A stretch of 64,000 bases of DNA. It comes from Thermosynechococcus sp. NK55a (GTDB taxonomy: Bacteria > Cyanobacteriota > Cyanobacteriia > Thermosynechococcales > Thermosynechococcaceae). The DNA is taken from contig NC_023033.1 of assembly GCF_000505665.1 (NCBI RefSeq), positions 2,074,313 through 2,138,312 of the forward strand, given 5' to 3'. Under the pieces are notes generated by a model. That model was not told where the DNA came from. It made no database searches and worked only from the letters and a program-made list of their open reading frames with translations. Position numbers and translations under genes: made by a program. Shown piece after piece: positions 1 through 64,000 of the stretch. Each line of letters starts with the position of its first letter. Position 1 is the stretch's first letter.

Positions 1-32
1 AACTGGCGCAACTTGCTGCCGAACAAGCCTAG
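1..32 (+). CDS. C-terminal end of an upstream gene (partial)
   Basis: An open frame enters from the left edge and ends at a TAG at 30-32, giving the tail LAQLAAEQA. The stop codon overlaps the strong AGGAGG ribosome site of the next gene, which suggests that both belong to one transcript. Too little is present to name the product. Confidence 0.35.
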   Translation, partial: LAQLAAEQA

Positions 33-41
33 GAGGATCAA

Positions 42-311
42 ATGACCAAATTTGTGGCTTGGGGATGCTACTGTGAAGATGTCCGCGAACGGCGTGCCCC
101 CCATCGCCAGGCACACCTCGATGGCCTTGCAGCTCAAAAAGACCAAGGGCTGCTCATCACCATTGGCCCTACCAAAGACCTGCGCTACTTTTTTGCTATT
201 TATGAGGCGGATAGTGAAGAGACCGTGCGCCAACTAATTGAAAACGACCCCTACTGGCAGCATCAGGTGTGGACAGACTACAGTATTCATGAGTGGATCC
301 AAGCCCTCTAA
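42..311 (+). CDS. YciI-family protein
   Basis: An 89-residue protein of the YciI/YCII fold, a dimeric ferredoxin-like alpha-beta domain of uncertain biochemical role. It begins with a beta strand (MTKFVAWGCYCED), has the H-R-x-A-H segment (HRQAHLDGL) near residue 22 where the family has its conserved His, and ends with the typical DPYWQHQVW...IHEW stretch. Length fits a single-domain member. The start is fixed by AGGAGG seven bases upstream. Another YciI-like protein is encoded at 26126-26398. Family assignment is good; the substrate is unknown. Confidence 0.85.
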   Translation: MTKFVAWGCYCEDVRERRAPHRQAHLDGLAAQKDQGLLITIGPTKDLRYFFAIYEADSEETVRQLIENDPYWQHQVWTDYSIHEWIQAL

Positions 312-336
312 GGGCGAGGGCGGATCCGAAACTCAC

Positions 337-1545
337 CTAGGGCGCAAGGGCATTGCCCCGCATCAGGCTCCCAATCGTTTTTGCCGTAATTTTCAACTGC
401 ACTAAGGGATTAGCGGGCACAACAGTCTTGTAGAGGTAGCTATCGAAGGTGAGCTTTTGCACATCAAGATCACTACACATCTCCACAAAAGCCTCACGGG
501 TGGCATCGGAGCGATAAAAGACCCGCTGCAGCAGATCCAAAACAAGATAGGTCATGCCGTAGGCTTTGTCCCAGCGCTTCAGGTAGAGCTTGAGATCGGC
601 TTCGGTAGGGATACGGCGACCGCCGTTGGAGGTCTCGACAATCGTTTCAGCACACAGGCGGGCTGACTTGGCGGCAAAGTAAATGCCTTCTCCGGAGGAC
701 TTGGTCACGGTACCCGCCGCATCGCCCACAAGGGCCACGCGGCCGACCACTCGCCGAGGTCGAGGATGCTCAGGAATGGGGTGGGCTTCCACTTTAATAA
801 TTTGCCCCCCCTCCAGTTTGGCGGCAGCGCGGTGGCGGATTCCTGCTTGCAATTCCCGAATACGGTCTTTATTGACCTTCATGGTGCCCGTACCCACGGC
901 TACATGGTCATATTTCGGGAAAACCCACGCATAAAAGTCAGGGGACACGTCATCCCCCACGTACATTTCTGCTAACTCGTTGTAGTAGGCCATTTTGTCC
1001 TCAGGCAGGCGAATCCGCTCCTGGTAGGCAATGGCGTAGTTGTAATCGCCGGCATCAATTTCCTTGGCAATGCGAGAATTTGCGCCATCGGCACCAATCA
1101 CCACATCCACTTCGAGGGTCTGAACTGCGCCATCCTCTTGGACATAGTGGAGGGTGTAGGGCTGATCGCTGGTGATGGGCTGCTCTAGCTTAAAGACAGT
1201 GCCATTGATCAAGTTGGCGCCCAAAGCCGCTGCCCGATTGCGCATAAAGCTATCGAGGACTTCGCGGCGGCACATACCGATATACTCGTGCTCCTTGAGG
1301 GTATGGCCAATGTTCACCTCAATGTTGGAGGGGGATATCATTTTCATTTTGCGCACGCGGCGGTCAATGATTTCCGGGGGTAAGTCAAATTCACTGACCA
1401 TGCACAGGGGGATCGCACCGCCACAGGGCTTGGCATTGTCTAATTTACGTTCAAAGAGATAGGTTTGGATTCCGGCTTTGGCTAAGGTTTCGGCGGCTGA
1501 GGAACCCGCTGGACCACCACCGACTACTGCTACCCGAAGTGACAA
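337..1545 (-). CDS. chlP: Geranylgeranyl reductase ChlP
   Basis: A 402-residue FAD/NADPH-dependent reductase that saturates the geranylgeranyl group to phytyl for chlorophyll and tocopherol synthesis. The N-terminus carries the FAD-binding Rossmann motif GGGPAGSSAA (residues 9-18), followed by the FERK acidic end of the second strand and the PCGGAIP segment typical of ChlP. The GDAAG motif that contacts FAD lies near residue 275. The frame opens with TTG; no upstream in-frame ATG or GTG exists, and GGGAG sits eight bases ahead, so a rare TTG start is accepted. It is transcribed convergently with the YciI gene, with 25 bases between them. Confidence 0.95.
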   Translation of the reverse strand: MSLRVAVVGGGPAGSSAAETLAKAGIQTYLFERKLDNAKPCGGAIPLCMVSEFDLPPEIIDRRVRKMKMISPSNIEVNIGHTLKEHEYIGMCRREVLDSFMRNRAAALGANLINGTVFKLEQPITSDQPYTLHYVQEDGAVQTLEVDVVIGADGANSRIAKEIDAGDYNYAIAYQERIRLPEDKMAYYNELAEMYVGDDVSPDFYAWVFPKYDHVAVGTGTMKVNKDRIRELQAGIRHRAAAKLEGGQIIKVEAHPIPEHPRPRRVVGRVALVGDAAGTVTKSSGEGIYFAAKSARLCAETIVETSNGGRRIPTEADLKLYLKRWDKAYGMTYLVLDLLQRVFYRSDATREAFVEMCSDLDVQKLTFDSYLYKTVVPANPLVQLKITAKTIGSLMRGNALAP

Positions 1546-1830
1546 CGGACGACTCCCAAATTTTGGCTAACAAACAACAGTTTGGATACTATCACGGGAA
1601 TTTTTTGTCTTCAAGGATTTAATCCCGAAAAGCCGTATCTGTAACAGTTTTCAACATTTGGTTATCCTTAGTGATCTGCTAGGATAGATCCATCTATTAG
1701 CTAATAATTGATCCAACCTGGGGACTGGAGCGGAAGTGACCCAATTTGTCTCTCGCGGTCGAGAATGGTATCATTTGCGAGGTTGTAAAATTTACGCCAT
1801 TTCCCAGAGAGGTTAAGGTAGGGCATTCAC

Positions 1831-3426
1831 ATGGCATCGTCTCCTGTTGCGCCCGTTGTTTTGGTGATTTTGGATGGCTGGGGCTATCGCGAAGACACCT
1901 ACGGTAATGCGATCGCCAGCGCCAGTACCCCTGTGATGGACAGTTTGTGGGAAGCCTATCCCCACACATTGATTTACACGTCTGGGAAGGCGGTGGGACT
2001 CCCCAAGGGACAAATGGGTAACTCCGAGGTGGGGCACTTAAATATCGGTGCCGGTCGCATTGTTCCCCAAGAATTGGTACGCATTTCCGATGCTGTCGAA
2101 GATGGCAGCTTCTTTAGCAATCCGGTCCTTGTGCATCTGTGTCAAACCGTGAAGGAACGCAACGGTAAGCTGCATTTTATCGGTCTGTGTTCTGCTGGGG
2201 GGGTGCATTCCCACATTGAGCATCTTTACGGCTTGGTGGAACTAGCCAAACGCCACGGGTTGCCCGCCTGTATCCATGCTATTACCGATGGTCGTGATAC
2301 GCCCCCCCGTGATGCCGCAGGGGTCCTTGAGGAATTGGAGCAGCGCCTGAAAACCGCCGGCTGCGGACGAATTGTGACGGTAAGTGGTCGCTACTATGCC
2401 ATGGATCGCGATCGCCGCTGGGACCGCACCGAGGCGGCCTACCGCGTTATGACCAGCAATGAGCATATTCAACCCCTCCGGGCAGTGGATGTGGCCCGTA
2501 GGGCCTACGCGCAGGATATTGGCGATGAATTCATTGGGCCCACACGCATTGCTGAAGGAGCCGTTGAACCTGGCGATGGGGTGGTGTTTTTCAACTTCCG
2601 TCCCGATCGCGCTCGCCAGCTGACCCAAGCCTTTATTGATCCTGACTTCAGCGGTTTTGAACGGACGCTGATTACGCCCCTTGAGTTTGTCACCTTTACC
2701 CAGTACGACGCTAGCTTTAACTGTGGGGTTGCTTTCCCGCCGCAAAATCTCAGCCACATCCTCGGAGAAGTTATTGCTGAGCACGGCCTGAAGCAACTGC
2801 GGGCAGCCGAAACAGAAAAATATGCCCACGTCACTTACTTCTTCAACGGTGGCCTTGAGGAACCCTTTCCCGGCGAAGATCGCATTCTCATCCCCAGTCC
2901 CCTGGTGGCCACCTATGATCAAGCCCCAGCCATGTCTGCCCTGGCTGTAACCGAATCCGTCAAGAAGGCCATTGAGAAGCAGGAGTATGCCCTAATTGTA
3001 GTTAACTTTGCCAACCCCGATATGGTGGGGCACACGGGGCAGTTGGCGGCGACGATTCAAGCCATTGAAACCGTGGATCGCTGTGTGGGGATCTTGGTGG
3101 AAGCGGCCACAAAAGTGGGGGGAACTCTGCTCATCACTGCAGATCACGGCAACGCCGAATACATGATTGATGAGGACGGCAACCCCTGGACGGCTCACAC
3201 CACCAACCCGGTTCCCTTCATTTTAGTGGAAGGGGAGAAACGCAAAGTTCCTGGCCATGGTGGCAATGTGATCCTTCGGGAAGATGGCTGTCTGGCGGAT
3301 ATTGCCCCTACGATTCTTGAAATTCTGGAGCTGCCCCAACCCCCCGAAATGACGGGGCGATCGCTAATTGTCAGTGCACCCTATGAAACGCGCCTAAATC
3401 GCACCCCTGTTTCCCTCAAGATCTAA
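1831..3426 (+). CDS. gpmI: 2,3-bisphosphoglycerate-independent phosphoglycerate mutase
   Basis: A 531-residue alkaline-phosphatase-superfamily enzyme that interconverts 3- and 2-phosphoglycerate with two Mn ions. Visible marks are the first metal Asp in VILDGWGYRED (Asp15), the phospho-accepting Ser in GNSEVGH (Ser65), DGRDTPP near residue 153, and the C-terminal metal ligands in TADHGNAEYM and the GHGGN loop. Length fits the family. It starts at ATG after AAGG-rich sequence. It is followed by a short AT-rich hairpin and then the ABC transporter gene 70 bases on. This is the mutase type normally found in cyanobacteria. Confidence 0.96.
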   Translation: MASSPVAPVVLVILDGWGYREDTYGNAIASASTPVMDSLWEAYPHTLIYTSGKAVGLPKGQMGNSEVGHLNIGAGRIVPQELVRISDAVEDGSFFSNPVLVHLCQTVKERNGKLHFIGLCSAGGVHSHIEHLYGLVELAKRHGLPACIHAITDGRDTPPRDAAGVLEELEQRLKTAGCGRIVTVSGRYYAMDRDRRWDRTEAAYRVMTSNEHIQPLRAVDVARRAYAQDIGDEFIGPTRIAEGAVEPGDGVVFFNFRPDRARQLTQAFIDPDFSGFERTLITPLEFVTFTQYDASFNCGVAFPPQNLSHILGEVIAEHGLKQLRAAETEKYAHVTYFFNGGLEEPFPGEDRILIPSPLVATYDQAPAMSALAVTESVKKAIEKQEYALIVVNFANPDMVGHTGQLAATIQAIETVDRCVGILVEAATKVGGTLLITADHGNAEYMIDEDGNPWTAHTTNPVPFILVEGEKRKVPGHGGNVILREDGCLADIAPTILEILELPQPPEMTGRSLIVSAPYETRLNRTPVSLKI

Positions 3427-3452
3427 AGCCTTCTCAAGGGCGACGGCACAAA

Positions 3453-3472
3453 ATTTTAAGAAATCTTAAAAT
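3453..3472 (+). other. AT-rich perfect hairpin between gpmI and the ABC gene
   Basis: An 8-bp perfect inverted repeat (ATTTTAAG / CTTAAAAT, loop AAAT) lies 27 bases after the gpmI stop. It has no long T run after it, so it is a weak terminator at best. It could equally be an operator or a processing signal near the promoter of the next gene. Confidence 0.3.
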
Positions 3473-3496
3473 GGGAATAGTGCTTGTCGTATTTTT

Positions 3497-5317
3497 ATGG
3501 CCTCATTTCGCTCCATTCTGGGTTACTATCGCGCCTATCGGGGGATAGCGATCGCCAGCATTACCGCAGCCAGTCTGTGCGAGATGGTGGATTTGCTGGT
3601 GCCCTATGCCATTGGTCAAATTCTCAACCTGCTCTCCCAACAACCCCTTGACCCGCCAGTGGTGGCGATCGCCCATAGACTCCAAACATGGACAGGCTGG
3701 AGCGATACCTTTAGTGCTCATCTCGCCGTTCTCGGCAGTATTGTTTTTTTGGCCACTGTGGTGCGTGCCCCGATTCAACCGTGGCTAGGGGTATGGTTCC
3801 ACTGGTGGATTGCCTTGGCTGCCCGTCGCGACCACGCTCGCAAAGCAATCGAGAAAATCCTGACCCTTCCCCTAGAATTCTTTGAGGAAAATAATCCTGG
3901 CCGCATTGCCAACCGTGTTAGTAAAGGGATTTCCAACCATACGTGGAGCTACCCGGAAATTGCCGGTCAACTCATTCCCAAACTTGTACGGGTCCTGGGG
4001 ATTGGTGTTATTGTTTGGTGGTTGGATTGGCCAATCGCCCTTGGGCTCTTGATCTCCTTTACAGTCATCTTGTTGCTGACCCTGCGCACCCTAAGGCGCA
4101 TTATTCAAAAGGAAGAAATCCTCGACAGCCACATCGAAAGCACGGAAAGCCGCACCTCAGAGATCATCACCAATATCAAAACCGTCAAGGCCTTTGCCAC
4201 TGAAGCCCGTGAACTGGCTCGCCAGAAGCAGCGGCTGGATCGCGAGTTCAAGATGGTGATTGACCGCATCCATCGCGGCTACATGCATCTAATCACTTGG
4301 CAGGGAGCGGTGGTGCAGTTTTGCCTTTTTAGTGTGTTGGGGTTTTCCCTAGCAGCGACCATCGCTGGACGGGTCTCCATTGGCCACTTTATTACGATTT
4401 ACACCCTTGCCAGTATGGCCTATGCCGAAATTACGCCCCTCTCGCAGGTGTCTGAGGTGTTTGCGCGGCGCTATGCCTCAATTTTACGCTTCCATGAATT
4501 TATGGAATTGCCCGCCGGTCGCGATGCCATTGATCTTGAGCAACAGGAAATTCCTAGCCTGCAGTTTTCTGGCAAGGTGGATTTTCAGCATGTTTGGTTT
4601 GGCTACACACCAGGGCGTCCCATTCTGCGGGATATTAACTTACTCATTGAACCCTGCCAAACGGTGGCCCTAGTGGGGCGATCGGGGTCGGGGAAATCCA
4701 CCCTAATCAAGCTCCTCTTTCGTTACTTCCAGCCGGATCAGGGGCAAATTCTCATTGATGGCCAAGATATTCAAACCCTCGATGTGCGCGCCTATCGCCG
4801 CCGGCTGGCTATTGTCCACCAAGAAGTCGATGTCTTTAATGGCACCCTCTGGGATAACCTGACCTATGCTAACCCCGAGGTCAGTGCCGACGCGGTCTAT
4901 GAGGCCTGTGCCATTGCGCGGGTGGATGAATTTGTGCAGCAGTTGCCCTTGGGCTATCGCACGATTGTTGGTGAACGGGGGTTGCGGCTTTCGGGGGGAC
5001 AGCGGCAGCGCTTAGGGATTGCCCGTGCCCTCTTGGCGGATCCTGATGTGCTGATTTTTGATGAGGCAACCTCAAGTTTGGATTACGAATCAGAGCGGGA
5101 AATTCAGCTAGCCCTACGCGCCATTACGGGTACTCGCACCATGATTGTGATTGCCCACCGCCTGAGTACAGTGCGGGATGCCCATCAGATTGTGGTGCTG
5201 GATCAGGGCACGATCCGTGAGCAGGGCGATCATGACACCCTCCTTGCCCAAGGGGGATTGTATGCCCATCTCTATTCGATTCAGCGCGATCGCCCCCCCG
5301 TTGCTGCAACTAACTGA
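3497..5317 (+). CDS. ABC transporter, fused membrane and ATP-binding domains
   Basis: A 606-residue half-transporter with an N-terminal six-helix exporter domain (roughly residues 15-320) and a C-terminal nucleotide-binding domain. The latter shows Walker A GRSGSGKST near residue 394, the signature LSGGQRQR near 497, Walker B LIFDEATSSLD near 520 and the switch His in VIAHRLS. It belongs to the MsbA/multidrug-lipid exporter type and probably works as a homodimer in the inner membrane. Substrate cannot be told from sequence. The 3' end overlaps the convergent P-type ATPase gene by eight bases. Confidence 0.93.
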   Translation: MASFRSILGYYRAYRGIAIASITAASLCEMVDLLVPYAIGQILNLLSQQPLDPPVVAIAHRLQTWTGWSDTFSAHLAVLGSIVFLATVVRAPIQPWLGVWFHWWIALAARRDHARKAIEKILTLPLEFFEENNPGRIANRVSKGISNHTWSYPEIAGQLIPKLVRVLGIGVIVWWLDWPIALGLLISFTVILLLTLRTLRRIIQKEEILDSHIESTESRTSEIITNIKTVKAFATEARELARQKQRLDREFKMVIDRIHRGYMHLITWQGAVVQFCLFSVLGFSLAATIAGRVSIGHFITIYTLASMAYAEITPLSQVSEVFARRYASILRFHEFMELPAGRDAIDLEQQEIPSLQFSGKVDFQHVWFGYTPGRPILRDINLLIEPCQTVALVGRSGSGKSTLIKLLFRYFQPDQGQILIDGQDIQTLDVRAYRRRLAIVHQEVDVFNGTLWDNLTYANPEVSADAVYEACAIARVDEFVQQLPLGYRTIVGERGLRLSGGQRQRLGIARALLADPDVLIFDEATSSLDYESEREIQLALRAITGTRTMIVIAHRLSTVRDAHQIVVLDQGTIREQGDHDTLLAQGGLYAHLYSIQRDRPPVAATN

Positions 5318-7790
5318 GATTTATCCCCAAGAAGCGATCCAAGAGCCGATACCGCCAAAAGCTGCGCAAAAGAATCACCCAGAGTAGGACAATTAGCACA
5401 ATGAGTGCCCACAATGACCAGGAGAGGGGTTCTAGCTCCGCCACCGATCGCAGGGTGGGCGATGTGCTAATGATGACAAAGCCAGCCAGTAGGATAACTA
5501 CAACTGCAACATACCGCCAGTTGCCCACTAAGGGAGCACCGCCGACCCATACGGGATGGGGAGGTTTTAGGAAAAGCACTAAACAGAGGGAGGCCAAGAT
5601 CAGGCTCGTCACCAAGGCCGTGCGCGCGATCGCCACACTGTGGCCCAATTCCGAGAGCACCTCGCGATCATTCACCAGGGCTGGATCAAACCGTCCTTGG
5701 AGCAATTCCACAAGGGGTGTCAGTTCCCGTGCTAAAACCCCTAAGTACATGAAAATGGCTAACAGCGCCAGGCTCAGGGTGGCGGGGATGACAAAGTGCA
5801 GCAATGAACGAATCAAGGAGCGATGGGGACGGGGCCCCGGCACTGCCCAAAAAGCCACCGCCAGTGTGGGTAAACCCACTCCCCACAGCGTTAGCAGGCT
5901 GTTGTGCTTAATCAGCAGCGGAAAGGCGCGCCCTGCCATAACAGTGACAAGGCACAGTAAACTAAAGCTAAAGACCCGTACCAAAAAGAGCTTGCTGACA
6001 TCTTGAATACCGTTGTAGATGCGCTGCCCTTCGCGAAAGGCTGCTGGTAAGGCTGCAAAGGAATCCGCAAGCAGCACAATATCAGCCACATTGCGGGTAA
6101 TGGCACTGCCACTTTCCATAGCGATTCCCACATTAGCTTGCTTCAGGGATAGGACATCATTCACACCATCACCAATCATTGCCACCTGATGCCCGAGGGC
6201 ACGCAAGCGAGTGACGAGTTTAGCCTTTTGCTCTGGTGTAATGCGACCAAAAACCGTGGCTTTCTCAGCCATTTGATCAAAGCTGGAATCATCCATAGCG
6301 GCCAGTTCTGCCCCGGAGATGGCGATCGCCCCCCCATCGAGGCCAACTTGCTTGCCAAGGGCAACAACGGTTTCCGGATGATCCCCGGAGATAATTTTGA
6401 CTTGAATTCCAGCTTGCTGAAAACGCGCTAGAACCTCACGGCATTGGGGTCGCAGGCGATCGCCCACCCAAATCACTGCCAAGGGTTCCAACTCTGAGGG
6501 CAACAGAGGCGTTTCCTGCCGCTCATCCCAAGTGGGATCACTGCCACTGCGGGCAAAGAGGAGCACCCGCAATCCCTGCTGTCGCCCTCGCTGGAGCAGC
6601 TCAACCACCCTAGGGGAGAGGTCCTCACTTTTGAAGAGGACATCCGGTGCCCCCAAAATAAACGTTTCCGAGTCGTGCCAGGCCACTGCACTCCACTTGT
6701 AGGTGGAGGAAAAGGGAATTTCGAGGCGCATCGGTTGGGGCGTTCCCGCAAAAGCCTCCGTTAGGGCAACAATGGTACGGTTGGGACTGCTGACACTGGC
6801 CGCAAACTTCCCCAGGGTTGCTGCCGTTTGCTCCTTCGCTTCGCTGAGAGGGTACCAGCTATGGAGTTCAAGGGCATTGGCCGTTAGGGTTCCCGTTTTA
6901 TCAAGGCAGAGAATATCCACCCCACTGAGGGACTCAATGGCATTCACCTGCTGCACCAAGACGTTGGCACGGGAAATGCGCAGCGCCCCCAGGGCATAGG
7001 TGAGGGTAATCGTAAGGTACAGGCCCACAGGGACAAGGCCCGCAATTACGGCTGCGGTTTGCACGCTCATTTGTAGAGTGGTCAGGCGCACCAAGAGCGA
7101 GAATAGAACCAATAGCCACAGGAAAACCGCCAGGGCAAGAATCACGCGGATAATCAGGTTAATTTCCTGCTGAAGGGGTGTGAGTTTATGGTGGTGGGTT
7201 TTGGCGGCAGCAGTCAGTTGATGGGCAGTGCTCTTTTCCCCCACCTGCTCGGCAACATAGGCAGCGGCACCGCGCACACAAAAGCTGCCGGAATAGAGGC
7301 GATCGCCCGCCCGCTTGGGAACGAGATCCGACTCCCCTGTGAGCAATGACTCATCTACTTGAATCTGTCCATCGCCAACCACCCTACCATCAGCAACGAT
7401 TTGATCCCCAGGCGTCAACAGGAGAATATCCCCTTCTACGACCTCTGCAGGATCGATAATCACCTCTTGGCGATCGCGCAGCACCTTAACGCGGGGTCGG
7501 CTTAAAAGGCTAATGGCATCCAGTTGGCGTTTGGCGCGAATTTCTTGAATGATACTGATGATGGCATTGAGAAACACAACAACGACGATCGCCACCACAT
7601 CCCCTGGGCGACCTAAAAAGATCAAGATAAGGCTAATAAAAGCAAAAACCCCATTGATAAACGTGAAGAGGTTTTCCCGCAAAATCTCGCCATAGGTGCG
7701 ATTGCTTTCACTCACCTGACGGTTAATGCGGCCCCTGGCTTGCCGCTCCGCTACTTCCGCTGTAGTAAGACCGATTAATGGGGTTGTCAT
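5310..7790 (-). CDS. Cation-translocating P-type ATPase (CtpE-like)
   Basis: An 826-residue P-type ATPase. The actuator motif LLTGES lies near residue 150, the phosphorylation motif DKTGTLT near residue 296, the hinge GDGVNDVLSLKQAN before the C-terminal membrane half, and about ten hydrophobic segments are visible. The fourth transmembrane helix carries PVGL where Ca and Na/K pumps have PEGL, so the ion-binding Glu is replaced by Val. Overall pattern resembles the CtpE/ExpA-like group, one member of which is linked to calcium. No N-terminal heavy-metal CxxC domain is present. It starts three bases after the stop of the UspA gene, so the two are one operon. Confidence 0.92.
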   Translation of the reverse strand: MTTPLIGLTTAEVAERQARGRINRQVSESNRTYGEILRENLFTFINGVFAFISLILIFLGRPGDVVAIVVVVFLNAIISIIQEIRAKRQLDAISLLSRPRVKVLRDRQEVIIDPAEVVEGDILLLTPGDQIVADGRVVGDGQIQVDESLLTGESDLVPKRAGDRLYSGSFCVRGAAAYVAEQVGEKSTAHQLTAAAKTHHHKLTPLQQEINLIIRVILALAVFLWLLVLFSLLVRLTTLQMSVQTAAVIAGLVPVGLYLTITLTYALGALRISRANVLVQQVNAIESLSGVDILCLDKTGTLTANALELHSWYPLSEAKEQTAATLGKFAASVSSPNRTIVALTEAFAGTPQPMRLEIPFSSTYKWSAVAWHDSETFILGAPDVLFKSEDLSPRVVELLQRGRQQGLRVLLFARSGSDPTWDERQETPLLPSELEPLAVIWVGDRLRPQCREVLARFQQAGIQVKIISGDHPETVVALGKQVGLDGGAIAISGAELAAMDDSSFDQMAEKATVFGRITPEQKAKLVTRLRALGHQVAMIGDGVNDVLSLKQANVGIAMESGSAITRNVADIVLLADSFAALPAAFREGQRIYNGIQDVSKLFLVRVFSFSLLCLVTVMAGRAFPLLIKHNSLLTLWGVGLPTLAVAFWAVPGPRPHRSLIRSLLHFVIPATLSLALLAIFMYLGVLARELTPLVELLQGRFDPALVNDREVLSELGHSVAIARTALVTSLILASLCLVLFLKPPHPVWVGGAPLVGNWRYVAVVVILLAGFVIISTSPTLRSVAELEPLSWSLWALIVLIVLLWVILLRSFWRYRLLDRFLGINLS

Positions 7791-7793
7791 ATT

Positions 7794-8225
7794 TCAGGTT
7801 TCCGCTGACTTCACCACCAATACCGAACAGGGGGCATCGGCAAGGACGGCACTACTGACGGAGCCCTGCACCACGCGCTCCACGCCGGTGAGGCCACGAT
7901 TGCCCAGCACAATCAAGTCAGCACGGTAGATATTTGCAAGGCGTAAAATTTCCTCTACGGGGTCACCGCTAACAATTTCAATTTCTGAATCACAGGAAAG
8001 CTGGCGTTGAAACCGTTGTAAATGCTGCTCAATACTGCGGTAGGTTCCCATTTGGGGATGCAAGGAGGGGCGATCAGCGCTGACCCCAAACCCCGACTCC
8101 ACCGGTGAAATCACATGACTGAGAATCACTTGGGCATCTGGGTCTAAGTTTAACTGTGCCACCGCCGCCATCACCCGTGCCGATAACTCACTGGTATCGA
8201 GGGCAACTAAAATTGTTTTGAACAT
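7794..8225 (-). CDS. UspA-family universal stress protein
   Basis: A 143-residue single-domain universal stress protein. It starts MFKTILVALDTSE as in the family, and carries the ATP-binding pattern G-x2-G-x9-G-S in GNRGLTG...QGSVSSAVL, followed by the CSVLVV terminal strand. It therefore probably binds ATP. It is the first gene of a two-gene unit with the P-type ATPase, suggesting that it senses or modulates the pump. Confidence 0.93.
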   Translation of the reverse strand: MFKTILVALDTSELSARVMAAVAQLNLDPDAQVILSHVISPVESGFGVSADRPSLHPQMGTYRSIEQHLQRFQRQLSCDSEIEIVSGDPVEEILRLANIYRADLIVLGNRGLTGVERVVQGSVSSAVLADAPCSVLVVKSAET

Positions 8226-8526
8226 GCCTGTGACTCTGTACTTGCAATCTCCTAGTCTGCCACAAGAGCGTGAGTAGCAGTCAAACTCCCCTTCTGGCTA
8301 CTTTCTTGCGCTGATGATTAACCACACCTATCGATTCATTTTCCTGAAAACTCGTAAAACTGCTGGCGTCAGTAAATTGCCCTCTGCCAGTTTTGTGGTA
8401 GTGAGGTATCATTACACCGATTTGCTGCCAGGATGAGTACATTCATCCTCAATTGGGTTATCCGTGGCCGCGCAATTTTTCTGCTCCTTTGGTTAACTGT
8501 TCGCTATCAGGCTGGCTCGCTCTCTT

Positions 8527-8613
8527 TTATCAAGGGGTTAAGGCAAGCTTAATAGCCACTTCACGGCTGCCCAAGTTAGGTTTTGCTTTGAATGTAATCC
8601 CCTTGATAAGGCA
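8527..8613. repeat. Imperfect inverted repeat, possible small mobile remnant
   Basis: TTATCAAGGGG is followed about 65 bases later by its reverse complement CCCCTTGATAA, each next to AAGGC. The pair could be the ends of a miniature element, or a long-loop hairpin. It lies directly in front of the decayed sulfotransferase-like sequence. No target duplication was recognised. Confidence 0.3.
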
Positions 8614-8633
8614 ATTCGTCAGTCTGGGGCATT

Positions 8634-8896
8634 GATACCATCGGCGATGAAATCCCTGTGGACTTTGTTGACCGGTATGAGGGCTTGAATGAAAACTTGG
8701 CACTCATCTGTGAAAAACTGGGACTGCTAGCCCCCTGAAAGTTGCCAAAGGGGGGATAGCGTAAAAACTACGACCACCATAGTCAAGTGCTCAATCAAAG
8801 CGCCTGCAAACAGGGGAAGGAATTGCAAAGGAATTGAAGCAGTATGCCCGGAAGGAGATTGCTGCTTTTGGCTACTATTGGGAAAGCATTAGCTAA
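8634..8896 (+). pseudogene. Decayed 3' end of a sulfotransferase-family gene
   Basis: Read from 8634, the frame gives DTIGDEIPVDFVDRYEGL and then NENLALICEKLGLLAP before a stop. After frame slips the last 60 bases read YARKEIAAFGYYWE and stop at 8894-8896. The order FVxRYExLxExLxxICxKLGL, then LPK, then YAxxxIxxFGY is the usual C-terminal pattern of bacterial Sulfotransfer_2-type proteins, where the RYE segment follows the PAPS-binding core and the FGY segment ends the protein. The 5' half with the PAPS loop is missing, so this is a remnant. The family call is from motif memory, not a search. Confidence 0.55.
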
Positions 8897-9144
8897 GTAA
8901 AAGTACTCAATAATAGTGTCAAGATTTGTTACAAAGGTTACTGGAGATCATAAGACTTGTAGAGAATCCCCATGAAATGCTGACATTTTCTCGCATTCCC
9001 GAGGGGATCGCAGTAGCGTGAGGATCAGTACAGAACAGTATGTGCATGGGTTGTGATGGTGTCGGGCTGTTATAAAACAGAAGTCCTGATGACTACACCA
9101 AGGAAGTGTTCTGTAAAGCGTGCAAACCCTATCCAAGAGTGCCT

Positions 9145-10299
9145 ATGAAAGTTGGGGTCGTTAAGGAACGCGAAGTGGGGGAACAACGGGTTGCCCTGAT
9201 TCCCGAAGTTGTTGCCAAGCTAGTGCAGCAGGGGTATCACCTCTGTGTGGAGTCCGGTGCAGGGGATATGGCTCACTTTAGCGATGATGACTACCGTGCC
9301 GCAGGTGCAGAAATTGGTTACTCCATTGAAGAGATTTGGGGCGGTGTCGATGTCCTGCTTAAGGTTGCGCCGCTGCGCGATCGCGAGGTGGAGTGGATTC
9401 GCCCCGGCACCACCCTCATTAGTTTTCTCAATCCCCTAGGGAATCCGTGGCAGATGCAACACTTGGCAGAGCGGCACATTACTGCCTTTGCCCTCGAGTG
9501 TATTCCCCGCACCAGTCGGGCCCAAACTATGGATGCCCTCTCTTCCCAAGCGGCAGTGGCGGGCTATGGGGCGGTGTTATTGGCGGCTTCCCATTTGCCG
9601 CGCTTTTTCCCCATGCTGACGACAGCCGCGGGTACGATTCCCCCCGCCAAGGTGTTTGTGATTGGGGCAGGGGTGGCTGGCTTGCAGGCGATCGCGACCG
9701 CCCGACGTTTAGGCGCGGTTGTTGAAGCCTTTGATATTCGCCCTGCGGTCAAGGAAGAGGTGCAAAGTCTCGGTGCCAAATTTGTTGAAGTCAACCTTGA
9801 GGAGGACACGGGGGCGGCCGGCGGCTATGCCAAAGAGGTTTCTGAGGCCGCAAAGCACAAAACCCAAGAGGCGATCGCTGCCCATGTCCACAGGGCCGAT
9901 GTGGTCATTACCACGGCCCAAGTTCCCGGTAAACCGGCTCCCCTGTTAGTTACAGAACGTATGGTGGCCAGCATGAAACCGGGTTCAGTCATTGTGGATT
10001 TAGCCGCTGAACAGGGGGGCAACTGTGCCTGCACAGAACCGGGGCGCTCCATTTGTCATCAGCGGGTTACCATTATTGGCCCGATTAATCTGCCCGCCAC
10101 CATGGCGGTGCATGCCAGTCAAATGTATGCCAAAAACATTTCAACGCTCCTGAAGTACCTTGCTCCCCAGGGGGAATTGGTGTTGAACTTTGGCGATGAC
10201 ATTGTGGATGCCGCCTGTGTTACCCATGAAGGGCAGGTCCGCAACCCACGGGTGCTGCAACTGCTGCATCCTGCCCAAACCTTGGCACCAATGCTTTAG
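9145..10299 (+). CDS. pntA: NAD(P) transhydrogenase alpha subunit, part 1 (domain I)
   Basis: A 384-residue NAD(H)-binding domain of the proton-translocating transhydrogenase. It shows MKVGVVKEREVGEQRVAL at the start, the RAQTMDALSSQA loop near residue 132, and the Rossmann loop VIGAGVAGLQAIATARRLGA near residue 170, as in the alanine dehydrogenase/PntA family. The longer frame from 9106 adds 13 residues without family support; ATG at 9145 matches the family start. In cyanobacteria the alpha subunit is split, and the next small gene supplies its membrane part. First gene of a three-gene operon. Confidence 0.95.
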   Translation: MKVGVVKEREVGEQRVALIPEVVAKLVQQGYHLCVESGAGDMAHFSDDDYRAAGAEIGYSIEEIWGGVDVLLKVAPLRDREVEWIRPGTTLISFLNPLGNPWQMQHLAERHITAFALECIPRTSRAQTMDALSSQAAVAGYGAVLLAASHLPRFFPMLTTAAGTIPPAKVFVIGAGVAGLQAIATARRLGAVVEAFDIRPAVKEEVQSLGAKFVEVNLEEDTGAAGGYAKEVSEAAKHKTQEAIAAHVHRADVVITTAQVPGKPAPLLVTERMVASMKPGSVIVDLAAEQGGNCACTEPGRSICHQRVTIIGPINLPATMAVHASQMYAKNISTLLKYLAPQGELVLNFGDDIVDAACVTHEGQVRNPRVLQLLHPAQTLAPML

Positions 10300-10323
10300 T
10301 TCTTTTCTCAGGGGGTTAGTTCA

Positions 10324-10602
10324 ATGACAGAACCTGTACTTGTGGGTCTAATGATTTTTGTCCTGGCCAGTTTCATTGGCTTTGAGGTGATTAACAAAGT
10401 CCCACCCACGCTGCATACTCCCCTCATGTCTGGCTCCAATGCCATTTCTGGGATTGCTGTGATTGGTGCCCTGCTGATGGCGGGGAGTGGACACACCACT
10501 TTAACAGTGGTCTTGGGATTCATTGCGACGGTGCTAGCCACAATTAATGTGGTGGGCGGTTTTTTGGTTACGGATCGCATGTTGCAGATGTTTAAGCGGT
10601 AG
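10324..10602 (+). CDS. NAD(P) transhydrogenase alpha subunit, part 2 (membrane)
   Basis: A 92-residue membrane protein with three hydrophobic helices, starting MTEPVLVGLMIFVLASFIGFE and containing the conserved H-TPLMSGSNAISGI segment. This equals the C-terminal membrane part of fused PntA proteins. The gene follows the first alpha gene by 24 bases and precedes pntB by five, so all three subunits are co-transcribed. The assembled enzyme uses the proton gradient to make NADPH from NADH at the membrane. Confidence 0.94.
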   Translation: MTEPVLVGLMIFVLASFIGFEVINKVPPTLHTPLMSGSNAISGIAVIGALLMAGSGHTTLTVVLGFIATVLATINVVGGFLVTDRMLQMFKR

Positions 10603-10607
10603 GAACC

Positions 10608-12008
10608 ATGGATTGGCTAACACGCATTGAAGAATTGAGCTATTTGGGGGCTGCGGCGCTCTTTATCTTTGGTTTAAAAAAGTTGGGCTCGCCAGCGACG
10701 GCACGTCAAGGAAATCGCCTTGCCGCCTTGGGGATGTTGATTGCGATTGTGGTCACGCTCCTCGATCGCCAGATTATGAGCTACACGGGTGTCCTAGCGG
10801 CCATTGGCCTCGGCAGTGTCATTGGCGCGATCGCTGCCTACAAAGTGGAAATGACGGCCATGCCCCAGATGGTGGGGTTACTCAATGGCTTAGGAGGGGC
10901 GGCCTCTGCCCTGGTGGGCATTGGTGAATTTTGCCGCACTGTGGCCATGGGTGAACCACTGACCCCCAGCACACTTATCACCATTATTTTGGGGGTGCTC
11001 ATTGGCGGGGTCACCCTCACTGGTAGCCTTGTTGCCTTTGGTAAACTTCAGGGACTGATTTCAGGAACCCCGATCATTTTTCCGATGCAGCAGGTCATTA
11101 ACCTCGGCTTGCTGGTGGCTTTCTTGGTTGCCAGTGGCTGGGTGGGGTTGCATCCGAGTCAGCTGCCGATGTTCTGGGGCTTGGTGGCGATCGCCAGCAT
11201 TTTGGGGGTGCTCTTTGTCCTGCCCATTGGTGGTGCCGATATGCCAGTGGTGATTTCCCTCTTGAACTCTCTCTCAGGGCTGGCTGCCAGTGCCGCTGGC
11301 TTTATCGTTGGCAACAGTATGTTGATTATTGCGGGTGCCTTGGTGGGGGCTTCAGGGCTGATTTTAACGCAGATTATGTGCAAAGCCATGAATCGCTCCT
11401 TGGCCAATGTCCTCTTCGGTGGTTTTGGCAGTACGACGACCGGTAACGCGGCGGTGGCGGCTCACGCCACGGCGAAGTCAGTGCGCACCATTGACCCTGA
11501 AGAAAGTGCAATGATGCTCGGCTATGCCAAGTCGGTGGTCATTGTCCCCGGCTATGGAATGGCGGTGGCTCAAGCGCAGCACAGCGTCAAAGAACTAGCG
11601 GATCAATTGGAGCGGCTCGGTGTTGATGTCAAATACGCGATTCACCCCGTTGCCGGTCGCATGCCGGGACACATGAATGTGCTGCTGGCCGAGGCAAATG
11701 TCCCCTACCCCCAACTCAAGGACATGGAGGACATCAATCCAGAATTTGAGAATGTGGATGTGGCACTGGTGATTGGTGCCAATGATGTTGTCAATCCCGC
11801 TGCCCGCACCAACCCCGGCAGCCCCGTGTATGGAATGCCCATTCTCGATGTGGATCGGGCACGGCACACAATTGTGATCAAGCGCAGCCTCAATCCGGGC
11901 TTTGCTGGCATTGACAATGAGTTATTCTACAAAGATAAAACCCTGATGCTTTTTGGCAATGCCAAGGAAGTACTCAATCAACTCATTGCCGAGGTGAAAC
12001 ACCTCTAG
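10608..12008 (+). CDS. pntB: NAD(P) transhydrogenase beta subunit
   Basis: A 466-residue protein with a membrane domain of about eight to nine helices (residues 1-260) and a C-terminal NADP(H)-binding domain. The latter carries VIVPGYGMAVAQAQ near residue 309, HPVAGRMPGHMNVLLAEA near 346 and GANDVVNPAA near 387, all classic PntB signatures. It forms the proton channel together with the small alpha part. The stop codon interlocks with that of the convergent HAD gene in a 4-bp CTAG. Confidence 0.96.
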   Translation: MDWLTRIEELSYLGAAALFIFGLKKLGSPATARQGNRLAALGMLIAIVVTLLDRQIMSYTGVLAAIGLGSVIGAIAAYKVEMTAMPQMVGLLNGLGGAASALVGIGEFCRTVAMGEPLTPSTLITIILGVLIGGVTLTGSLVAFGKLQGLISGTPIIFPMQQVINLGLLVAFLVASGWVGLHPSQLPMFWGLVAIASILGVLFVLPIGGADMPVVISLLNSLSGLAASAAGFIVGNSMLIIAGALVGASGLILTQIMCKAMNRSLANVLFGGFGSTTTGNAAVAAHATAKSVRTIDPEESAMMLGYAKSVVIVPGYGMAVAQAQHSVKELADQLERLGVDVKYAIHPVAGRMPGHMNVLLAEANVPYPQLKDMEDINPEFENVDVALVIGANDVVNPAARTNPGSPVYGMPILDVDRARHTIVIKRSLNPGFAGIDNELFYKDKTLMLFGNAKEVLNQLIAEVKHL

Positions 12009-12718
12009 GAGGGGGTGGAGGCCACCCTGCGCTCAAACACTGGGGCAATTTCCGCAAGGTCAAACTGATCCAGGCGATCAAGTACCCAATGACAGCGACG
12101 CTGAAGCATATGGAAGGGATAGGTGTGGGCTACCCCCAAGACTTTGACACCAGCTTCGCGGGCGGATTGAATCCCCACCAAGGTGTCCTCGATCGCCAGA
12201 CAATCAGCGGCTGTGAGATCACTCCCTAGGGCTTGCAAGGCCTCAACGGCACGTAGATAGGGGTCAGGATAAGGTTTGCTGCGCTCCCCGCTTTCGGCAC
12301 TGATAATGCAGTCCACAATCGAGTGGAGCTGGCCACGCTCAAGGGCTAAGTCCACATCGGATCGCACAGCACCGGTGACAATGGCGATTTTCAATTGCGC
12401 AGCATGGAGTTTCTGCAGTAGGGCGATCGCCCCCGGAAAAAAGGGAAACGGTTCGATACTAGCCAAGCGGGTACGGTAGGCGGCTGCCTTTTGAGCCACC
12501 AGTTTATCCAAATAGGCCGGGGTCACTGCCCGTCCACGGCGGCTGAGGAGGTTATCCAAACAGGCGCGATCGCTCCGTCCCAAGCAAAAAAGGTCGTACT
12601 CCCCCCGCTGTGGCCGCAGGTTCTCTTGCAAGAGGATCTCATCAATGAGGGCAGCATGAATGGCCTCATCATCGAGAATCACACCATTGAAGTCAAACAA
12701 AACCGCCGTCAGGGGCAT
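12005..12718 (-). CDS. HAD-superfamily hydrolase, beta-phosphoglucomutase-like
   Basis: A 237-residue HAD phosphatase. Motif I is FDFNGVILDDEAIH (nucleophile and acid Asp replaced in part: the usual DxD reads DFN, so the second Asp is Asn), motif II is the VTGAVRSD segment, and motifs III/IV are the Lys in SKPYPDPY and CLAIEDTLVGIQSAREAG. The helical cap is inserted after motif I as in the beta-phosphoglucomutase group. The DxN variant of motif I is typical of some cyanobacterial members and may alter activity. Substrate unknown. It lies two bases downstream of trpC on the same strand. Confidence 0.88.
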   Translation of the reverse strand: MPLTAVLFDFNGVILDDEAIHAALIDEILLQENLRPQRGEYDLFCLGRSDRACLDNLLSRRGRAVTPAYLDKLVAQKAAAYRTRLASIEPFPFFPGAIALLQKLHAAQLKIAIVTGAVRSDVDLALERGQLHSIVDCIISAESGERSKPYPDPYLRAVEALQALGSDLTAADCLAIEDTLVGIQSAREAGVKVLGVAHTYPFHMLQRRCHWVLDRLDQFDLAEIAPVFERRVASTPS

Positions 12719-12720
12719 AC

Positions 12721-13644
12721 CTAGGGGGCTAACTCTGGGAATAACTGCTGAATCCGCGCTTGGAGTTGCTCCGCCTCACTGAAGTGCGCCATCTCCGCTG
12801 GGGGGCGCATGAGGGATTCTCCGACTAAAATGGCTTGGGCGCCGGCTTGTGCCACCCGTTCGACATCGGCACGCTGATGAATGCCCGATTCGCTGACCAC
12901 AAGAATGTTGCGATCGCGCAGCTGCGCCCCATACTTGGTCAAAAGTTTTTCAGTAGTGGCCAGATCAACACTAAAATCCGTCAGGTTGCGATTGTTGATT
13001 CCCACAAGCTGTACCTCCTCCAGTGCCAGCACTCGTTCCATCTCCTCGGCGGTGTGTACCTCCAGGAGAGCCGTTAGACCCAACCCACGGGCAATCCGCA
13101 GAAAATAGCGCAAATCCTTGTCCGAGAGGATAGCCGCGATCAGTAGCACCGCATCGGCACCCCGCAGCCTTGCCAGAAACATCTGGTAGGGATAGAGGAT
13201 AAAGTCCTTGCACAGCAGCGGCACCTCCACCACTTGGCGAATTTGGGCGAGGTATTCAAAGCTGCCCTGGAAAAACTCACTGTCCGTTAGGACGGAAAGG
13301 CAGGTGGCACCCGCGGCAACGTAGCCTTGGGCGATCGCCACCGGGTTAAAATTGGGCCGAATCATGCCTTTACTGGGGGAGGCCTTCTTGACCTCAGCAA
13401 TCAGCGCTGGCTGGGTAACAGGATTCTGGAGAGCCGCCAAAAAAGAACGCACCGGCGGCGCATCCAGTACCTGGCGCTGTAAATCAGCCAAGGGCAGGAC
13501 TTCCCGCAGTTGCTCCACCTCCTGTTCTTTGTGCCAAACAATCTTCTCAAGAATGTTGCGAGGGGCATCATCGGCCACCGGCACTTGGTAGTGGAGGTTG
13601 TGAACAGTAACAGCGGGATTGGGAGGACGGCGGCGAATTTGCAT
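12721..13644 (-). CDS. trpC: Indole-3-glycerol phosphate synthase
   Basis: A 307-residue (beta/alpha)8 enzyme that closes the indole ring in tryptophan synthesis. Marks are [14 protein letters not shown] near residue 30, the catalytic Lys in [30 protein letters not shown] with the second catalytic Lys, [22 protein letters not shown] and VSESGIH, with [12 protein letters not shown] near the end. A longer frame from 13692 exists but the conserved cyanobacterial start is [12 protein letters not shown] at 13644. The N-terminal 30-residue extension is usual for cyanobacterial TrpC. Confidence 0.95.
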
Positions 13645-13761
13645 AGTCAGCTTCGTAGGGAGTTGCAATCGTTGACCATAAGAATAAACCACAAAGACAA
13701 CCCTTAACCACCCTGTCTAACCCTGCTATGGTGTCAAAGGAGCAGTAGGAAACCACCGTTG

Positions 13762-15260
13762 ATGGCCATTGGCGTTTGGGTTTTAGGGGATCAACTGTCG
13801 CTACAGCAGGCCGCGCTGCAAAGTTGCGCCCATCCTGTCCCCGTCATCCTCATTGAGTCCCACCAGTGGGTCAAACAACGCCGCTACCATGCCCAAAAAC
13901 TGGTGCTGGTGTGGTCGGCCATGCGGCACTTTGCCCAAGACCTCGAAGCGGCCGGTTGGCCAGTGACCTACGCGATCGCCCCCGACTTTGCCACCCCGCT
14001 GCGGCAGTGGATCAGTGCCCACAACATCCACGAAGTGCGGATCATGCAACCTAGCGATCGCCCCTTTCGTGACTGCATTGCCACCTTTGACCTGCCCTGT
14101 GCCATTAAATTGCTGCCGAACAATCACTTTCTCTGGTCAGAAGCGGACTTTCAGCAGTGGGCAGCCGGTCGCAAAACCCTTGTCCTGGAGCACTTTTACC
14201 GTGCAGGGCGGCAGCGGTTTCAAATCCTGATGGAGGGCAAATCTCCTGCCGGCGGCAAATGGAACTACGATGCTGAGAACCGCCAAGGGCCCGCTGCTAA
14301 CCTCAAACCCCCACCACCACTGCGCTTTTGTCCCGATAGGATTACCCAAGAAGTCATTGAAACAGTGCGCCAAGGAAACTTTGACACCTATGGCCACATC
14401 GAACCCTTTTACTGGGGGGTTAGCCGCGCCCAAGCCCTGCAAGTCTTGGAAAACTTTATTGAATACCGCTTGCCCCAGTTTGGCCCCTACCAAGATGCCA
14501 TGGTGGTAGGAGAAGAGACCCTGTGGCACAGCCTCCTTTCCCCCTATTTGAATTTAGGCCTACTGTCTCCCCAAGAAGTGATTGATGCGGCCTTAGTGGC
14601 CTACGGTGAACGGCAACTCCCCCTAAATAGCGTTGAGGGGTTTATTCGCCAAATTCTTGGCTGGCGCGAGTATATGTATGGCCTTTATCACTACCTCGGT
14701 GCCGACTACTGTCAGCGAAACTTCTTTCAGCACCACCAATCTCTGCCGGCTTTCTTTTGGCAGAGCGATCGCGCTACAATGAGCTGTCTGCGCTACGTTC
14801 TTAAGCAAATTGAGTGCACTGGCTATGCCCACCACATTCAGCGGCTGATGATCCTGGCCAACTTTGCTCTCATTACTGGCTTAGCTCCTCAGGAAGTGGA
14901 AAACTGGTTCCACAGTGTCTTTATTGACGCCTATGATTGGGTGATGCAAACCAATGTCTTGGGAATGGGCTTATTTGCCGATGGCGGACTCTTGGCCTCC
15001 AAACCCTATGCCGCCTCCGCTAACTACATTCAGCGCATGAGTAATTATTGCCAAGGATGTGCCTATAACCCAAAGCAACGCGTGGGCGATCGCGCTTGCC
15101 CCTTTAACTTTTTTATTGGCATTTCCTAGCACGCCATCGAACAGTCCTGAGTCGGCAAGGACGCATGGCCATTGCCCTTAAAAATCTGGAAAAATTGAGC
15201 GCCTTGGAAATGGCCGCAATTCAACAGGAGGTAGAGCGGTGGTATTTTGAAAATTCATAG
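13762..15260 (+). CDS. FeS-type (6-4) photolyase/cryptochrome, frameshifted near the 3' end
   Basis: A flavoprotein of the FeS-BCP (PhrB/CryB) photolyase group, probably repairing (6-4) photoproducts. The N-terminal Rossmann domain starts MAIGVWVLGDQLS. The FAD domain holds four Cys expected to bind a 4Fe-4S cluster: MSCLRYV, then YCQGCAYNP and ACPFNF. The frame stops at 15129 after FNFFIGIS, but the next frame continues at 15123 as FLARHRTVLSRQGR and on to WYFENS at 15260, the normal end of this family. Adding one T to the six-T run at 15109-15114 restores FNFFYWHFLARHR. The join gives 499 residues, the usual length. ATG 13762 is preferred over TTG 13759. Confidence 0.9.
15109..15114 (+). 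other. Single-base deletion site in the photolyase gene
   Basis: A run of six T where seven are needed to keep the reading frame. With one more T the codons read Asn-Phe-Phe-Tyr-Trp-His-Phe and join the conserved C-terminal tail that is otherwise out of frame. A sequencing error in a homopolymer or a real mutation would look the same here. Confidence 0.8.
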
Positions 15261-15748
15261 ATCGAGAAGATATCAATTGTATTTCAGATTACATTTACTT
15301 GTAAAACTTGAACCCACCTTTTCTGAGTCATCCACTCATCTATTGATGATCTATACTCCATAGCTGTTTCGAAAGGGAGTGATATATTACAAAGAGAGAT
15401 AAATTACCCTTGAAGAATCCGCTGGCATCCTTAAAAAACATGAGCGATAGCTTAGACTACAAGAGCCGGTTATCTCCTATGCTAAGCAAGGTAGCGAATG
15501 ATGATGAGGTGATTTGCAATTATTCTGCCTATTCTGCTGCCTAATGTCTCATTCTTTGTTGGAATAGCTATAATTCAAACCTAAGGCATTTTTCAAATCC
15601 ATTAGGGAAAAGCTTAACCAAAAGATAACCGAAAAATAATGTTCTCCTATGCTGAATTCGACATAATTTAGACAGGTGGCATCAAGTGTAAGTACAGTTG
15701 CCGCTTTCAAGCAATTCAATTCGATGCTCATTCCGGGGGGATACGCAA
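15261..15748. other. Intergenic region, AT-rich, no gene recognised
   Basis: This 0.49-kb gap is richer in A and T than its surroundings. A short open frame from 15440 (MSDSLDYKSRLSPMLSKV..., 34 residues, stop at 15544) and a reverse frame under 15549-15773 are present, but neither resembles a known protein or has a convincing ribosome site. The right end must contain the promoter of the CBS/MCP-like gene. Confidence 0.5.
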
Positions 15749-16921
15749 ATGAATGAGACACTAAAGGGCACATCCAAAGTTCACCTTGCCGCCGCCACCA
15801 CCTTAGCAGACCTGCCCTATTTTTCCTATCAGGTTTCCCCCGAGACCATTGCCGAAGAGGTGGCTGAGCAATTTCAACGTGATCCTGAGCTACCAGGGGT
15901 CTTGGTGGTGGCGGGCGATCGCGTCATCGGCATGATCTCCAAGGTCAAGTTTTTTGAGCGCATGAGTCAGCAATTTGGCCGGGATCTATACTTGCCGCGC
16001 CCCATTAAGTTAATGCCGGAAATTGCCAATCCCAAAGTTCCTCCGCTTGTCTTGATGGCACGCACCCCCGTTGAAGAAGCTGTGGAGCAGGCCTTGAATC
16101 GCCCCCCTGCCTTTGTCTATGAACCCATTGTCGTGCGCACGGGCAAGCAACTGGTCTTGGTGGATATGCGGGTCGTCCTAATTGCCCAGGCTCAAGTCCT
16201 GAGTAGGAAAAATCTTTTTATTCAGCAGCAGCACCTCCACACCCAGCAAATCCTTGAGAGCCTAAGAGTGGAAAAAGAGCGCAACCAGGACTACGCCAAG
16301 CGCCTTGAAAGCGAGCTCACCCGCACTCAACAGATGAATGAAGCCCTAGAGCAGCAGGAGCGCTCTGTCCGTGAGCAAGCAGAGCGGATTGCTCAACTGA
16401 ACCAACGGTTTATTTCCATCAGCCAAGTGCTCTCAGAGCGCGGCCAAAAGGCCTTTCAGGAAACCTTCACAGGGGTTAACCAAATTACCCGCCACACCGC
16501 GGAGGTCTATCGTCTCAGTGAAAGGCTGAAGCGGGACGTGGAAATTATTGACCAAGCCACCCATCAAATTGCCGAGATTACCCGTCAGGTGAAGCACCTT
16601 GCGGTGCAAGCGGGGTTGATTGCCAATCGCAGCGGCCAGCGGACGGTGGGCTTTGATTTTATTACTGAGGCAATTAACAAACTGGCCAACCAAGTGGTTG
16701 TTGCCAACCAGCAGGTGGAGGAAATGGCCAATCATTTTCGCCATCACATCCGCGAAGTGGTGCAGTCCACCGCCTCTGGCGAAAAAATCGCGCGATCGCT
16801 CCTCAGTCAAGTAGAAACGACTCAGCAAGCCATCCAAGAACTGCAAACCCTCCTGGATGCTGAGGGTACAGCCGCCGCCGAAACCGAGAAGGAAGTTCTG
16901 CCAACCGCTGTGGTTGCTTAA
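15749..16921 (+). CDS. Soluble CBS-like and methyl-accepting-type signalling protein
   Basis: A 390-residue cytoplasmic protein without membrane helices. Residues about 25-150 look like a CBS-pair-type sensor (PETIAEEVAEQF, GVLVVAGDRVIGMIS, ARTPVEEAVEQALN, IVVRTGKQLVLVD). A heptad-rich coiled coil follows (about 160-215). The rest resembles the helical hairpin of methyl-accepting chemotaxis proteins (ITRQVKHLAVQAGLIANRSG, then FITEAINKLANQV), but the strictly conserved E-x-GE-G-GF-VVA-EVR tip is not intact. It may be a soluble receptor-like scaffold. ATG 15749 is chosen; the longer frame from 15698 lacks a ribosome site. Confidence 0.8.
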   Translation: MNETLKGTSKVHLAAATTLADLPYFSYQVSPETIAEEVAEQFQRDPELPGVLVVAGDRVIGMISKVKFFERMSQQFGRDLYLPRPIKLMPEIANPKVPPLVLMARTPVEEAVEQALNRPPAFVYEPIVVRTGKQLVLVDMRVVLIAQAQVLSRKNLFIQQQHLHTQQILESLRVEKERNQDYAKRLESELTRTQQMNEALEQQERSVREQAERIAQLNQRFISISQVLSERGQKAFQETFTGVNQITRHTAEVYRLSERLKRDVEIIDQATHQIAEITRQVKHLAVQAGLIANRSGQRTVGFDFITEAINKLANQVVVANQQVEEMANHFRHHIREVVQSTASGEKIARSLLSQVETTQQAIQELQTLLDAEGTAAAETEKEVLPTAVVA

Positions 16922-17003
16922 GGCGGTAGATTTAGGCCATGGCCACAGGCTATCTTGGAGCTAGAACACTTTTAATTTCTAGGCTTAATTTTTAGGATTG
17001 AGG

Positions 17004-17930
17004 ATGCCCCGACCCACTGTTATTCTCCATGGCGGCGCCGGCAGGTCGCTCCAAGATAAAGGTGGTCTCATTCCTGTCCGCCAATCCCTCCATGGCATTG
17101 TCACCCAAGTAGTTCAGGCCCTCAAAGAAGGAGCAACGGCGATTGAGGCAGTGGTTTTGGGGTGTCGGCTCCTAGAAGATGAACCGCGCTTCAATGCCGG
17201 CACAGGCTCGGTGCTGCAGTCCGATGGGCAGATTCGCATGAGCGCCTCTTTAATGGATGGGCAGCGGCAGCGCCTTAGTGGTGTCATCAACGTCTCGCGA
17301 GTAAAAAATCCCATTGATCTTGCCCACTGGCTACAACAGTGCCCCGATCGCGTTCTGTCCGATGTGGGGGCAGCAGAATTGGCTCGTGAATTGCAGCTTC
17401 CTGTGTATCAACCCCTAACGGATCAGCGACTCTACGAATGGCTGGAGGAACGCAAGGGGAATTTCTCAAAATCAATGGCGAGGGTGGTGGCCGAAGAGGC
17501 AGGACGGGGCACGATTGGTGTCGTGGTTTTAGATCAGCAGGGACACTTGGCTGTGGGGACTTCCACTGGCGGCAAGGGTTTTGAGCGTATTGGGCGGGTG
17601 AGTGACTCCGCAACCCCAGCTGGAAACTATGCCAACAGCTTAGCAGCGGTCAGTTGTACAGGCATTGGTGAAGACATTCTCGATGAGGCGCTGGCCACGC
17701 GGATTGTGGTGCGAGTAACCGATGGCCTGTCCCTCGGGGCGGCCTTTGAAAAATCCTTCCGGGAAGCCGCCAGTCGGCAACGGGATTTTGGCGCCATTGG
17801 CTTGGATCATCAGGGGGCGATCGCCTGGGGTAAGACCTGTGATGTTCTTCTTGCGGCCTACTGGGATGGCACGACCATTGGCGATACCTTGGAATTACCA
17901 CCGGGGCTACAGGTGGGCAGTCAAAAATAA
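17004..17930 (+). CDS. Isoaspartyl peptidase / plant-type L-asparaginase
   Basis: A 308-residue Ntn-hydrolase precursor that cleaves itself into alpha and beta chains. The N-terminal VILHGGAGRS motif, FNAGTGSVLQ near residue 56, and the autocleavage site at Gly-Thr in RGTIGVVVLD near residue 170 are present; this Thr becomes the catalytic nucleophile. GTSTGGKGFERIGRVSDSA follows as in active enzymes. It removes isoaspartyl residues from damaged peptides and hydrolyses asparagine. ATG 17004 has AGGA six bases ahead and is preferred over TTG 16998. The next gene, ndhK, has its own -10 box. Confidence 0.92.
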   Translation: MPRPTVILHGGAGRSLQDKGGLIPVRQSLHGIVTQVVQALKEGATAIEAVVLGCRLLEDEPRFNAGTGSVLQSDGQIRMSASLMDGQRQRLSGVINVSRVKNPIDLAHWLQQCPDRVLSDVGAAELARELQLPVYQPLTDQRLYEWLEERKGNFSKSMARVVAEEAGRGTIGVVVLDQQGHLAVGTSTGGKGFERIGRVSDSATPAGNYANSLAAVSCTGIGEDILDEALATRIVVRVTDGLSLGAAFEKSFREAASRQRDFGAIGLDHQGAIAWGKTCDVLLAAYWDGTTIGDTLELPPGLQVGSQK

Positions 17931-17999
17931 TTTATCCTTGATGTCAAGTTTTTTATTGCTTGCTGGAGCGGATTGGGTGCATCCGTTGGGGCAAACCCC

Positions 18000-18005
18000 T
18001 ATAAT
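18000..18005 (+). promoter_or_regulatory. Candidate -10 box for ndhK
   Basis: TATAAT stands 44 bases before the ndhK start codon. It is directly preceded by a GGGG-CAAA-CCCC hairpin. No good -35 hexamer at 17 bases upstream (GTGCAT) is seen, so the call rests on the perfect -10 only. Confidence 0.4.
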
Positions 18006-18049
18006 CTTAAGTGTTTTTACATTTGGCCGATGTCCCTTGAGGGAACCCT

Positions 18050-18763
18050 ATGACCAATACGACCTCGCCTGCTATTCTCAATCCGATTGCCCGTCCTGAA
18101 GTTCCCCAAGAACTTGCTGAAAATATCATCCTCACATCCCTCAATGATGTCTATGACTGGGCACGGCTATCGAGCCTCTGGCCGCTCATGTATGGCACCG
18201 CCTGCTGCTTCATTGAGTTTGCTGCCATGATTGGCTCGCGCTTCGATTTTGATCGCTTTGGCTTGGTGCCCCGCAACAGCCCCCGTCAGGCAGATTTGAT
18301 CATCACCTCCGGCACAATCACGATGAAGATGGCACCGGCTTTGGTACGCCTTTACGAGCAAATGCCCAACCCCAAATACGTGATTGCCATGGGTGCCTGC
18401 ACGATCACAGGGGGCATGTTTAGCTCTGATTCTTATTCCGCTGTGCGTGGTGTGGACAAGCTGATTCCCGTAGATGTCTATTTGCCTGGCTGCCCACCCC
18501 GTCCAGAGGCAATCATGGATGCCATTATCAAGCTGCGCAAGAAAATTGCCAACGAACATATCAACGAGCGGGGTAACCTTGCCCAAACCCATCGCCTCTT
18601 TACCGCCAAGCACAAAATGAAACCCGTGCCGCCCATTCTGACGGGCCAATATCTCAATGCTCCTACTCGTCAAGCGCCTCCCCCTGCCCTTGCGGCAGCG
18701 ATGGGAATAGCCGTTCCTGCCCTTGGAGAAGCCGTGAGCGAAACCAGCAGCACTGGAGAATAA
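18050..18763 (+). CDS. ndhK: NAD(P)H-quinone oxidoreductase subunit K
   Basis: A 237-residue subunit of the peripheral arm of the photosynthetic NDH-1 complex; it carries iron-sulfur cluster N2, which hands electrons to plastoquinone. Cluster ligands are visible as the tandem Cys in GTACCFIEF (near residue 53), the Cys in MGACTITGG (near 118) and the Cys in [10 protein letters not shown] (near 148). The proline- and alanine-rich tail after residue 200 is a usual cyanobacterial extension. It is not next to ndhC or ndhJ, its common partners, within this window; ndhL follows 38 bases on. Confidence 0.97.
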
Positions 18764-18801
18764 TTCAAATTCAATCCTTCTTGGCAAAGAGGTAGCAAGC
18801 A

Positions 18802-19031
18802 ATGGCAGTTTCAACAGAGCTTTTAGTTCTTGGTGTGTATGTGGCCTTGGCGGGGCTGTATCTGCTGGTGGTGCCGGCGATTGTCTATGCCTATTTGAAA
18901 GCGCGCTGGTATGTGGCTAGCTCCTTTGAGCGGGCGTTTATGTACTTTCTAGTTACTTTTTCTTTCCGGGATTACTCCTGCTCGCACCCTTTATTAACTT
19001 TCGCCCACAACCGCGCTCTCTCAATTCCTAG
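18802..19031 (+). CDS. ndhL: NDH-1 subunit L, frameshifted
   Basis: NdhL is a small membrane subunit specific to cyanobacterial and plastid NDH-1, needed for respiration and CO2 uptake. The start [19 protein letters not shown], a second helix around [20 protein letters not shown] and [11 protein letters not shown] are typical. The frame then slips: five T at 18957-18961, where six are required. With one T restored the protein continues [18 protein letters not shown] and ends RSLNS at 19031, giving 76 residues, the normal length. Unrepaired, the frame runs on to 19050 with an unrelated tail. The DUF3007 gene follows by five bases, a conserved pairing in cyanobacteria. Confidence 0.9.
18957..18961 (+). 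other. Single-base deletion site in ndhL
   Basis: Five T where six are needed. One added T turns VTFSFRDYS into [11 protein letters not shown] and restores the third hydrophobic helix and normal C-terminus of NdhL. Confidence 0.8.
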
Positions 19032-19036
19032 GTGCT

Positions 19037-19369
19037 ATGCGCCGCATTGATGTTCTAGGAATTGGTGTTGGTCTTTTCTTTGGCGGTGGTTTGGTCTATC
19101 TCCTGTTGCGGATGGCCGGGGTTGAGCCACTTCAGGCGGGTGTTTGGAGTCAGGCTATTTTTGTCTTGGGAATTCTTGGCTGGCTCTCCACTTACCTACT
19201 GCGGGTTGTTACGGGGCGGATGACCTACCACCAACAACTCAAAGACTATGAAGAGGCACTTCTTAGCGATCGCCTAGCACGGCTGTCGCCAGAGGAGCGA
19301 GCGGCCCTCGAAGCTGAGATTCTCGCAGAAACCAACCCTACAGCTGATCCTGAATTGGGAGATAATTAG
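19037..19369 (+). CDS. DUF3007-family membrane protein
   Basis: A 110-residue protein with two transmembrane helices (about residues 7-27 and 38-58) and a charged C-terminal helix ([13 protein letters not shown], then [13 protein letters not shown]). It fits the DUF3007 family of cyanobacteria and plastid-bearing plants, repeatedly found beside ndhL, which suggests a role with thylakoid NDH-1 or its assembly. It begins five bases after the corrected ndhL stop, so it is co-transcribed. Function is inferred only from this neighbourhood. Confidence 0.85.
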
Positions 19370-19394
19370 CTCAAGTTTCCCCTATGGCTTGGCA

Positions 19395-20951
19395 ATGCAC
19401 TTTCCCCGCTCCTGTGGTTTACTGCTCCATCCCACCTCCCTTCCCGGTGGTCACGGCATTGGTGAGTTGGGTGCCGCTGCCCGTGAGTTCTTGGAATTTT
19501 TAGTGGCCAGTGATCAGCAGTACTGGCAAGTGCTGCCCCTAGGCCCCACCGGCTTTGGGAATTCTCCCTATATGTGCTATTCCGCTATGGCGGGTAACCC
19601 GCTGCTGATTAGCTTGGAGGAGGTCGCAAAAGCCGGTTGGTTAACGGAGGCTGATCTAGCGCAGATTAACCTTGAGAATCGCGATCGCGTGGATTTCGAC
19701 GCTGTGATCAACCAGAAACTGCCGCTCCTACGCCTTGCGGCGCAACGTTTTCAGAGTCAAGCTACCCCAGGAGACTGGCAGGCCTTCCGCGACTTCCAAG
19801 CCCTTGCTCACTACTGGCTGCCCACCTATGCCCTCTTTATGGCAATTAAGGAGCACCATGAGGGACAGCCGTGGTATGAATGGCCCGCTCCTTTGCGCGA
19901 TCGCGAACCAACCGCCCTTGCCGCTATCCAAGTTGTTCTCAAAGACCGCATTTTTGAGTACGAGTTTCAGCAATTTCTCTTTTACCAACAGTGGCACGCC
20001 CTCAAGGAAGCCGCCAATCAACGGGGGATTCAAATTATCGGTGATATTCCCATTTACGTTGCCCACGACAGTGCCGATGTCTGGGCCTTTCCTCAATTTT
20101 TTGAACTCAATCCAGAAACAGGTGCGGCTGCCCTCATGGCCGGTGTGCCCCCCGACTACTTTAGCGCCACAGGACAACTGTGGGGCAATCCCATTTACAA
20201 CTGGAAAGCCCTTGCTGCCGATGGCTACTCTTGGTGGATTGAGCGCTTCCGTGCTCTCCTTTCCTATGTGGACATTATCCGTGTCGATCACTTTCGCGGC
20301 TTTCAGGCCTACTGGCAAGTACCGGAAGGGGAGAAAACAGCTGTCAACGGCGAGTGGCAACCAGGTCCTGGTGCTGCCTTCTTTGAAGCTTTGCAAGCGG
20401 CCTTGGGACGACTGCCTATTCTAGCGGAGGATTTAGGGGATATTACCCCCGATGTCATTGCCCTGCGGGATCAGTTTCAGTTTCCGGGGATGAAAATTCT
20501 CCAGTTTGCCTTTGGCGGTGGTTCAGATAATCCGTTTTTGCCCTTTAATCAAGAGCGCAACTGCGTGGTGTATACCGGCACTCACGACAATGACACAACT
20601 GTGGGCTGGTATCGCAACCTGAGTGACTGGGAACGGCAGCGTTTTATTGACTATTTGGGCTATACCCCCAGCGAACCCCACTGGGCATTGATTCGCATGG
20701 CCTTGGGAACCGTGGCTAACCAAGCCATTATTCCCGTTCAAGATTTGCTCGGCCTCGATAGCCATGCCCGCATGAATTTTCCTGGGACTGGCGAAGGCAA
20801 CTGGGCATGGCGACTGACTGCTGGTCAACTCACCCCTGAACTTGCCGCTCATTTGAAGCACCTGGTACATCTCTTTGGCCGCCAAGCGCCCCCCAGGCCT
20901 CAACCTAGTGAAGCCGAGGCAGGATCCCTCGGAATTGAGACGCAGCCCTAA
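19395..20951 (+). CDS. malQ: 4-alpha-glucanotransferase (amylomaltase)
   Basis: A 518-residue GH77 enzyme that disproportionates alpha-1,4-glucans during glycogen turnover. Near the start are LLLHPTSLPGGHGIGELG and YWQVLPLGPTGFGNSPY. The nucleophile Asp sits in IIRVDHFRGF, the acid/base Glu in ILAEDLGDIT, and the transition-state Asp in YTGTHDNDTT. ATG 19395 leads into the conserved start; TTG 19389 is less likely. Its stop codon interlocks with that of the convergent pentapeptide gene by 4 bp. Confidence 0.95.
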   Translation: MHFPRSCGLLLHPTSLPGGHGIGELGAAAREFLEFLVASDQQYWQVLPLGPTGFGNSPYMCYSAMAGNPLLISLEEVAKAGWLTEADLAQINLENRDRVDFDAVINQKLPLLRLAAQRFQSQATPGDWQAFRDFQALAHYWLPTYALFMAIKEHHEGQPWYEWPAPLRDREPTALAAIQVVLKDRIFEYEFQQFLFYQQWHALKEAANQRGIQIIGDIPIYVAHDSADVWAFPQFFELNPETGAAALMAGVPPDYFSATGQLWGNPIYNWKALAADGYSWWIERFRALLSYVDIIRVDHFRGFQAYWQVPEGEKTAVNGEWQPGPGAAFFEALQAALGRLPILAEDLGDITPDVIALRDQFQFPGMKILQFAFGGGSDNPFLPFNQERNCVVYTGTHDNDTTVGWYRNLSDWERQRFIDYLGYTPSEPHWALIRMALGTVANQAIIPVQDLLGLDSHARMNFPGTGEGNWAWRLTAGQLTPELAAHLKHLVHLFGRQAPPRPQPSEAEAGSLGIETQP

Positions 20952-22297
20952 GCTCGCCGTCGGCCATCGGGCATAATCGTGCCCCGCAAATCCACTTCAC
21001 TGAGATTGGCACCACTCATATCTGCAGCAGTCAGGTTGGCCCGCGTCAAATCGGCCCGCGACAGGTTCGAGCCTGAGAGGTTGGCATCTCCTAAGTCTGC
21101 GCCACTCAAGTTAACACCGCTGAGGTCTACGGTTCCCAGCAAGCTGCCGCTAAAGGTTGCCCGGCTTAGGGTGGCTCCACTCAGGGTGGCGCGGCTCAGG
21201 TTTGCTTCGGAGAGGGTAGCACGACTCAGGTTGGCTCCCACCAAGCGGGCGCGGCTGAGATTGGCTTCTACTAAGTCGGCACGGCTAAAGTTAGCTTCCG
21301 TTAAGTCCACCTCGCGGAGATTGGCACCGCTCAGATTAGCCCCCCGCAGCTTCACCCCATTAAAGACTAGGCCACTGAGATTGGCACTGCGTAGATCCGT
21401 TTGACTCAAATCCGCATTATCCAGCAATGCACCCTGCAGATTTGCCCCTTGGAGATTCGCTCCCCGCAGATTGGTGCCCACCAGTTTAGCATGGCTGAGG
21501 TTGGCGCCCTGCAAATTTGCGCCACTGAGATTCGCACGGCTCAGGTTGGTATGACTCAGGTTCGCGCCACTGAGATTGGCACCACCAAGGTTGACCTCTG
21601 ATAGCTCTAGGGACGATAGATCCGCCTTTGCCAGTTCGGCGCCGACAAGTTTGGCCTTGGTAAGGTTGGCTTCACTGAGCTTGACTTCCGTGAGATCAAC
21701 GCGACTCAGATTGGCACCTGTAAGATTTGCCGCCGTTAAATTAGCACCCCTCAGGTTGGCACCGCTGAGGTTTGTGCCACTGAGATTGGCATTGCTGACA
21801 TCCGCCTGAATTAAATCCACACGGGTCAGGTTTGCCTGCTTTAGCTCTGTTCCATGCAAATTGGCGCCCTGTAAATTTGCTCCCGAAAGGTTCACGCCGT
21901 CGAGGGTCAATCCCCGCAGATCTGCATTGGCCAAATCCACACGGGAGAGGTTTGCACCCTGAAGCACTGTTCCCCGCAGTGTGGTTTCACTCAGTTCAGC
22001 GCGGCTGAGATTAGCTCGTGTCAGGTTTGCCCAACTGAGATCACTACGACTCAAGTTTGCGCCAGCGAGGTTGGCATCCACCAATTCTGCTTTGATGAGC
22101 ATCGCATTGACAATTTCTGCACCACATAGCACGGCGCCACTGAGATTTGCCCCGCTCAGGTTGACCCACTCCATGTCGGCACGGGAGAGAATAATCCCCC
22201 GTAGATCAGCGTTAATAAACTCGCCATTTGTCAAACTGGCGCGATTAAAGTCCCGTTCACCGCTGGCGTAGCGTTTTAACAACTCTTGGGGATTCAT
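20948..22297 (-). CDS. Large pentapeptide-repeat protein
   Basis: A 449-residue protein made almost entirely of A(N/D)LSG-type pentapeptide repeats, from about residue 15 to residue 445. Only the first ~14 residues (NPQELLKRYASGERDF) and the last few (IMPDGRRRA) fall outside. Such sequences fold as a right-handed quadrilateral beta helix. No membrane segment, signal peptide or partner domain is seen, so it is probably cytoplasmic. The short N-terminal cap resembles that of the pentapeptide protein at 26492. Function unknown. ATG 22297 is preferred over TTG 22300. Confidence 0.9.
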   Translation of the reverse strand: MNPQELLKRYASGERDFNRASLTNGEFINADLRGIILSRADMEWVNLSGANLSGAVLCGAEIVNAMLIKAELVDANLAGANLSRSDLSWANLTRANLSRAELSETTLRGTVLQGANLSRVDLANADLRGLTLDGVNLSGANLQGANLHGTELKQANLTRVDLIQADVSNANLSGTNLSGANLRGANLTAANLTGANLSRVDLTEVKLSEANLTKAKLVGAELAKADLSSLELSEVNLGGANLSGANLSHTNLSRANLSGANLQGANLSHAKLVGTNLRGANLQGANLQGALLDNADLSQTDLRSANLSGLVFNGVKLRGANLSGANLREVDLTEANFSRADLVEANLSRARLVGANLSRATLSEANLSRATLSGATLSRATFSGSLLGTVDLSGVNLSGADLGDANLSGSNLSRADLTRANLTAADMSGANLSEVDLRGTIMPDGRRRA

Positions 22298-22380
22298 CAA
22301 AAAAAATTGGCTCTGGAACTCCGCCCCTGAGAGCGGCTCTACACTCTAAGCCTAGCTTAATTCGCTAAAACCACACTACG

Positions 22381-22410
22381 CTCGTGAGAGGATGACTCGT
22401 GAGAGGATGA
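22381..22410. repeat. Perfect 15-bp tandem duplication
   Basis: CTCGTGAGAGGATGA occurs twice head to tail, 28 bases ahead of the aminotransferase start codon. It is a recent slippage or a doubled regulatory site in the short region between the divergent pentapeptide and DegT genes. Confidence 0.75.
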
Positions 22411-22437
22411 TAATAAAGACTTGCGCTCGATGCTCTC

Positions 22438-23592
22438 ATGGATACCATTCCTATTCTTGATCTCAAAGCCCAATATCAGTCCCTCCAACCAGAGATCGAT
22501 CGCGCAGTTGCCCGGGTACTCGCATCAGGTCAGTTCATTCTAGGGCCAGAGGTACAGGCCTTTGAGGAAGAGGTGGCCGCCTATTTAGGGGTGCGCCAGG
22601 CGGTAGCCGTTAATTCAGGAACAGATGCATTGGTGATTTCCCTGCGCAGTTTGGGGGTGGGTGCTGGGGATGAGGTGATTACAACCCCTTTTTCGTTTTT
22701 TGCCACGGCAGAGGCGATTAGTTTGGTGGGTGCCCGCCCAGTTTTTGTGGATGTGGAATTGGACTCCTTTAACCTTGATCCCAGTAAAGTTGCTGCAGCG
22801 ATTACCCCTCGCACCAAGGTGATTTTGCCTGTGCATTTATTTGGCCGACCGGCAGCGATGGGGGCAATTATGGAACTTGCTCAGGCTCATGGGTTAGCGA
22901 TCCTTGAGGATTGTGCCCAGTCTTTTGGGGCCCGCTATTGCCCGCCCTGTGAAAATTGCCAATGTGAAGCGGCAACTCAAGAAGCCTTGGCCCATCGGTT
23001 CACGGGCGCGATCGGTACGATGGGTGCCTTTTCCTTTTTCCCCACCAAGAATTTGGGTGCCTATGGTGATGGCGGTCTGATTACTACCAATGATGAGGAT
23101 TTAGCAGAGCGATCGCGCATGCTGCGGGTTCACGGCGCCCGTCAACGCTACCACCACGAAATAATTGGCTACAATTCCCGCTTGGATAGCCTCCAGGCAG
23201 CAATTCTACGGGTGAAGCTGCCCCATATCGATCGCTGGAATCAACAGCGACGGCGAGTCGCCCAAACCTATAACCAAGCCTTGGCTGGTCTTGAGGCAGT
23301 AGTGACCCCAGCCGTGTCTGCGGGGCATGTGTTTCATCAATATACGATTCGGGTGCTGAATGGCCAGCGGGATGCGCTTGTGGCTTACCTAAAGGAGGCT
23401 GGCATTAGTTCAATGATTTACTACCCCATTCCCCAAGATCACTTTCCGATGTACAAGGGGCAATCTCCTCCCAATCCTGTGAGCGATCGCCTTGCTAGCG
23501 AGGTTCTTAGCTTGCCCATTTGGCCTGAATTAAGCGATGCCACCATTGAGTATATTGCGGCAACCATTCGGCAGTTTTTTCACCCGTCCTGA
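22438..23592 (+). CDS. DegT/DnrJ/EryC1/StrS-family aminotransferase
   Basis: A 384-residue PLP enzyme of the sugar aminotransferase family. It shows the conserved DLKAQY start, GTDALVISLRSLGVG, TTPFSFFATAEAI, the cofactor-binding ILEDCAQSFGA, the PLP Lys in FFPTKNLGAYGDGG (near residue 206), and YNSRLDSLQAAILRVKL. A Cys-rich insert PPCENCQCEA (near residue 164) lies between the Asp and Lys motifs. It probably aminates a keto sugar for cell-surface polysaccharide; no sugar-biosynthesis genes adjoin it, so the substrate is open. Confidence 0.92.
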   Translation: MDTIPILDLKAQYQSLQPEIDRAVARVLASGQFILGPEVQAFEEEVAAYLGVRQAVAVNSGTDALVISLRSLGVGAGDEVITTPFSFFATAEAISLVGARPVFVDVELDSFNLDPSKVAAAITPRTKVILPVHLFGRPAAMGAIMELAQAHGLAILEDCAQSFGARYCPPCENCQCEAATQEALAHRFTGAIGTMGAFSFFPTKNLGAYGDGGLITTNDEDLAERSRMLRVHGARQRYHHEIIGYNSRLDSLQAAILRVKLPHIDRWNQQRRRVAQTYNQALAGLEAVVTPAVSAGHVFHQYTIRVLNGQRDALVAYLKEAGISSMIYYPIPQDHFPMYKGQSPPNPVSDRLASEVLSLPIWPELSDATIEYIAATIRQFFHPS

Positions 23593-23621
23593 GGCGTTTC
23601 TGTGAGTATCTCTTCAGGTGT

Positions 23622-23651
23622 TGCCTTAGCATCTGCACTAAGGCAGTCTTT
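23622..23651 (+). terminator. Possible terminator after the aminotransferase gene
   Basis: A perfect 8-bp stem (TGCCTTAG / CTAAGGCA, loop of eight) begins 29 bases after the stop codon. It is followed by GTCTTTG, a weak T stretch, so termination efficiency is doubtful. Confidence 0.4.
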
Positions 23652-23821
23652 GCCGCAACTTAACAGAACCTTAAACTGAGACTCGCTAGGCTAGCTACAG
23701 CTCTTTGCCAAGATGGGGCGTTACAAACACAACACGGGACATGGTTTCCTAATTATGGGTATTGGCTGTGTTTACCCCCTCTGGAAAGGGCTGTCCTGTT
23801 GCTTACCCGAGGAGATCCCCC

Positions 23822-24826
23822 ATGAAGGTTGCGGTTTTTAGTGCGAAATCCTACGATCGCCAGTTTTTGGATGCTGCCAATGCGGCTCAAGGCTATCCCC
23901 ATATTCTAACCTATTACGATTTGCTGCTGCGGCCTCAAACAGTGTCCCTGGCTGAGGGGCACAATGCAATCTGTGCCTTTGTCAATGACGATCTTGGGGC
24001 ACAGACCCTAGAGCGACTCGCACAGTTGGGGGTGCGTCTAGTCACCCTGCGCTGTACGGGCTTTAACAATGTGGATTTAGCTACGGCGGCCAACGTGGGC
24101 ATAACGGTTACCCGCGTGAGTACTTATTCCCCCTATTCGGTGGCAGAGCATACGGTGGGGCTGATCCTGATGCTCAACCGCAAACTCCACCGTGCCTACA
24201 ACCGGGTGCGCGATGATAACTTTTCCCTAGAGGGACTGATGGGCTTTGACCTCCATGGTTGTACCGTTGGCATCATTGGCACGGGTAAAATTGGCCGAGT
24301 TGTTGCTCAGATTCTGCATGGTTTTGGCTGCCACCTTTACGGTTACGATCCCTACCCTAGTGAAGCTTTTAGGGAGATTGGTACCTACACAACCTTAGAA
24401 ACATTGCTGGCGGCATCCGACATTATTACCCTCCATTGCCCCCTGCTTCCCGAAAATGAACACCTGATCAACGCCACCACGATCGCCCAAATGAAGCGGG
24501 GCGTCATGCTAATCAATACCAGTCGCGGCAAACTGGTGGACACCAAAGCCGTCATTGAGGGCATTAAAAGCGGCCAAATTGGTTATCTGGGCATTGATGT
24601 CTATGAAGAGGAAGACTCCCTCTTTTTCCAAGACCTCTCGGACACCATCATCCAGGACGACACCTTCCAACTCCTGCAATCCTTCCCCAATGTGGTGATT
24701 ACTGCCCACCAGGCCTTCTTTACCCGCAATGCTCTCACGGATATTGCCCGTACCACGATTGAAAATTTGACCTGTTTTGAGCAAGGCCTGCCCCTAGCAA
24801 ACGAAGTGAAACAGCCCTCACCCTGA
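23822..24826 (+). CDS. D-lactate dehydrogenase-type 2-hydroxyacid dehydrogenase
   Basis: A 334-residue NAD-dependent D-2-hydroxyacid dehydrogenase. The coenzyme loop is GIIGTGKIGRV (near residue 150); the catalytic Arg is in LINTSRGKLVD, the Glu in GIDVYEEE, and the His in VVITAHQAFFT (near residue 297). The N-terminus MKVAVFSAKSYDRQF matches the D-lactate dehydrogenase branch. GAGGAGA lies ahead of ATG 23822, so the longer frame from 23762 is rejected. It probably reduces pyruvate to D-lactate during dark fermentation. Confidence 0.93.
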   Translation: MKVAVFSAKSYDRQFLDAANAAQGYPHILTYYDLLLRPQTVSLAEGHNAICAFVNDDLGAQTLERLAQLGVRLVTLRCTGFNNVDLATAANVGITVTRVSTYSPYSVAEHTVGLILMLNRKLHRAYNRVRDDNFSLEGLMGFDLHGCTVGIIGTGKIGRVVAQILHGFGCHLYGYDPYPSEAFREIGTYTTLETLLAASDIITLHCPLLPENEHLINATTIAQMKRGVMLINTSRGKLVDTKAVIEGIKSGQIGYLGIDVYEEEDSLFFQDLSDTIIQDDTFQLLQSFPNVVITAHQAFFTRNALTDIARTTIENLTCFEQGLPLANEVKQPSP

Positions 24827-24923
24827 GGCTCAACCAACTCAACAGGGGGACTAATGACTTTTCGGGCAAACAGATCCGCTATAGTAGCGATCGCGTTTGT
24901 TTCAGACAAGTCAGGAAAGACTC

Positions 24924-26129
24924 ATGGGGTGTGCAGAAAAAGTCATTTTGGCCTATTCGGGGGGGGTGGATACCTCCGTATGTATTCCCTATCTCAAGCA
25001 CGAGTGGGGAGTGAAGGAAGTTATTACCCTCGCAGTGGATTTAGGACAGGGGGATGAACTGGAGCCCATTCGCCAAAAGGCCCTTGATGCAGGTGCCAGC
25101 GCCTCGTTAGTGGCTGATGCCAAAGCTGAGTTCATCCGCAACTATGCTTTTCCAGCCATTCAAGCCAACGCCCTCTACGAAAATCGCTATCCCCTCTCGA
25201 CGGCCCTTGCTCGCCCCTTGATTGCCAAGCTCTTGGTGGAGGCGGCTACCCAATACGGTGCTGACGCTGTTGCCCACGGCTGTACTGGGAAAGGGAATGA
25301 TCAAGTCCGCTTTGATGTGGCGATCGCTGCCCTCAATCCCCATCTCAAGGTCTTGGCACCCGCGCGTGAATGGGGCATGAGCCGTGAAGAAACCATTGCC
25401 TACGGCGAACGCTTTGGCATTCCTGCGCCTGTCAAGAAATCTTCCCCCTACAGCATTGACCGCAATCTTTTGGGACGCAGTATTGAAGCTGGCCCCCTTG
25501 AGGATCCGTGGATTGAACCCCTTGAGGAGGTCTATTTGATGACCCAAGCCATTGAACACACCCCCAACTCCCCGGAGTATGTGGATATTGGCTTTGAAGC
25601 AGGGGTTCCTACCAGCCTCGATGGTCGCCCCCTTGATCCTGTGACATTGGTCAGTGAACTCAATGAGCGAGTGGGTCGCCACGGCTTTGGCCGCATTGAC
25701 ATGATTGAAAATCGCCTGGTTGGCATTAAATCCCGTGAAATTTACGAAGCCCCTGGTCTACTGGTGCTCATTGACGCCCACCGCGATTTGGAAAGTTTGA
25801 CTCTGACTGCTGATGTGACGCAGTATAAGCGGGGCATTGAGGAAACCTACAGCCGCTTGGTCTATAACGGCCTCTGGTACAGCCCCCTCAAGGAAGCCCT
25901 CGATGCCTTTATTCAACAGACTCAGCAGCGGGTCACAGGTACCGTGCGCGTCAAGCTCTTTAAGGGGACTGCACGGGTGGTGGGGCGGCAATCTCCCTAC
26001 TCCCTTTATACGCCTGATTTGGCCACCTATGGCAGGGAGGATCAATTCGACCACAGGGCAGCTGAGGGCTTTATCTATGTGTGGGGGCTACCCACCCGTG
26101 TCTGGGCAGAAAAACTGCGCCAAGGCTAG
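24924..26129 (+). CDS. argG: Argininosuccinate synthase
   Basis: A 401-residue ATP-dependent ligase joining citrulline and aspartate in arginine synthesis. The ATP pyrophosphatase loop [10 protein letters not shown] (residues 11-20), the [13 protein letters not shown] citrulline-binding motif, and [17 protein letters not shown] are intact. ATG 24924 gives the usual length; AGGAAAG lies upstream. TATAGT at 24880-24885 may be its -10 box. The stop interlocks with the convergent YciI gene in a 4-bp CTAG. Confidence 0.96.
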
Positions 26130-26398
26130 TCGGGGGCTTCGACAATACACCACTCATGGAGTTCGTAGTGGACGCACTGGTGTTGGACGAGGGGATCACG
26201 GGCAACAATTTCCTCAGCCGCCTTGCGGGAATCGGCCTGAAACAACAGCATGCCACCCCCTCGCTCAGCCCAGTATCCCGTGCGGGCTTGATGGCCGGCG
26301 GCAATGAGGGAGCGTACATAGGCCCGATGGGCAGGAACATAGCGATCAAAGGTTGCTTTGTCCACAATGCCGCGCTCAATTTTGACAAACCATGGCAT
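26126..26398 (-). CDS. YciI-family protein
   Basis: A 90-residue YciI-like protein starting [10 protein letters not shown]. It has the family His in [10 protein letters not shown] (near residue 24), [14 protein letters not shown], and the [16 protein letters not shown] ending. It is only distantly similar to the one at 42-311. The frame extends to 26428, but the family start is at 26398. Biochemical role unknown. Confidence 0.88.
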
Positions 26399-26491
26399 TG
26401 GTGATTGGCTCCTGTGGATTCGAATCAAGACCTAGAATAGCTATAAGCAGTGTGCCTGAGTGACGCTGTTGTGCCCTGATTGTGAGCGGCT

Positions 26492-27811
26492 ATGAGCAAA
26501 GCCATGACCCTTGAAACCTTGTTAAGTGAATTTGCCCGTGGAGTGCGGAATTTCCGTGGTGTTAATTTGGCAGGCAGTGTGTTTCCTTTAGTACAACTCA
26601 GCCATGTTGATCTGGCGGGAGCCAATCTGCAGGGCATTAATTGGAGTGGGGCGGATTTGATCAAGGCTAACCTGGCCAATGCCAATCTGCGGGGAGCTAA
26701 CCTGATTGGTGCAGATCTCAGTGGGGCTAACCTCACCGATGCAAACTTGCAGGACGCAATCCTAAGTGGTGCTGTTTTGGTGGGAGCCTACCTCTCCCGA
26801 GCCAATTTGCAGCGAGCAGTCCTCAGCGGTGCCATCCTCAAGGGGGCAGTTCTCCACGACAGTAATCTCAAGGATACGAATGTGGTGGGCGCAGATTTAT
26901 CGGAGGCGGATTTGACTGGGGCGATCGCCCGCCGCCAAGACCTGGAGGAGGCCAAGCTCGCAGGCACCATCCTACCCAACGGCGAAGTGGTTTTGGAGGA
27001 TGGAGACATTCAAGAGATACCGTTGCCACCCCCAACCACCACTCCCCAGCCAATGGCGGTTGCTAACGAAACTACTCTCATTGAGTGGACAAATGAGCAG
27101 GTGATTCAAATGCTGATCCTGCAACAGCACCCCTTGCCCAGTACCTATCAAAGTGCCGATTTGAAGGTGGTGGATTTGGGCAATCACAGTTATCAACTGC
27201 GCACTGTCACTGACACGGTCGTTGCGGTGGTGGAGGGAGCCAGTGTGGCCGATGAAAAAGTAACCCTTTTTACCGAGGCACCCTTTGCAGATTTAGTGGC
27301 CAGTGTACTCCAAGCCCATTCATTTTTGCCCACCCAATACGTCAGTGAACCGCTGCCGGCATGGCGGTACGAGCAGGTACCGATTCCCCAGGGGGGCGAG
27401 GTGCGTTTAGGAACGGCACGGCAACTCTGGAAGACCTGGTGGCTGCTGCTGAAGTCGGCTGCTGCTGCGCAAGAGCCGTCGCAATTGCAACTTTTGGTGG
27501 GTAAGGAGTGGCAACCCATTCGGGAGATTGCCTTTTCAGCCGCGGCAGCGGGGGGGCTGATCATTAAGACATCTGGGGGCGATCGCCACTATCCTGGGGA
27601 TGCCTCACTGATTTGGCTAGAAAAGATATCCCCGGCATCCCTAGCAACGGGTACCCCAGCGCCAACTCTGACCGTCCCTCCTTGGAAGGGGCTACTGAGA
27701 TTTGATAATAACCGCTTGACTATTCAAACTGCGGCTGGACCCGTCTGTGTTGAGGGGGAAAATCTGAGGGTTATCATTGGTGGGCAAGCGATCGATCTCA
27801 ACCAGCTCTGA
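26492..27811 (+). CDS. Pentapeptide-repeat protein with a large unassigned C-terminal region
   Basis: A 439-residue protein. Residues 1-20 form a cap (LETLLSEFARGVRNF) like that of the pentapeptide protein at 20948; residues about 20-165 are A(N/D)L pentapeptide repeats ending TILPNGEV. A proline/threonine linker (PPPTTTPQP, near residue 182) leads to about 250 residues that I do not recognise, rich in beta-type sequence, W and V. No membrane helix or signal is seen. Its stop overlaps the next start in TGATG, so translation is coupled to the nucleotidyltransferase-like gene, hinting at a shared process. Confidence 0.85.
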   Translation: MSKAMTLETLLSEFARGVRNFRGVNLAGSVFPLVQLSHVDLAGANLQGINWSGADLIKANLANANLRGANLIGADLSGANLTDANLQDAILSGAVLVGAYLSRANLQRAVLSGAILKGAVLHDSNLKDTNVVGADLSEADLTGAIARRQDLEEAKLAGTILPNGEVVLEDGDIQEIPLPPPTTTPQPMAVANETTLIEWTNEQVIQMLILQQHPLPSTYQSADLKVVDLGNHSYQLRTVTDTVVAVVEGASVADEKVTLFTEAPFADLVASVLQAHSFLPTQYVSEPLPAWRYEQVPIPQGGEVRLGTARQLWKTWWLLLKSAAAAQEPSQLQLLVGKEWQPIREIAFSAAAAGGLIIKTSGGDRHYPGDASLIWLEKISPASLATGTPAPTLTVPPWKGLLRFDNNRLTIQTAAGPVCVEGENLRVIIGGQAIDLNQL

Positions 27812-29091
27812 TGGTCGTTGTTCAACCCTTTGATTTTAGCCGCTGGCCCATTGCTGTCAGTGATTTACCCGCCGATACTTACCTCGTGGGGGGGGCGGTG
27901 CGGGATGCTCTCCTCGGTCGGACAACGTTGTACCCCGACTGGGATTTTATTGTGCCGAGGGATGCCATTGCCCTGAGCAAAAAACTGGCGGATCAGTACA
28001 AGGCTGGATGGGTTCTTTTGGATCGCGATCGCGGGGTTGCCCGCTTAGTCTTTTCCCATACGACGGTGGACATTGCCCAGCGGCATGGTGAGACGCTCTT
28101 AACCGATTTGAGCGATCGCGATTTTCGGATCAATGCCATTGCCTACGACATTCATCACCACCACATTGTCGATCCCCTCGGTGGCCTCTTAGATTTGCAA
28201 CGCCGCCAAATTCACTATGTAGCGCCAGAAAATCTTGCTGCTGATCCATTGCGACTCCTACGCGCCTATCGCCAAGCCGCTCAACTCCAATTTACGATTA
28301 CGCCCGAAACACGGCAGGTAATCCAAGCCCTTGCCCCCCAACTGCGGCGAGTGGCAGCAGAACGGGTACGGGTAGAACTCAGTTATCTCCTGAGTGCTGT
28401 TGAGGGTGCGGCTCAAGTGACCCTCGCCTTTCGCGATGGGGTATTGGCGGTGTGGTTGCCTTCGGTAACCGAGGAGCGGATGACCCACTACCATGCCCTT
28501 GAATCTACCCTAGCGAATTTCCCTTTCCCTGCCCTGTGGCCGGCGCTGACGAAATCCATTGCCGCAACGAATGCCCCCGGTGAGCCCCAACGGCGAACCC
28601 TAGCGGCTTTGGCCAAGCTCACCTGCCTCGTGAATGCCAGCGATCGCCAAGCTGCCGAGGAATTGACTGCACTCACCTACACCACCGATGAAATTCGCAT
28701 TGTCCAAGTTCTATGCCGCCTCCTCAGCCACTGGCTAGTCCCCCTCCAACAGCCCCTGAACCGTGAGCAAGCCTTTTATCTATTCCGCGCAGCAGGCAGC
28801 TATTTTCCAGCCTTTGTTGCTCTGGCCCTTAGCCGTGGCATCCCCAAAGCGCATCTGGTACCCCTGGTCAGAGGGTGGTTAGACCCTAAGGATGCCATTG
28901 CCCATCCCCCCCAGTTGGTGCGAGGTGCTGATCTGGTGGAAGCGTTTCAGGTCTTGCCAGGGCCGCGTGTGGGTGAATTGTTGCGAGCGGTGGAAGCAGC
29001 CCAAGCGCGGGGGGAAATTAGCGATCGCCCCCAAGCCCTAGCCTATGTGGCCCAACTCCTCAAGGGGTCAACGGAACCAAGGCCGAGTTAG
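27811..29091 (+). CDS. CCA-adding enzyme / poly(A) polymerase family protein
   Basis: A 426-residue class II nucleotidyltransferase. The N-terminal palm has YLVGGAVRDALLG (GG-x-VRD, residues 26-32 or so), the metal Asp pair in DWDFIVP, the RDFRINAIAYD motif, and LLRAYRQAAQLQF, where family members read RALRFAAQL. It is a tRNA CCA-adding enzyme, or one of the split A-adding/CC-adding pair known in cyanobacteria; sequence alone does not separate these. It is translationally coupled to the pentapeptide gene and its stop interlocks with the convergent binding-protein gene. Confidence 0.88.
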   Translation: MVVVQPFDFSRWPIAVSDLPADTYLVGGAVRDALLGRTTLYPDWDFIVPRDAIALSKKLADQYKAGWVLLDRDRGVARLVFSHTTVDIAQRHGETLLTDLSDRDFRINAIAYDIHHHHIVDPLGGLLDLQRRQIHYVAPENLAADPLRLLRAYRQAAQLQFTITPETRQVIQALAPQLRRVAAERVRVELSYLLSAVEGAAQVTLAFRDGVLAVWLPSVTEERMTHYHALESTLANFPFPALWPALTKSIAATNAPGEPQRRTLAALAKLTCLVNASDRQAAEELTALTYTTDEIRIVQVLCRLLSHWLVPLQQPLNREQAFYLFRAAGSYFPAFVALALSRGIPKAHLVPLVRGWLDPKDAIAHPPQLVRGADLVEAFQVLPGPRVGELLRAVEAAQARGEISDRPQALAYVAQLLKGSTEPRPS

Positions 29092-30134
29092 GAACTCCTT
29101 AGAAAAATCTCTTGCCAAAGGGTGTCATAGGCCTTTTGGGTCGCCCCATCGAGGGGAAGCAGGACTTCACTCTTGGCAAAGGCCGTTGGCGTTGCAAAGG
29201 GAATATAGCGGCTGAACAGGGTTTCCCTGAGATTCCTGACAAGGGGTGAAGGAGCATGGCTAAACTGACTCAGTTGTTCAGCAACCTGGGGTTGCCACCA
29301 GTAGTTCAACCAAGCCAGTGCTGCGGCATTGGGCTCCTGAGGACAGACCCACAGGTCCACCCAAAGGGCTGTGCCACTGGCTGGAAACACTGCCCCGTAG
29401 GTCCGGGGATCTTGCTGCAGGAGCGGCAGTAGATCCGTTGACCAACCCACTGCCAATTGCGTGCTGCCGAGCATTAGGGGCTGCAAGTAGGCGTCAGAAC
29501 TAAAGAAACGACAGCCTTGGCGCAGCTGCTGCAAGCGTTCCCGCAATTTGGGGTGGGTGGTTGGGCCGTTGTAGGATAGCCCCAAGGATTTCAGGGTTAA
29601 GCCAATCACTTCGCGGGGGGTATTCAAGAGGCTGTAGTGTCCCTGCACTGCGGGGTGCCATAGAACGTCCCAATCGGTGGGCTGCCAGCCTAAATCCGCA
29701 AAGAAATCGCGGCGATAAATGAGGGCGGTTGCCCCCCAGCGATAGGGAAGACCCCAAAAGGCGTCCCCTTGGCTGATGGCTTGGAGAAGTGGCTGCCACG
29801 GTTCAGCCCAGTCAAGCCGGTTTTGAATTCGGGTTTTGGAAATAGGGGCGATCTGGTGTTGGCTCATCGCCTGATTTAGCCAAGCGTCCCCGAGACTGAG
29901 AACGGCTGACCCTAGGTTGCCGGCTGCAAGGGTATGGGCTAAAGCTTGGGGGGTTTCCTGAAGGCGCAGATGAATACGGACGTCCGCTTGTTGACGAAAT
30001 CGCTGAATCAGTTGAGGTGGTAAGGATTTGCGCAGCAGATGAACGGTTAGCCCGCTATTGGCACTTGCTTGGCCACCACTGAGGGCGATCGCCCCCAGGG
30101 CAAACAACCCCTGACAAAATTGCCGCCGCTGCAT
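29088..30134 (-). CDS. PotD/PotF-type ABC transporter substrate-binding protein
   Basis: A 348-residue periplasmic solute-binding protein. The N-terminus [20 protein letters not shown] is a short RR-type signal resembling a twin-arginine leader. The body shows the class used for spermidine/putrescine and iron, with YRWGATALIYRRDFFADLGW and WDVLWHPAVQGHYSLLNTPREV. No permease or ATPase gene is adjacent, so it is an orphan here. It starts at ATG 30134 in a TAATG overlap with the pgi stop; a GTG at 30146 is less likely. It may bind polyamine; ligand is inferred from the family. Confidence 0.88.
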   Translation of the reverse strand: MQRRQFCQGLFALGAIALSGGQASANSGLTVHLLRKSLPPQLIQRFRQQADVRIHLRLQETPQALAHTLAAGNLGSAVLSLGDAWLNQAMSQHQIAPISKTRIQNRLDWAEPWQPLLQAISQGDAFWGLPYRWGATALIYRRDFFADLGWQPTDWDVLWHPAVQGHYSLLNTPREVIGLTLKSLGLSYNGPTTHPKLRERLQQLRQGCRFFSSDAYLQPLMLGSTQLAVGWSTDLLPLLQQDPRTYGAVFPASGTALWVDLWVCPQEPNAAALAWLNYWWQPQVAEQLSQFSHAPSPLVRNLRETLFSRYIPFATPTAFAKSEVLLPLDGATQKAYDTLWQEIFLRSS

Positions 30135-31723
30135 TAGCGTTGCCACCGAAAGTGTAATTGACTCGGCTGAGCGGGATCCCCCAGTTGCTCAATGCCGCGA
30201 TCGTTGGCCACCAAGTGCCGCAGAATCAGGTAAATTCGCTCCAGTTGATCGGGAGCATTGACGGCGCGGGCGATCGCCCCCAAGTCGAGGGGCTCGTCAC
30301 TTTGTTCTAAAACTTTGACAATCTGGCGTTGCAGTGCCAAGTTTGCCGCCGCTGCTTTTTTCCCAGCTTCCACCCCCGGCTGATGGTAGGCATTGATATT
30401 CACCAAGAAGCCATAGAGACCCACCGCTCGCTCGTAGAGGGCAATCAGGGCACCCACTGTTTTGGGGGTCACCTCTGGAATAGTGACCGTCAGAGAGGGG
30501 CGATTCTTTTCATAGAGAGCTTGGCGCGTGCCCAGGAGCAGGCCACTGAGGTAATCCCCCGCGGTAATCCCTGGCTCCACATCAATGCTGGGTTCTTGAC
30601 CATCCCGCAACACTTCAATAAAGGTAACAAAAAAGTTAGGTAGGCCATCCCGCAACTGCTGCACATAGGCGTGTTGATCGGTGGTTCCCTTGTTGCCATA
30701 GACGGCAATCCCTTGGTGGACTATGTTGCCGTCGAGATCTTTTTCCTTGCCGAGGGACTCCATGACCAACTGCTGCAAGTAGCGGCTAAACAGCAGCAGA
30801 CTGTCTTTGTAAGGTAGGACAACCATATCTTTTTCCCCCCGACCCTTGCCTACATGGTGCCAAGCTAAGGCGAGTAGGGCGGCGGGATTTTGGCGGATAT
30901 TCGGCACACGAGTTGCCTGATCCATTAATTTCGCTCCCGTGAGGAGGTCATCAATGTCAATCCCTTGGAGGGCAGCGGGCAAGAGGCCCACCGTTGAGAG
31001 TTCGGAGGTGCGTCCCCCCACCCAGTCAAACATCGGGAAAATGGCGAGCCAACCGTTTGACTCCGCCACTTGGGCAAGGCCACTGCCGGGCATGGTGATG
31101 GCCACGGTGTGATCGGCAAAGGCCAGACCGGCGCGTTGGAAGCGGGCTTGGGCTTCTAGCATGCCGTTGCGGGTTTCCGGTGTCCCCCCCGATTTGGAAA
31201 TGACCAGCACGAGCGTGGTGCGCAGGCGATCGCCCAACTGCGCAAAAACCCGTTCAAAGCCTGCCGGATCGGTGTTGTCCAAAAAATGAATGTTCAAGGG
31301 AGGATTCACGGGCGCGAGGGCGGCGGCCACAAACTGCGGACCTAGGGCAGAACCCCCAATGCCAATCGAGAGAATATCCGTAAAGTGACCCCCTTGGGGT
31401 GGGGCAATGGCGCCGCTGTGGACTTGCTGGCTAAACTGCTTTACTTGGGCGATCGCAGCGCGGATTTGTGAGCGTAACTCCGGACTAGGGGCTAAGTCTG
31501 GATCCCGCAGCCAGTAGTGACCCACCATGCGTCCTTCATCGGGGTTGGCGATCGCCCCCCCTTCCAATTCCGCCATTTGCTGAAAGGCGCGTTCAAAGGC
31601 TGGCTCTAGGCGACGAACCCCTTCCGGAGTCAGCCCCATGCGACTGACATCCACATAAAATTCCAGTTCGGGGTGATAGTACAACCACTCTTGGTAATGC
31701 TGCCACAGAGCCAACGCATCCAT
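30134..31723 (-). CDS. pgi: Glucose-6-phosphate isomerase
   Basis: A 529-residue isomerase linking glucose-6-phosphate and fructose-6-phosphate. It contains [16 protein letters not shown] (near residue 118), [16 protein letters not shown] (near 173), [11 protein letters not shown] and [12 protein letters not shown], and the His-containing [15 protein letters not shown] loop. Length suits the cyanobacterial form. It is co-transcribed with the binding-protein gene by a TAATG stop/start overlap. It marks the left host boundary of the acquired island; HIP1 octamers are frequent inside pgi and stop after 31557. Confidence 0.96.
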
Positions 31724-31880
31724 AAAAACATTCCTGCCCTACGATCTCAGCGTACCTCAACAACCGTCCCTTGCTGATTCTAAGTAAGATAGTCCTACTG
31801 AGGTCAAAGGTGTGCCCCTTGTAGTTACCGGTCCTCCTCTACCTCAGCAGCTCTCCCTTTGGCCGCACAAAGAGATAGCA

Positions 31881-34800
31881 ATGCCCCAGATTTACGACAA
31901 CACCAGCCAAGTACTTGCCGATGGGCTGCGCCAGTTCATCGGCAGCGCCCAGTCCTGCGCCTTCTGCGTTGGCTACCTCAACCTACGGGGTTGGGACCAA
32001 TTGGCCGACCTCGTGGACAAGTTGCCGGGAAGAACAGAAAACGCCGCCTGCCGCGTGCTGGTTGGTATGCACCGTCCCCCCGAAGAAGAAATGAAAGTGC
32101 TCGCCAGCCTCAGGCGCGGCGATGAGATAGTGGACGGTCCCACGCTCGCCCGACTCAAGCGCCACATGACCGAAAGCTTCAAGCAGCAACTGGAGTTTGG
32201 TGTACCATCGGCCCAAGCCGAACGCACGCTCCGCCAGTTGGCTGCCCAGCTTCGCGCGCGCAAGGTCTTCCTGAAAGCGTTTCTCCGCTATCCGTTGCAT
32301 GCCAAGCTGTACCTCGTGCGGCGCAACGATCCCGTCACACCCCTCATCGGCTTTGTCGGCAGCAGCAACCTTACCCTGGCCGGCCTGTCGCACCAGGGCG
32401 AGTTGAATGTGGATGTCGTCGAACAAGATGCTGCCACGAAATTGCAAGCCTGGTTTGATGAGCGGTGGCAGGATGGATTAGCGATCGACCTGAGTGATAC
32501 GCTCGCTGAACTCATTGAGAGAAGTTGGGCGCGTACCGATTTGGTTCGCCCGTATCTGCTCTATCTCAAGATCGCCTACCACCTCTCCGAGGAGGCGCGC
32601 CAAGGTGAGCGCGAGTTCCGCCTCCCTCGCATTTTCACTGAGAAAGGCACACCGTTGCTCGATTTTCAGGAGCGGGCCGTTTCCCTGGCGGCCCATTATC
32701 TCTACCGCCGGGGTGGTGTGTTGCTTGGCGATGTGGTAGGGCTGGGCAAGACGTTGATGGCGACGGCCATTGCCCGCATCTTTCAGGAGGATGACCAGAG
32801 CAACACGCTAGTCGTTTGCCCGCCGAAGCTCGCGCCCATGTGGGAGCAGTATCTGCAGACCTACGAAATCCACGGCCGCGTGCTCTCACTCGGCAAAGTC
32901 GAAACGTTGGGGCGCGACGACGGGCCGCGCTACCGCCTCCTCATCATTGACGAAAGCCACAACCTGCGGAACCGTAAAAGCAAGCGCTACCGCGCCTTGC
33001 GCGACTACATCGAGCGCAACGAGCCACGGGTGCTCTTGCTTACCGCCACACCTTACAACAAACACTTTACCGACCTGGGCAACCAACTGCGGCTTTTTCT
33101 GGACGAAAACCAAGACCTGCACGTACGACCCGAACGGTTCTTCCAAGCATGGGCAGCGGATGGAAAAAGCGAAATGGACTTCATCGCGCGCTTCCAAACC
33201 TCACCGCACTCATTGCGTGCCTTTGAGCAAAGCCCCTACGCGGAGGACTGGCGCGACCTGATGCGCCTCTTTCTAGTACGACGCACGCGCCAGTTCATCA
33301 TGAGCCACTACGCGACGTTCGACGAGGAAAAGCAGCGTTACTACGTCCTACTGAACGACAGGCCTGCATACTTTCCGCTGCGCGTGCCCAAGCGTCTCGA
33401 GTTCCCCATCCGAGAAAACGATCCCACCGACCAGTACGCACGGCTCTTCCGCGATGATGTCGTGGAGGTCATCGAGCGGCTCACCATCCCTCGCTATGGC
33501 CTGGCGCAGTACCTCGTCGATCATGCCGATCGCGATGCGAAAGGCGATGAAAAGCGCATCCTCGATAACCTCAACCGTGCGGGCCGCCGCCTCATCGGCT
33601 TTTGCCGGACCAACCTCTTCAAGCGGCTCGAATCGAGTGGCCACAGTTTTCTGCTCTCCGTGCGCCGGCACATCCTGCGCAATCTTGTCACGTTGTATGC
33701 GCTCGAACACGGTCTGCACATTCCCATCGGCACGCAGGATGCCGCCATGCTCGATACGGCGGTAAGCGACAGCGACGCCGATGAAGAGTTCGCGGTAACC
33801 CAAGAAAACCTCGCAGCAACAGCCAACGACAGCATTCCAGAAGAGGCAGCCCTTGAGAGTACATCCAGACCTTTTGAGGCGTTTCGGAATCGTGCTCGTT
33901 CGATCTACTATACCTATGCGACGCAATTCCGAAATCGCCGAAATCGCCGAAATCGCTTCGATTGGCTTGACCTGAAGTTCTTCCGCCCTGAACTCCGGCA
34001 GGCGCTCGAAGAGGACACCACTGCGCTGCTGGGCATCCTCGCACGTATCCGTACGTGGAACCCCAACCGCGATGCCAAGCTTGAAGAACTTACCAGGCTG
34101 CTGACCACACAGCACAGCAATGATAAAGTGCTGATCTTTACCCAGTTTGCCGATACTGCGCAGTACTTGAAACGCGAGCTGAGCAGAAGAGGCCTCCGCG
34201 ATCTCGAGGTCGTGACCAATCAGGCCAACGATCCGGTGGCACTGGCACGGCAGTTTAGCCCGTCCTCGAACGGCGGCCTGCGTCCGGGCGAACAGGAGCT
34301 GCGCATCTTGATTGCCACCGATGTGCTGGCTGAGGGGCAGAACCTGCAAGACGCCCACATCATCGTCAATTACGACCTCCCCTGGGCAATCATTCGCCTT
34401 ATCCAGCGTGCCGGCCGCGTGGATCGTATCGGTCAGCAACATGACACGATCCTGGTGTACTCGTTCCTGCCTGCCGAGGGGGTTGAGCGGCTCATCCGGC
34501 TGCGTCAGCGACTTTTCCTTCGGCTTCAGCAAAACCGGGAAGTCATCGGCACCGACGAAACCTTCTTCGGCGAGGAAGCGGCTAACAAACTGCGCGATCT
34601 CTACACCGAAAAAGCCGGCACACTCGACGACGACCAAGCCGACGAAGACATTGACCTGGCCAGTCTGGCATTCCAAGTTTGGAAGAGCGCTTCCGAGCCC
34701 GATCAAAAGGAAGCCATCGCCCTGCCGTCTATTGTCTCTGCCACACGCGCACTCCCAGAGACCGCCGATCCAGCGCAGCATCCGCCTGGTGTGATTACCT

Positions 34801-35366
34801 ACCTCCGCTACCCCGATGGCACCGACGTCCTTGTGCGTGTGGATGAACGCGGTGAACTGGTGTCCCAGTCCATCTCAGCCATCTTTAGCGCGGCTGCCTG
34901 CGCACCAGACGAGCCAGCGCTGCCGCGGGCAGTAAACCATCACGAACTCGTTGCCCGTTGCGTGGGCATTGCCACTGAGGAGCAAACCGCCCTCGGCGGT
35001 CAACTCGGTTCGCTGCGCAGCGTGCGCCACAAGCTCTACGAACGGCTCAAGCGCTATCGCCAGCAGCTTCAGGCCAAGCCCACCCCCTCCTCTTCAGCCA
35101 TCCTGCCAAAGCTCGATAGCGTGCTCGATCGGATCTGGCGATACCCGCTCAAGCAGGCCGCTAAGGAAGCCCTCAGCCGGCAGATGCACCTGGACATCAC
35201 CGATGAAGCACTGCTCGAGCTGGTGCTGCGCCGCGCAGCGGACGAGAACCTCTGTGAAGTCACCACCGAGGACGATCACGTGCCAGCCGAACCGCGCATC
35301 ATCTGCTCGATGGGACTGGCGCTTGCTTCAACCATGCCAGCAAACACGGGAGATGACAAGCAATGA
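31881..35366 (+). CDS. PLD-like nuclease fused to SNF2-family helicase (defence)
   Basis: A 1161-residue protein. The N-terminal ~200 residues form a phospholipase D-like nuclease half-site: HAKLYLV at residue 140, then GSSNLTLAGL. A SNF2/DEAD helicase follows: Q-like LLDFQERAV, Walker A GDVVGLGKT (near residue 287), DESH at residue 357 and LLTATPYN. The second RecA domain has VLIFTQFADTA, IATDVLAEGQNLQ and QRAGRVDRIGQ (near residue 845). One HKD motif implies dimerisation to form a complete active site. Proteins of this plan are linked to phage defence. It starts at ATG 31881 and overlaps the methyltransferase start in ATGA. Composition and lack of HIP1 octamers point to transfer. Confidence 0.9.
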   Translation: MPQIYDNTSQVLADGLRQFIGSAQSCAFCVGYLNLRGWDQLADLVDKLPGRTENAACRVLVGMHRPPEEEMKVLASLRRGDEIVDGPTLARLKRHMTESFKQQLEFGVPSAQAERTLRQLAAQLRARKVFLKAFLRYPLHAKLYLVRRNDPVTPLIGFVGSSNLTLAGLSHQGELNVDVVEQDAATKLQAWFDERWQDGLAIDLSDTLAELIERSWARTDLVRPYLLYLKIAYHLSEEARQGEREFRLPRIFTEKGTPLLDFQERAVSLAAHYLYRRGGVLLGDVVGLGKTLMATAIARIFQEDDQSNTLVVCPPKLAPMWEQYLQTYEIHGRVLSLGKVETLGRDDGPRYRLLIIDESHNLRNRKSKRYRALRDYIERNEPRVLLLTATPYNKHFTDLGNQLRLFLDENQDLHVRPERFFQAWAADGKSEMDFIARFQTSPHSLRAFEQSPYAEDWRDLMRLFLVRRTRQFIMSHYATFDEEKQRYYVLLNDRPAYFPLRVPKRLEFPIRENDPTDQYARLFRDDVVEVIERLTIPRYGLAQYLVDHADRDAKGDEKRILDNLNRAGRRLIGFCRTNLFKRLESSGHSFLLSVRRHILRNLVTLYALEHGLHIPIGTQDAAMLDTAVSDSDADEEFAVTQENLAATANDSIPEEAALESTSRPFEAFRNRARSIYYTYATQFRNRRNRRNRFDWLDLKFFRPELRQALEEDTTALLGILARIRTWNPNRDAKLEELTRLLTTQHSNDKVLIFTQFADTAQYLKRELSRRGLRDLEVVTNQANDPVALARQFSPSSNGGLRPGEQELRILIATDVLAEGQNLQDAHIIVNYDLPWAIIRLIQRAGRVDRIGQQHDTILVYSFLPAEGVERLIRLRQRLFLRLQQNREVIGTDETFFGEEAANKLRDLYTEKAGTLDDDQADEDIDLASLAFQVWKSASEPDQKEAIALPSIVSATRALPETADPAQHPPGVITYLRYPDGTDVLVRVDERGELVSQSISAIFSAAACAPDEPALPRAVNHHELVARCVGIATEEQTALGGQLGSLRSVRHKLYERLKRYRQQLQAKPTPSSSAILPKLDSVLDRIWRYPLKQAAKEALSRQMHLDITDEALLELVLRRAADENLCEVTTEDDHVPAEPRIICSMGLALASTMPANTGDDKQ
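33929..33955 (+). repeat. Three tandem 9-bp units inside the helicase gene
   Basis: CCGAAATCG repeats three times in frame and encodes an RNR-RNR-RNR stretch just ahead of FDWLDLKFF, between the two helicase lobes. It is a short slippage-prone stretch; number of units may vary between strains. Confidence 0.7.
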
Positions 35367-38300
35367 ACACCCTTCTCCAACGCATCGAATCGTGTTTGAA
35401 TGCCGCTGGCTCACCGCAGAAGCTCGGCGAGCTCTTCTGCCAAACCCTCCACTGGAGCGCACCGCGAGGCTTGACGCCGCGCACGCTCGATCTCGGCGCG
35501 CCCATCAGAGCGAGCATCACGCTCCATCCGGTCGCGCAGCTTTCGGGCCTGCCGGTCTATCGCGTCGTCTGGCCTGAGGATCGGCTGCCGGGCATCACCG
35601 CCCGCCGCGCCGTGCAGCGTGCGCTCAAGCCGATGCACGCCGAGCACCTCCTCTGCTACGTCACCTCTGACCAGCGGCAAGTGGCCTTCACCTGGACGCG
35701 CGAGCGACCCGACGGCAAAATCGAACTCCGCACCCTGCCGTACGAGCTCGGCTCCCCTGCCCGCACTACCGTCGAGCGCCTGGCCGAACTCGCCTTCACC
35801 CTGGAGGAACTCCAACACGGCGAACCTCCCCTCCCCACCCTCACCGACAAACTCAACCGCGCCTTCGATGTGGAAGCGGTCACGAAAAGGTTTTATCAGG
35901 AACTCGCCAACTGGTTCTTCTGGGCGCGCGGGCACGTGCGGTTCCCGATGCCGCCGACCGAAAAGAACCGCGACGCCTACATCTCCCAGAGCCTCATCCG
36001 TCTCATCACGCGCCTCATCTTCTGCTGGTTTGTGAAAGAAATGGGGCTGATTCCCCGCGAACTCTTCGATCTAGGTACACTCTCGAAGCTTCTCAAAAAC
36101 GGCGACAAGCTACCGCAAAGCAAGCAGACTACCTTCTACAAGGCGATCCTGCAAAATCTTTTCTTCGCCACGCTCAATCAGGAAATCGGAAAGCGGCAGT
36201 TCCGCAAACGCAATAAAGACCCGCGCGGGCGCGACCCGCATTGGGGAATTACCAATCTCTACCGGTACGAGGACCAATTCACCGATCCAAACGAGTTCCT
36301 GCGACTGGTCGAGCGCATCCCCTTTCTCAACGGTGGCCTGTTTGAGTGCCTGGACCAGGTCTTTCGCGCCGAGGAAAACCGCCCCGACATCCGCATTGAC
36401 GGCTTCTCCGATCATCCGAAAAACCCGCTCTCCGTGCCCGATTTCCTGTTCTTCGGCGACGAACGCACGGTGGACCTTTCCGAGGCCTATGGGCAAGCCA
36501 AATACAAACGCGCCACCGTGCGCGGTTTGATCCACATCTTCAACCGGTACAACTTTACGGTCACCGAATCCACACCCCTCGACCAGGAAGTGGCGCTCGA
36601 TCCCGAACTGGCTGGCAAGGTCTTCGAGAACCTGCTGGCGGCCTACAACCCGGAAACCGCCACGACCGCGCGGAAAGCCACAGGCTCCTACTACACCCCG
36701 CGCCCCATCGTCGAATACATGGTGGATGAGGCGCTGCTGGCGTATCTCAAGACGAAGCTCGATGAGGCCCACCCGTCAGACACCAACGAAGCCCGCCTTC
36801 GCCACCTGCTGGCTTACAATGACGATTCGCATCAGTTCAGTCAGGCGGAGGTCGAGAAGCTCATCGCCGCCATTGACAACCTCAAGGCGCTCGACCCGGC
36901 CTGCGGCTCCGGCGCGTTCCTGATGGGACTCCTGCACAAGCTGGTCTTCATCCTCGGCAAACTCGACCCGCACAACGAACGCTGGAAACAACGGCAGATT
37001 GCCAAAGCCAGCGAAATCCCCGACGCTACCGTCCGCGAAAAGACACTGGCTGACATTGAAAAATCGTTCGCCGCTGGCGAACTCGACTACGGACGCAAAC
37101 TCTACCTCATCGAGAACTGCATTTACGGCGTGGACATTCAGCCCATCGCCGTCCAGATCGCCAAGATGCGCTTCTTCATCTCGCTGACGATTGACCAAAA
37201 AATTGATCCGTCCGCGCCCAACCTCGGCATCCGCCCGCTGCCGAACCTCGAAACCAAATTCGTCGCCGCCAACACCCTCATCGGCCTCGAGCGACCGGCC
37301 CAAAAGATGCTGCGCAACCCGCAGATTGACGCCAAGGAAGCCGAGCTGCGGCAGGTGCGCGAACGCCACTTCACCGCCCGCACCCCGGCCACGAAGGCCG
37401 AGTGCCGGGAACTCGACGCCAAACTCCGCGCCGAAATCAGAGACCTGCTTCGCGCCGACGGTTTCCCACGCGAAACCACCGAGAAACTCGCCAACTGGAA
37501 TCCCTACGACCAGAACGCCTCCGCCGACTTCTTCGACCCGGAGTGGATGTTTGGGATACGGGATGGGTTCGACATTGTGATCGGGAATCCGCCGTATCTC
37601 GAGTCCCGTAGCCGTGCGTTTCCGAGCGAATTCAAGGAGAGCCTCTTGGCTGCCGTAGAACGACGATGGCCAGACATCGACGTTTCCTCTTACGTCACAC
37701 GCGGCGCTGACCTACTTGTGTACTTCCTTGAGACGAGCCTTGCGCTGATTCAGCAACATGGGAATGTCGTACTCATCACGCAAAACGCTTGGTTGGATAC
37801 TGAGTATGGCAAACGTTTTCAGGAATTCTTGCTTCGGGTAACACACGTCAGTTTGGTAGTGGACAGCGATTTTAAGCACTTTGACAGCAGCGCTGGGCCG
37901 AATGTCAATACCGTGATTACGTTTTTTCGCGGTCGCAACCCGGAAGCGCAAAAGGCAATCACGTTTGCCAGATTCACAGGCCACCTTGAAGCTGGTGTGA
38001 TTCCTTCTTCTGGTGAGATGGTTGCTGAGACAACCGCCAATGTTCGGTTTCGCCAATACCGATACGATTCAGGGACACTCCGAACAACGAAATGGGGCAT
38101 ATTGCTCTCCTTGGATGACGCAGCTTTGGATTTGCTTTCAATTTTGGAAAAACAGGGCACGCTTATAGAGCGTATTCCAAAAGCACAACTGTCAGTCGGT
38201 CAGGGGCTGAACTTGACGAAGGAATTCTTTTTGGGACATGCTGAGGTGGAAAAGTTGTCATTCGTGCGCAAGGCATTAATTCCTATCCTAACGGCGGCAG

Positions 38301-38899
38301 ATGGAGCCCCGTTCGAAATCAGCGGCACGCACCACCATCTAGCCGACGCGCGGCGGCTAAGCAAAAGTGAAATTGCAGAACTCCGCAAGAATGGCATCGA
38401 AGCTTTTGATCCGACCGCAACGACCAAAATTCCACCTGTGCTGATACTGCCGCGTGGAATTGGAAGGCATTTTTGCGCCTTTAACCCAGTAAAAGCATAC
38501 TCTGCGAGTGCAGTCGATATCTATCCAACGACAGGCGGTGTTCCTGAGGTCGTGCTGCTAAACCTCTGGGTAATTTTGAATTCGTCCGCGACTTGGTTGC
38601 TGCGGGAAGTGGCTGGCCGAAAAAATCTTGGTGGTGGCATGTTAAAAGCAGAAGCCACAGACCTTGCGACTCTGCCCTTGTACATCGAGATTGGGGAAAC
38701 TCGCCGAATCCTAAAAATAGCCGACGCTCTCCGTAGGCGTCAATCTTACGAGCCACTTGCTGAACTAGAAACCGAAGAACATCAGGCAATAGACGCACTG
38801 GTTTTCGAAGCCCTCGGCTTAACCGTCGCCAAGCGCAGCCAAATCGTCGACAGTCTGAAGAGGAGCCTTTATGAACGTGCAAGGAAGGCCCGGACTTGA
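35363..38899 (+). CDS. Eco57I-type adenine DNA methyltransferase (restriction-modification)
   Basis: A 1178-residue class I methyltransferase. TGSYYTPRPIVEYMV is the AdoMet region start (motif X), LDPACGSGAFL at residue 511 is motif I, YGVDIQPIAVQIAKMRF follows, and IGNPPYLESRS (NPPY at residue 742) is the N6-adenine catalytic motif. The ~430-residue N-terminal part is of the type seen in large Eco57I/PglX-like proteins; no PD-(D/E)XK nuclease motif is obvious. The C-terminal ~430 residues should hold the target-recognition domain. Sampled GC falls from 57-67% before the NPPY motif to 43-48% after it, indicating recombination. It is translationally coupled to the helicase gene. Confidence 0.9.
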   Translation: MNTLLQRIESCLNAAGSPQKLGELFCQTLHWSAPRGLTPRTLDLGAPIRASITLHPVAQLSGLPVYRVVWPEDRLPGITARRAVQRALKPMHAEHLLCYVTSDQRQVAFTWTRERPDGKIELRTLPYELGSPARTTVERLAELAFTLEELQHGEPPLPTLTDKLNRAFDVEAVTKRFYQELANWFFWARGHVRFPMPPTEKNRDAYISQSLIRLITRLIFCWFVKEMGLIPRELFDLGTLSKLLKNGDKLPQSKQTTFYKAILQNLFFATLNQEIGKRQFRKRNKDPRGRDPHWGITNLYRYEDQFTDPNEFLRLVERIPFLNGGLFECLDQVFRAEENRPDIRIDGFSDHPKNPLSVPDFLFFGDERTVDLSEAYGQAKYKRATVRGLIHIFNRYNFTVTESTPLDQEVALDPELAGKVFENLLAAYNPETATTARKATGSYYTPRPIVEYMVDEALLAYLKTKLDEAHPSDTNEARLRHLLAYNDDSHQFSQAEVEKLIAAIDNLKALDPACGSGAFLMGLLHKLVFILGKLDPHNERWKQRQIAKASEIPDATVREKTLADIEKSFAAGELDYGRKLYLIENCIYGVDIQPIAVQIAKMRFFISLTIDQKIDPSAPNLGIRPLPNLETKFVAANTLIGLERPAQKMLRNPQIDAKEAELRQVRERHFTARTPATKAECRELDAKLRAEIRDLLRADGFPRETTEKLANWNPYDQNASADFFDPEWMFGIRDGFDIVIGNPPYLESRSRAFPSEFKESLLAAVERRWPDIDVSSYVTRGADLLVYFLETSLALIQQHGNVVLITQNAWLDTEYGKRFQEFLLRVTHVSLVVDSDFKHFDSSAGPNVNTVITFFRGRNPEAQKAITFARFTGHLEAGVIPSSGEMVAETTANVRFRQYRYDSGTLRTTKWGILLSLDDAALDLLSILEKQGTLIERIPKAQLSVGQGLNLTKEFFLGHAEVEKLSFVRKALIPILTAADGAPFEISGTHHHLADARRLSKSEIAELRKNGIEAFDPTATTKIPPVLILPRGIGRHFCAFNPVKAYSASAVDIYPTTGGVPEVVLLNLWVILNSSATWLLREVAGRKNLGGGMLKAEATDLATLPLYIEIGETRRILKIADALRRRQSYEPLAELETEEHQAIDALVFEALGLTVAKRSQIVDSLKRSLYERARKART

Positions 38900-38902
38900 A
38901 CC

Positions 38903-39028
38903 CTGGCGGCGAAGCGTGCCGACCCGGCGGCGGACACCAGCGCCTGGGAGCGGGAGATAGACCAAATCGTCTATCGCCTCTACGGCCTGACGCCGGAAGA
39001 GATCAAGATCGTTGAGGAGGGCACCTAA
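38903..39028 (+). pseudogene. Leftover C-terminal tail of another methyltransferase
   Basis: Directly after the methyltransferase stop, and in the same frame, 41 codons read LAAKRADPAADTSAWERE, then IDQIVYRLYGLTPEEIKIVEEGT and stop. The WEREIDQxVYxLYGLTxEE pattern is the usual end of Eco57I-type methyltransferases. It has no start codon. It is GC-rich like the front half of the upstream gene, so it is probably the gene's former 3' end, cut off when the recognition domain was replaced. Confidence 0.65.
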
Positions 39029-39165
39029 TGAGCCGACACGATCGTCGCGCCTTGGACGAGGTGGTGTTTGATGTGTTGGGTTTGACGGCTGGGGAGCGGG
39101 AGGCGGTGTATGAGGCGGTGGTGGCGCTGGTGCGGGCGCGGCTGGAAAAGGCCAAAAGCGTATAG
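39028..39165 (+). CDS. 45-residue ORF, detached methyltransferase C-terminal module
   Basis: A small ORF (ATG 39028, overlapping the previous stop in TAATG) encoding RALDEVVFDVLGLTAGEREA and VYEAVVALVRARLEKAKSV. It aligns with the last 40 residues of the upstream methyltransferase (AIDALVFEALGLTVAKRSQIV...), sharing the AxDxxVFxxLGLT core. It may be translated as a small helical protein, or be a relic of a further recombined gene. It ends two bases before the transposase start. Confidence 0.5.
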   Translation: MSRHDRRALDEVVFDVLGLTAGEREAVYEAVVALVRARLEKAKSV

Positions 39166-39194
39166 CCATGCCCTACGATCCGGAAAGGCACCAT
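39130..39194. repeat. 65-bp direct repeat, left copy
   Basis: This stretch, spanning the end of the small ORF and the start of the RAYT gene, recurs at 40103-40167 with about four differences. The two copies bracket the RAYT gene. This suggests duplication of the RAYT unit followed by loss of most of the second copy. Confidence 0.8.
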
Positions 39195-40103
39195 CGGCGC
39201 AGCATCCGGCTGAAGGGGTACGATTACACCCAGCCGGGGGCGTATTTCATCACCATTTGCACCCACGATCGGGCATGCCTGTTTGGCGAGGTGGTGGAGG
39301 GCCAGATGCGGTTGAATGAGGCGGGACACATCGCACAACAATGTTGGACGGACATACCGAACCATTTCCCGCATATCCAATTGGATGAATTCATCATCAT
39401 GCCGAACCATGTTCATGGCATTCTGGTGATTGTCCATCATGTTCATCATGTGGGGGCACGGCATGCCGTGCCCCCACATGGTATGCCCCCACATGGTATG
39501 CCCCCACATGGTATGCCCCCACATGGTATGCCCCCACATGGTATGCCCCCACATGGTATGCCCCCACATGGTATGCCCCCACATGGTATGCCCCCACATG
39601 GTATGCCCCCACATGGTATGCCCCCACATGGTATGCCCCCACATGGTATGCCCCCACATGGTATGCCCCCACATGGTATGCCCCCACATGGTATGCCCCC
39701 ACATGGTATGCCCCCACATGGTATGCCCCCACATGGTATGCCCCCACATGGTATGCCCCCACATGGTATGCCCCCACATGGTATGCCCCCACATGGTATG
39801 CCCCCACCCCCAATGGCCTCCCCTAACCCCACCGTGGAACAGTTCGGCAAACCCGTTCACGGTTCCCTACCCACCATCGTGCGGTCGTTCAAATCCGCCA
39901 CCACCCGCCACATCAACATCCTGCGTGGCACGCCCGGCGCCCCCGTCTGGCAACGCAATTATTACGAACACATCATCCGCAACGAAGACGCCCTGCATCG
40001 CATCCGCCAGTACATCGCCACCAATCCCCTGCGCTGGCATCTGGACCGGGAGAACGCCGACCGCACGGGCAGAAACCCCGACGAGAAAATGTGGTTTGGC
40101 TAG
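39168..40103 (+). CDS. REP-associated tyrosine transposase (RAYT) with repeat insertion
   Basis: A 311-residue Y1/IS200-like transposase of the RAYT group. RSIRLKGYDYTQPGAYFITI opens the domain, MPNHVHGILV holds the His-x-His metal site, and WQRNYYEHIIRNE supplies the catalytic Tyr; FKSATTRHIN and a terminal NPLRWH complete the pattern. Between the HxH motif and the Tyr helix lies an insert of about 22 PPHGM units, encoded by 15-bp repeats. The frame is open throughout, but an insert of some 110 residues in a compact catalytic domain may affect activity. It lies in the acquired island. Confidence 0.9.
   Translation: MPYDPERHHRRSIRLKGYDYTQPGAYFITICTHDRACLFGEVVEGQMRLNEAGHIAQQCWTDIPNHFPHIQLDEFIIMPNHVHGILVIVHHVHHVGARHAVPPHGMPPHGMPPHGMPPHGMPPHGMPPHGMPPHGMPPHGMPPHGMPPHGMPPHGMPPHGMPPHGMPPHGMPPHGMPPHGMPPHGMPPHGMPPHGMPPHGMPPHGMPPHGMPPPPMASPNPTVEQFGKPVHGSLPTIVRSFKSATTRHINILRGTPGAPVWQRNYYEHIIRNEDALHRIRQYIATNPLRWHLDRENADRTGRNPDEKMWFG
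39447..39480. repeat. 34-bp perfect palindrome (REP-like) inside the RAYT gene
   Basis: The sequence from 39447 to 39480 is its own reverse complement (arms CATGTGGGGGCACGGCA / TGCCGTGCCCCCACATG). GGGGCACGGC-type palindromes are common REP elements next to RAYT genes. Here it lies within the coding region and its right arm merges with the 15-bp tandem repeat. Confidence 0.85.
39471..39807. repeat. About 22 tandem copies of a 15-bp unit
   Basis: CCCCCACATGGTATG is repeated without change 22 times (39471-39800), then ends in a partial copy. On the plus strand in the transposase frame it gives Pro-Pro-His-Gly-Met. The unit has no stop codon in any of the six frames, so long artefactual frames appear on both strands. 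The first ten bases of the unit equal the right arm of the adjacent palindrome, indicating how the array arose. Confidence 0.95.
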
Positions 40104-40167
40104 TGCGGGCGCAGCTGGAAAAGGCCAAAAGCGTATAGCCATGCCCTACAACCCGGAAAGGCGCCAT
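40103..40167. repeat. 65-bp direct repeat, right copy
   Basis: Second copy of the 39130-39194 segment, starting at the last base of the RAYT stop codon. It contains the end of the small methyltransferase-tail ORF and a new RAYT-type start codon at 40141. Confidence 0.8.
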
Positions 40168-40350
40168 GCATGTAGGGACGACGCGCTGCGTCGTTCCCCC
40201 TACGATCCGGAAAAGCACCATCGGCGCAGCATCCGCCTGAAGGGGTACGATTACACCCAGCCGGGGGCGTATTTTGTGATCCTTAGTTACGAATGATCAG
40301 GCCCGTCTTTTTGGGAAGGTGGTGGCAGCGGAAATGTAAACCGATGCTGG
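40141..40350 (+). pseudogene. Truncated second RAYT copy
   Basis: From ATG 40141 the frame reads MPYNPERRHACRDDALRRSP, then repeats the RAYT start as YDPEKHHRRSIRLKGYDYTQ and stops at 40296. In another frame homology continues as NDQARLFGKVVAAEM (compare HDRACLFGEVVEGQM in the intact gene). A REP-like palindrome has been inserted near codon 10. The catalytic part is missing. The right island boundary lies between here and ndhD1. Confidence 0.75.
40172..40203. repeat. REP-like palindrome in the truncated RAYT copy
   Basis: Arms GTAGGGACGACGC (40172-40184) and GCGTCGTTCCCCCTAC (40188-40203) are inverted around GCT, with two extra bases on the right arm. This is a REP-type hairpin different from the one at 39447. 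It interrupts the second RAYT copy, which suggests that REP movement took place here. Confidence 0.75.
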
Positions 40351-40392
40351 CAAGAAATTGCTATTTTTTCTATGGCGCAGTGGATGCGTTTG

Positions 40393-41994
40393 TTACAACT
40401 TGCTCCAATCACTCACAGCGTCCAAGCTGGGCGCCACCATTGGCAGGATTCCCAGGGGCTGCTCTCTCTGCTGGGCCAGTGTCGGTACCACCTCCCGCAC
40501 GCGCGCAATCACCTGACCGGTTGTGGCATCGTAAATTTGCGTCAATAGCTTCGGATAGAGGCCAATGCCAATAATCGGCACCAACAGGCAGGCAATGATA
40601 AATACTTCACGGGGTTCAGCATCCACAAGGGCTTCATGTTCGACCAGTTCCTTATTTTCGGGGCCGTAGAAAATTTCCCGCAGCATCGAGAGCAGGTAAA
40701 TCGGCGTCAAAATCACCCCCACTGCCGCCAAAAAGACCACAATCACACGGAAGGGCAAAGAATAGGCATCGCTGGTGGCAAAACCAATAAAGACCATCAG
40801 TTCAGCCACAAAGCCACTCATCCCCGGCAAAGCAAGGGAAGCCAACGAGCAGGCTGTAAACATAGCAAAGATCTTCTTCATTTTCTGACCAACGCCGCCC
40901 ATTTCCTCCAAAATCAGGGTATGGGTACGGTCATAGGTAGCCCCTACCAAGAAGAAAAGGCTGGCCCCAATTAGGCCGTGGGAGACCATTTGCAGCACCG
41001 CCCCACTCATGCCCAAATTGGTAAAAGAGGCAATACCAATCAGCACAAAGCCCATGTGGGAAATCGAGGAGTAGGCAATTTTGCGCTTGAGATTTCGCTG
41101 GGCATAGGAGGTCAGCGCCGCATAGATGATGTTGACGACACCCAAAATCACCAAAACGGGGGCAAACTTGGCATGGGCGGCTGGCAGCATATCCACGTTC
41201 ATACGAATAAGGGCATAGCCTCCCATCTTCAGGAGAATCCCCGCCAGGAGCATGTGCACTGGCGCTGTTGCTTCACCGTGGGCATCCGGCAGCCAGGTAT
41301 GTAGGGGGACAATCGGCAGCTTGACGCCATAGGCCACCAAAAAGCCTGCATAGACCAGCAGTTGAAAACCAATGGCATAGTCCTTGGCCGCCAAGGTTTG
41401 CATATCAAAGCTGACGGTGTCGCCATAGAAGGCCATGGCCAAGCCCGCCACCAAAATAAAGAGGGAGCTACCAGCGGTGTAGAGAATGAACTTTGTTGCC
41501 GCGTATTGACGCTTGTGGCCGCTCCAAATTGCCAAGAGCAGGTATACCGGGATGAGTTCCAGTTCCCACGCCAGGAAAAACACCAGCATATCCTGCACGG
41601 CAAAAACAGCAATCTGGCCACCGTACATCGCCAGCATCAAAAAGTAAAACAGTCGCGGTTTCAGGGTCACTGGCCAAGCCGCCAAAATCGCCAGTGTGGT
41701 AATAAAGCCCGTGAGTAAAATCAGCGGCATTGAGAGCCCATCTGCCCCCACTGACCAGCGCAGGCCAATTTCGGGAATCCAATCATAGCTTTCCCACAGT
41801 TGTATGCCGGGGATGTTCAGGTCATAGAAATTGGTGAAGGCATAGACAATCAAGGCAAAGTCAATCAACCCCACCGTCAGGGCATACCAGCGGATTGGGC
41901 GTCCTTTGCCCGTGGGATCTGGAATGAAAGGAATCGCCAGGGCAGCCACAATGGGAAACAGGATAATTGTTGTCAGCCAAGGAAACGTACTCAT
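40393..41994 (-). CDS. ndhD1: NAD(P)H-quinone oxidoreductase chain 4 (NdhD1)
   Basis: A 533-residue antiporter-like proton-pumping subunit of NDH-1L, with about 14 transmembrane helices. Conserved features are the Glu in [46 protein letters not shown], the Lys in [15 protein letters not shown], and the Glu in LILEEMGGV. The NdhD1 rather than CO2-uptake NdhD3/D4 assignment follows from pairing with ndhF1. The frame runs to 42093, but MSTFPWLT at 41994 is the family start. It lies 49 bases after ndhF1 in one operon. Its 3' end borders the acquired island. Confidence 0.95.
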
Positions 41995-42043
41995 GGCAAT
42001 CGTGTTTACTCCTCCAGCAGTTGGGAAAGAACGATGACCGGGG

Positions 42044-44023
42044 CTAGGCTTGCACTGAGAAGATGACAAATCCCAACACCGCCAGTAGCACAATTAGGGC
42101 ATAGAATTGGGCACGGCCATTTTGGAAGTATTTCAGCCCTTCACCGGTGACCATCGTGACAAAACCCGTGAGGTTAACCACGCCATCCACAACGTTGTAG
42201 TCCACTTCCAAAACCTGACGCGCTAAGCGCCGACAGCCTTTGATAAAGACCGCTTCATAGAGTTCGTCGAAATACCATTTATGCAGTGAGAACTGGTACA
42301 GCGGTTGAATGGCTTTGGCGATCGCCTGCGGACGGGGGGTGCCCTTGACATACATCAGGTAGGCCACAGTGATGCCAATCAGGCCAATCCCCACAGAGCT
42401 ACCCCCAAGGATGAGGAACTCCGTCAAATCCACTGCGTGCTCCGCCACCCTCTCCTCACCGGGGGCATAAATAAAGACCTCAAAGAGGTTATTGAAGGGA
42501 GTGCCCACAAAGCCAATCAAAGTCGAGGGAATTGCTAGCACCACCAAAGGCAGCGTCATTGTCCAAGGAGATTCATGGGGTTCAGCAGCGTGGTGATCCG
42601 GGTGGGCAGCGTGATCATGGTGCTCCTGTAGCTCTGGGGGCGCATTGCGGAACTTGCCCTCAAAGGTCATGAAGTACATGCGGAACATGTAAAAGGCGGT
42701 TAAGCCAGCCGTGAGCCACGTCAGCAGCCACATTGCCGGGTTGGCATGAAAGACGGCACCTAAAATCTCATCCTTTGACCAAAAGCCGGCAAAGGGAGGC
42801 ACGCCAGAGATGGCCAAGCACCCCACTAGAAACGTTGCCCCCGTAATGGGCATATACTTGCGGAGCCCCCCCATGTAGCGCATATCTTGAGCTAAGTCTG
42901 GGTTATGGCCAACCACCCCTTCCATGCTGTGAATCACTGACCCCGATCCCAGGAAGAGCATCGCTTTGAAGTAGGCGTGGGTCATCAGGTGGAAGAGGCC
43001 GGCGCTGTAGGCACCTACCCCCATCCCCATGACCATGTACCCCAGTTGGGAAATGGTGGAATAGGCCAAGCTCTTTTTGATGTCGTTTTGAGTGATGGCA
43101 ATAGTTGCCCCCATAAACGCCGTAAAGGCGCCCGTCCAAGCAATGATCCCCATGACTTGGGGCAATTGCTCAAACACAGGGAACATCCGCGCAATCAGGA
43201 AGACCCCGGCGGCCACCATGGTTGCGGCGTGAATCAGGGCAGAAATCGGTGTCGGACCCTCCATGGCATCCGGTAGCCACACGTGCAGGGGAAATTGGGC
43301 AGATTTGGCCACCGGCCCTAGAAAGACCAAAATAGCAAGAAGGGCGGCAAGACTAGGAGAGAGTAGCCCGCTGTTCACCAGGTCTGTCAGGCGATCGCCC
43401 ATGCCGGCAAAGTCAAATGTGCCCGTTGCCCAAAAGAGGCCCACCATCCCCAACAGCAGGCCAAAATCCCCAACTCGGTTGGTGACAAAGGCCTTTTGTG
43501 CCGCTTCTGCAGCGCTTTTGCGGTCATACCAGAAGCCAATTAGCAGGTAGGAACACATCCCCACCAGTTCCCAAAAGATATAAACCTGCACCAAGTTGGG
43601 ACTGACCACCAACCCCAGCATTGAGGAACCAAACAGGCTCAAGTAGGCAAAAAAGCGCACGTAGCCGGGATCATGAGCCATGTAACCATCGCTGTAGAGC
43701 ATGACTAAAAAGGCCACCGTTGTGACGATGACCAACATCAAGGCCGCTAAGGGATCAATCACGTATCCCATGGCAATGTGGAGAGTGCCCGCCGCAGCCC
43801 ACTCAATCATTTGGGTATAGGGGACGTGGCCTTGGACTTGGCTCCAGAAGAGACTCAGGGAATGCGCCATGGCGATCGCCATCAACGCCATGATGAAAAT
43901 GGCACTGGGACGCCGCAGTTTCGAAGTGGTCTCTGAGAAGGCAATCAAACCAAAGCCAACAATCAGCGCTCCCAACAGAGGTAAAACGGGAATCAGCCAA
44001 GCGTACTGATACAGGGGTTCCAT
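42044..44023 (-). CDS. ndhF1: NAD(P)H-quinone oxidoreductase chain 5 (NdhF1)
   Basis: A 659-residue membrane subunit with about 15-16 helices and the long amphipathic C-terminal arm of NuoL-type proteins. Marks are [20 protein letters not shown]-type sequence ([16 protein letters not shown]), [35 protein letters not shown] and [18 protein letters not shown] His-rich loop ([15 protein letters not shown], near residue 475) is a variable stromal/cytoplasmic insertion. ATG 44023 has AGGTGG six bases upstream; the GTG three codons earlier is less likely. First gene of the ndhF1-ndhD1 operon. Confidence 0.95.
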
Positions 44024-44383
44024 GCGTGCCACCTAACTTTTCATGAGAGCTGCCTGCCTAGACAACCAAATAGGTATGAATCGCTAGTGTAGGCAAAGCC
44101 CTTTACATTCTGCCATATCCCTTTTAGTAAGCAACGAGGGGTACCAGTTACAGAAAATTAAAAATATGGATTTTCTTTAGCTTTGCCGCCAGACCTGATG
44201 ACACCCCTCCCTGAAAGCCGGCGTACATCTAACAAAAATGAGATGATCGGTTGATGAGCTTTGACAGTCACTTTGACAGCGTTGTGTCCCTTGCAGCCTT
44301 GGGAAAAGGGCTGTAGGGATGGAACAAGTAAGAAAGGCTCACCTGTCTAAGGATACATTGAGGCAGCGATGAGGGAGACCGCG
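44024..44383. other. Divergent promoter region of ndhF1 and the SYLF gene
   Basis: This 360-base gap carries the control regions of two divergent genes. A hairpin at 44287-44319 lies in the SYLF leader. No RNA gene or known riboswitch is recognised. A GACAGTCACTTTGACAGCG direct repeat of TTTGACAG (44259-44280) sits in the middle. Confidence 0.5.
44287..44319 (+). other. Leader hairpin upstream of the SYLF gene
   Basis: TCCCT-TG-CAGCC pairs with GGCTG-T-AGGGA around a ten-base loop, giving a ten-pair stem with a small internal loop. No T run follows, so it is not a terminator for either neighbour. It may shape the mRNA leader or bind a regulator. Confidence 0.4.
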
Positions 44384-45103
44384 ATGGAATTGCATTTTGT
44401 AATGGGACGCTTGCACTGGCTAGGGTCTGTCATTGGGGGGGCGATCGCCCTGATTTTCATCCCCCCTACTGCCCTTGCCCAAAATGCCCCCGATTCGCGC
44501 ATGGTGCAGCGGGTCGAAAACGCCACATTTGTCCTCGGCGAGTTTACATTCAATAGCAGCAATCGCATTCCCCCAACAATTATCCAGCGTGCCCAAGGGA
44601 TTGCCATTATTCCCAATGTGGTTCAAGCTGGCTTTATCTTTGGTGGTCGGCGTGGTGCCGGCGTTCTGCTTGTACGCAATGAAAAGAACCAATGGACTAA
44701 GCCTGCCTTTATTACAATGACCGGTGGGAGCTTTGGCCTGCAAATCGGCGCCCAATCCACCGATGTCGTGCTGGCCTTCATGGATAAATCCGTCATCATG
44801 CGCAGCTTGGCGCGGTCCTTTCGCTTAGGGGGCAATGTCTCCGTTGCCGCAGGCCCTGTGGGTGGAGAAGTCATCAGTCCTACCGACCCTAGTCCCCAAG
44901 TCTTTTCCTACACGCGCAGTGCAGGTCTTTTTGCCGGCGTTGCCCTTGAGGGCGCCAACATTAGTTTTGACCGTGGCGCCAGTACCCGCTTCTATGGCCG
45001 CTCCAACCTGACCCCGACGCAAATTTTCGAGAACTCGCCACCCCTCCCTTCCCCTCCCGTCCTCAATGGTCTCTACAATGCCCTTGCCCGTGCCGCTCGC
45101 TGA
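44384..45103 (+). CDS. SYLF-domain (Ysc84-type) lipid-binding protein, secreted
   Basis: A 239-residue protein with an N-terminal signal peptide (hydrophobic core LGSVIGGAIALIFIPPTALA, cut after ALA-QNA near residue 33). The rest matches the SYLF/Ysc84 domain: IIQRAQGIAIIPNVVQAG, FGGRRGAGVLLVRN, FITMTGGSFGLQIGAQSTDVV, and GGNVSVAAGPVGGE, with the final SRSAGLFAGVALEG-type strand (TRSAGLFAGVALEGA). Family members bind phosphoinositides or other lipids in eukaryotes; bacterial role unclear, probably periplasmic. AGGGAGA lies five bases before ATG 44384, so it is preferred over ATG 44369. Confidence 0.9.
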   Translation: MELHFVMGRLHWLGSVIGGAIALIFIPPTALAQNAPDSRMVQRVENATFVLGEFTFNSSNRIPPTIIQRAQGIAIIPNVVQAGFIFGGRRGAGVLLVRNEKNQWTKPAFITMTGGSFGLQIGAQSTDVVLAFMDKSVIMRSLARSFRLGGNVSVAAGPVGGEVISPTDPSPQVFSYTRSAGLFAGVALEGANISFDRGASTRFYGRSNLTPTQIFENSPPLPSPPVLNGLYNALARAAR

Positions 45104-45164
45104 TCCCTCATCAAGACAGTGATAAGATAGCAGTCAATAGTCCGCACTGTATAGAGAGAACACT

Positions 45165-45512
45165 ATGGGACAGGGACAGGGTTTTGGCTTCGGCCTTGGC
45201 AAAATGAAGGAGCTGGCCGCCGCTATCCAAAAAGCGCAGCAAGTTCAAGAGGGCGCCAAGAAGCTTCAAGAAGACCTTGAAAAAATGGACATTGAGGGTC
45301 AAGCCGCCGGTGGTGCCGTGAAAGTGATTATGAGTGGTACCCAAGAGCCGCGGCGGGTAGAAATCAGCCCCGATCTGCTGAGTGAAGGGGCTGAAGTGCT
45401 CTCCGATTTGGTGACAGCTGCCATGCGCGATGCGTACCAAAAATCCACCGCCACTATGCGGGAACGGATGGAAGAGTTGACGGGTAATTTGAACGTTCCG
45501 GGTCTTGGTTAA
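45165..45512 (+). CDS. YbaB/EbfC-family nucleoid-associated protein
   Basis: A 115-residue DNA-binding protein of the YbaB/EbfC family, forming a tweezer-like dimer on DNA. It has the Gly-rich start ([16 protein letters not shown]), the long helix [41 protein letters not shown], and [13 protein letters not shown]. In many bacteria it sits near recR-dnaX; here it precedes a response regulator gene by 18 bases, suggesting co-transcription. Confidence 0.93.
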
Positions 45513-45530
45513 TGCACTTTTGCGCCCACC

Positions 45531-46160
45531 ATGGCACCCAAGCTGCAGCTCCTGATTGTTGAGGATGACCCAATGATGCAACTGGGGCTAGGACAAGCCC
45601 TAGGGGAACAGTTTGCTGTGGTGGGTTATGCCGAAGATGGCTATAGCGCCATTGATTTGACACGGCAGTTACAGCCGCAAGTGGTTCTTATGGACATTGG
45701 CCTACCAAGGTTAGATGGGATTGCAGCTACCCAGCGGCTGAAGCGAGAGTTTCCTGACATTCATGTGGTGATGCTCACCTCTCACCAATCTGCCCTTGAA
45801 GCTGTTGCTGCCCTGTCTAGTGGTGCCGACGCCTACTGTATCAAGGGGGAAAGGGTTGAGCGATTACTGATGGCGATCGCGGCTGCCCAAGAGGGAGCCA
45901 CCTACCTTGATCCCCAGATTGCTCGCCATGTCATCCAGCACCTGCATTCTCCCCAGCCGACAATGGACTATCACCTTTCACAGCGGGAACTGGATGTCCT
46001 GAAGCTAATGGTGGAAGGTTACAGTAATCCTGAAATTGCCGGCAAGCTATTTTTGAGTCCGAATACCGTCAAGACCCATGTGCGCGGTATTTTGAACAAG
46101 TTGGCGGTGGATGACCGGGTGCAGGCGGCAGTTGTTGCCCTCCGTAACGGTTTAGTCTAG
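45531..46160 (+). CDS. NarL/FixJ-type response regulator
   Basis: A 209-residue two-domain regulator. The receiver has the acidic pair EDDP near residue 10, the phospho-accepting Asp in VVLMDIGLPRLDG (near residue 54), a Thr in VVMLTSHQ and the Lys in YCIKGERVE. The C-terminal LuxR helix-turn-helix reads LSQRELDVLKLMVEG and NTVKTHVRGILNKL. It controls transcription after phosphorylation by an unlinked histidine kinase. No kinase gene is adjacent. Confidence 0.94.
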   Translation: MAPKLQLLIVEDDPMMQLGLGQALGEQFAVVGYAEDGYSAIDLTRQLQPQVVLMDIGLPRLDGIAATQRLKREFPDIHVVMLTSHQSALEAVAALSSGADAYCIKGERVERLLMAIAAAQEGATYLDPQIARHVIQHLHSPQPTMDYHLSQRELDVLKLMVEGYSNPEIAGKLFLSPNTVKTHVRGILNKLAVDDRVQAAVVALRNGLV

Positions 46161-46218
46161 GTCTTTCACAAGACTGAAGCACACTTGTTATGGTGAAGGG
46201 GAACCGTCGGTGTGTAGA

Positions 46219-46376
46219 GCCTGTGTCCTATGGCATCCCAGAGTCATGAGGCAACGGCTTTAGCCTCCGATGACTTCACCACCATTGCCTGGCACCCCAA
46301 GGGAGCGTAGCAAGGGGTACCCAGGGGGAACTCTGGGTTGGGCAAGCCAGTTAGGGAGAACCTGTGTGATAAAATC
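46219..46376 (+). ncRNA. Candidate structured RNA or leader upstream of the DUF4330 gene
   Basis: A strong hairpin (46242-46275: AGTCAT-GAGGC pairs with GCCTC-CG-ATGACT) is followed by a closed three-way element: CTGGC (46289-46293) pairs with GCCAG (46346-46350) around two hairpins, ACCCC/GGGGT (46294-46318) and ACCCAG/CTGGGT (46319-46338). The direct repeat CCTGTGT flanks the whole (46220 and 46361). Stems were found by eye. It is not tRNA, tmRNA or RNase P RNA. It could be a leader of the DUF4330 gene or an independent small RNA. Orientation is assumed from the neighbouring genes. Confidence 0.4.
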
Positions 46377-46403
46377 TTGCTGCGGGTTTAAGCGAGAGTG
46401 CCG

Positions 46404-46922
46404 ATGAAACTCATTGATCGCTATGGCCGCCTTTTTGGCAAGGTGAGTCTTTTAGACCTTGGGGCAGGGCTTATTCTCCTGTGTGTTTTGGCGGGGTTAT
46501 TCCTCCTGCCGGGGCGATCGGGCACCTCCTTGGCACAAATGACCGCTGCACAACCGATTGAGGTGGATATTCTAGTCCTAGGCCTAAGCACCCCTACCCC
46601 CCAAGATCTGATCCCGAAGGGCAGTACCGCCAACTTTATTATTCGTAACCAGCCCTACGGCCAAGTCACCGTGAAAAATGTCCAGGTTCTACCGCGCACG
46701 GTTACCGTTTCCCAGCCCGATGGGTCGGTTAAAGCCCTGCCAGATCCCCGTCCAGAGATGGCCTTTAGCAGCAACCTGCTCTTGACTCTCGAAGGCCGCG
46801 GCCAAATTACGAACAATGGTCCTGTACTGGGGAATACTGCCATCAAGGTAGGGACGCCCGTAGAACTAGAGGGCAAAGAATATAATTTCCGTGCCTCAGT
46901 GGTTGCTGTTAGGCCGTTGTAG
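46404..46922 (+). CDS. DUF4330-family membrane-anchored protein
   Basis: A 172-residue protein of the cyanobacterial DUF4330 family. [20 protein letters not shown] leads into one transmembrane helix (about residues 20-40, [19 protein letters not shown]). The rest is a beta-rich domain exposed outside ([50 protein letters not shown]). ATG 46404 fits the family start better than GTG 46398. The last 14 bases overlap the convergent RidA gene. Function unknown. Confidence 0.87.
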
Positions 46923-47307
46923 GACAGTAGGCAATGCAGTCAATTTCAACCTTGACCCCCTTCGGCAGCCGCGATACCTCCACACAGGCACGGGCAGGTG
47001 CCGCCTCAGTATCCATGTACTGAGCATAGATTTCATTCATGGCTGCGAAGTCATTGAGGTCGGCAAGATATACAGTTGTTTTCACTACCTGTGACCAATC
47101 GCTGCCAGCGGCCTTGAGGACAGCACTGAGGTTCTCCATCACTTGGCGGGTTTGCTCCCTGATATCTTCGCCACCAACAATCTCACCCGTTTTTGGATCA
47201 AGGGCAATTTGCCCCGCAAGAAAGATCCAGTCCCCTTGCCGCACGCCTTGACTGTAGGGACCAACGGGCATAGGCGCATCAGTAGTATAAATAATCACTT
47301 TCGTCAT
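46909..47307 (-). CDS. RidA-family reactive-intermediate deaminase
   Basis: A 132-residue YjgF/YER057c/UK114 protein. It starts [20 protein letters not shown], has [46 protein letters not shown]-type sequence split over residues 49-75, and the signature [18 protein letters not shown] with the active-site Arg. It hydrolyses enamine/imine by-products of PLP enzymes as a trimer. Its 3' end overlaps the DUF4330 gene by 14 bases. Confidence 0.94.
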
Positions 47308-47661
47308 AAAACTTAAAACAATTACTATCGAGGGCGCGATCGCCCCAACTGCTCATTCTACAGGGGATTGAGCCACATCTACCCGTATCAAATCAATGGA
47401 TATGATAGCCCATATATTATGCATTTATACCCCCACAATCATGTCAAGAATTCAAGCATCTTAAATAATGTTAATTATCGGCAAAGTCTGTACTCCCCTT
47501 CTATAATGCTGAATTGAGCATTCGCCTCCTGAACGGGCTTTATTGTTCCATTGTGGGTCTTTAGATTCACGATTCTTCACAATCACTGATCTAAAGATCT
47601 TTGTATATTCTCGAGGTGAATGCCCTCGTTCCTTCCTTGCCTAAGAGAGAGGAGAGACTCG
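47308..47661. other. psaA upstream region
   Basis: About 350 AT-rich bases separating ridA from psaA. They hold the ridA promoter (left) and the psaA promoter and a ~140-base leader (right). GATCTAAAGATC at 47588-47599 is a perfect 12-bp palindrome in the psaA leader. No RNA gene is seen. Confidence 0.55.
47512..47517 (+). promoter_or_regulatory. Candidate -10 box for psaA-psaB
   Basis: TATAAT lies 144 bases before the psaA start codon. The hexamer 17 bases upstream (TGTACT, 47489-47494) is a poor -35. A long untranslated leader and non-consensus -35 are usual for light-regulated psaA promoters in cyanobacteria, but a start site cannot be fixed from sequence. Confidence 0.45.
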
Positions 47662-49929
47662 ATGACCATCAGTCCACCGGAGCGAGAGCCAAAGGTCAGA
47701 GTCGTGGTTGATAATGACCCGGTGCCCACATCTTTTGAAAAATGGGCAAAACCTGGGCATTTTGACCGCACCTTGGCCCGAGGACCCCAAACCACCACCT
47801 GGATTTGGAACCTCCACGCTCTTGCCCACGATTTTGATACACACACGAGCGACCTTGAAGATATTTCCCGCAAAATCTTCAGTGCACACTTCGGCCATCT
47901 GGCTGTGGTGTTCATCTGGCTGAGTGGGATGTACTTCCACGGTGCAAAATTCTCAAACTATGAGGCTTGGCTGGCCGATCCCACCGGTATCAAGCCCAGT
48001 GCTCAAGTGGTCTGGCCCATTGTGGGTCAAGGCATTCTCAATGGTGATGTCGGCGGTGGTTTCCACGGCATCCAAATCACCTCGGGGCTATTCCAACTGT
48101 GGCGTGCCTCTGGGATCACCAATGAGTTCCAGCTTTACTGCACCGCAATCGGTGGCTTGGTCATGGCTGGCTTAATGCTCTTTGCAGGCTGGTTCCACTA
48201 TCACAAGCGCGCTCCTAAGCTGGAATGGTTCCAAAACGTGGAATCCATGCTCAACCACCACCTTGCCGGCTTACTTGGGTTGGGATCTTTGGCATGGGCA
48301 GGTCACCAGATCCACGTCTCACTACCCATCAACAAACTCTTGGATGCAGGGGTTGCTGCTAAGGATATTCCCTTGCCCCACGAGTTTATTCTTAACCCCA
48401 GCTTGATGGCCGAGTTATATCCCAAAGTGGATTGGGGTTTCTTTAGTGGCGTTATTCCCTTTTTCACCTTGAATTGGGCTGCCTACTCGGATTTCCTGAC
48501 CTTTAACGGTGGCTTGAATCCTGTTACCGGTGGCCTTTGGCTGTCGGATACGGCTCACCACCATCTGGCGATCGCCGTCCTCTTTATCATTGCTGGTCAT
48601 ATGTACCGCACCAATTGGGGGATCGGCCACAGCCTGAAAGAAATCCTCGAAGCCCACAAAGGCCCCTTCACAGGTGCTGGCCATAAAGGTCTCTATGAAG
48701 TGCTAACCACCTCTTGGCATGCCCAACTGGCGATCAACCTTGCCATGATGGGTTCCCTGAGCATTATTGTGGCACAGCACATGTATGCAATGCCCCCCTA
48801 TCCCTACTTGGCCACCGACTATCCAACTCAACTGTCGCTGTTTACCCACCACATGTGGATTGGTGGCTTCCTGGTCGTGGGGGGTGCTGCCCACGGTGCC
48901 ATCTTCATGGTGCGTGACTACGATCCGGCCATGAATCAGAACAACGTTCTGGATCGCGTTCTGCGCCATCGCGATGCCATCATTTCTCACCTGAACTGGG
49001 TGTGCATCTTCTTGGGCTTCCACAGCTTCGGTCTGTACGTCCACAACGACACGATGCGGGCCTTTGGTCGTCCCCAAGATATGTTCTCCGATACGGGGAT
49101 TCAGCTTCGGCCCGTGTTTGCCCAATGGGTGCAAAATTTACATACCCTAGCCCCCGGCGGCACTGCTCCCAATGCAGCAGCGACGGCTAGTGTCGCCTTT
49201 GGTGGTGATGTGGTTGCTGTCGGTGGCAAAGTGGCCATGATGCCCATTGTCTTGGGAACTGCCGACTTCATGGTGCATCATATTCACGCTTTCACCATTC
49301 ACGTGACAGTGCTGATTCTGCTGAAGGGCGTACTCTTTGCCCGCAGCTCTCGCCTGATTCCCGATAAAGCCAACTTAGGCTTCCGCTTCCCCTGCGATGG
49401 TCCCGGTCGTGGCGGCACCTGCCAAGTCTCTGGTTGGGATCACGTCTTCTTGGGTCTGTTCTGGATGTACAACTGCATCTCCGTTGTGATTTTCCACTTT
49501 AGTTGGAAGATGCAGTCGGATGTCTGGGGTACTGTTGCCCCCGATGGTACGGTATCTCACATCACGGGCGGTAACTTTGCCCAAAGTGCCATCACCATCA
49601 ATGGCTGGCTACGGGATTTCCTGTGGGCACAAGCTTCTCAGGTGATTGGCTCCTATGGTTCAGCCCTATCCGCCTATGGTTTGTTGTTCTTGGGTGCTCA
49701 CTTCATTTGGGCCTTCAGCCTCATGTTCCTCTTCAGTGGCCGCGGCTACTGGCAAGAGCTGATTGAGTCCATTGTTTGGGCCCACAACAAACTGAAAGTT
49801 GCACCGGCCATTCAGCCCCGTGCCCTGAGCATCATTCAAGGCCGTGCCGTCGGTGTAGCCCATTACCTCCTAGGGGGGATTGCCACCACTTGGGCATTCT
49901 TCCTAGCTCGAATTATTTCTGTAGGATAG
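47662..49929 (+). CDS. psaA: Photosystem I P700 apoprotein A1
   Basis: A 755-residue core subunit that, with PsaB, binds P700, the electron carriers A0 and A1, iron-sulfur cluster FX and the antenna chlorophylls. Eleven membrane helices are expected and many His ligands are visible. FX ligands are the two Cys in [12 protein letters not shown] (near residue 576-586). [14 protein letters not shown] at 47662 is the known cyanobacterial start, with GGAGAG ahead; the longer frame from 47620 is rejected. psaB follows after 23 bases in the same operon. Confidence 0.98.
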
Positions 49930-49952
49930 GGGCGAGGAGGAGATAACCAACT

Positions 49953-52178
49953 ATGGCAACTAAATTTCCGAAGTTTAGCCAAGACCTCGCACAGGATCCG
50001 ACCACACGCCGGATTTGGTACGCCATCGCCATGGCTCACGACTTTGAAAGCCACGATGGCATGACTGAGGAGAATCTTTACCAAAAGATTTTTGCCTCCC
50101 ACTTTGGACATCTGGCCATCATCTTCCTGTGGGTGTCTGGTAGCTTATTCCACGTTGCGTGGCAGGGGAACTTTGAGCAATGGGTTCAAGACCCTGTTAA
50201 CACCCGTCCCATCGCCCATGCGATCTGGGATCCCCAATTTGGCAAAGCCGCAGTGGACGCTTTCACCCAAGCTGGGGCTTCTAACCCTGTGGACATTGCC
50301 TACTCTGGTGTCTATCACTGGTGGTACACCATCGGTATGCGCACCAACGGTGACCTGTACCAAGGTGCCATCTTCCTGCTGATTCTGGCTTCGCTGGCTC
50401 TCTTTGCTGGCTGGCTGCACTTGCAACCCAAATTCCGTCCTAGCCTCTCTTGGTTCAAAAATGCTGAATCGCGGTTGAACCACCACTTGGCAGGTCTATT
50501 TGGGGTTAGCTCCTTAGCTTGGGCAGGCCACCTGATTCACGTAGCCATTCCTGAGTCCCGTGGTCAGCACGTGGGCTGGGATAACTTCCTTAGCACCATG
50601 CCCCACCCCGCCGGTCTAGCACCTTTCTTTACGGGGAACTGGGGCGTCTATGCCCAAAACCCTGACACGGCTAACCACCTCTTTGGCACGGCACAGGGTG
50701 CTGGCACCGCGATTCTCACCTTCTTGGGTGGTTTCCATCCTCAAACGGAGTCCCTGTGGCTCACGGATATGGCTCACCACCACCTTGCCATTGCGGTGCT
50801 CTTTATTGTGGCGGGTCACATGTACCGCACCCAATTTGGGATTGGCCACAGTATTAAAGAGATGATGGATGCCAAGGACTTCTTTGGCACTAAGGTGGAA
50901 GGCCCCTTCAATATGCCTCACCAAGGCATCTATGAAACCTATAACAACTCACTGCACTTCCAGTTGGGTTGGCACTTAGCCTGCTTGGGTGTGATCACCT
51001 CCTTGGTGGCACAACACATGTACTCACTGCCACCCTATGCCTTCATTGCCCAGGACCACACAACCATGGCTGCCCTTTATACCCATCACCAGTACATTGC
51101 TGGCTTCTTGATGGTGGGTGCCTTTGCCCATGGTGCTATCTTCCTAGTGCGGGACTATGATCCCGCCCAAAATAAGGGCAATGTGTTGGATCGGGTGCTG
51201 CAACACAAAGAGGCGATCATTTCGCACCTGAGCTGGGTGTCCCTCTTCTTGGGCTTCCACACCTTGGGGCTCTATGTCCACAACGATGTGGTGGTGGCCT
51301 TTGGTACCCCTGAGAAGCAGATCTTGATTGAGCCGGTCTTTGCCCAGTTCATTCAAGCAGCTCATGGAAAACTACTCTATGGGTTTGATACATTGCTGTC
51401 GAATCCCGATAGCATTGCCAGCACTGCTTGGCCGAACTATGGCAACGTCTGGCTACCCGGCTGGCTCGATGCCATCAATAGTGGTACCAACTCCTTGTTC
51501 CTAACGATTGGCCCTGGGGACTTCTTGGTGCACCATGCCATTGCCCTAGGCTTGCACACTACCACTCTGATTTTGGTCAAAGGTGCGTTGGATGCCCGTG
51601 GCTCCAAACTGATGCCAGATAAGAAAGACTTCGGCTATGCCTTCCCCTGCGATGGGCCTGGCCGTGGTGGTACCTGCGATATTTCCGCATGGGATGCCTT
51701 CTATCTGGCGATGTTCTGGATGCTGAACACCATTGGCTGGGTAACCTTCTATTGGCACTGGAAACACTTGGGTGTTTGGGAAGGCAATGTGGCCCAGTTC
51801 AATGAAAACTCTACCTACCTCATGGGTTGGCTGCGAGACTACCTGTGGCTGAACTCGTCCCAGCTCATCAATGGCTACAATCCCTTCGGCACCAATAACC
51901 TGTCGGTGTGGGCATGGATGTTCCTGTTTGGTCACTTGGTGTGGGCTACGGGCTTCATGTTCCTGATTAGCTGGCGTGGTTATTGGCAAGAGCTGATTGA
52001 GACCTTGGTATGGGCGCACGAGCGCACTCCCTTGGCCAATCTTGTGCGTTGGAAAGATAAGCCTGTGGCGCTGTCGATTGTTCAAGCCCGGTTGGTGGGT
52101 CTGGCACACTTCAGCGTTGGCTATGTCTTGACCTATGCGGCCTTCCTAATTGCTTCAACCGCAGCCAAGTTTGGTTGA
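49953..52178 (+). CDS. psaB: Photosystem I P700 apoprotein A2
   Basis: A 741-residue partner of PsaA. It begins [20 protein letters not shown], shows [20 protein letters not shown], and supplies the other two FX Cys in [15 protein letters not shown] (near residue 556-565). The axial His of P700 lies in the tenth helix region. GGAGGAGA precedes the start codon. A clear terminator follows at 52205-52232, ending the psaAB transcript. Confidence 0.98.
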
Positions 52179-52628
52179 TCCACTCACTAGTTAGCTTTTG
52201 TTAGTCCCCTGCCTCTGTGGTGGGGGATTTTTGTTTCCTATGGAGAAGGTGACCGAGTGACTGGAGGCACAAATCCCTTGAGAGATTGACAATAACTTGA
52301 CAAAAGTCTAGTTTTATGGGCAGGGCAAAGGACACGGTTCAGTCATTATTGATTGTTGAATGCCCAAGGGAACGGTGGGTGAGGCGATTCAATGGGCTGC
52401 TGCGTTGGACATGTCAACACGGTTAACTGTAGTTTGCTTTTAGTTTCTTATCTTTTTGTATCTCCTTCTATGGAATAGAGCTTTATTGCACTAAAGGTTA
52501 GCAACTTGTAATGTATCTCAGTATCCTAAAGATTTACTTAAAATCTGTTTTCAGAAACTTGACTTCATTGTTATTATAGGACTGAATTTCTCGGTTAGTT
52601 TTTGCTGCTCTCACTGGAGATACGAGTA
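52179..52628. other. Intergenic region between psaB and the MscS-like gene
   Basis: The left part carries the psaB terminator. The remaining ~390 bases become AT-rich towards the right and should contain the promoter of the MscS-like gene. I see no ORF, RNA or repeat in it. Confidence 0.55.
52205..52232 (+). terminator. Rho-independent terminator of psaAB
   Basis: A nine-pair stem, TCCCCTGCC against GGTGGGGGA with two G-T wobbles and a five-base loop, starts 27 bases after the psaB stop and is followed by TTTTTG. This is the clearest intrinsic terminator on the plus strand. Confidence 0.85.
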
Positions 52629-54290
52629 ATGCAGGGTAGACTCACATTCTTTATTATTTCTACATTTCCGTACAGAAACTATATTGAACAGTTATTGGCA
52701 CAAGTCGATCTTGCAGAACCTTCTCAGATAGTTGGTGAAAATTCAGCTGGCCTTACCTTAGGTCTGGATAATTGGTGGGGGCTTTTAGTGCGGGTGATCA
52801 TCGCACTTGCTTTGTTATTCATTGGTTGGATTGTTGCAATTGTTTTGGCAAGGGTAACAAGATCAATTTTGAAGCGGCTGCGTCTTGATGAATGGTTGAG
52901 CCAGTTCTTGGGTGAGAATGAATCGCTGCGAAACCTATCACTAACAGCAATTCTCTCAGGAGTTGTTTTTTGGATCATCTTTTTGCTGGGAGTGGTGGCC
53001 TTCTTGGATGCGCTGCGACTCACAATAGTTTCCCAGCCTCTCAATGCTTTTCTGAATCAAATTTTTACTTTCCTGCCAAAACTAGGGGTTGCTATTCTGC
53101 TTTTGGATTTGGCTTGGGTCGTGGCAACCATATCGAAAATGCTCGTGACTCAATCTGCCCGTTCTCTCAATTTGGATCGTTCATTACCGCTGGAATCTGG
53201 AAAAGAGGACACTCCAGAGGGGACTCCCACAATGTCTGTGGCTGAGATGTTGGGAAATACTCTCTACTGGTTTGTGTTTCTCTTCTTTCTGCCCTTGATT
53301 TTAGGGGTGCTTAATCTAGAAGGCTCGCTGCAGCCTGTGCAAAATCTCTTAAACGATATCCTAGGGACACTGCCCTTTATATTGAAGGCAGTAATCATTG
53401 CTATTGTTGGCTGGTTTATTGCGCGAATTGTGCGCAGCTTAGTCATTAACTTAATGACATCTATGGGAATTCAACGCATTGGCCAGCGTTTGGGCCTAGG
53501 GCAGGCTAGTCTGGGTGAATCCCTGGCAACGGTTATCGGTACAATCATCTATGTCCTAATTTTGATTCCGACGGCGATCGCTAGCCTTGAGGCGCTGCAA
53601 ATTCAAGCCATTACGGCACCGGCAACGGCAATGCTCAATGAAGTGCTGACGGCCTTGCCAAGAATTTTTACGGCCGCAATTATTCTCATTTTGGCCTATG
53701 TCATCGGTCGCTTTGTGGCTGAGATGGTGCAAAACTTCCTGCAAACAATTGGGTTTGATCAGGTTCTTGTCTGGTTGGGCATTGAATCTCTGCCTGCCAC
53801 GGCTGTAGAACCTGCGGAGCGTCCTGCCCATTGGCGCCAACCGTCTGAAGTGGTTGGCATTGTTACTTTGGTGGGAACAATGTTTTTTGGGGCGATCGCG
53901 GCTGTGGATGTGCTGGATATCCCTGCCCTGACTGCCTTTGTCAGCGCCTTGATGATCATCCTCGGTCGGGTACTGGTGGGTATCCTCATCTTGGCCGTGG
54001 GCCTATACTTTGCCAATTTGGCGTTTCGGATTCTCGCCGCTTCTGGAACCTCCCAGGCCCGCTTTCTAGGCCAAGCGGCCCGAATTGCCATCATGACGTT
54101 TGTGGGGGCAATGGCACTCCAGCACATGGGCGTTGCTACCAGTATTGTGAACCTTGCCTTTGGCCTTCTTTTTGGTTCAATTGCGGTGGCGATCGCCCTG
54201 GCTTTTGGATTGGGATGTCGCGGGATTGCCGCAGCCCAAGTGGAAGAGTGGATTGCCTTGCTCAAGGGTAGAAACTCGAATCCAGAGTGA
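52629..54290 (+). CDS. MscS-like conserved TM-helix repeat membrane protein
   Basis: A 553-residue polytopic protein with about 11-12 hydrophobic helices. Three internal repeats share the pattern pairing an amphipathic LNxxLxxLPxxxxA segment with a helix: near residues 135-180, 245-300 and 335-390 (for example LNDILGTLPFILKAVIIAIV and LNEVLTALPRIFTAAIILIL), each ending in a G-x-x-x(I/L)-G segment. This is the conserved TM-helix family related to small mechanosensitive channels. The usual MscS cytoplasmic beta domain is not seen; the C-terminus is a short tail. ATG 52629 has GGAGA upstream; TTG 52602 is less likely. Confidence 0.85.
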   Translation: MQGRLTFFIISTFPYRNYIEQLLAQVDLAEPSQIVGENSAGLTLGLDNWWGLLVRVIIALALLFIGWIVAIVLARVTRSILKRLRLDEWLSQFLGENESLRNLSLTAILSGVVFWIIFLLGVVAFLDALRLTIVSQPLNAFLNQIFTFLPKLGVAILLLDLAWVVATISKMLVTQSARSLNLDRSLPLESGKEDTPEGTPTMSVAEMLGNTLYWFVFLFFLPLILGVLNLEGSLQPVQNLLNDILGTLPFILKAVIIAIVGWFIARIVRSLVINLMTSMGIQRIGQRLGLGQASLGESLATVIGTIIYVLILIPTAIASLEALQIQAITAPATAMLNEVLTALPRIFTAAIILILAYVIGRFVAEMVQNFLQTIGFDQVLVWLGIESLPATAVEPAERPAHWRQPSEVVGIVTLVGTMFFGAIAAVDVLDIPALTAFVSALMIILGRVLVGILILAVGLYFANLAFRILAASGTSQARFLGQAARIAIMTFVGAMALQHMGVATSIVNLAFGLLFGSIAVAIALAFGLGCRGIAAAQVEEWIALLKGRNSNPE

Positions 54291-54329
54291 GCCATTGGGG
54301 GCTTCCCTGAGATTAGGTGTCCTAGTCAT

Positions 54330-54357
54330 AAAAAATCCCCCAGGGTAAATTGGGGGA
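54330..54357 (-). terminator. Rho-independent terminator of ftsH
   Basis: On the minus strand a 7-bp stem (TCCCCCA / TGGGGGA, eight-base loop) is followed by six T. It stands 27 bases after the ftsH stop, so it ends that transcript. On the plus strand the T run is missing, so it does not serve the convergent MscS-like gene as well. Confidence 0.85.
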
Positions 54358-54383
54358 GCAGGGATGGGGATAATGTTTGTGCC

Positions 54384-56278
54384 CTACAGTTGGGGCACAA
54401 ATCGCTCTTTATCGGGAACTACGGTGTACTCAGCAACAATCTGGCGGAATTCTTCACCATCAATGGTTTCTTTTTCCACCAGTAGATCCACCAGGCGGTC
54501 AATGACGACCCGGTTTTCGCGAATGATCTTAATGGCCAGTTCGTAGCTGTGCTGCACTAATTCCCGCACTTGGGCATCAATGCGAGCGGCAATTTCCTCA
54601 GAGTATTCGGTTCGAGACACCAAATCGCGCCCGAGAAACACTTCGCCATTTTGGGTTTCTAAAGACAGCGGCCCAAGGTCAGACATCCCGAAGCGAGTCA
54701 CCATCTGCCGCGCCATTGCCGTTACCTGTTGTAGATCATTGCCTGCGCCGGTGGTGACTTCAGCATCGCCAAAGACAACGTATTCAGCTGCCCGGCCGCC
54801 CAGGGCACCAGCCATCCGCGCCATGAGTTGCGATCGCGAGATCAGCCCTGAATCCTCTGAGGGCATGAACCAAGTAAGACCACGGGCTTGACCACGGGGC
54901 ACCAAGGTTACCTTTTGCACCGGATCGTGATCCTTGAGCAGCGTACCGACAATGGCATGACCCACTTCATGGTAGGCAATGAGACGTTTGCTCTTGCCAT
55001 CAATCAGTGGTGTGCCCTCCATACCAGCAACAACCCGATCCACGGCATCGTCAATTTCCAGCATCGTGATTGCCGGCTTGCGACGACGGGCCGTGAGAAT
55101 CGCTGCTTCATTGAGGAGGTTGGCCAAATCGGCACCGGTAAAGCCGGGCGTACGGCGAGCAATGGCTTCTAAGGACACTTCAGGCGCCAGTTTTTTGTTG
55201 CGGGCGTGTACCTTGAGAATTGCCAAACGACCTTTAATGTCAGGGGTATCGACAATGACTTGCCGGTCAAAGCGACCGGGACGCAGCAGCGCTGCATCAA
55301 GGACGTCGGGACGGTTTGTGGCAGCAATAACAATGATGCCCGTGTTGCCCTCAAAGCCATCCATTTCTGTGAGGAGTTGGTTGAGGGTTTGCTCCCGCTC
55401 ATCGTTGCCACCGCCAATCCCCGCACCCCGCTGGCGACCCACGGCATCAATCTCATCAATAAAGATCAAGCAGGGGGCATTTTCTTTCGCTTTGCGGAAG
55501 AGATCCCGGACGCGGGAAGCACCGACGCCAACAAACATCTCGACAAATTCTGAGCCCGAAATGGAGAAGAAAGGGACGCCTGCCTCACCCGCGATCGCCT
55601 TGGCCAGCATCGTTTTGCCAGTGCCCGGCGGCCCCACCAGCAGCACCCCCTTGGGAATGCGAGCACCGACTGCTGTAAATTTCTCCGGCTTCTTCAGGAA
55701 GGTAACCACTTCTTGCAGTTCTTCCTTGGCTTCATCAACACCAGCGACATCATCAAACATCACGCCGGTTTTGGCCTCCATTTGAAAGCGGGCGCGAGAT
55801 TTGCCGAAGTTCATCGCTTGGCCCGGTCCCCCTGGCACATTGCTGGAGCGGCGGAAAAGAAAAAGAGTCCGCCCAAAAGCAAGATGGGGAAGAGTAAATT
55901 ACCCAACAGACCCAACAGGGCACCATCATTGCGAGCTGGATGCACATCAATTTCTACGTGCTGCTCGCGCAGTTTACTAATGACTTCTGGCGCTGTCCCC
56001 GGCATATCTACCCGTACCCGCAGGGGGCGGCCGTTAATCAATTCCGGATCAGAGACATCCACAATGGCGGTGCGACCATTATCGAAAATGTCGACTTTAC
56101 TAATGCGACCCGCATCTAGATAGGTGAGGAATCGCCCATAGCTCATGCGCGTACTGGCAGTATTCAGGGGAGGCTGACTTTGATTGAGCATAAAGTTGCT
56201 CACCCCTTGCCATAGGAGAATCCCAATGAGCAGTAGGGGTATTGACCAAAGGAGAGCAGTTTTCCAAGAGACTTTCAT
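54384..56278 (-). CDS. ftsH: ATP-dependent zinc metalloprotease FtsH, frameshifted
   Basis: A membrane-bound AAA protease that removes damaged photosystem II D1 and other membrane proteins. The first segment (56278 down to 55811) has two helices, [19 protein letters not shown] and [18 protein letters not shown]. The second (from about 55838) continues [19 protein letters not shown], Walker A GPPGTGKT, Walker [13 protein letters not shown], the second-region-of-homology LRPGRFDR, and the zinc site HEVGHA. Between them one base is lost at 55855-55864; restoring it gives [22 protein letters not shown], the normal junction, and 631 residues. The frame at 54384-55838 alone would lack membrane helices. 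Confidence 0.92.
55855..55864 (-). other. Single-base deletion site in ftsH
   Basis: On the coding strand the sequence reads CTC-TTTTTC-TTTTCC-GCC. One extra base in the T runs is needed for Leu-Phe-Phe-x-Phe-Arg-Arg-Ser-Ser, which every FtsH of this type has here. Without it translation ends soon after in the frame that stops at 55811. Confidence 0.8.
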
Positions 56279-56339
56279 TGGCGGCGCTTTTTATCAGGTT
56301 CTTAACTAAATTTAACATATCCCTCCTGAAGGCGGGAGT

Positions 56340-58754
56340 TTAGTTCATCATAGTCTCGCGGAGGCGATCGCGCCGTTGCTGGAGAGCGGCTTGCAGCAGA
56401 GGATAGCTCCGTAACTCAGGATCCTCTGCGATCAGTTCAGTCGCTGCCAATCGTGCCGCTTCTAGGCAATCTTGATCCTCAACAAGGCTAGCTAGAGCAA
56501 AGTCTGGTAATCCCGATTGCCGCGTCCCTAACACCTCCCCTGGCCCCCGCAGCCGCAGATCCATCTCCGCAATAAAGAATCCATCCTGAGACTGGGCCAG
56601 CACATTCAGCCGTTGCCTGGCAGCATCATTGCGAGCACTATTGAGCAGCAGAAGACAATAGGACTGTTGGGCACCCCGCCCCACCCGCCCCCGCAGTTGA
56701 TGGAGTTGTGATAGGCCAAAGCGTTCAGCATCTTCAATGAGCATCACTGTAGCATTAGGGACATCCACTCCCACCTCAATCACCGTGGTAGCCACAAGAA
56801 TATCCAGTTGTCCCTGGGCAAAGGCTTGAATCGTTGCATCCTTCTCACTAGATGCCATGCGACCGTGGAGGAGTCCTACCCGAAAATTGGGAAAAATCTC
56901 CGTTTGTAATCGCTTGTGCTCGGCAATGGCGGATTTCAAATCCACTTTTTCCGATTCCTCAACCAAAGGCAGGACAATGTAGGCCTGACGCCCTTGGGCG
57001 ACTTCACGGCGGATTAAATCGTAGGCACAGGAGCGATCGCCCCGTCCCAAGATGGTTGTTTGAATTGGCTGCCGACCGGGGGGCAATTCATCAATTTGAC
57101 TAACATCTAAATCTCCATGGAGAGTCAACGCAAGAGTGCGGGGAATCGGTGTCGCCGTCATGGTCAGCACATGGGGCAGGACTCCCTTGGCTTGTAGCTT
57201 TGCCCGTTGGGCTACCCCAAAGCGGTGCTGTTCATCAATCACCACTAGACCGAGCCGCTGAAACCTCACCCCCTCTTGGATAAGAGCATGGGTACCCACC
57301 AGCACCGGCAATTCCCCCGTTGCCAATTGATCGAGAATCCGGCGTCGCTTGGTTGTGCGTACGGAGCCCGTGAGCAGTTCCACCGGCACATGGAGGGGGG
57401 TAAGCCACTCAAAGAGCTTGCGATAGTGCTGCTCTGCCAGAACCTCCGTGGGCGCCATCAGTGCCCCTTGGTAGCCAGACTGCACTGCCGCCAATAGGGC
57501 AATCACGGCAACAACGGTTTTCCCTGACCCCACATCCCCTTGGAGAAGGCGATTCATGGGAATCGGCTGCTCTAAATCCGCCAAAATTTCCGCCACTACC
57601 CGCTGCTGTGCCCCTGTGAGTTGAAAGGGCAACCGTTGGTAAAACTGCTCAATGAGTTCCCCTTGGGGCTTGAGGGGGGCACTGGCCTGCTGTTGCTGCT
57701 GTCGCCGCCGTTGGAGTAGCCCCAATTGCAGATAAAAGAATTCATCAAAAATCAGCCGCCGCCGTGCCAGACTCAGTTGGGTTTGATCTGGCGGAAAGTG
57801 TATGTGACGCAGCGCCATGTCTAGGGGCATGAGTTGGTGACGTTGGCGTAGCGCTTGCGGTAGGGGATCAGGATAGCCTTGCACCAAGGGCAGAATGCGA
57901 GCGACCGCACGGCGAATCACCTCGGGCGATATCCCCTCCGTCAGTGGATAGACGGGCACAATCCGGCCAATGGTGAGGGAGTCTATTTCTGCCCCAGCAT
58001 GATCCAGCACTTCCAACTCTGGATCCTCAAGGGTGAGGCCGTACTTCGTCCGCTTCACGAGGCCAGAGGCGGCCACAAGGGTCTGGGGGGCGTAGAGGCG
58101 CTTTTGCTGCTCTTGCCATCCCCGTTGGGCATAGCGAGCCCCGGCATAGAAACGACTCAGGCGAATTTCTCCGGTGCGATCTTGAAGAATAATTTCTAGG
58201 ATGGTCAGCTTGGCATTGCGCGGACTGGTAAAACAGTTGCAGCGGCGGACTTTACCCACAAGGGTGACGGTCTCCCCAGCTTGGAGTTGCCGAATCGGGA
58301 CTTGGCGCGCATAGTCAATGTGATCGCGGGGGAAGTAGTAAATGAGATCCGCAACCGTATAAAGCCCGAGTTTTGCCAATTTCGCCGCAGGGCGATCGCC
58401 TACGACGCAGCGGAGCTGTTCGCCAATCCCATGCACTGTTTTGAGGGCTTGATCGAGGGGACGGGATCTTGGGGGTGAACTGGCCAGTTGTTTGTGGACA
58501 TCGTGGAGCAGTTGGCGGGTTTTCACCACCAGGTGTTGTCGTTGGCTGGGGGACAGATCGTTGTAGTGGGCATAGGCTGCCGCTGTTTTCTGCCAGCGAT
58601 CGCGCACCTGAGGAGGCAGTTGTTGCAGAGGGGCCTGCGTTAACGCTTCGTGTAAATACTCATTGAACCGATAGGTATTGCCCTGAAGGTTACAAAAACC
58701 CCGCTCCGTTTCAATGGCAAGGGCGCGTTGTAGGCGTGGCCAGTCAAGGGACAC
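56340..58754 (-). CDS. recG: ATP-dependent DNA helicase RecG
   Basis: An 804-residue branch-migration helicase for stalled forks. Residues about 1-100 are a cyanobacterial N-terminal extension. The wedge/OB domain follows ([15 protein letters not shown], near residue 164). The helicase core has [14 protein letters not shown] (Walker A, near residue 405), [11 protein letters not shown] (DEQH box), [11 protein letters not shown], and the second lobe [20 protein letters not shown] and QLRGRVGRG. It is 61 bases upstream of ftsH on the plus map and 15 bases from the next gene, all on the minus strand. Confidence 0.95.
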
Positions 58755-58769
58755 AGGAGGCCTCCTTAC

Positions 58770-59615
58770 CTAAGGTTCACCATCCATGACCTCGGGAACA
58801 CGCGCGGTCGCATCTGCGGCGTCATTGGCTTTCCACGTTTGCCACCATGCGCGACTGGCCTTGAGAACCAAATATTGCCGCTGTTTTTGTGGAGTTGTTT
58901 TGCAGGGTGGCCAGACGCGCTTCCAGTTGGCGAATTTGACTGCGCTGATTGGCGAGGGGGGGTGCTGAAACTCCAATTCCTCAAGTTGCAGATAAATAGC
59001 TGCGATGGGGTGATGGCTCGAGGATTCCCTGGAGGACTCACTTGTGTCTTGCTTCTCTTCGCCTTCCTCTTGCGGCTTCTGCTCATCCAGCATCATGGTC
59101 AACAGATGGGGAATCCGCCCTAGGGGACGATTTTCCGCCTGACTGGCAATCTCTAAAATCACCGCGATTGGGGCAGGCGGTAAGATAGCTGCCCGTTGCA
59201 GCAGATGGTTAATCTTGAGCGAACTTTGATAAAGGACTTGGCTCAATTGCTGCGGTAGGGAGGTAGGGTCCTGTGAGCTTGTTGAGTCTTCCTCCCCATT
59301 CGTCGCCTCTTGGGCTGGAGTTTGGTCTGCTTGGCCGCGGGGTTGTAGGCCTAAGATAGTACTCTCCAAGGCGATCGCCAGTTCAGCAATCTGACGCTGA
59401 AGTTCCTGCCGCTCGGCATCCTCAAGGCTCAAAAATTGCTCTGGAAAGACTTGGGTGCACACCTGATAACTCACGGTGATCAACTGCTGACGGGCAATGG
59501 GGGCGAGCATCTCCAAATAAACATCATAAAGCTGACGCATTTCCGCCAACGCGGTCAATAGCATCCCCTGCAACCCTAAAATTTCCCGCTCAACGGCTTC
59601 TAAGTTACCGGACAT
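58770..59615 (-). CDS. Conserved hypothetical protein, frameshifted near the 3' end
   Basis: A mostly helical, Glu/Gln-rich protein starting MSGNLEAVEREILGLQGMLL, with an acidic low-complexity linker (EEGEEKQDTSESSRESSSHH, near residue 186). As read it ends in a basic, Trp-rich tail unlike the rest. One base change in the G run at 58956-58962 (minus-strand C run) gives instead QHPPLANQRSQIRQLEARLA, TLQNNSTKTAAIFGSQGQ and SRMVANVESQ, stopping at 58822, a coiled-coil ending that fits the body. Corrected length is about 263 residues. Function unknown; it sits just upstream of recG and may be co-transcribed. Confidence 0.8.
   Translation of the reverse strand: MSGNLEAVEREILGLQGMLLTALAEMRQLYDVYLEMLAPIARQQLITVSYQVCTQVFPEQFLSLEDAERQELQRQIAELAIALESTILGLQPRGQADQTPAQEATNGEEDSTSSQDPTSLPQQLSQVLYQSSLKINHLLQRAAILPPAPIAVILEIASQAENRPLGRIPHLLTMMLDEQKPQEEGEEKQDTSESSRESSSHHPIAAIYLQLEELEFQHPPSPISAVKFANWKRVWPPCKTTPQKQRQYLVLKASRAWWQTWKANDAADATARVPEVMDGEP
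58956..58962 (-). other. Probable frame slip in the hypothetical gene
   Basis: Seven G on the plus strand (C on the coding strand). Eight or five would keep the helical frame that ends at 58822. Confidence 0.65.
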
Positions 59616-59758
59616 ACAGGCCTAAACTGGCATAACGGCAAAACAGTGCTGCTGCGTTTAAGAAGACTGTTTCTACAATCTATTACAAAATCTTGGTGAG
59701 CATAGACTATTTGCCGACTCATGGCAAGATAGTGGGGTTGCAAAGGTAAGGCAGAAAC

Positions 59759-60580
59759 GTGGATATTATTCTTTGTCTACAAGCAGTCATCCTCGGCTTG
59801 GTGCAAGGCATTACAGAGTTTTTACCCATTAGCAGTACCGCTCACCTGATTCTCTTTAGTGATCTGTTGGGGTGGAAGAGTGTCTGGCACAAAACGGCCC
59901 TAGATGCGATGCAGTTTGGAAGTGTGATCGCAGTTTTTGGGTATTTTTGGCAGGATATTCGTCAAATTGTCCAAGGGGCTTGGCAGGCATGGCAGCGGCG
60001 GGATTGGCAGCGAGAGGAATGGAAGTTATTGGTTGGTATTGCGGTAGGCACCATCCCTGCATTAGCGGCAGGACTGCTTCTGAAATTGGCCAAAGTGGAG
60101 TTGGATCAGCCTCAGGTCATTGCCACGATGGCGATCGCCATGGCGATTCTCCTGGGCCTAGCGGAAAAGTGGGGTTCCCGTAAACGCACGTATCAGGACA
60201 TTGGCATTTTGGATGGCTTTTTAGTGGGGTGCGGCCAGATGATTGCCCTGTTACCGGGGGCTTCACGCTCAGGCTCCACGTTGACTGCGGCTTTAGCTTT
60301 GGGACTAGAGCGGCAGACGGCGGCGCGCTTTTCCTTTCTGTTGGGCATTCCCACTCTGACGATCGCCACACTGGTGCAAGCCAAAGATGTTTTTGATCAA
60401 GGCACCCTCTTCATTCCCCTTGTGATTGCCATGCTATCGAGTATGGTGTTTTCCTATCTGGCGATCGCTTGGCTGCTACGGTTCCTGCAACGCCATTCCA
60501 CTTGGATCTTTATCTGGTATCGGATTGGCTTGGGAGCTGCGTTGTGGGGTGCGATCGCCCTCGGTAGTCTGCAAACCTAA
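59759..60580 (+). CDS. uppP: Undecaprenyl-diphosphate phosphatase UppP (BacA)
   Basis: A 273-residue inner-membrane enzyme that recycles the undecaprenyl carrier lipid for peptidoglycan and other polymers. It has the catalytic (E/Q)xxxE-type motif in LVQGITEFLPISSTAHL and the PGxSRSGxT motif as LLPGASRSGSTLTAAL, with about eight helices. It starts with GTG 59759, preceded by TAAGG; no ATG fits. Convergent or divergent neighbours do not overlap. Confidence 0.95.
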   Translation: MDIILCLQAVILGLVQGITEFLPISSTAHLILFSDLLGWKSVWHKTALDAMQFGSVIAVFGYFWQDIRQIVQGAWQAWQRRDWQREEWKLLVGIAVGTIPALAAGLLLKLAKVELDQPQVIATMAIAMAILLGLAEKWGSRKRTYQDIGILDGFLVGCGQMIALLPGASRSGSTLTAALALGLERQTAARFSFLLGIPTLTIATLVQAKDVFDQGTLFIPLVIAMLSSMVFSYLAIAWLLRFLQRHSTWIFIWYRIGLGAALWGAIALGSLQT

Positions 60581-60784
60581 AGAACAACATTTAGCAAAAT
60601 TTAACCTTATCTGTGGTTGAGATCACAGGGAAATGAGGGATATCTGAGCATAGTAGGTATGGGATAGTGAAATCAAGGAAGCTGTACAGAGGCGCGATTG
60701 CTATCCAACCCCATCAAGCCAGTAAGGCACACCTGGATCTGCTTATTTTTTTGGCCACAGTAGGAAACCCCAAGCGTGTGTTCT

Positions 60785-61570
60785 ATGTTCAGCACGACAG
60801 GCAACACCGACCTAAAGCATTCCACCCTTTCGCTGTTGCAGGCATACCAAGATAACCCTGCACCGGAATTGCGGAATCGCCTTGTTGAGTTGAACATAGG
60901 ATTGGTACGCAAGGAAGTCCATCGCTGGGTACAGTGCACCCAAGAAAGCTTTGACGATCTCATGCAAGTGGGCACCCTTGGTCTCATTCACGCCATTGAA
61001 CGCTTTGACCCAACTAAGGGGGTGGCCTTTAGTTCCTTCGCGATTCCCTATATTCGCGGTGAAATTCAACACTACCTGCGGGACAAAAGTCCCCAAATTC
61101 GCGTGCCCCGACGTTGGCAAACATTGCAAAGCCAAGGAAAGCGAGTCATTCGGGAATTACGCCAACAACTGGAGCGCCCCCCCACCGATAGCGAAATTGC
61201 CCAGGCCCTCAATGTCCCCCTTGAGGAATGGCAGGAGGCAAAATTTGCCAGCTACTACACCACCCCTGTTAGCCTCGATGCCCCTACCTTTGAGGGTGAG
61301 GAAGAGGCCGTTGCCCTCGGTGACGTCGTGCCCGATCAACGGTACCAAAGTTTTCAGCTGGCCGAGGAAGATCGGATTCGTCTGCAGCAGTGTCTGCGTA
61401 AACTGGAAGCCCGCACCTGTCAAATTCTGGAATTTGTCTTTTTGCATGATTTGAGTCAAAAAGAAACCGCTGAACTTTTGGGCCTCAGTGCGGTCACAGT
61501 CTCTCGGCAGATTAAAAAAGGCCTCCAAGCCCTACAACAGATGATGCGTCACGATGACGCTGAATCTTGA
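60785..61570 (+). CDS. sigF: Group 3 sigma factor, SigF type
   Basis: A 261-residue alternative sigma factor. Region 2 reads DDLMQVGTLGLIHAIERFDP and GVAFSSFAIPYIRGEIQHYL; region 3 starts RVPRRWQTLQ; region 4 has LSQKETAELLGLSAVTVSRQ as the -35 helix-turn-helix. The pattern matches cyanobacterial SigF, which in relatives controls pili, phototaxis and stress genes. ATG 60785 is chosen; GTG 60776 is three codons earlier. The next gene, ldpA, follows after 19 bases. Confidence 0.92.
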   Translation: MFSTTGNTDLKHSTLSLLQAYQDNPAPELRNRLVELNIGLVRKEVHRWVQCTQESFDDLMQVGTLGLIHAIERFDPTKGVAFSSFAIPYIRGEIQHYLRDKSPQIRVPRRWQTLQSQGKRVIRELRQQLERPPTDSEIAQALNVPLEEWQEAKFASYYTTPVSLDAPTFEGEEEAVALGDVVPDQRYQSFQLAEEDRIRLQQCLRKLEARTCQILEFVFLHDLSQKETAELLGLSAVTVSRQIKKGLQALQQMMRHDDAES

Positions 61571-61589
61571 AAATGCATAAAATATACTC

Positions 61590-62610
61590 ATGGTTGATTT
61601 TGCTGCCCCCCTAGCGGCTTTAGCGGCACATCGTTGGTTCAAACTCATCAACGGTGCCAGTTTCCAAGATGTTGCCCAAATTTATAACCTGACGTTGGCC
61701 TATGCACTTGCAGGGGCTGATTGTATCGATGTGGCCGCCGACCCTGCCGTGATTTACGCAGCCAATGAGGCCTTGGCCGTTGCCGCCAGCCTTGGTGCAA
61801 CCCGCCCCCTACTGATGGTGAGTATTAACGATGGGACTGACCCCCATTTTCGGAAGGCCACATTTGATCCAAGTCGCTGCCCGCCAGGGTGCGATCGCCC
61901 CTGTGAACGCATTTGTCCTGCTGAGGCGATTCGTTTTAATGAACAGGTGCAAGGGGTGGTGCGCGATCGCTGCTATGGGTGTGGTCGCTGTTTACCCCTG
62001 TGCCCGCTGGGCCTGATTACCACCGATGAGCAACCCGCAGTCTTTGAGGACATCACGTCCCTGATTAGGGCTGGCACGATCCAAGCCCTCGAAATCCACA
62101 CCCAACCCCAACGTTACAGTGCCTTTAGCGAGCTTTGGCAGCAAGTGCGCCCGTGGGTACGGTATGTGCAGGTACTGGCCATCAGTTGTCCCCAAGGGGA
62201 GGGGATAATTGACTATTTGCATTGGATCAATAGGCAGATTCAACCTTTGGAGTGTGCTCTCATTTGGCAGGCCGATGGCCGCCCTATGAGTGGCGATATT
62301 GGCGATGGCACAACGCGAGCCACCATTCAATTGGGTCAGGCGATTTTAGGGGCAAATTTACCCGGATTTGTACAGTTGGCGGGCGGCACAAATGGCCATA
62401 CGGTTGCTAAACTCAGGGCAATGGGACTATTAGCTCCAGGGGGAATTGCTGGTGTTGCCTATGGTAGTTATGCCCGCAAACGCCTTGCCCCTTTCCACGC
62501 GATCGCCGACCAACCCTGGCAAACTGTTCCTGACGTCCTTGCAGCGGCTGTCGCTGAAGCAGCTACCCTTGTTTCTCCGTTGAAATCTGTCCCGTCACTC
62601 TCTGTGCCCT

Positions 62611-62618
<8 letters not shown>
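61590..62618 (+). CDS. ldpA: Light-dependent period protein LdpA
   Basis: A 342-residue iron-sulfur protein. In Synechococcus LdpA adjusts the circadian period to light by sensing redox state. The N-terminal part resembles a TIM-barrel-like fold; two ferredoxin-type clusters are formed by CPPGCDRPCERICPAEAI and CYGCGRCLPLCPLGLI (near residues 97-155). The C-terminal LdpA domain follows (GTNGHTVAKLRAMGL near residue 265). Its stop overlaps the start of the next gene by eight bases. Confidence 0.92.

Positions 62619-64000
<1,382 letters not shown>

What the first reader, a model, noticed from the sequence alone, without database searches (positions are those of the whole stretch)
31881..38899. 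Two-gene candidate defence system: PLD-SNF2 helicase coupled to an Eco57I-type methyltransferase
Seen: one ORF joins a phospholipase D-like half-site (HAKLYLV, then GSSN) to a complete SNF2 helicase; its stop overlaps the start of a large N6-adenine methyltransferase (NPPY) in ATGA. Known: SNF2 helicases, PLD nucleases and Eco57I-like methyltransferases occur in DISARM-, BREX- and Dpd-like systems, usually with more subunits. Inference: this pair could be a minimal system in which methylation marks self and the helicase-nuclease degrades unmarked DNA. No drmA, drmB, pglZ or brxC genes are present nearby.
Basis: partly seen in the sequence, partly recalled or inferred. Interest (0 to 1): 0.8.

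Follow-up and report, generated by a model that had tools for sequence, protein, structure and literature searches.

The report
Two-gene PLD-SNF2/methyltransferase restriction system
A hot-spring cyanobacterium carries a stand-alone pair of genes, a DNA motor fused to a DNA-cutting domain and a DNA-marking enzyme, that recurs as a pair across many bacteria, plasmids and phage-like contigs and most likely works as a compact restriction-modification defence whose target is changed by swapping part of the marking enzyme.

Summary
An intact PLD half-site/SNF2 fusion (31881-35366) overlaps by 4 bp (ATGA) an Eco57I/PglX-like m6A methyltransferase gene (35363-38899) between housekeeping genes. The genome has no PglZ and no MZB/DUF1998 domain; its one DUF499 gene belongs to a separate island 185 kb away. 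The pair stands alone: 42/386 cyanobacterial genomes carry the PLD-SNF2, all 33 full-length loci with ample flanks have a same-strand MTase within 4.3 kb, and no third family recurs in more than 8 of 56 loci. It also occurs on plasmids of other phyla and on phage-like contigs. PLD-SNF2 proteins 81-92% identical pair with MTases whose C-terminal half, or whole sequence, differs, implying that the MTase supplies target recognition for both activities. Downstream of the window MTase lie two stubs of earlier MTase tails, a record of swaps exactly after NPPY. The pair on Synechocystis 6803 pSYSX includes, by elimination, M.Ssp6803IV (GAm6AGGC), treated as an orphan. Best reading: a split ISP/Type III-like ATP-dependent RM system with a PLD nuclease, distinct from DISARM, BREX, BREX-related and ARMADA systems. 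Restriction itself is untested.

The parts
31881..35366 (+). PLD-SNF2 protein, 1161 aa: putative motor-nuclease (restriction) subunit
   Evidence: Pfam PLDc_2, SNF2-rel_dom, Helicase_C; invariant catalytic residues in 42 homologues; dN/dS 0.15; AlphaFold model matches SNF2 motors
32298..32402 (+). PLD half-site: HAK (res 140-142), GSSN (160-163), E174
   Evidence: invariant in alignments A3 and A4
32736..34433 (+). SNF2 motor from VGLGKT (motif I) through DESH (32949-32960) to the end of Helicase_C
35363..38899 (+). Eco57I/PglX-like N6-adenine methyltransferase, 1178 aa: putative modification and recognition subunit
   Evidence: PF07669 E 1.2e-26; fold matches CamA, BrxX, MmeI, DrdV, LlaGI MTase part
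37586..37597 (+). NPPY motif; homology to other alleles ends immediately after it (recombination point)
   Evidence: DNA homology ends at 37600 (L012) and 37597 (L014)
37601..38896 (+). allele-specific C-terminal part of the MTase (putative target-recognition region)
   Evidence: does not align with the G003 allele; no match in 386 cyanobacterial genomes
38900..39028 (+). stub 2: out-of-gene remnant of another MTase C-terminus
   Evidence: 70% identical to the live C-terminus of the L014 MTase, E 6e-14, and to ends of other MTases
39028..39165 (+). stub 1: 45-codon remnant of a further MTase tail, possibly a small ORF
   Evidence: homologous to the window MTase tail (0/2000 shuffles) and present at L012, L014, L027; 14 synonymous to 4 non-synonymous codon changes against L027
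31950..40350 (.). exchanged island holding the pair, stubs and RAYT
   Evidence: identity to G003 falls from about 95% in flanks to about 80% inside

Best explanation
The two genes form a complete ATP-dependent restriction-modification system that works like a split Type ISP or Type III enzyme. Shown by sequence: a PLD half-site fused to an SNF2 motor in one subunit and an N6-adenine MTase with a variable C-terminal region in the other. Inferred: the MTase reads a short, probably asymmetric site and methylates it on self DNA. When it meets an unmethylated site, the SNF2 subunit docked on it hydrolyses ATP and moves along DNA; two PLD half-sites then meet, as in dimeric PLD nucleases such as SauUSI and BfiI, and cut. 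Specificity changes by replacing the C-terminal half of the MTase, or the whole MTase, while the motor-nuclease stays the same.
For: Strict two-gene linkage, 33/33, and no third recurrent family. Pair on plasmids of Pelobacter, Rhodococcus, Paenarthrobacter and Synechocystis and on phage-like contigs, with the same 4-bp overlap in Rhodococcus and Paenarthrobacter. Invariant PLD, motor and MTase motifs. PLD-SNF2 81-92% identical while MTase C-terminal parts or whole MTases differ: if the motor-nuclease chose its own site, such swaps would expose the host. The Synechocystis paired MTase is by elimination M.Ssp6803IV, an m6A enzyme with the asymmetric site GAAGGC. SauUSI shows that a PLD-SF2 chain can restrict DNA.
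Against: No restriction, binding or methylation was measured for the window proteins. The acidic residue after HxK is R147 in this subfamily, so nuclease activity is not certain. The window and Synechocystis MTases align over only about 23-28% identity. The MTase recognition region has no confident model. Synechocystis is reported not to express an active RM system.
Confidence: 0.68

Rival explanations
1. A reduced DISARM/BREX/ARMADA/BREX-related module that needs core subunits encoded elsewhere in the genome.
For: The helicase has sub-family-level similarity to DrmD, BrxH and DpdE; the MTase resembles PglX/BrxX and DrmMI; PLD-SNF2 fusions occur in Type-2 BREX-related systems; the genome has one DUF499 gene.
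Against: No MZB/DUF1998 (drmB, YprA) or PglZ domain in the genome; the DUF499 island has its own helicase and MTase; 33/33 loci have the pair and no third recurrent gene; the pair is complete on small plasmids.
Confidence: 0.08
2. Orphan-type regulatory methylase next to a Type IV-like, modification-dependent PLD-SNF2 nuclease; the two genes are neighbours but do not share a target.
For: SauUSI, a Type IV enzyme, has a PLD-SF2 chain; defence genes cluster; M.Ssp6803IV is treated as an orphan.
Against: Linkage is near absolute across phyla, with overlapping reading frames in several; no recognition domain such as SRA was found on the PLD-SNF2 protein.
Confidence: 0.1
3. The MTase is itself a Type IIG restriction enzyme with an N-terminal nuclease, and PLD-SNF2 is a helper.
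For: Best PADLOC matches are Type IIG enzymes; the N-terminal 150 residues are predicted as a confident alpha/beta domain; one weak hit to a Holliday-junction resolvase fold.
Against: No conserved D...(D/E)xK signature in the N-terminal domain of 34 paired MTases; Pfam finds no nuclease there, and only 4 of 34 carry a DUF559/MTES_1575 nuclease match.
Confidence: 0.1
4. A decaying locus: the window pair is no longer active after recombination at the MTase 3' end.
For: Stubs downstream; a relic of the MTase start at the same site in G005; split copies in other genomes.
Against: Both window ORFs are full length with all motifs, and dN/dS is about 0.15.
Confidence: 0.04

Closest known systems
Type ISP RM enzymes (LlaGI, LlaBIII)
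   Same: Nuclease, SF2 motor, MTase and C-terminal recognition region; the MTase model matches LlaGI/LlaBIII over 365 residues (Z 15.1-15.5)
   Different: Those are one chain with an Mrr-family nuclease (PMC4666363 abstract); here two chains with a PLD nuclease and an SNF2 motor
Type III RM (EcoP15I-like)
   Same: Two genes, modification/recognition chain plus motor-nuclease chain; asymmetric m6A site likely
   Different: Different MTase class, motor subfamily and nuclease fold (own knowledge); no Type III Mod/Res match at family level
SauUSI
   Same: PLD nuclease fused to an SF2 motor (PMC7913695)
   Different: Type IV, cuts modified DNA through an SRA domain, has no partner MTase
CglI / NgoAVII
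   Same: RM systems with PLD nuclease and SF2 ATPase
   Different: PLD sits with a B3 recognition domain in R, ATPase is a separate chain, with Z1 domain
Type-2 BREX-related (BR) systems
   Same: N-terminal HKD plus SNF2 helicase with an N6-MTase (PMC12839542)
   Different: DUF499 ATPase and DUF3780 are core there and absent here; cyanobacterial BR helicases score 134-147 bits against about 1500-1870 for the core family, and their MTases do not match
ARMADA and DISARM class 1
   Same: RapA-like SNF2 helicase plus PglX-like MTase (PMC12458937)
   Different: YprA-like or DrmA/DrmB components required; none linked here
PADLOC C3a139 (HKD+Snf2) and PHROG 26785
   Same: Same PLD plus helicase domain order; C3a139 matches all 42 homologues; PHROG 26785 matches P0001 with 240 bits
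   Different: Best match of P0001 to C3a139 is partial and modest (147 bits); neither model is described as part of an MTase pair

Membership tests
Restriction-modification system (general) | MTase gene strictly linked to a nuclease gene | tested here: met
   33/33 loci with ample flanks
Restriction-modification system (general) | MTase methylates a defined motif | tested here: inconclusive
   A motif is known only for the Synechocystis relative, by elimination
Restriction-modification system (general) | cleavage of unmethylated DNA | not testable with these tools
   needs experiment
Type ISP | nuclease, motor, MTase and recognition domain in one chain | tested here: not met
   two ORFs, 4-bp overlap
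Type ISP | Mrr-family nuclease | tested here: not met
   nuclease candidate is PLD
Type IIG | active nuclease domain in the MTase chain | tested here: inconclusive
   no conserved (D/E)xK in the N-terminal domain, but the fold was only partly modelled
DISARM | drmA and drmB present | tested here: not met
   no MZB/DUF1998 domain in the genome; no PADLOC match in nine flanking proteins
BREX | PglZ present | tested here: not met
   no PglZ domain in the genome
Type-2 BR | DUF499 ATPase in the locus | tested here: not met
   the only DUF499 hit is at 1926484, in another island
Type-2 BR | DUF3780 protein | tested here: not met
   absent from G000
Type-2 BR | N-terminal HKD fused to SNF2 | tested here: met
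   but distant in sequence from true BR helicases
ARMADA | YprA-like helicase in the locus | tested here: not met
   no third recurrent gene; no MZB domain in the genome
SauUSI-type Type IV | modified-base recognition domain on the motor-nuclease chain and no cognate MTase | tested here: not met
   Pfam finds no such domain and an MTase is always linked

The most novel reading that the evidence does not exclude
A widespread, so far unnamed class of two-gene ATP-dependent RM systems in which one conserved PLD-SNF2 chain serves as a plug-in motor-nuclease for interchangeable MTase/recognition chains. New specificities are installed by replacing the MTase gene 3' of the NPPY codons, leaving stacked tails of former alleles downstream. 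In Synechocystis 6803 the 'orphan' M.Ssp6803IV is the modification half of such a system and the PLD-SNF2 gene beside it is its unrecognised restriction half.
Probability: 0.5. Interest if true: 0.72.

Novelty: new variant of a known kind. Interest (0 to 1): 0.6.

Why it matters
If true, a simple two-gene restriction system has been overlooked in about one in nine sampled cyanobacterial genomes, including a model strain said not to express an active RM system. It gives the M.Ssp6803IV methylase a restriction partner that can be tested by a single knockout, bears on transformation barriers in cyanobacteria, and offers a natural example of re-targeting a motor-nuclease by swapping half of its partner gene.

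Tried and rejected
1) DISARM, BREX, BR and ARMADA membership: core genes missing. 2) Simple vertical inheritance of the island in G000 and G003: rejected, because dS is 0.79 inside against 0.17 in pgi, with sharp identity steps near 31.95 and 40.35 kb. 3) Two copies in the Kapabacteria-labelled MAG: the two contig-end loci repeat the same flanking genes, so they look like one locus read twice across a circular overlap, with frameshift errors. 4) Donor of the window MTase C-terminus: none in 386 cyanobacterial genomes. 5) RAYT as part of the system: found beside close relatives only, not in the wider family. 6) The MTase fold model is weak (mean pLDDT 53; residues 824-1113 below 50), so the recognition region got no fold. 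7) Hagemann 2018 is not held; my recollection that it assigns M.Ssp6803IV to slr6050 and found it essential is unverified and not counted as evidence. 9) No sigma-70-type promoter or terminator pattern near the start, which says little.

Full report
WHAT IS THERE. The window lies in a closed 2.52-Mb genome (G000; window = 2074313-2138312), cyanobacterial by its gene content (ndhD, ndhF) and its relatives. ORF 31881-35366 encodes a 1161-aa protein with an N-terminal PLD domain and a complete SNF2 motor. Its stop overlaps, in ATGA, the start of a 1178-aa Eco57I-family methyltransferase at 35363-38899. In 42 homologues the PLD residues H140, K142, GSSN and E174 and the motor motifs are invariant. 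The acidic residue that often follows HxK is R147 here, a real caveat for nuclease activity; more distant relatives keep it. The AlphaFold model of the first protein (mean pLDDT 71.7) matches SNF2 motors (Z up to 24.7). The MTase model is weak (53.4), but its middle matches CamA, BrxX/PglX, MmeI, DrdV and the MTase part of LlaGI/LlaBIII.

DOES THE PAIR STAND ALONE. The PLD-SNF2 protein is found in 42 of 386 sampled cyanobacterial genomes, 24 of 142 genera. I fetched up to 20 kb around these and around more distant relatives. All 33 full-length loci with at least 6 kb downstream and 5 kb upstream have a same-strand Eco57I-type MTase, at most 4.3 kb away and usually downstream (31 of 37 loci with 6 kb downstream; median gap 672 bp). 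Related genomes hold about three Eco57I-domain genes each, so chance linkage is negligible, although loci from one genus are not independent. All-against-all clustering of neighbours finds two recurrent families only, PLD-SNF2 (56 loci) and MTase (51 loci); the next reach 8 loci, one of them DUF29. The same pair is on plasmids of Pelobacter, Rhodococcus, Paenarthrobacter and Synechocystis and on IMG/VR contigs, some with phage-type genes nearby. Rhodococcus and Paenarthrobacter keep the 4-bp overlap. The window genome has no PglZ and no MZB/DUF1998 domain. Its single DUF499 gene sits 185 kb away in an island with its own helicase and MTase.

WHO CARRIES SPECIFICITY. Pairwise comparison shows the motor-nuclease conserved while the MTase changes. 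Window and G003 PLD-SNF2 are 81% identical and the MTase N-terminal parts 83%, but the C-terminal parts do not align. L015/L016 and L013/L016 PLD-SNF2 are 91% identical while MTase cores are 47-48% and C-termini do not match. Within one genus (g58) near-identical MTases differ in discrete blocks from about NPPW onwards. If the PLD-SNF2 chose its own target, such swaps would expose the host genome. The simplest reading is that the MTase chain recognises the site for both methylation and restriction. This is inference, but it makes a sharp prediction (step 5).

A RECORD OF SWAPS. DNA homology between the window and two other alleles stops right after the NPPY codons: 37600 against L012, 37597 against L014. 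Downstream of the window MTase stop lie two stubs. One (38900-39028) is 70% identical to the live C-terminus of the L014 MTase and matches the ends of several other MTases. The other (39028-39165) is homologous to the window MTase's own tail (0 of 2000 shuffles reach the score) and is also found at L012, L014 and L027. The order suggests tail 1, then tail 2 (the state of L014), then the present allele. Stub 1 shows 14 synonymous to 4 non-synonymous codon changes against L027, so it was under protein-level selection until recently, or still is as a small ORF; that remains open. The window's C-terminal half has no match in 386 cyanobacterial genomes.

AN EXCHANGED ISLAND. G003 has the pair at the same site, but identity falls from about 95% in both flanks to about 80% inside 31.95-40.35 kb, and dS is 0.79 for PLD-SNF2 against 0.17 for pgi. 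The island was thus exchanged or acquired separately. Five or more congeners have a hydrolase gene there instead, and G005 keeps a short relic of the MTase start. Low dN/dS (0.14-0.15) argues that the genes are functional.

LINK TO A KNOWN METHYLASE. On Synechocystis 6803 plasmid pSYSX the PLD-SNF2 (45% identical end to end) is followed by a small gene, a VapC toxin and a DNA methyltransferase. From my knowledge of the Kazusa names the gene order corresponds to slr6047-slr6050. Papers citing Hagemann 2018 report that pSYSX encodes M.Ssp6803IV and M.Ssp6803V, that IV methylates GAm6AGGC and that V is slr6095 (PMC6604393, PMC7296061, PMC6560206). In the 100 of 106 kb of pSYSX displayed, the only annotated DNA methyltransferases are this one and slr6095. 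By elimination the paired MTase is M.Ssp6803IV, an m6A enzyme with an asymmetric site, as expected for an ISP/Type III-like system. [quoted passage not shown] I recall, but could not verify here, that this methylase was reported essential; if so, an active partner nuclease would explain it.

MECHANISM AND RIVALS. The best-supported mechanism is a split ISP/Type III-like RM system with a PLD nuclease (confidence 0.68). Shown: domains, invariant catalytic residues, linkage, allele swapping. Inferred: complex formation, MTase-directed recognition, translocation, PLD dimerisation and cleavage of unmethylated DNA. SauUSI (PLD-SF2 chain, dimer through its PLD domains; PMC7913695) shows that such a chain can restrict; CglI/NgoAVII show PLD plus ATPase within RM systems. 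The rivals (reduced DISARM/BREX-type module, orphan methylase plus Type IV nuclease, IIG enzyme with helper, decaying locus) are weaker for the reasons listed.

NOVELTY. I found no paper in the held library that describes this two-gene arrangement. PLD-SNF2 fusions are known in Type-2 BR systems, but those have DUF499 and DUF3780, a distant helicase (134-147 bits against about 1500-1870 for the core family) and an MTase that does not match. The library lacks most subscription papers and REBASE was not available, so earlier naming cannot be excluded. I rate it a new variant of a known kind.

Noticed in passing
window 39469-39807: The RAYT-type transposase ORF (39168-40103) contains an in-frame array of 22.6 perfect 15-bp repeats (TGCCCCCACATGGTA), absent from the G003 copy (L012:14854-15504).
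   Followed up: partly
window 40103-40290: A second partial copy of the stub 1 end plus RAYT 5' end lies after the RAYT gene, suggesting duplication of this junction.
   Followed up: partly
L170 (G000:C1:1913500-1932500) and L166 (G003:C1:755000-770000): One chromosomal site (beside a gene starting MAFSSIAVRELPIF) holds a DUF499-centred BREX-related island in the window genome and a Type-2 BR island with DUF3780 and HKD-SNF2 in the congener G003.
   Followed up: partly
L079:9784-10422, L082:14683-15336, L083:14562-15044: On phage-like contigs the pair is followed by a DprA-like gene (PF02481, below its curated cut-off), a possible third component in that branch.
   Followed up: partly
alignment A2 (34 paired MTases): Four paired MTases carry a DUF559/MTES_1575 nuclease match and two an AlbA_2 match.
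   Followed up: no
L068:1741-1885 (G005): A 145-bp relic of the MTase start (67.6% nt identity) lies at the same chromosomal site, so the island was once there and decayed.
   Followed up: yes
L026/L027 (BPHK01000001.1 contig ends): A Kapabacteria-labelled hot-spring MAG encodes a 74-76% identical PLD-SNF2, which suggests cross-phylum transfer or mis-binning; the contig ends are redundant and carry frameshifts.
   Followed up: partly
L159 (pSYSX 51619-54240): Next to the Synechocystis pair lie multiubiquitin, E2/UBC, ThiF and DUF6527 genes, which look like a bacterial ubiquitin-like conjugation locus.
   Followed up: no
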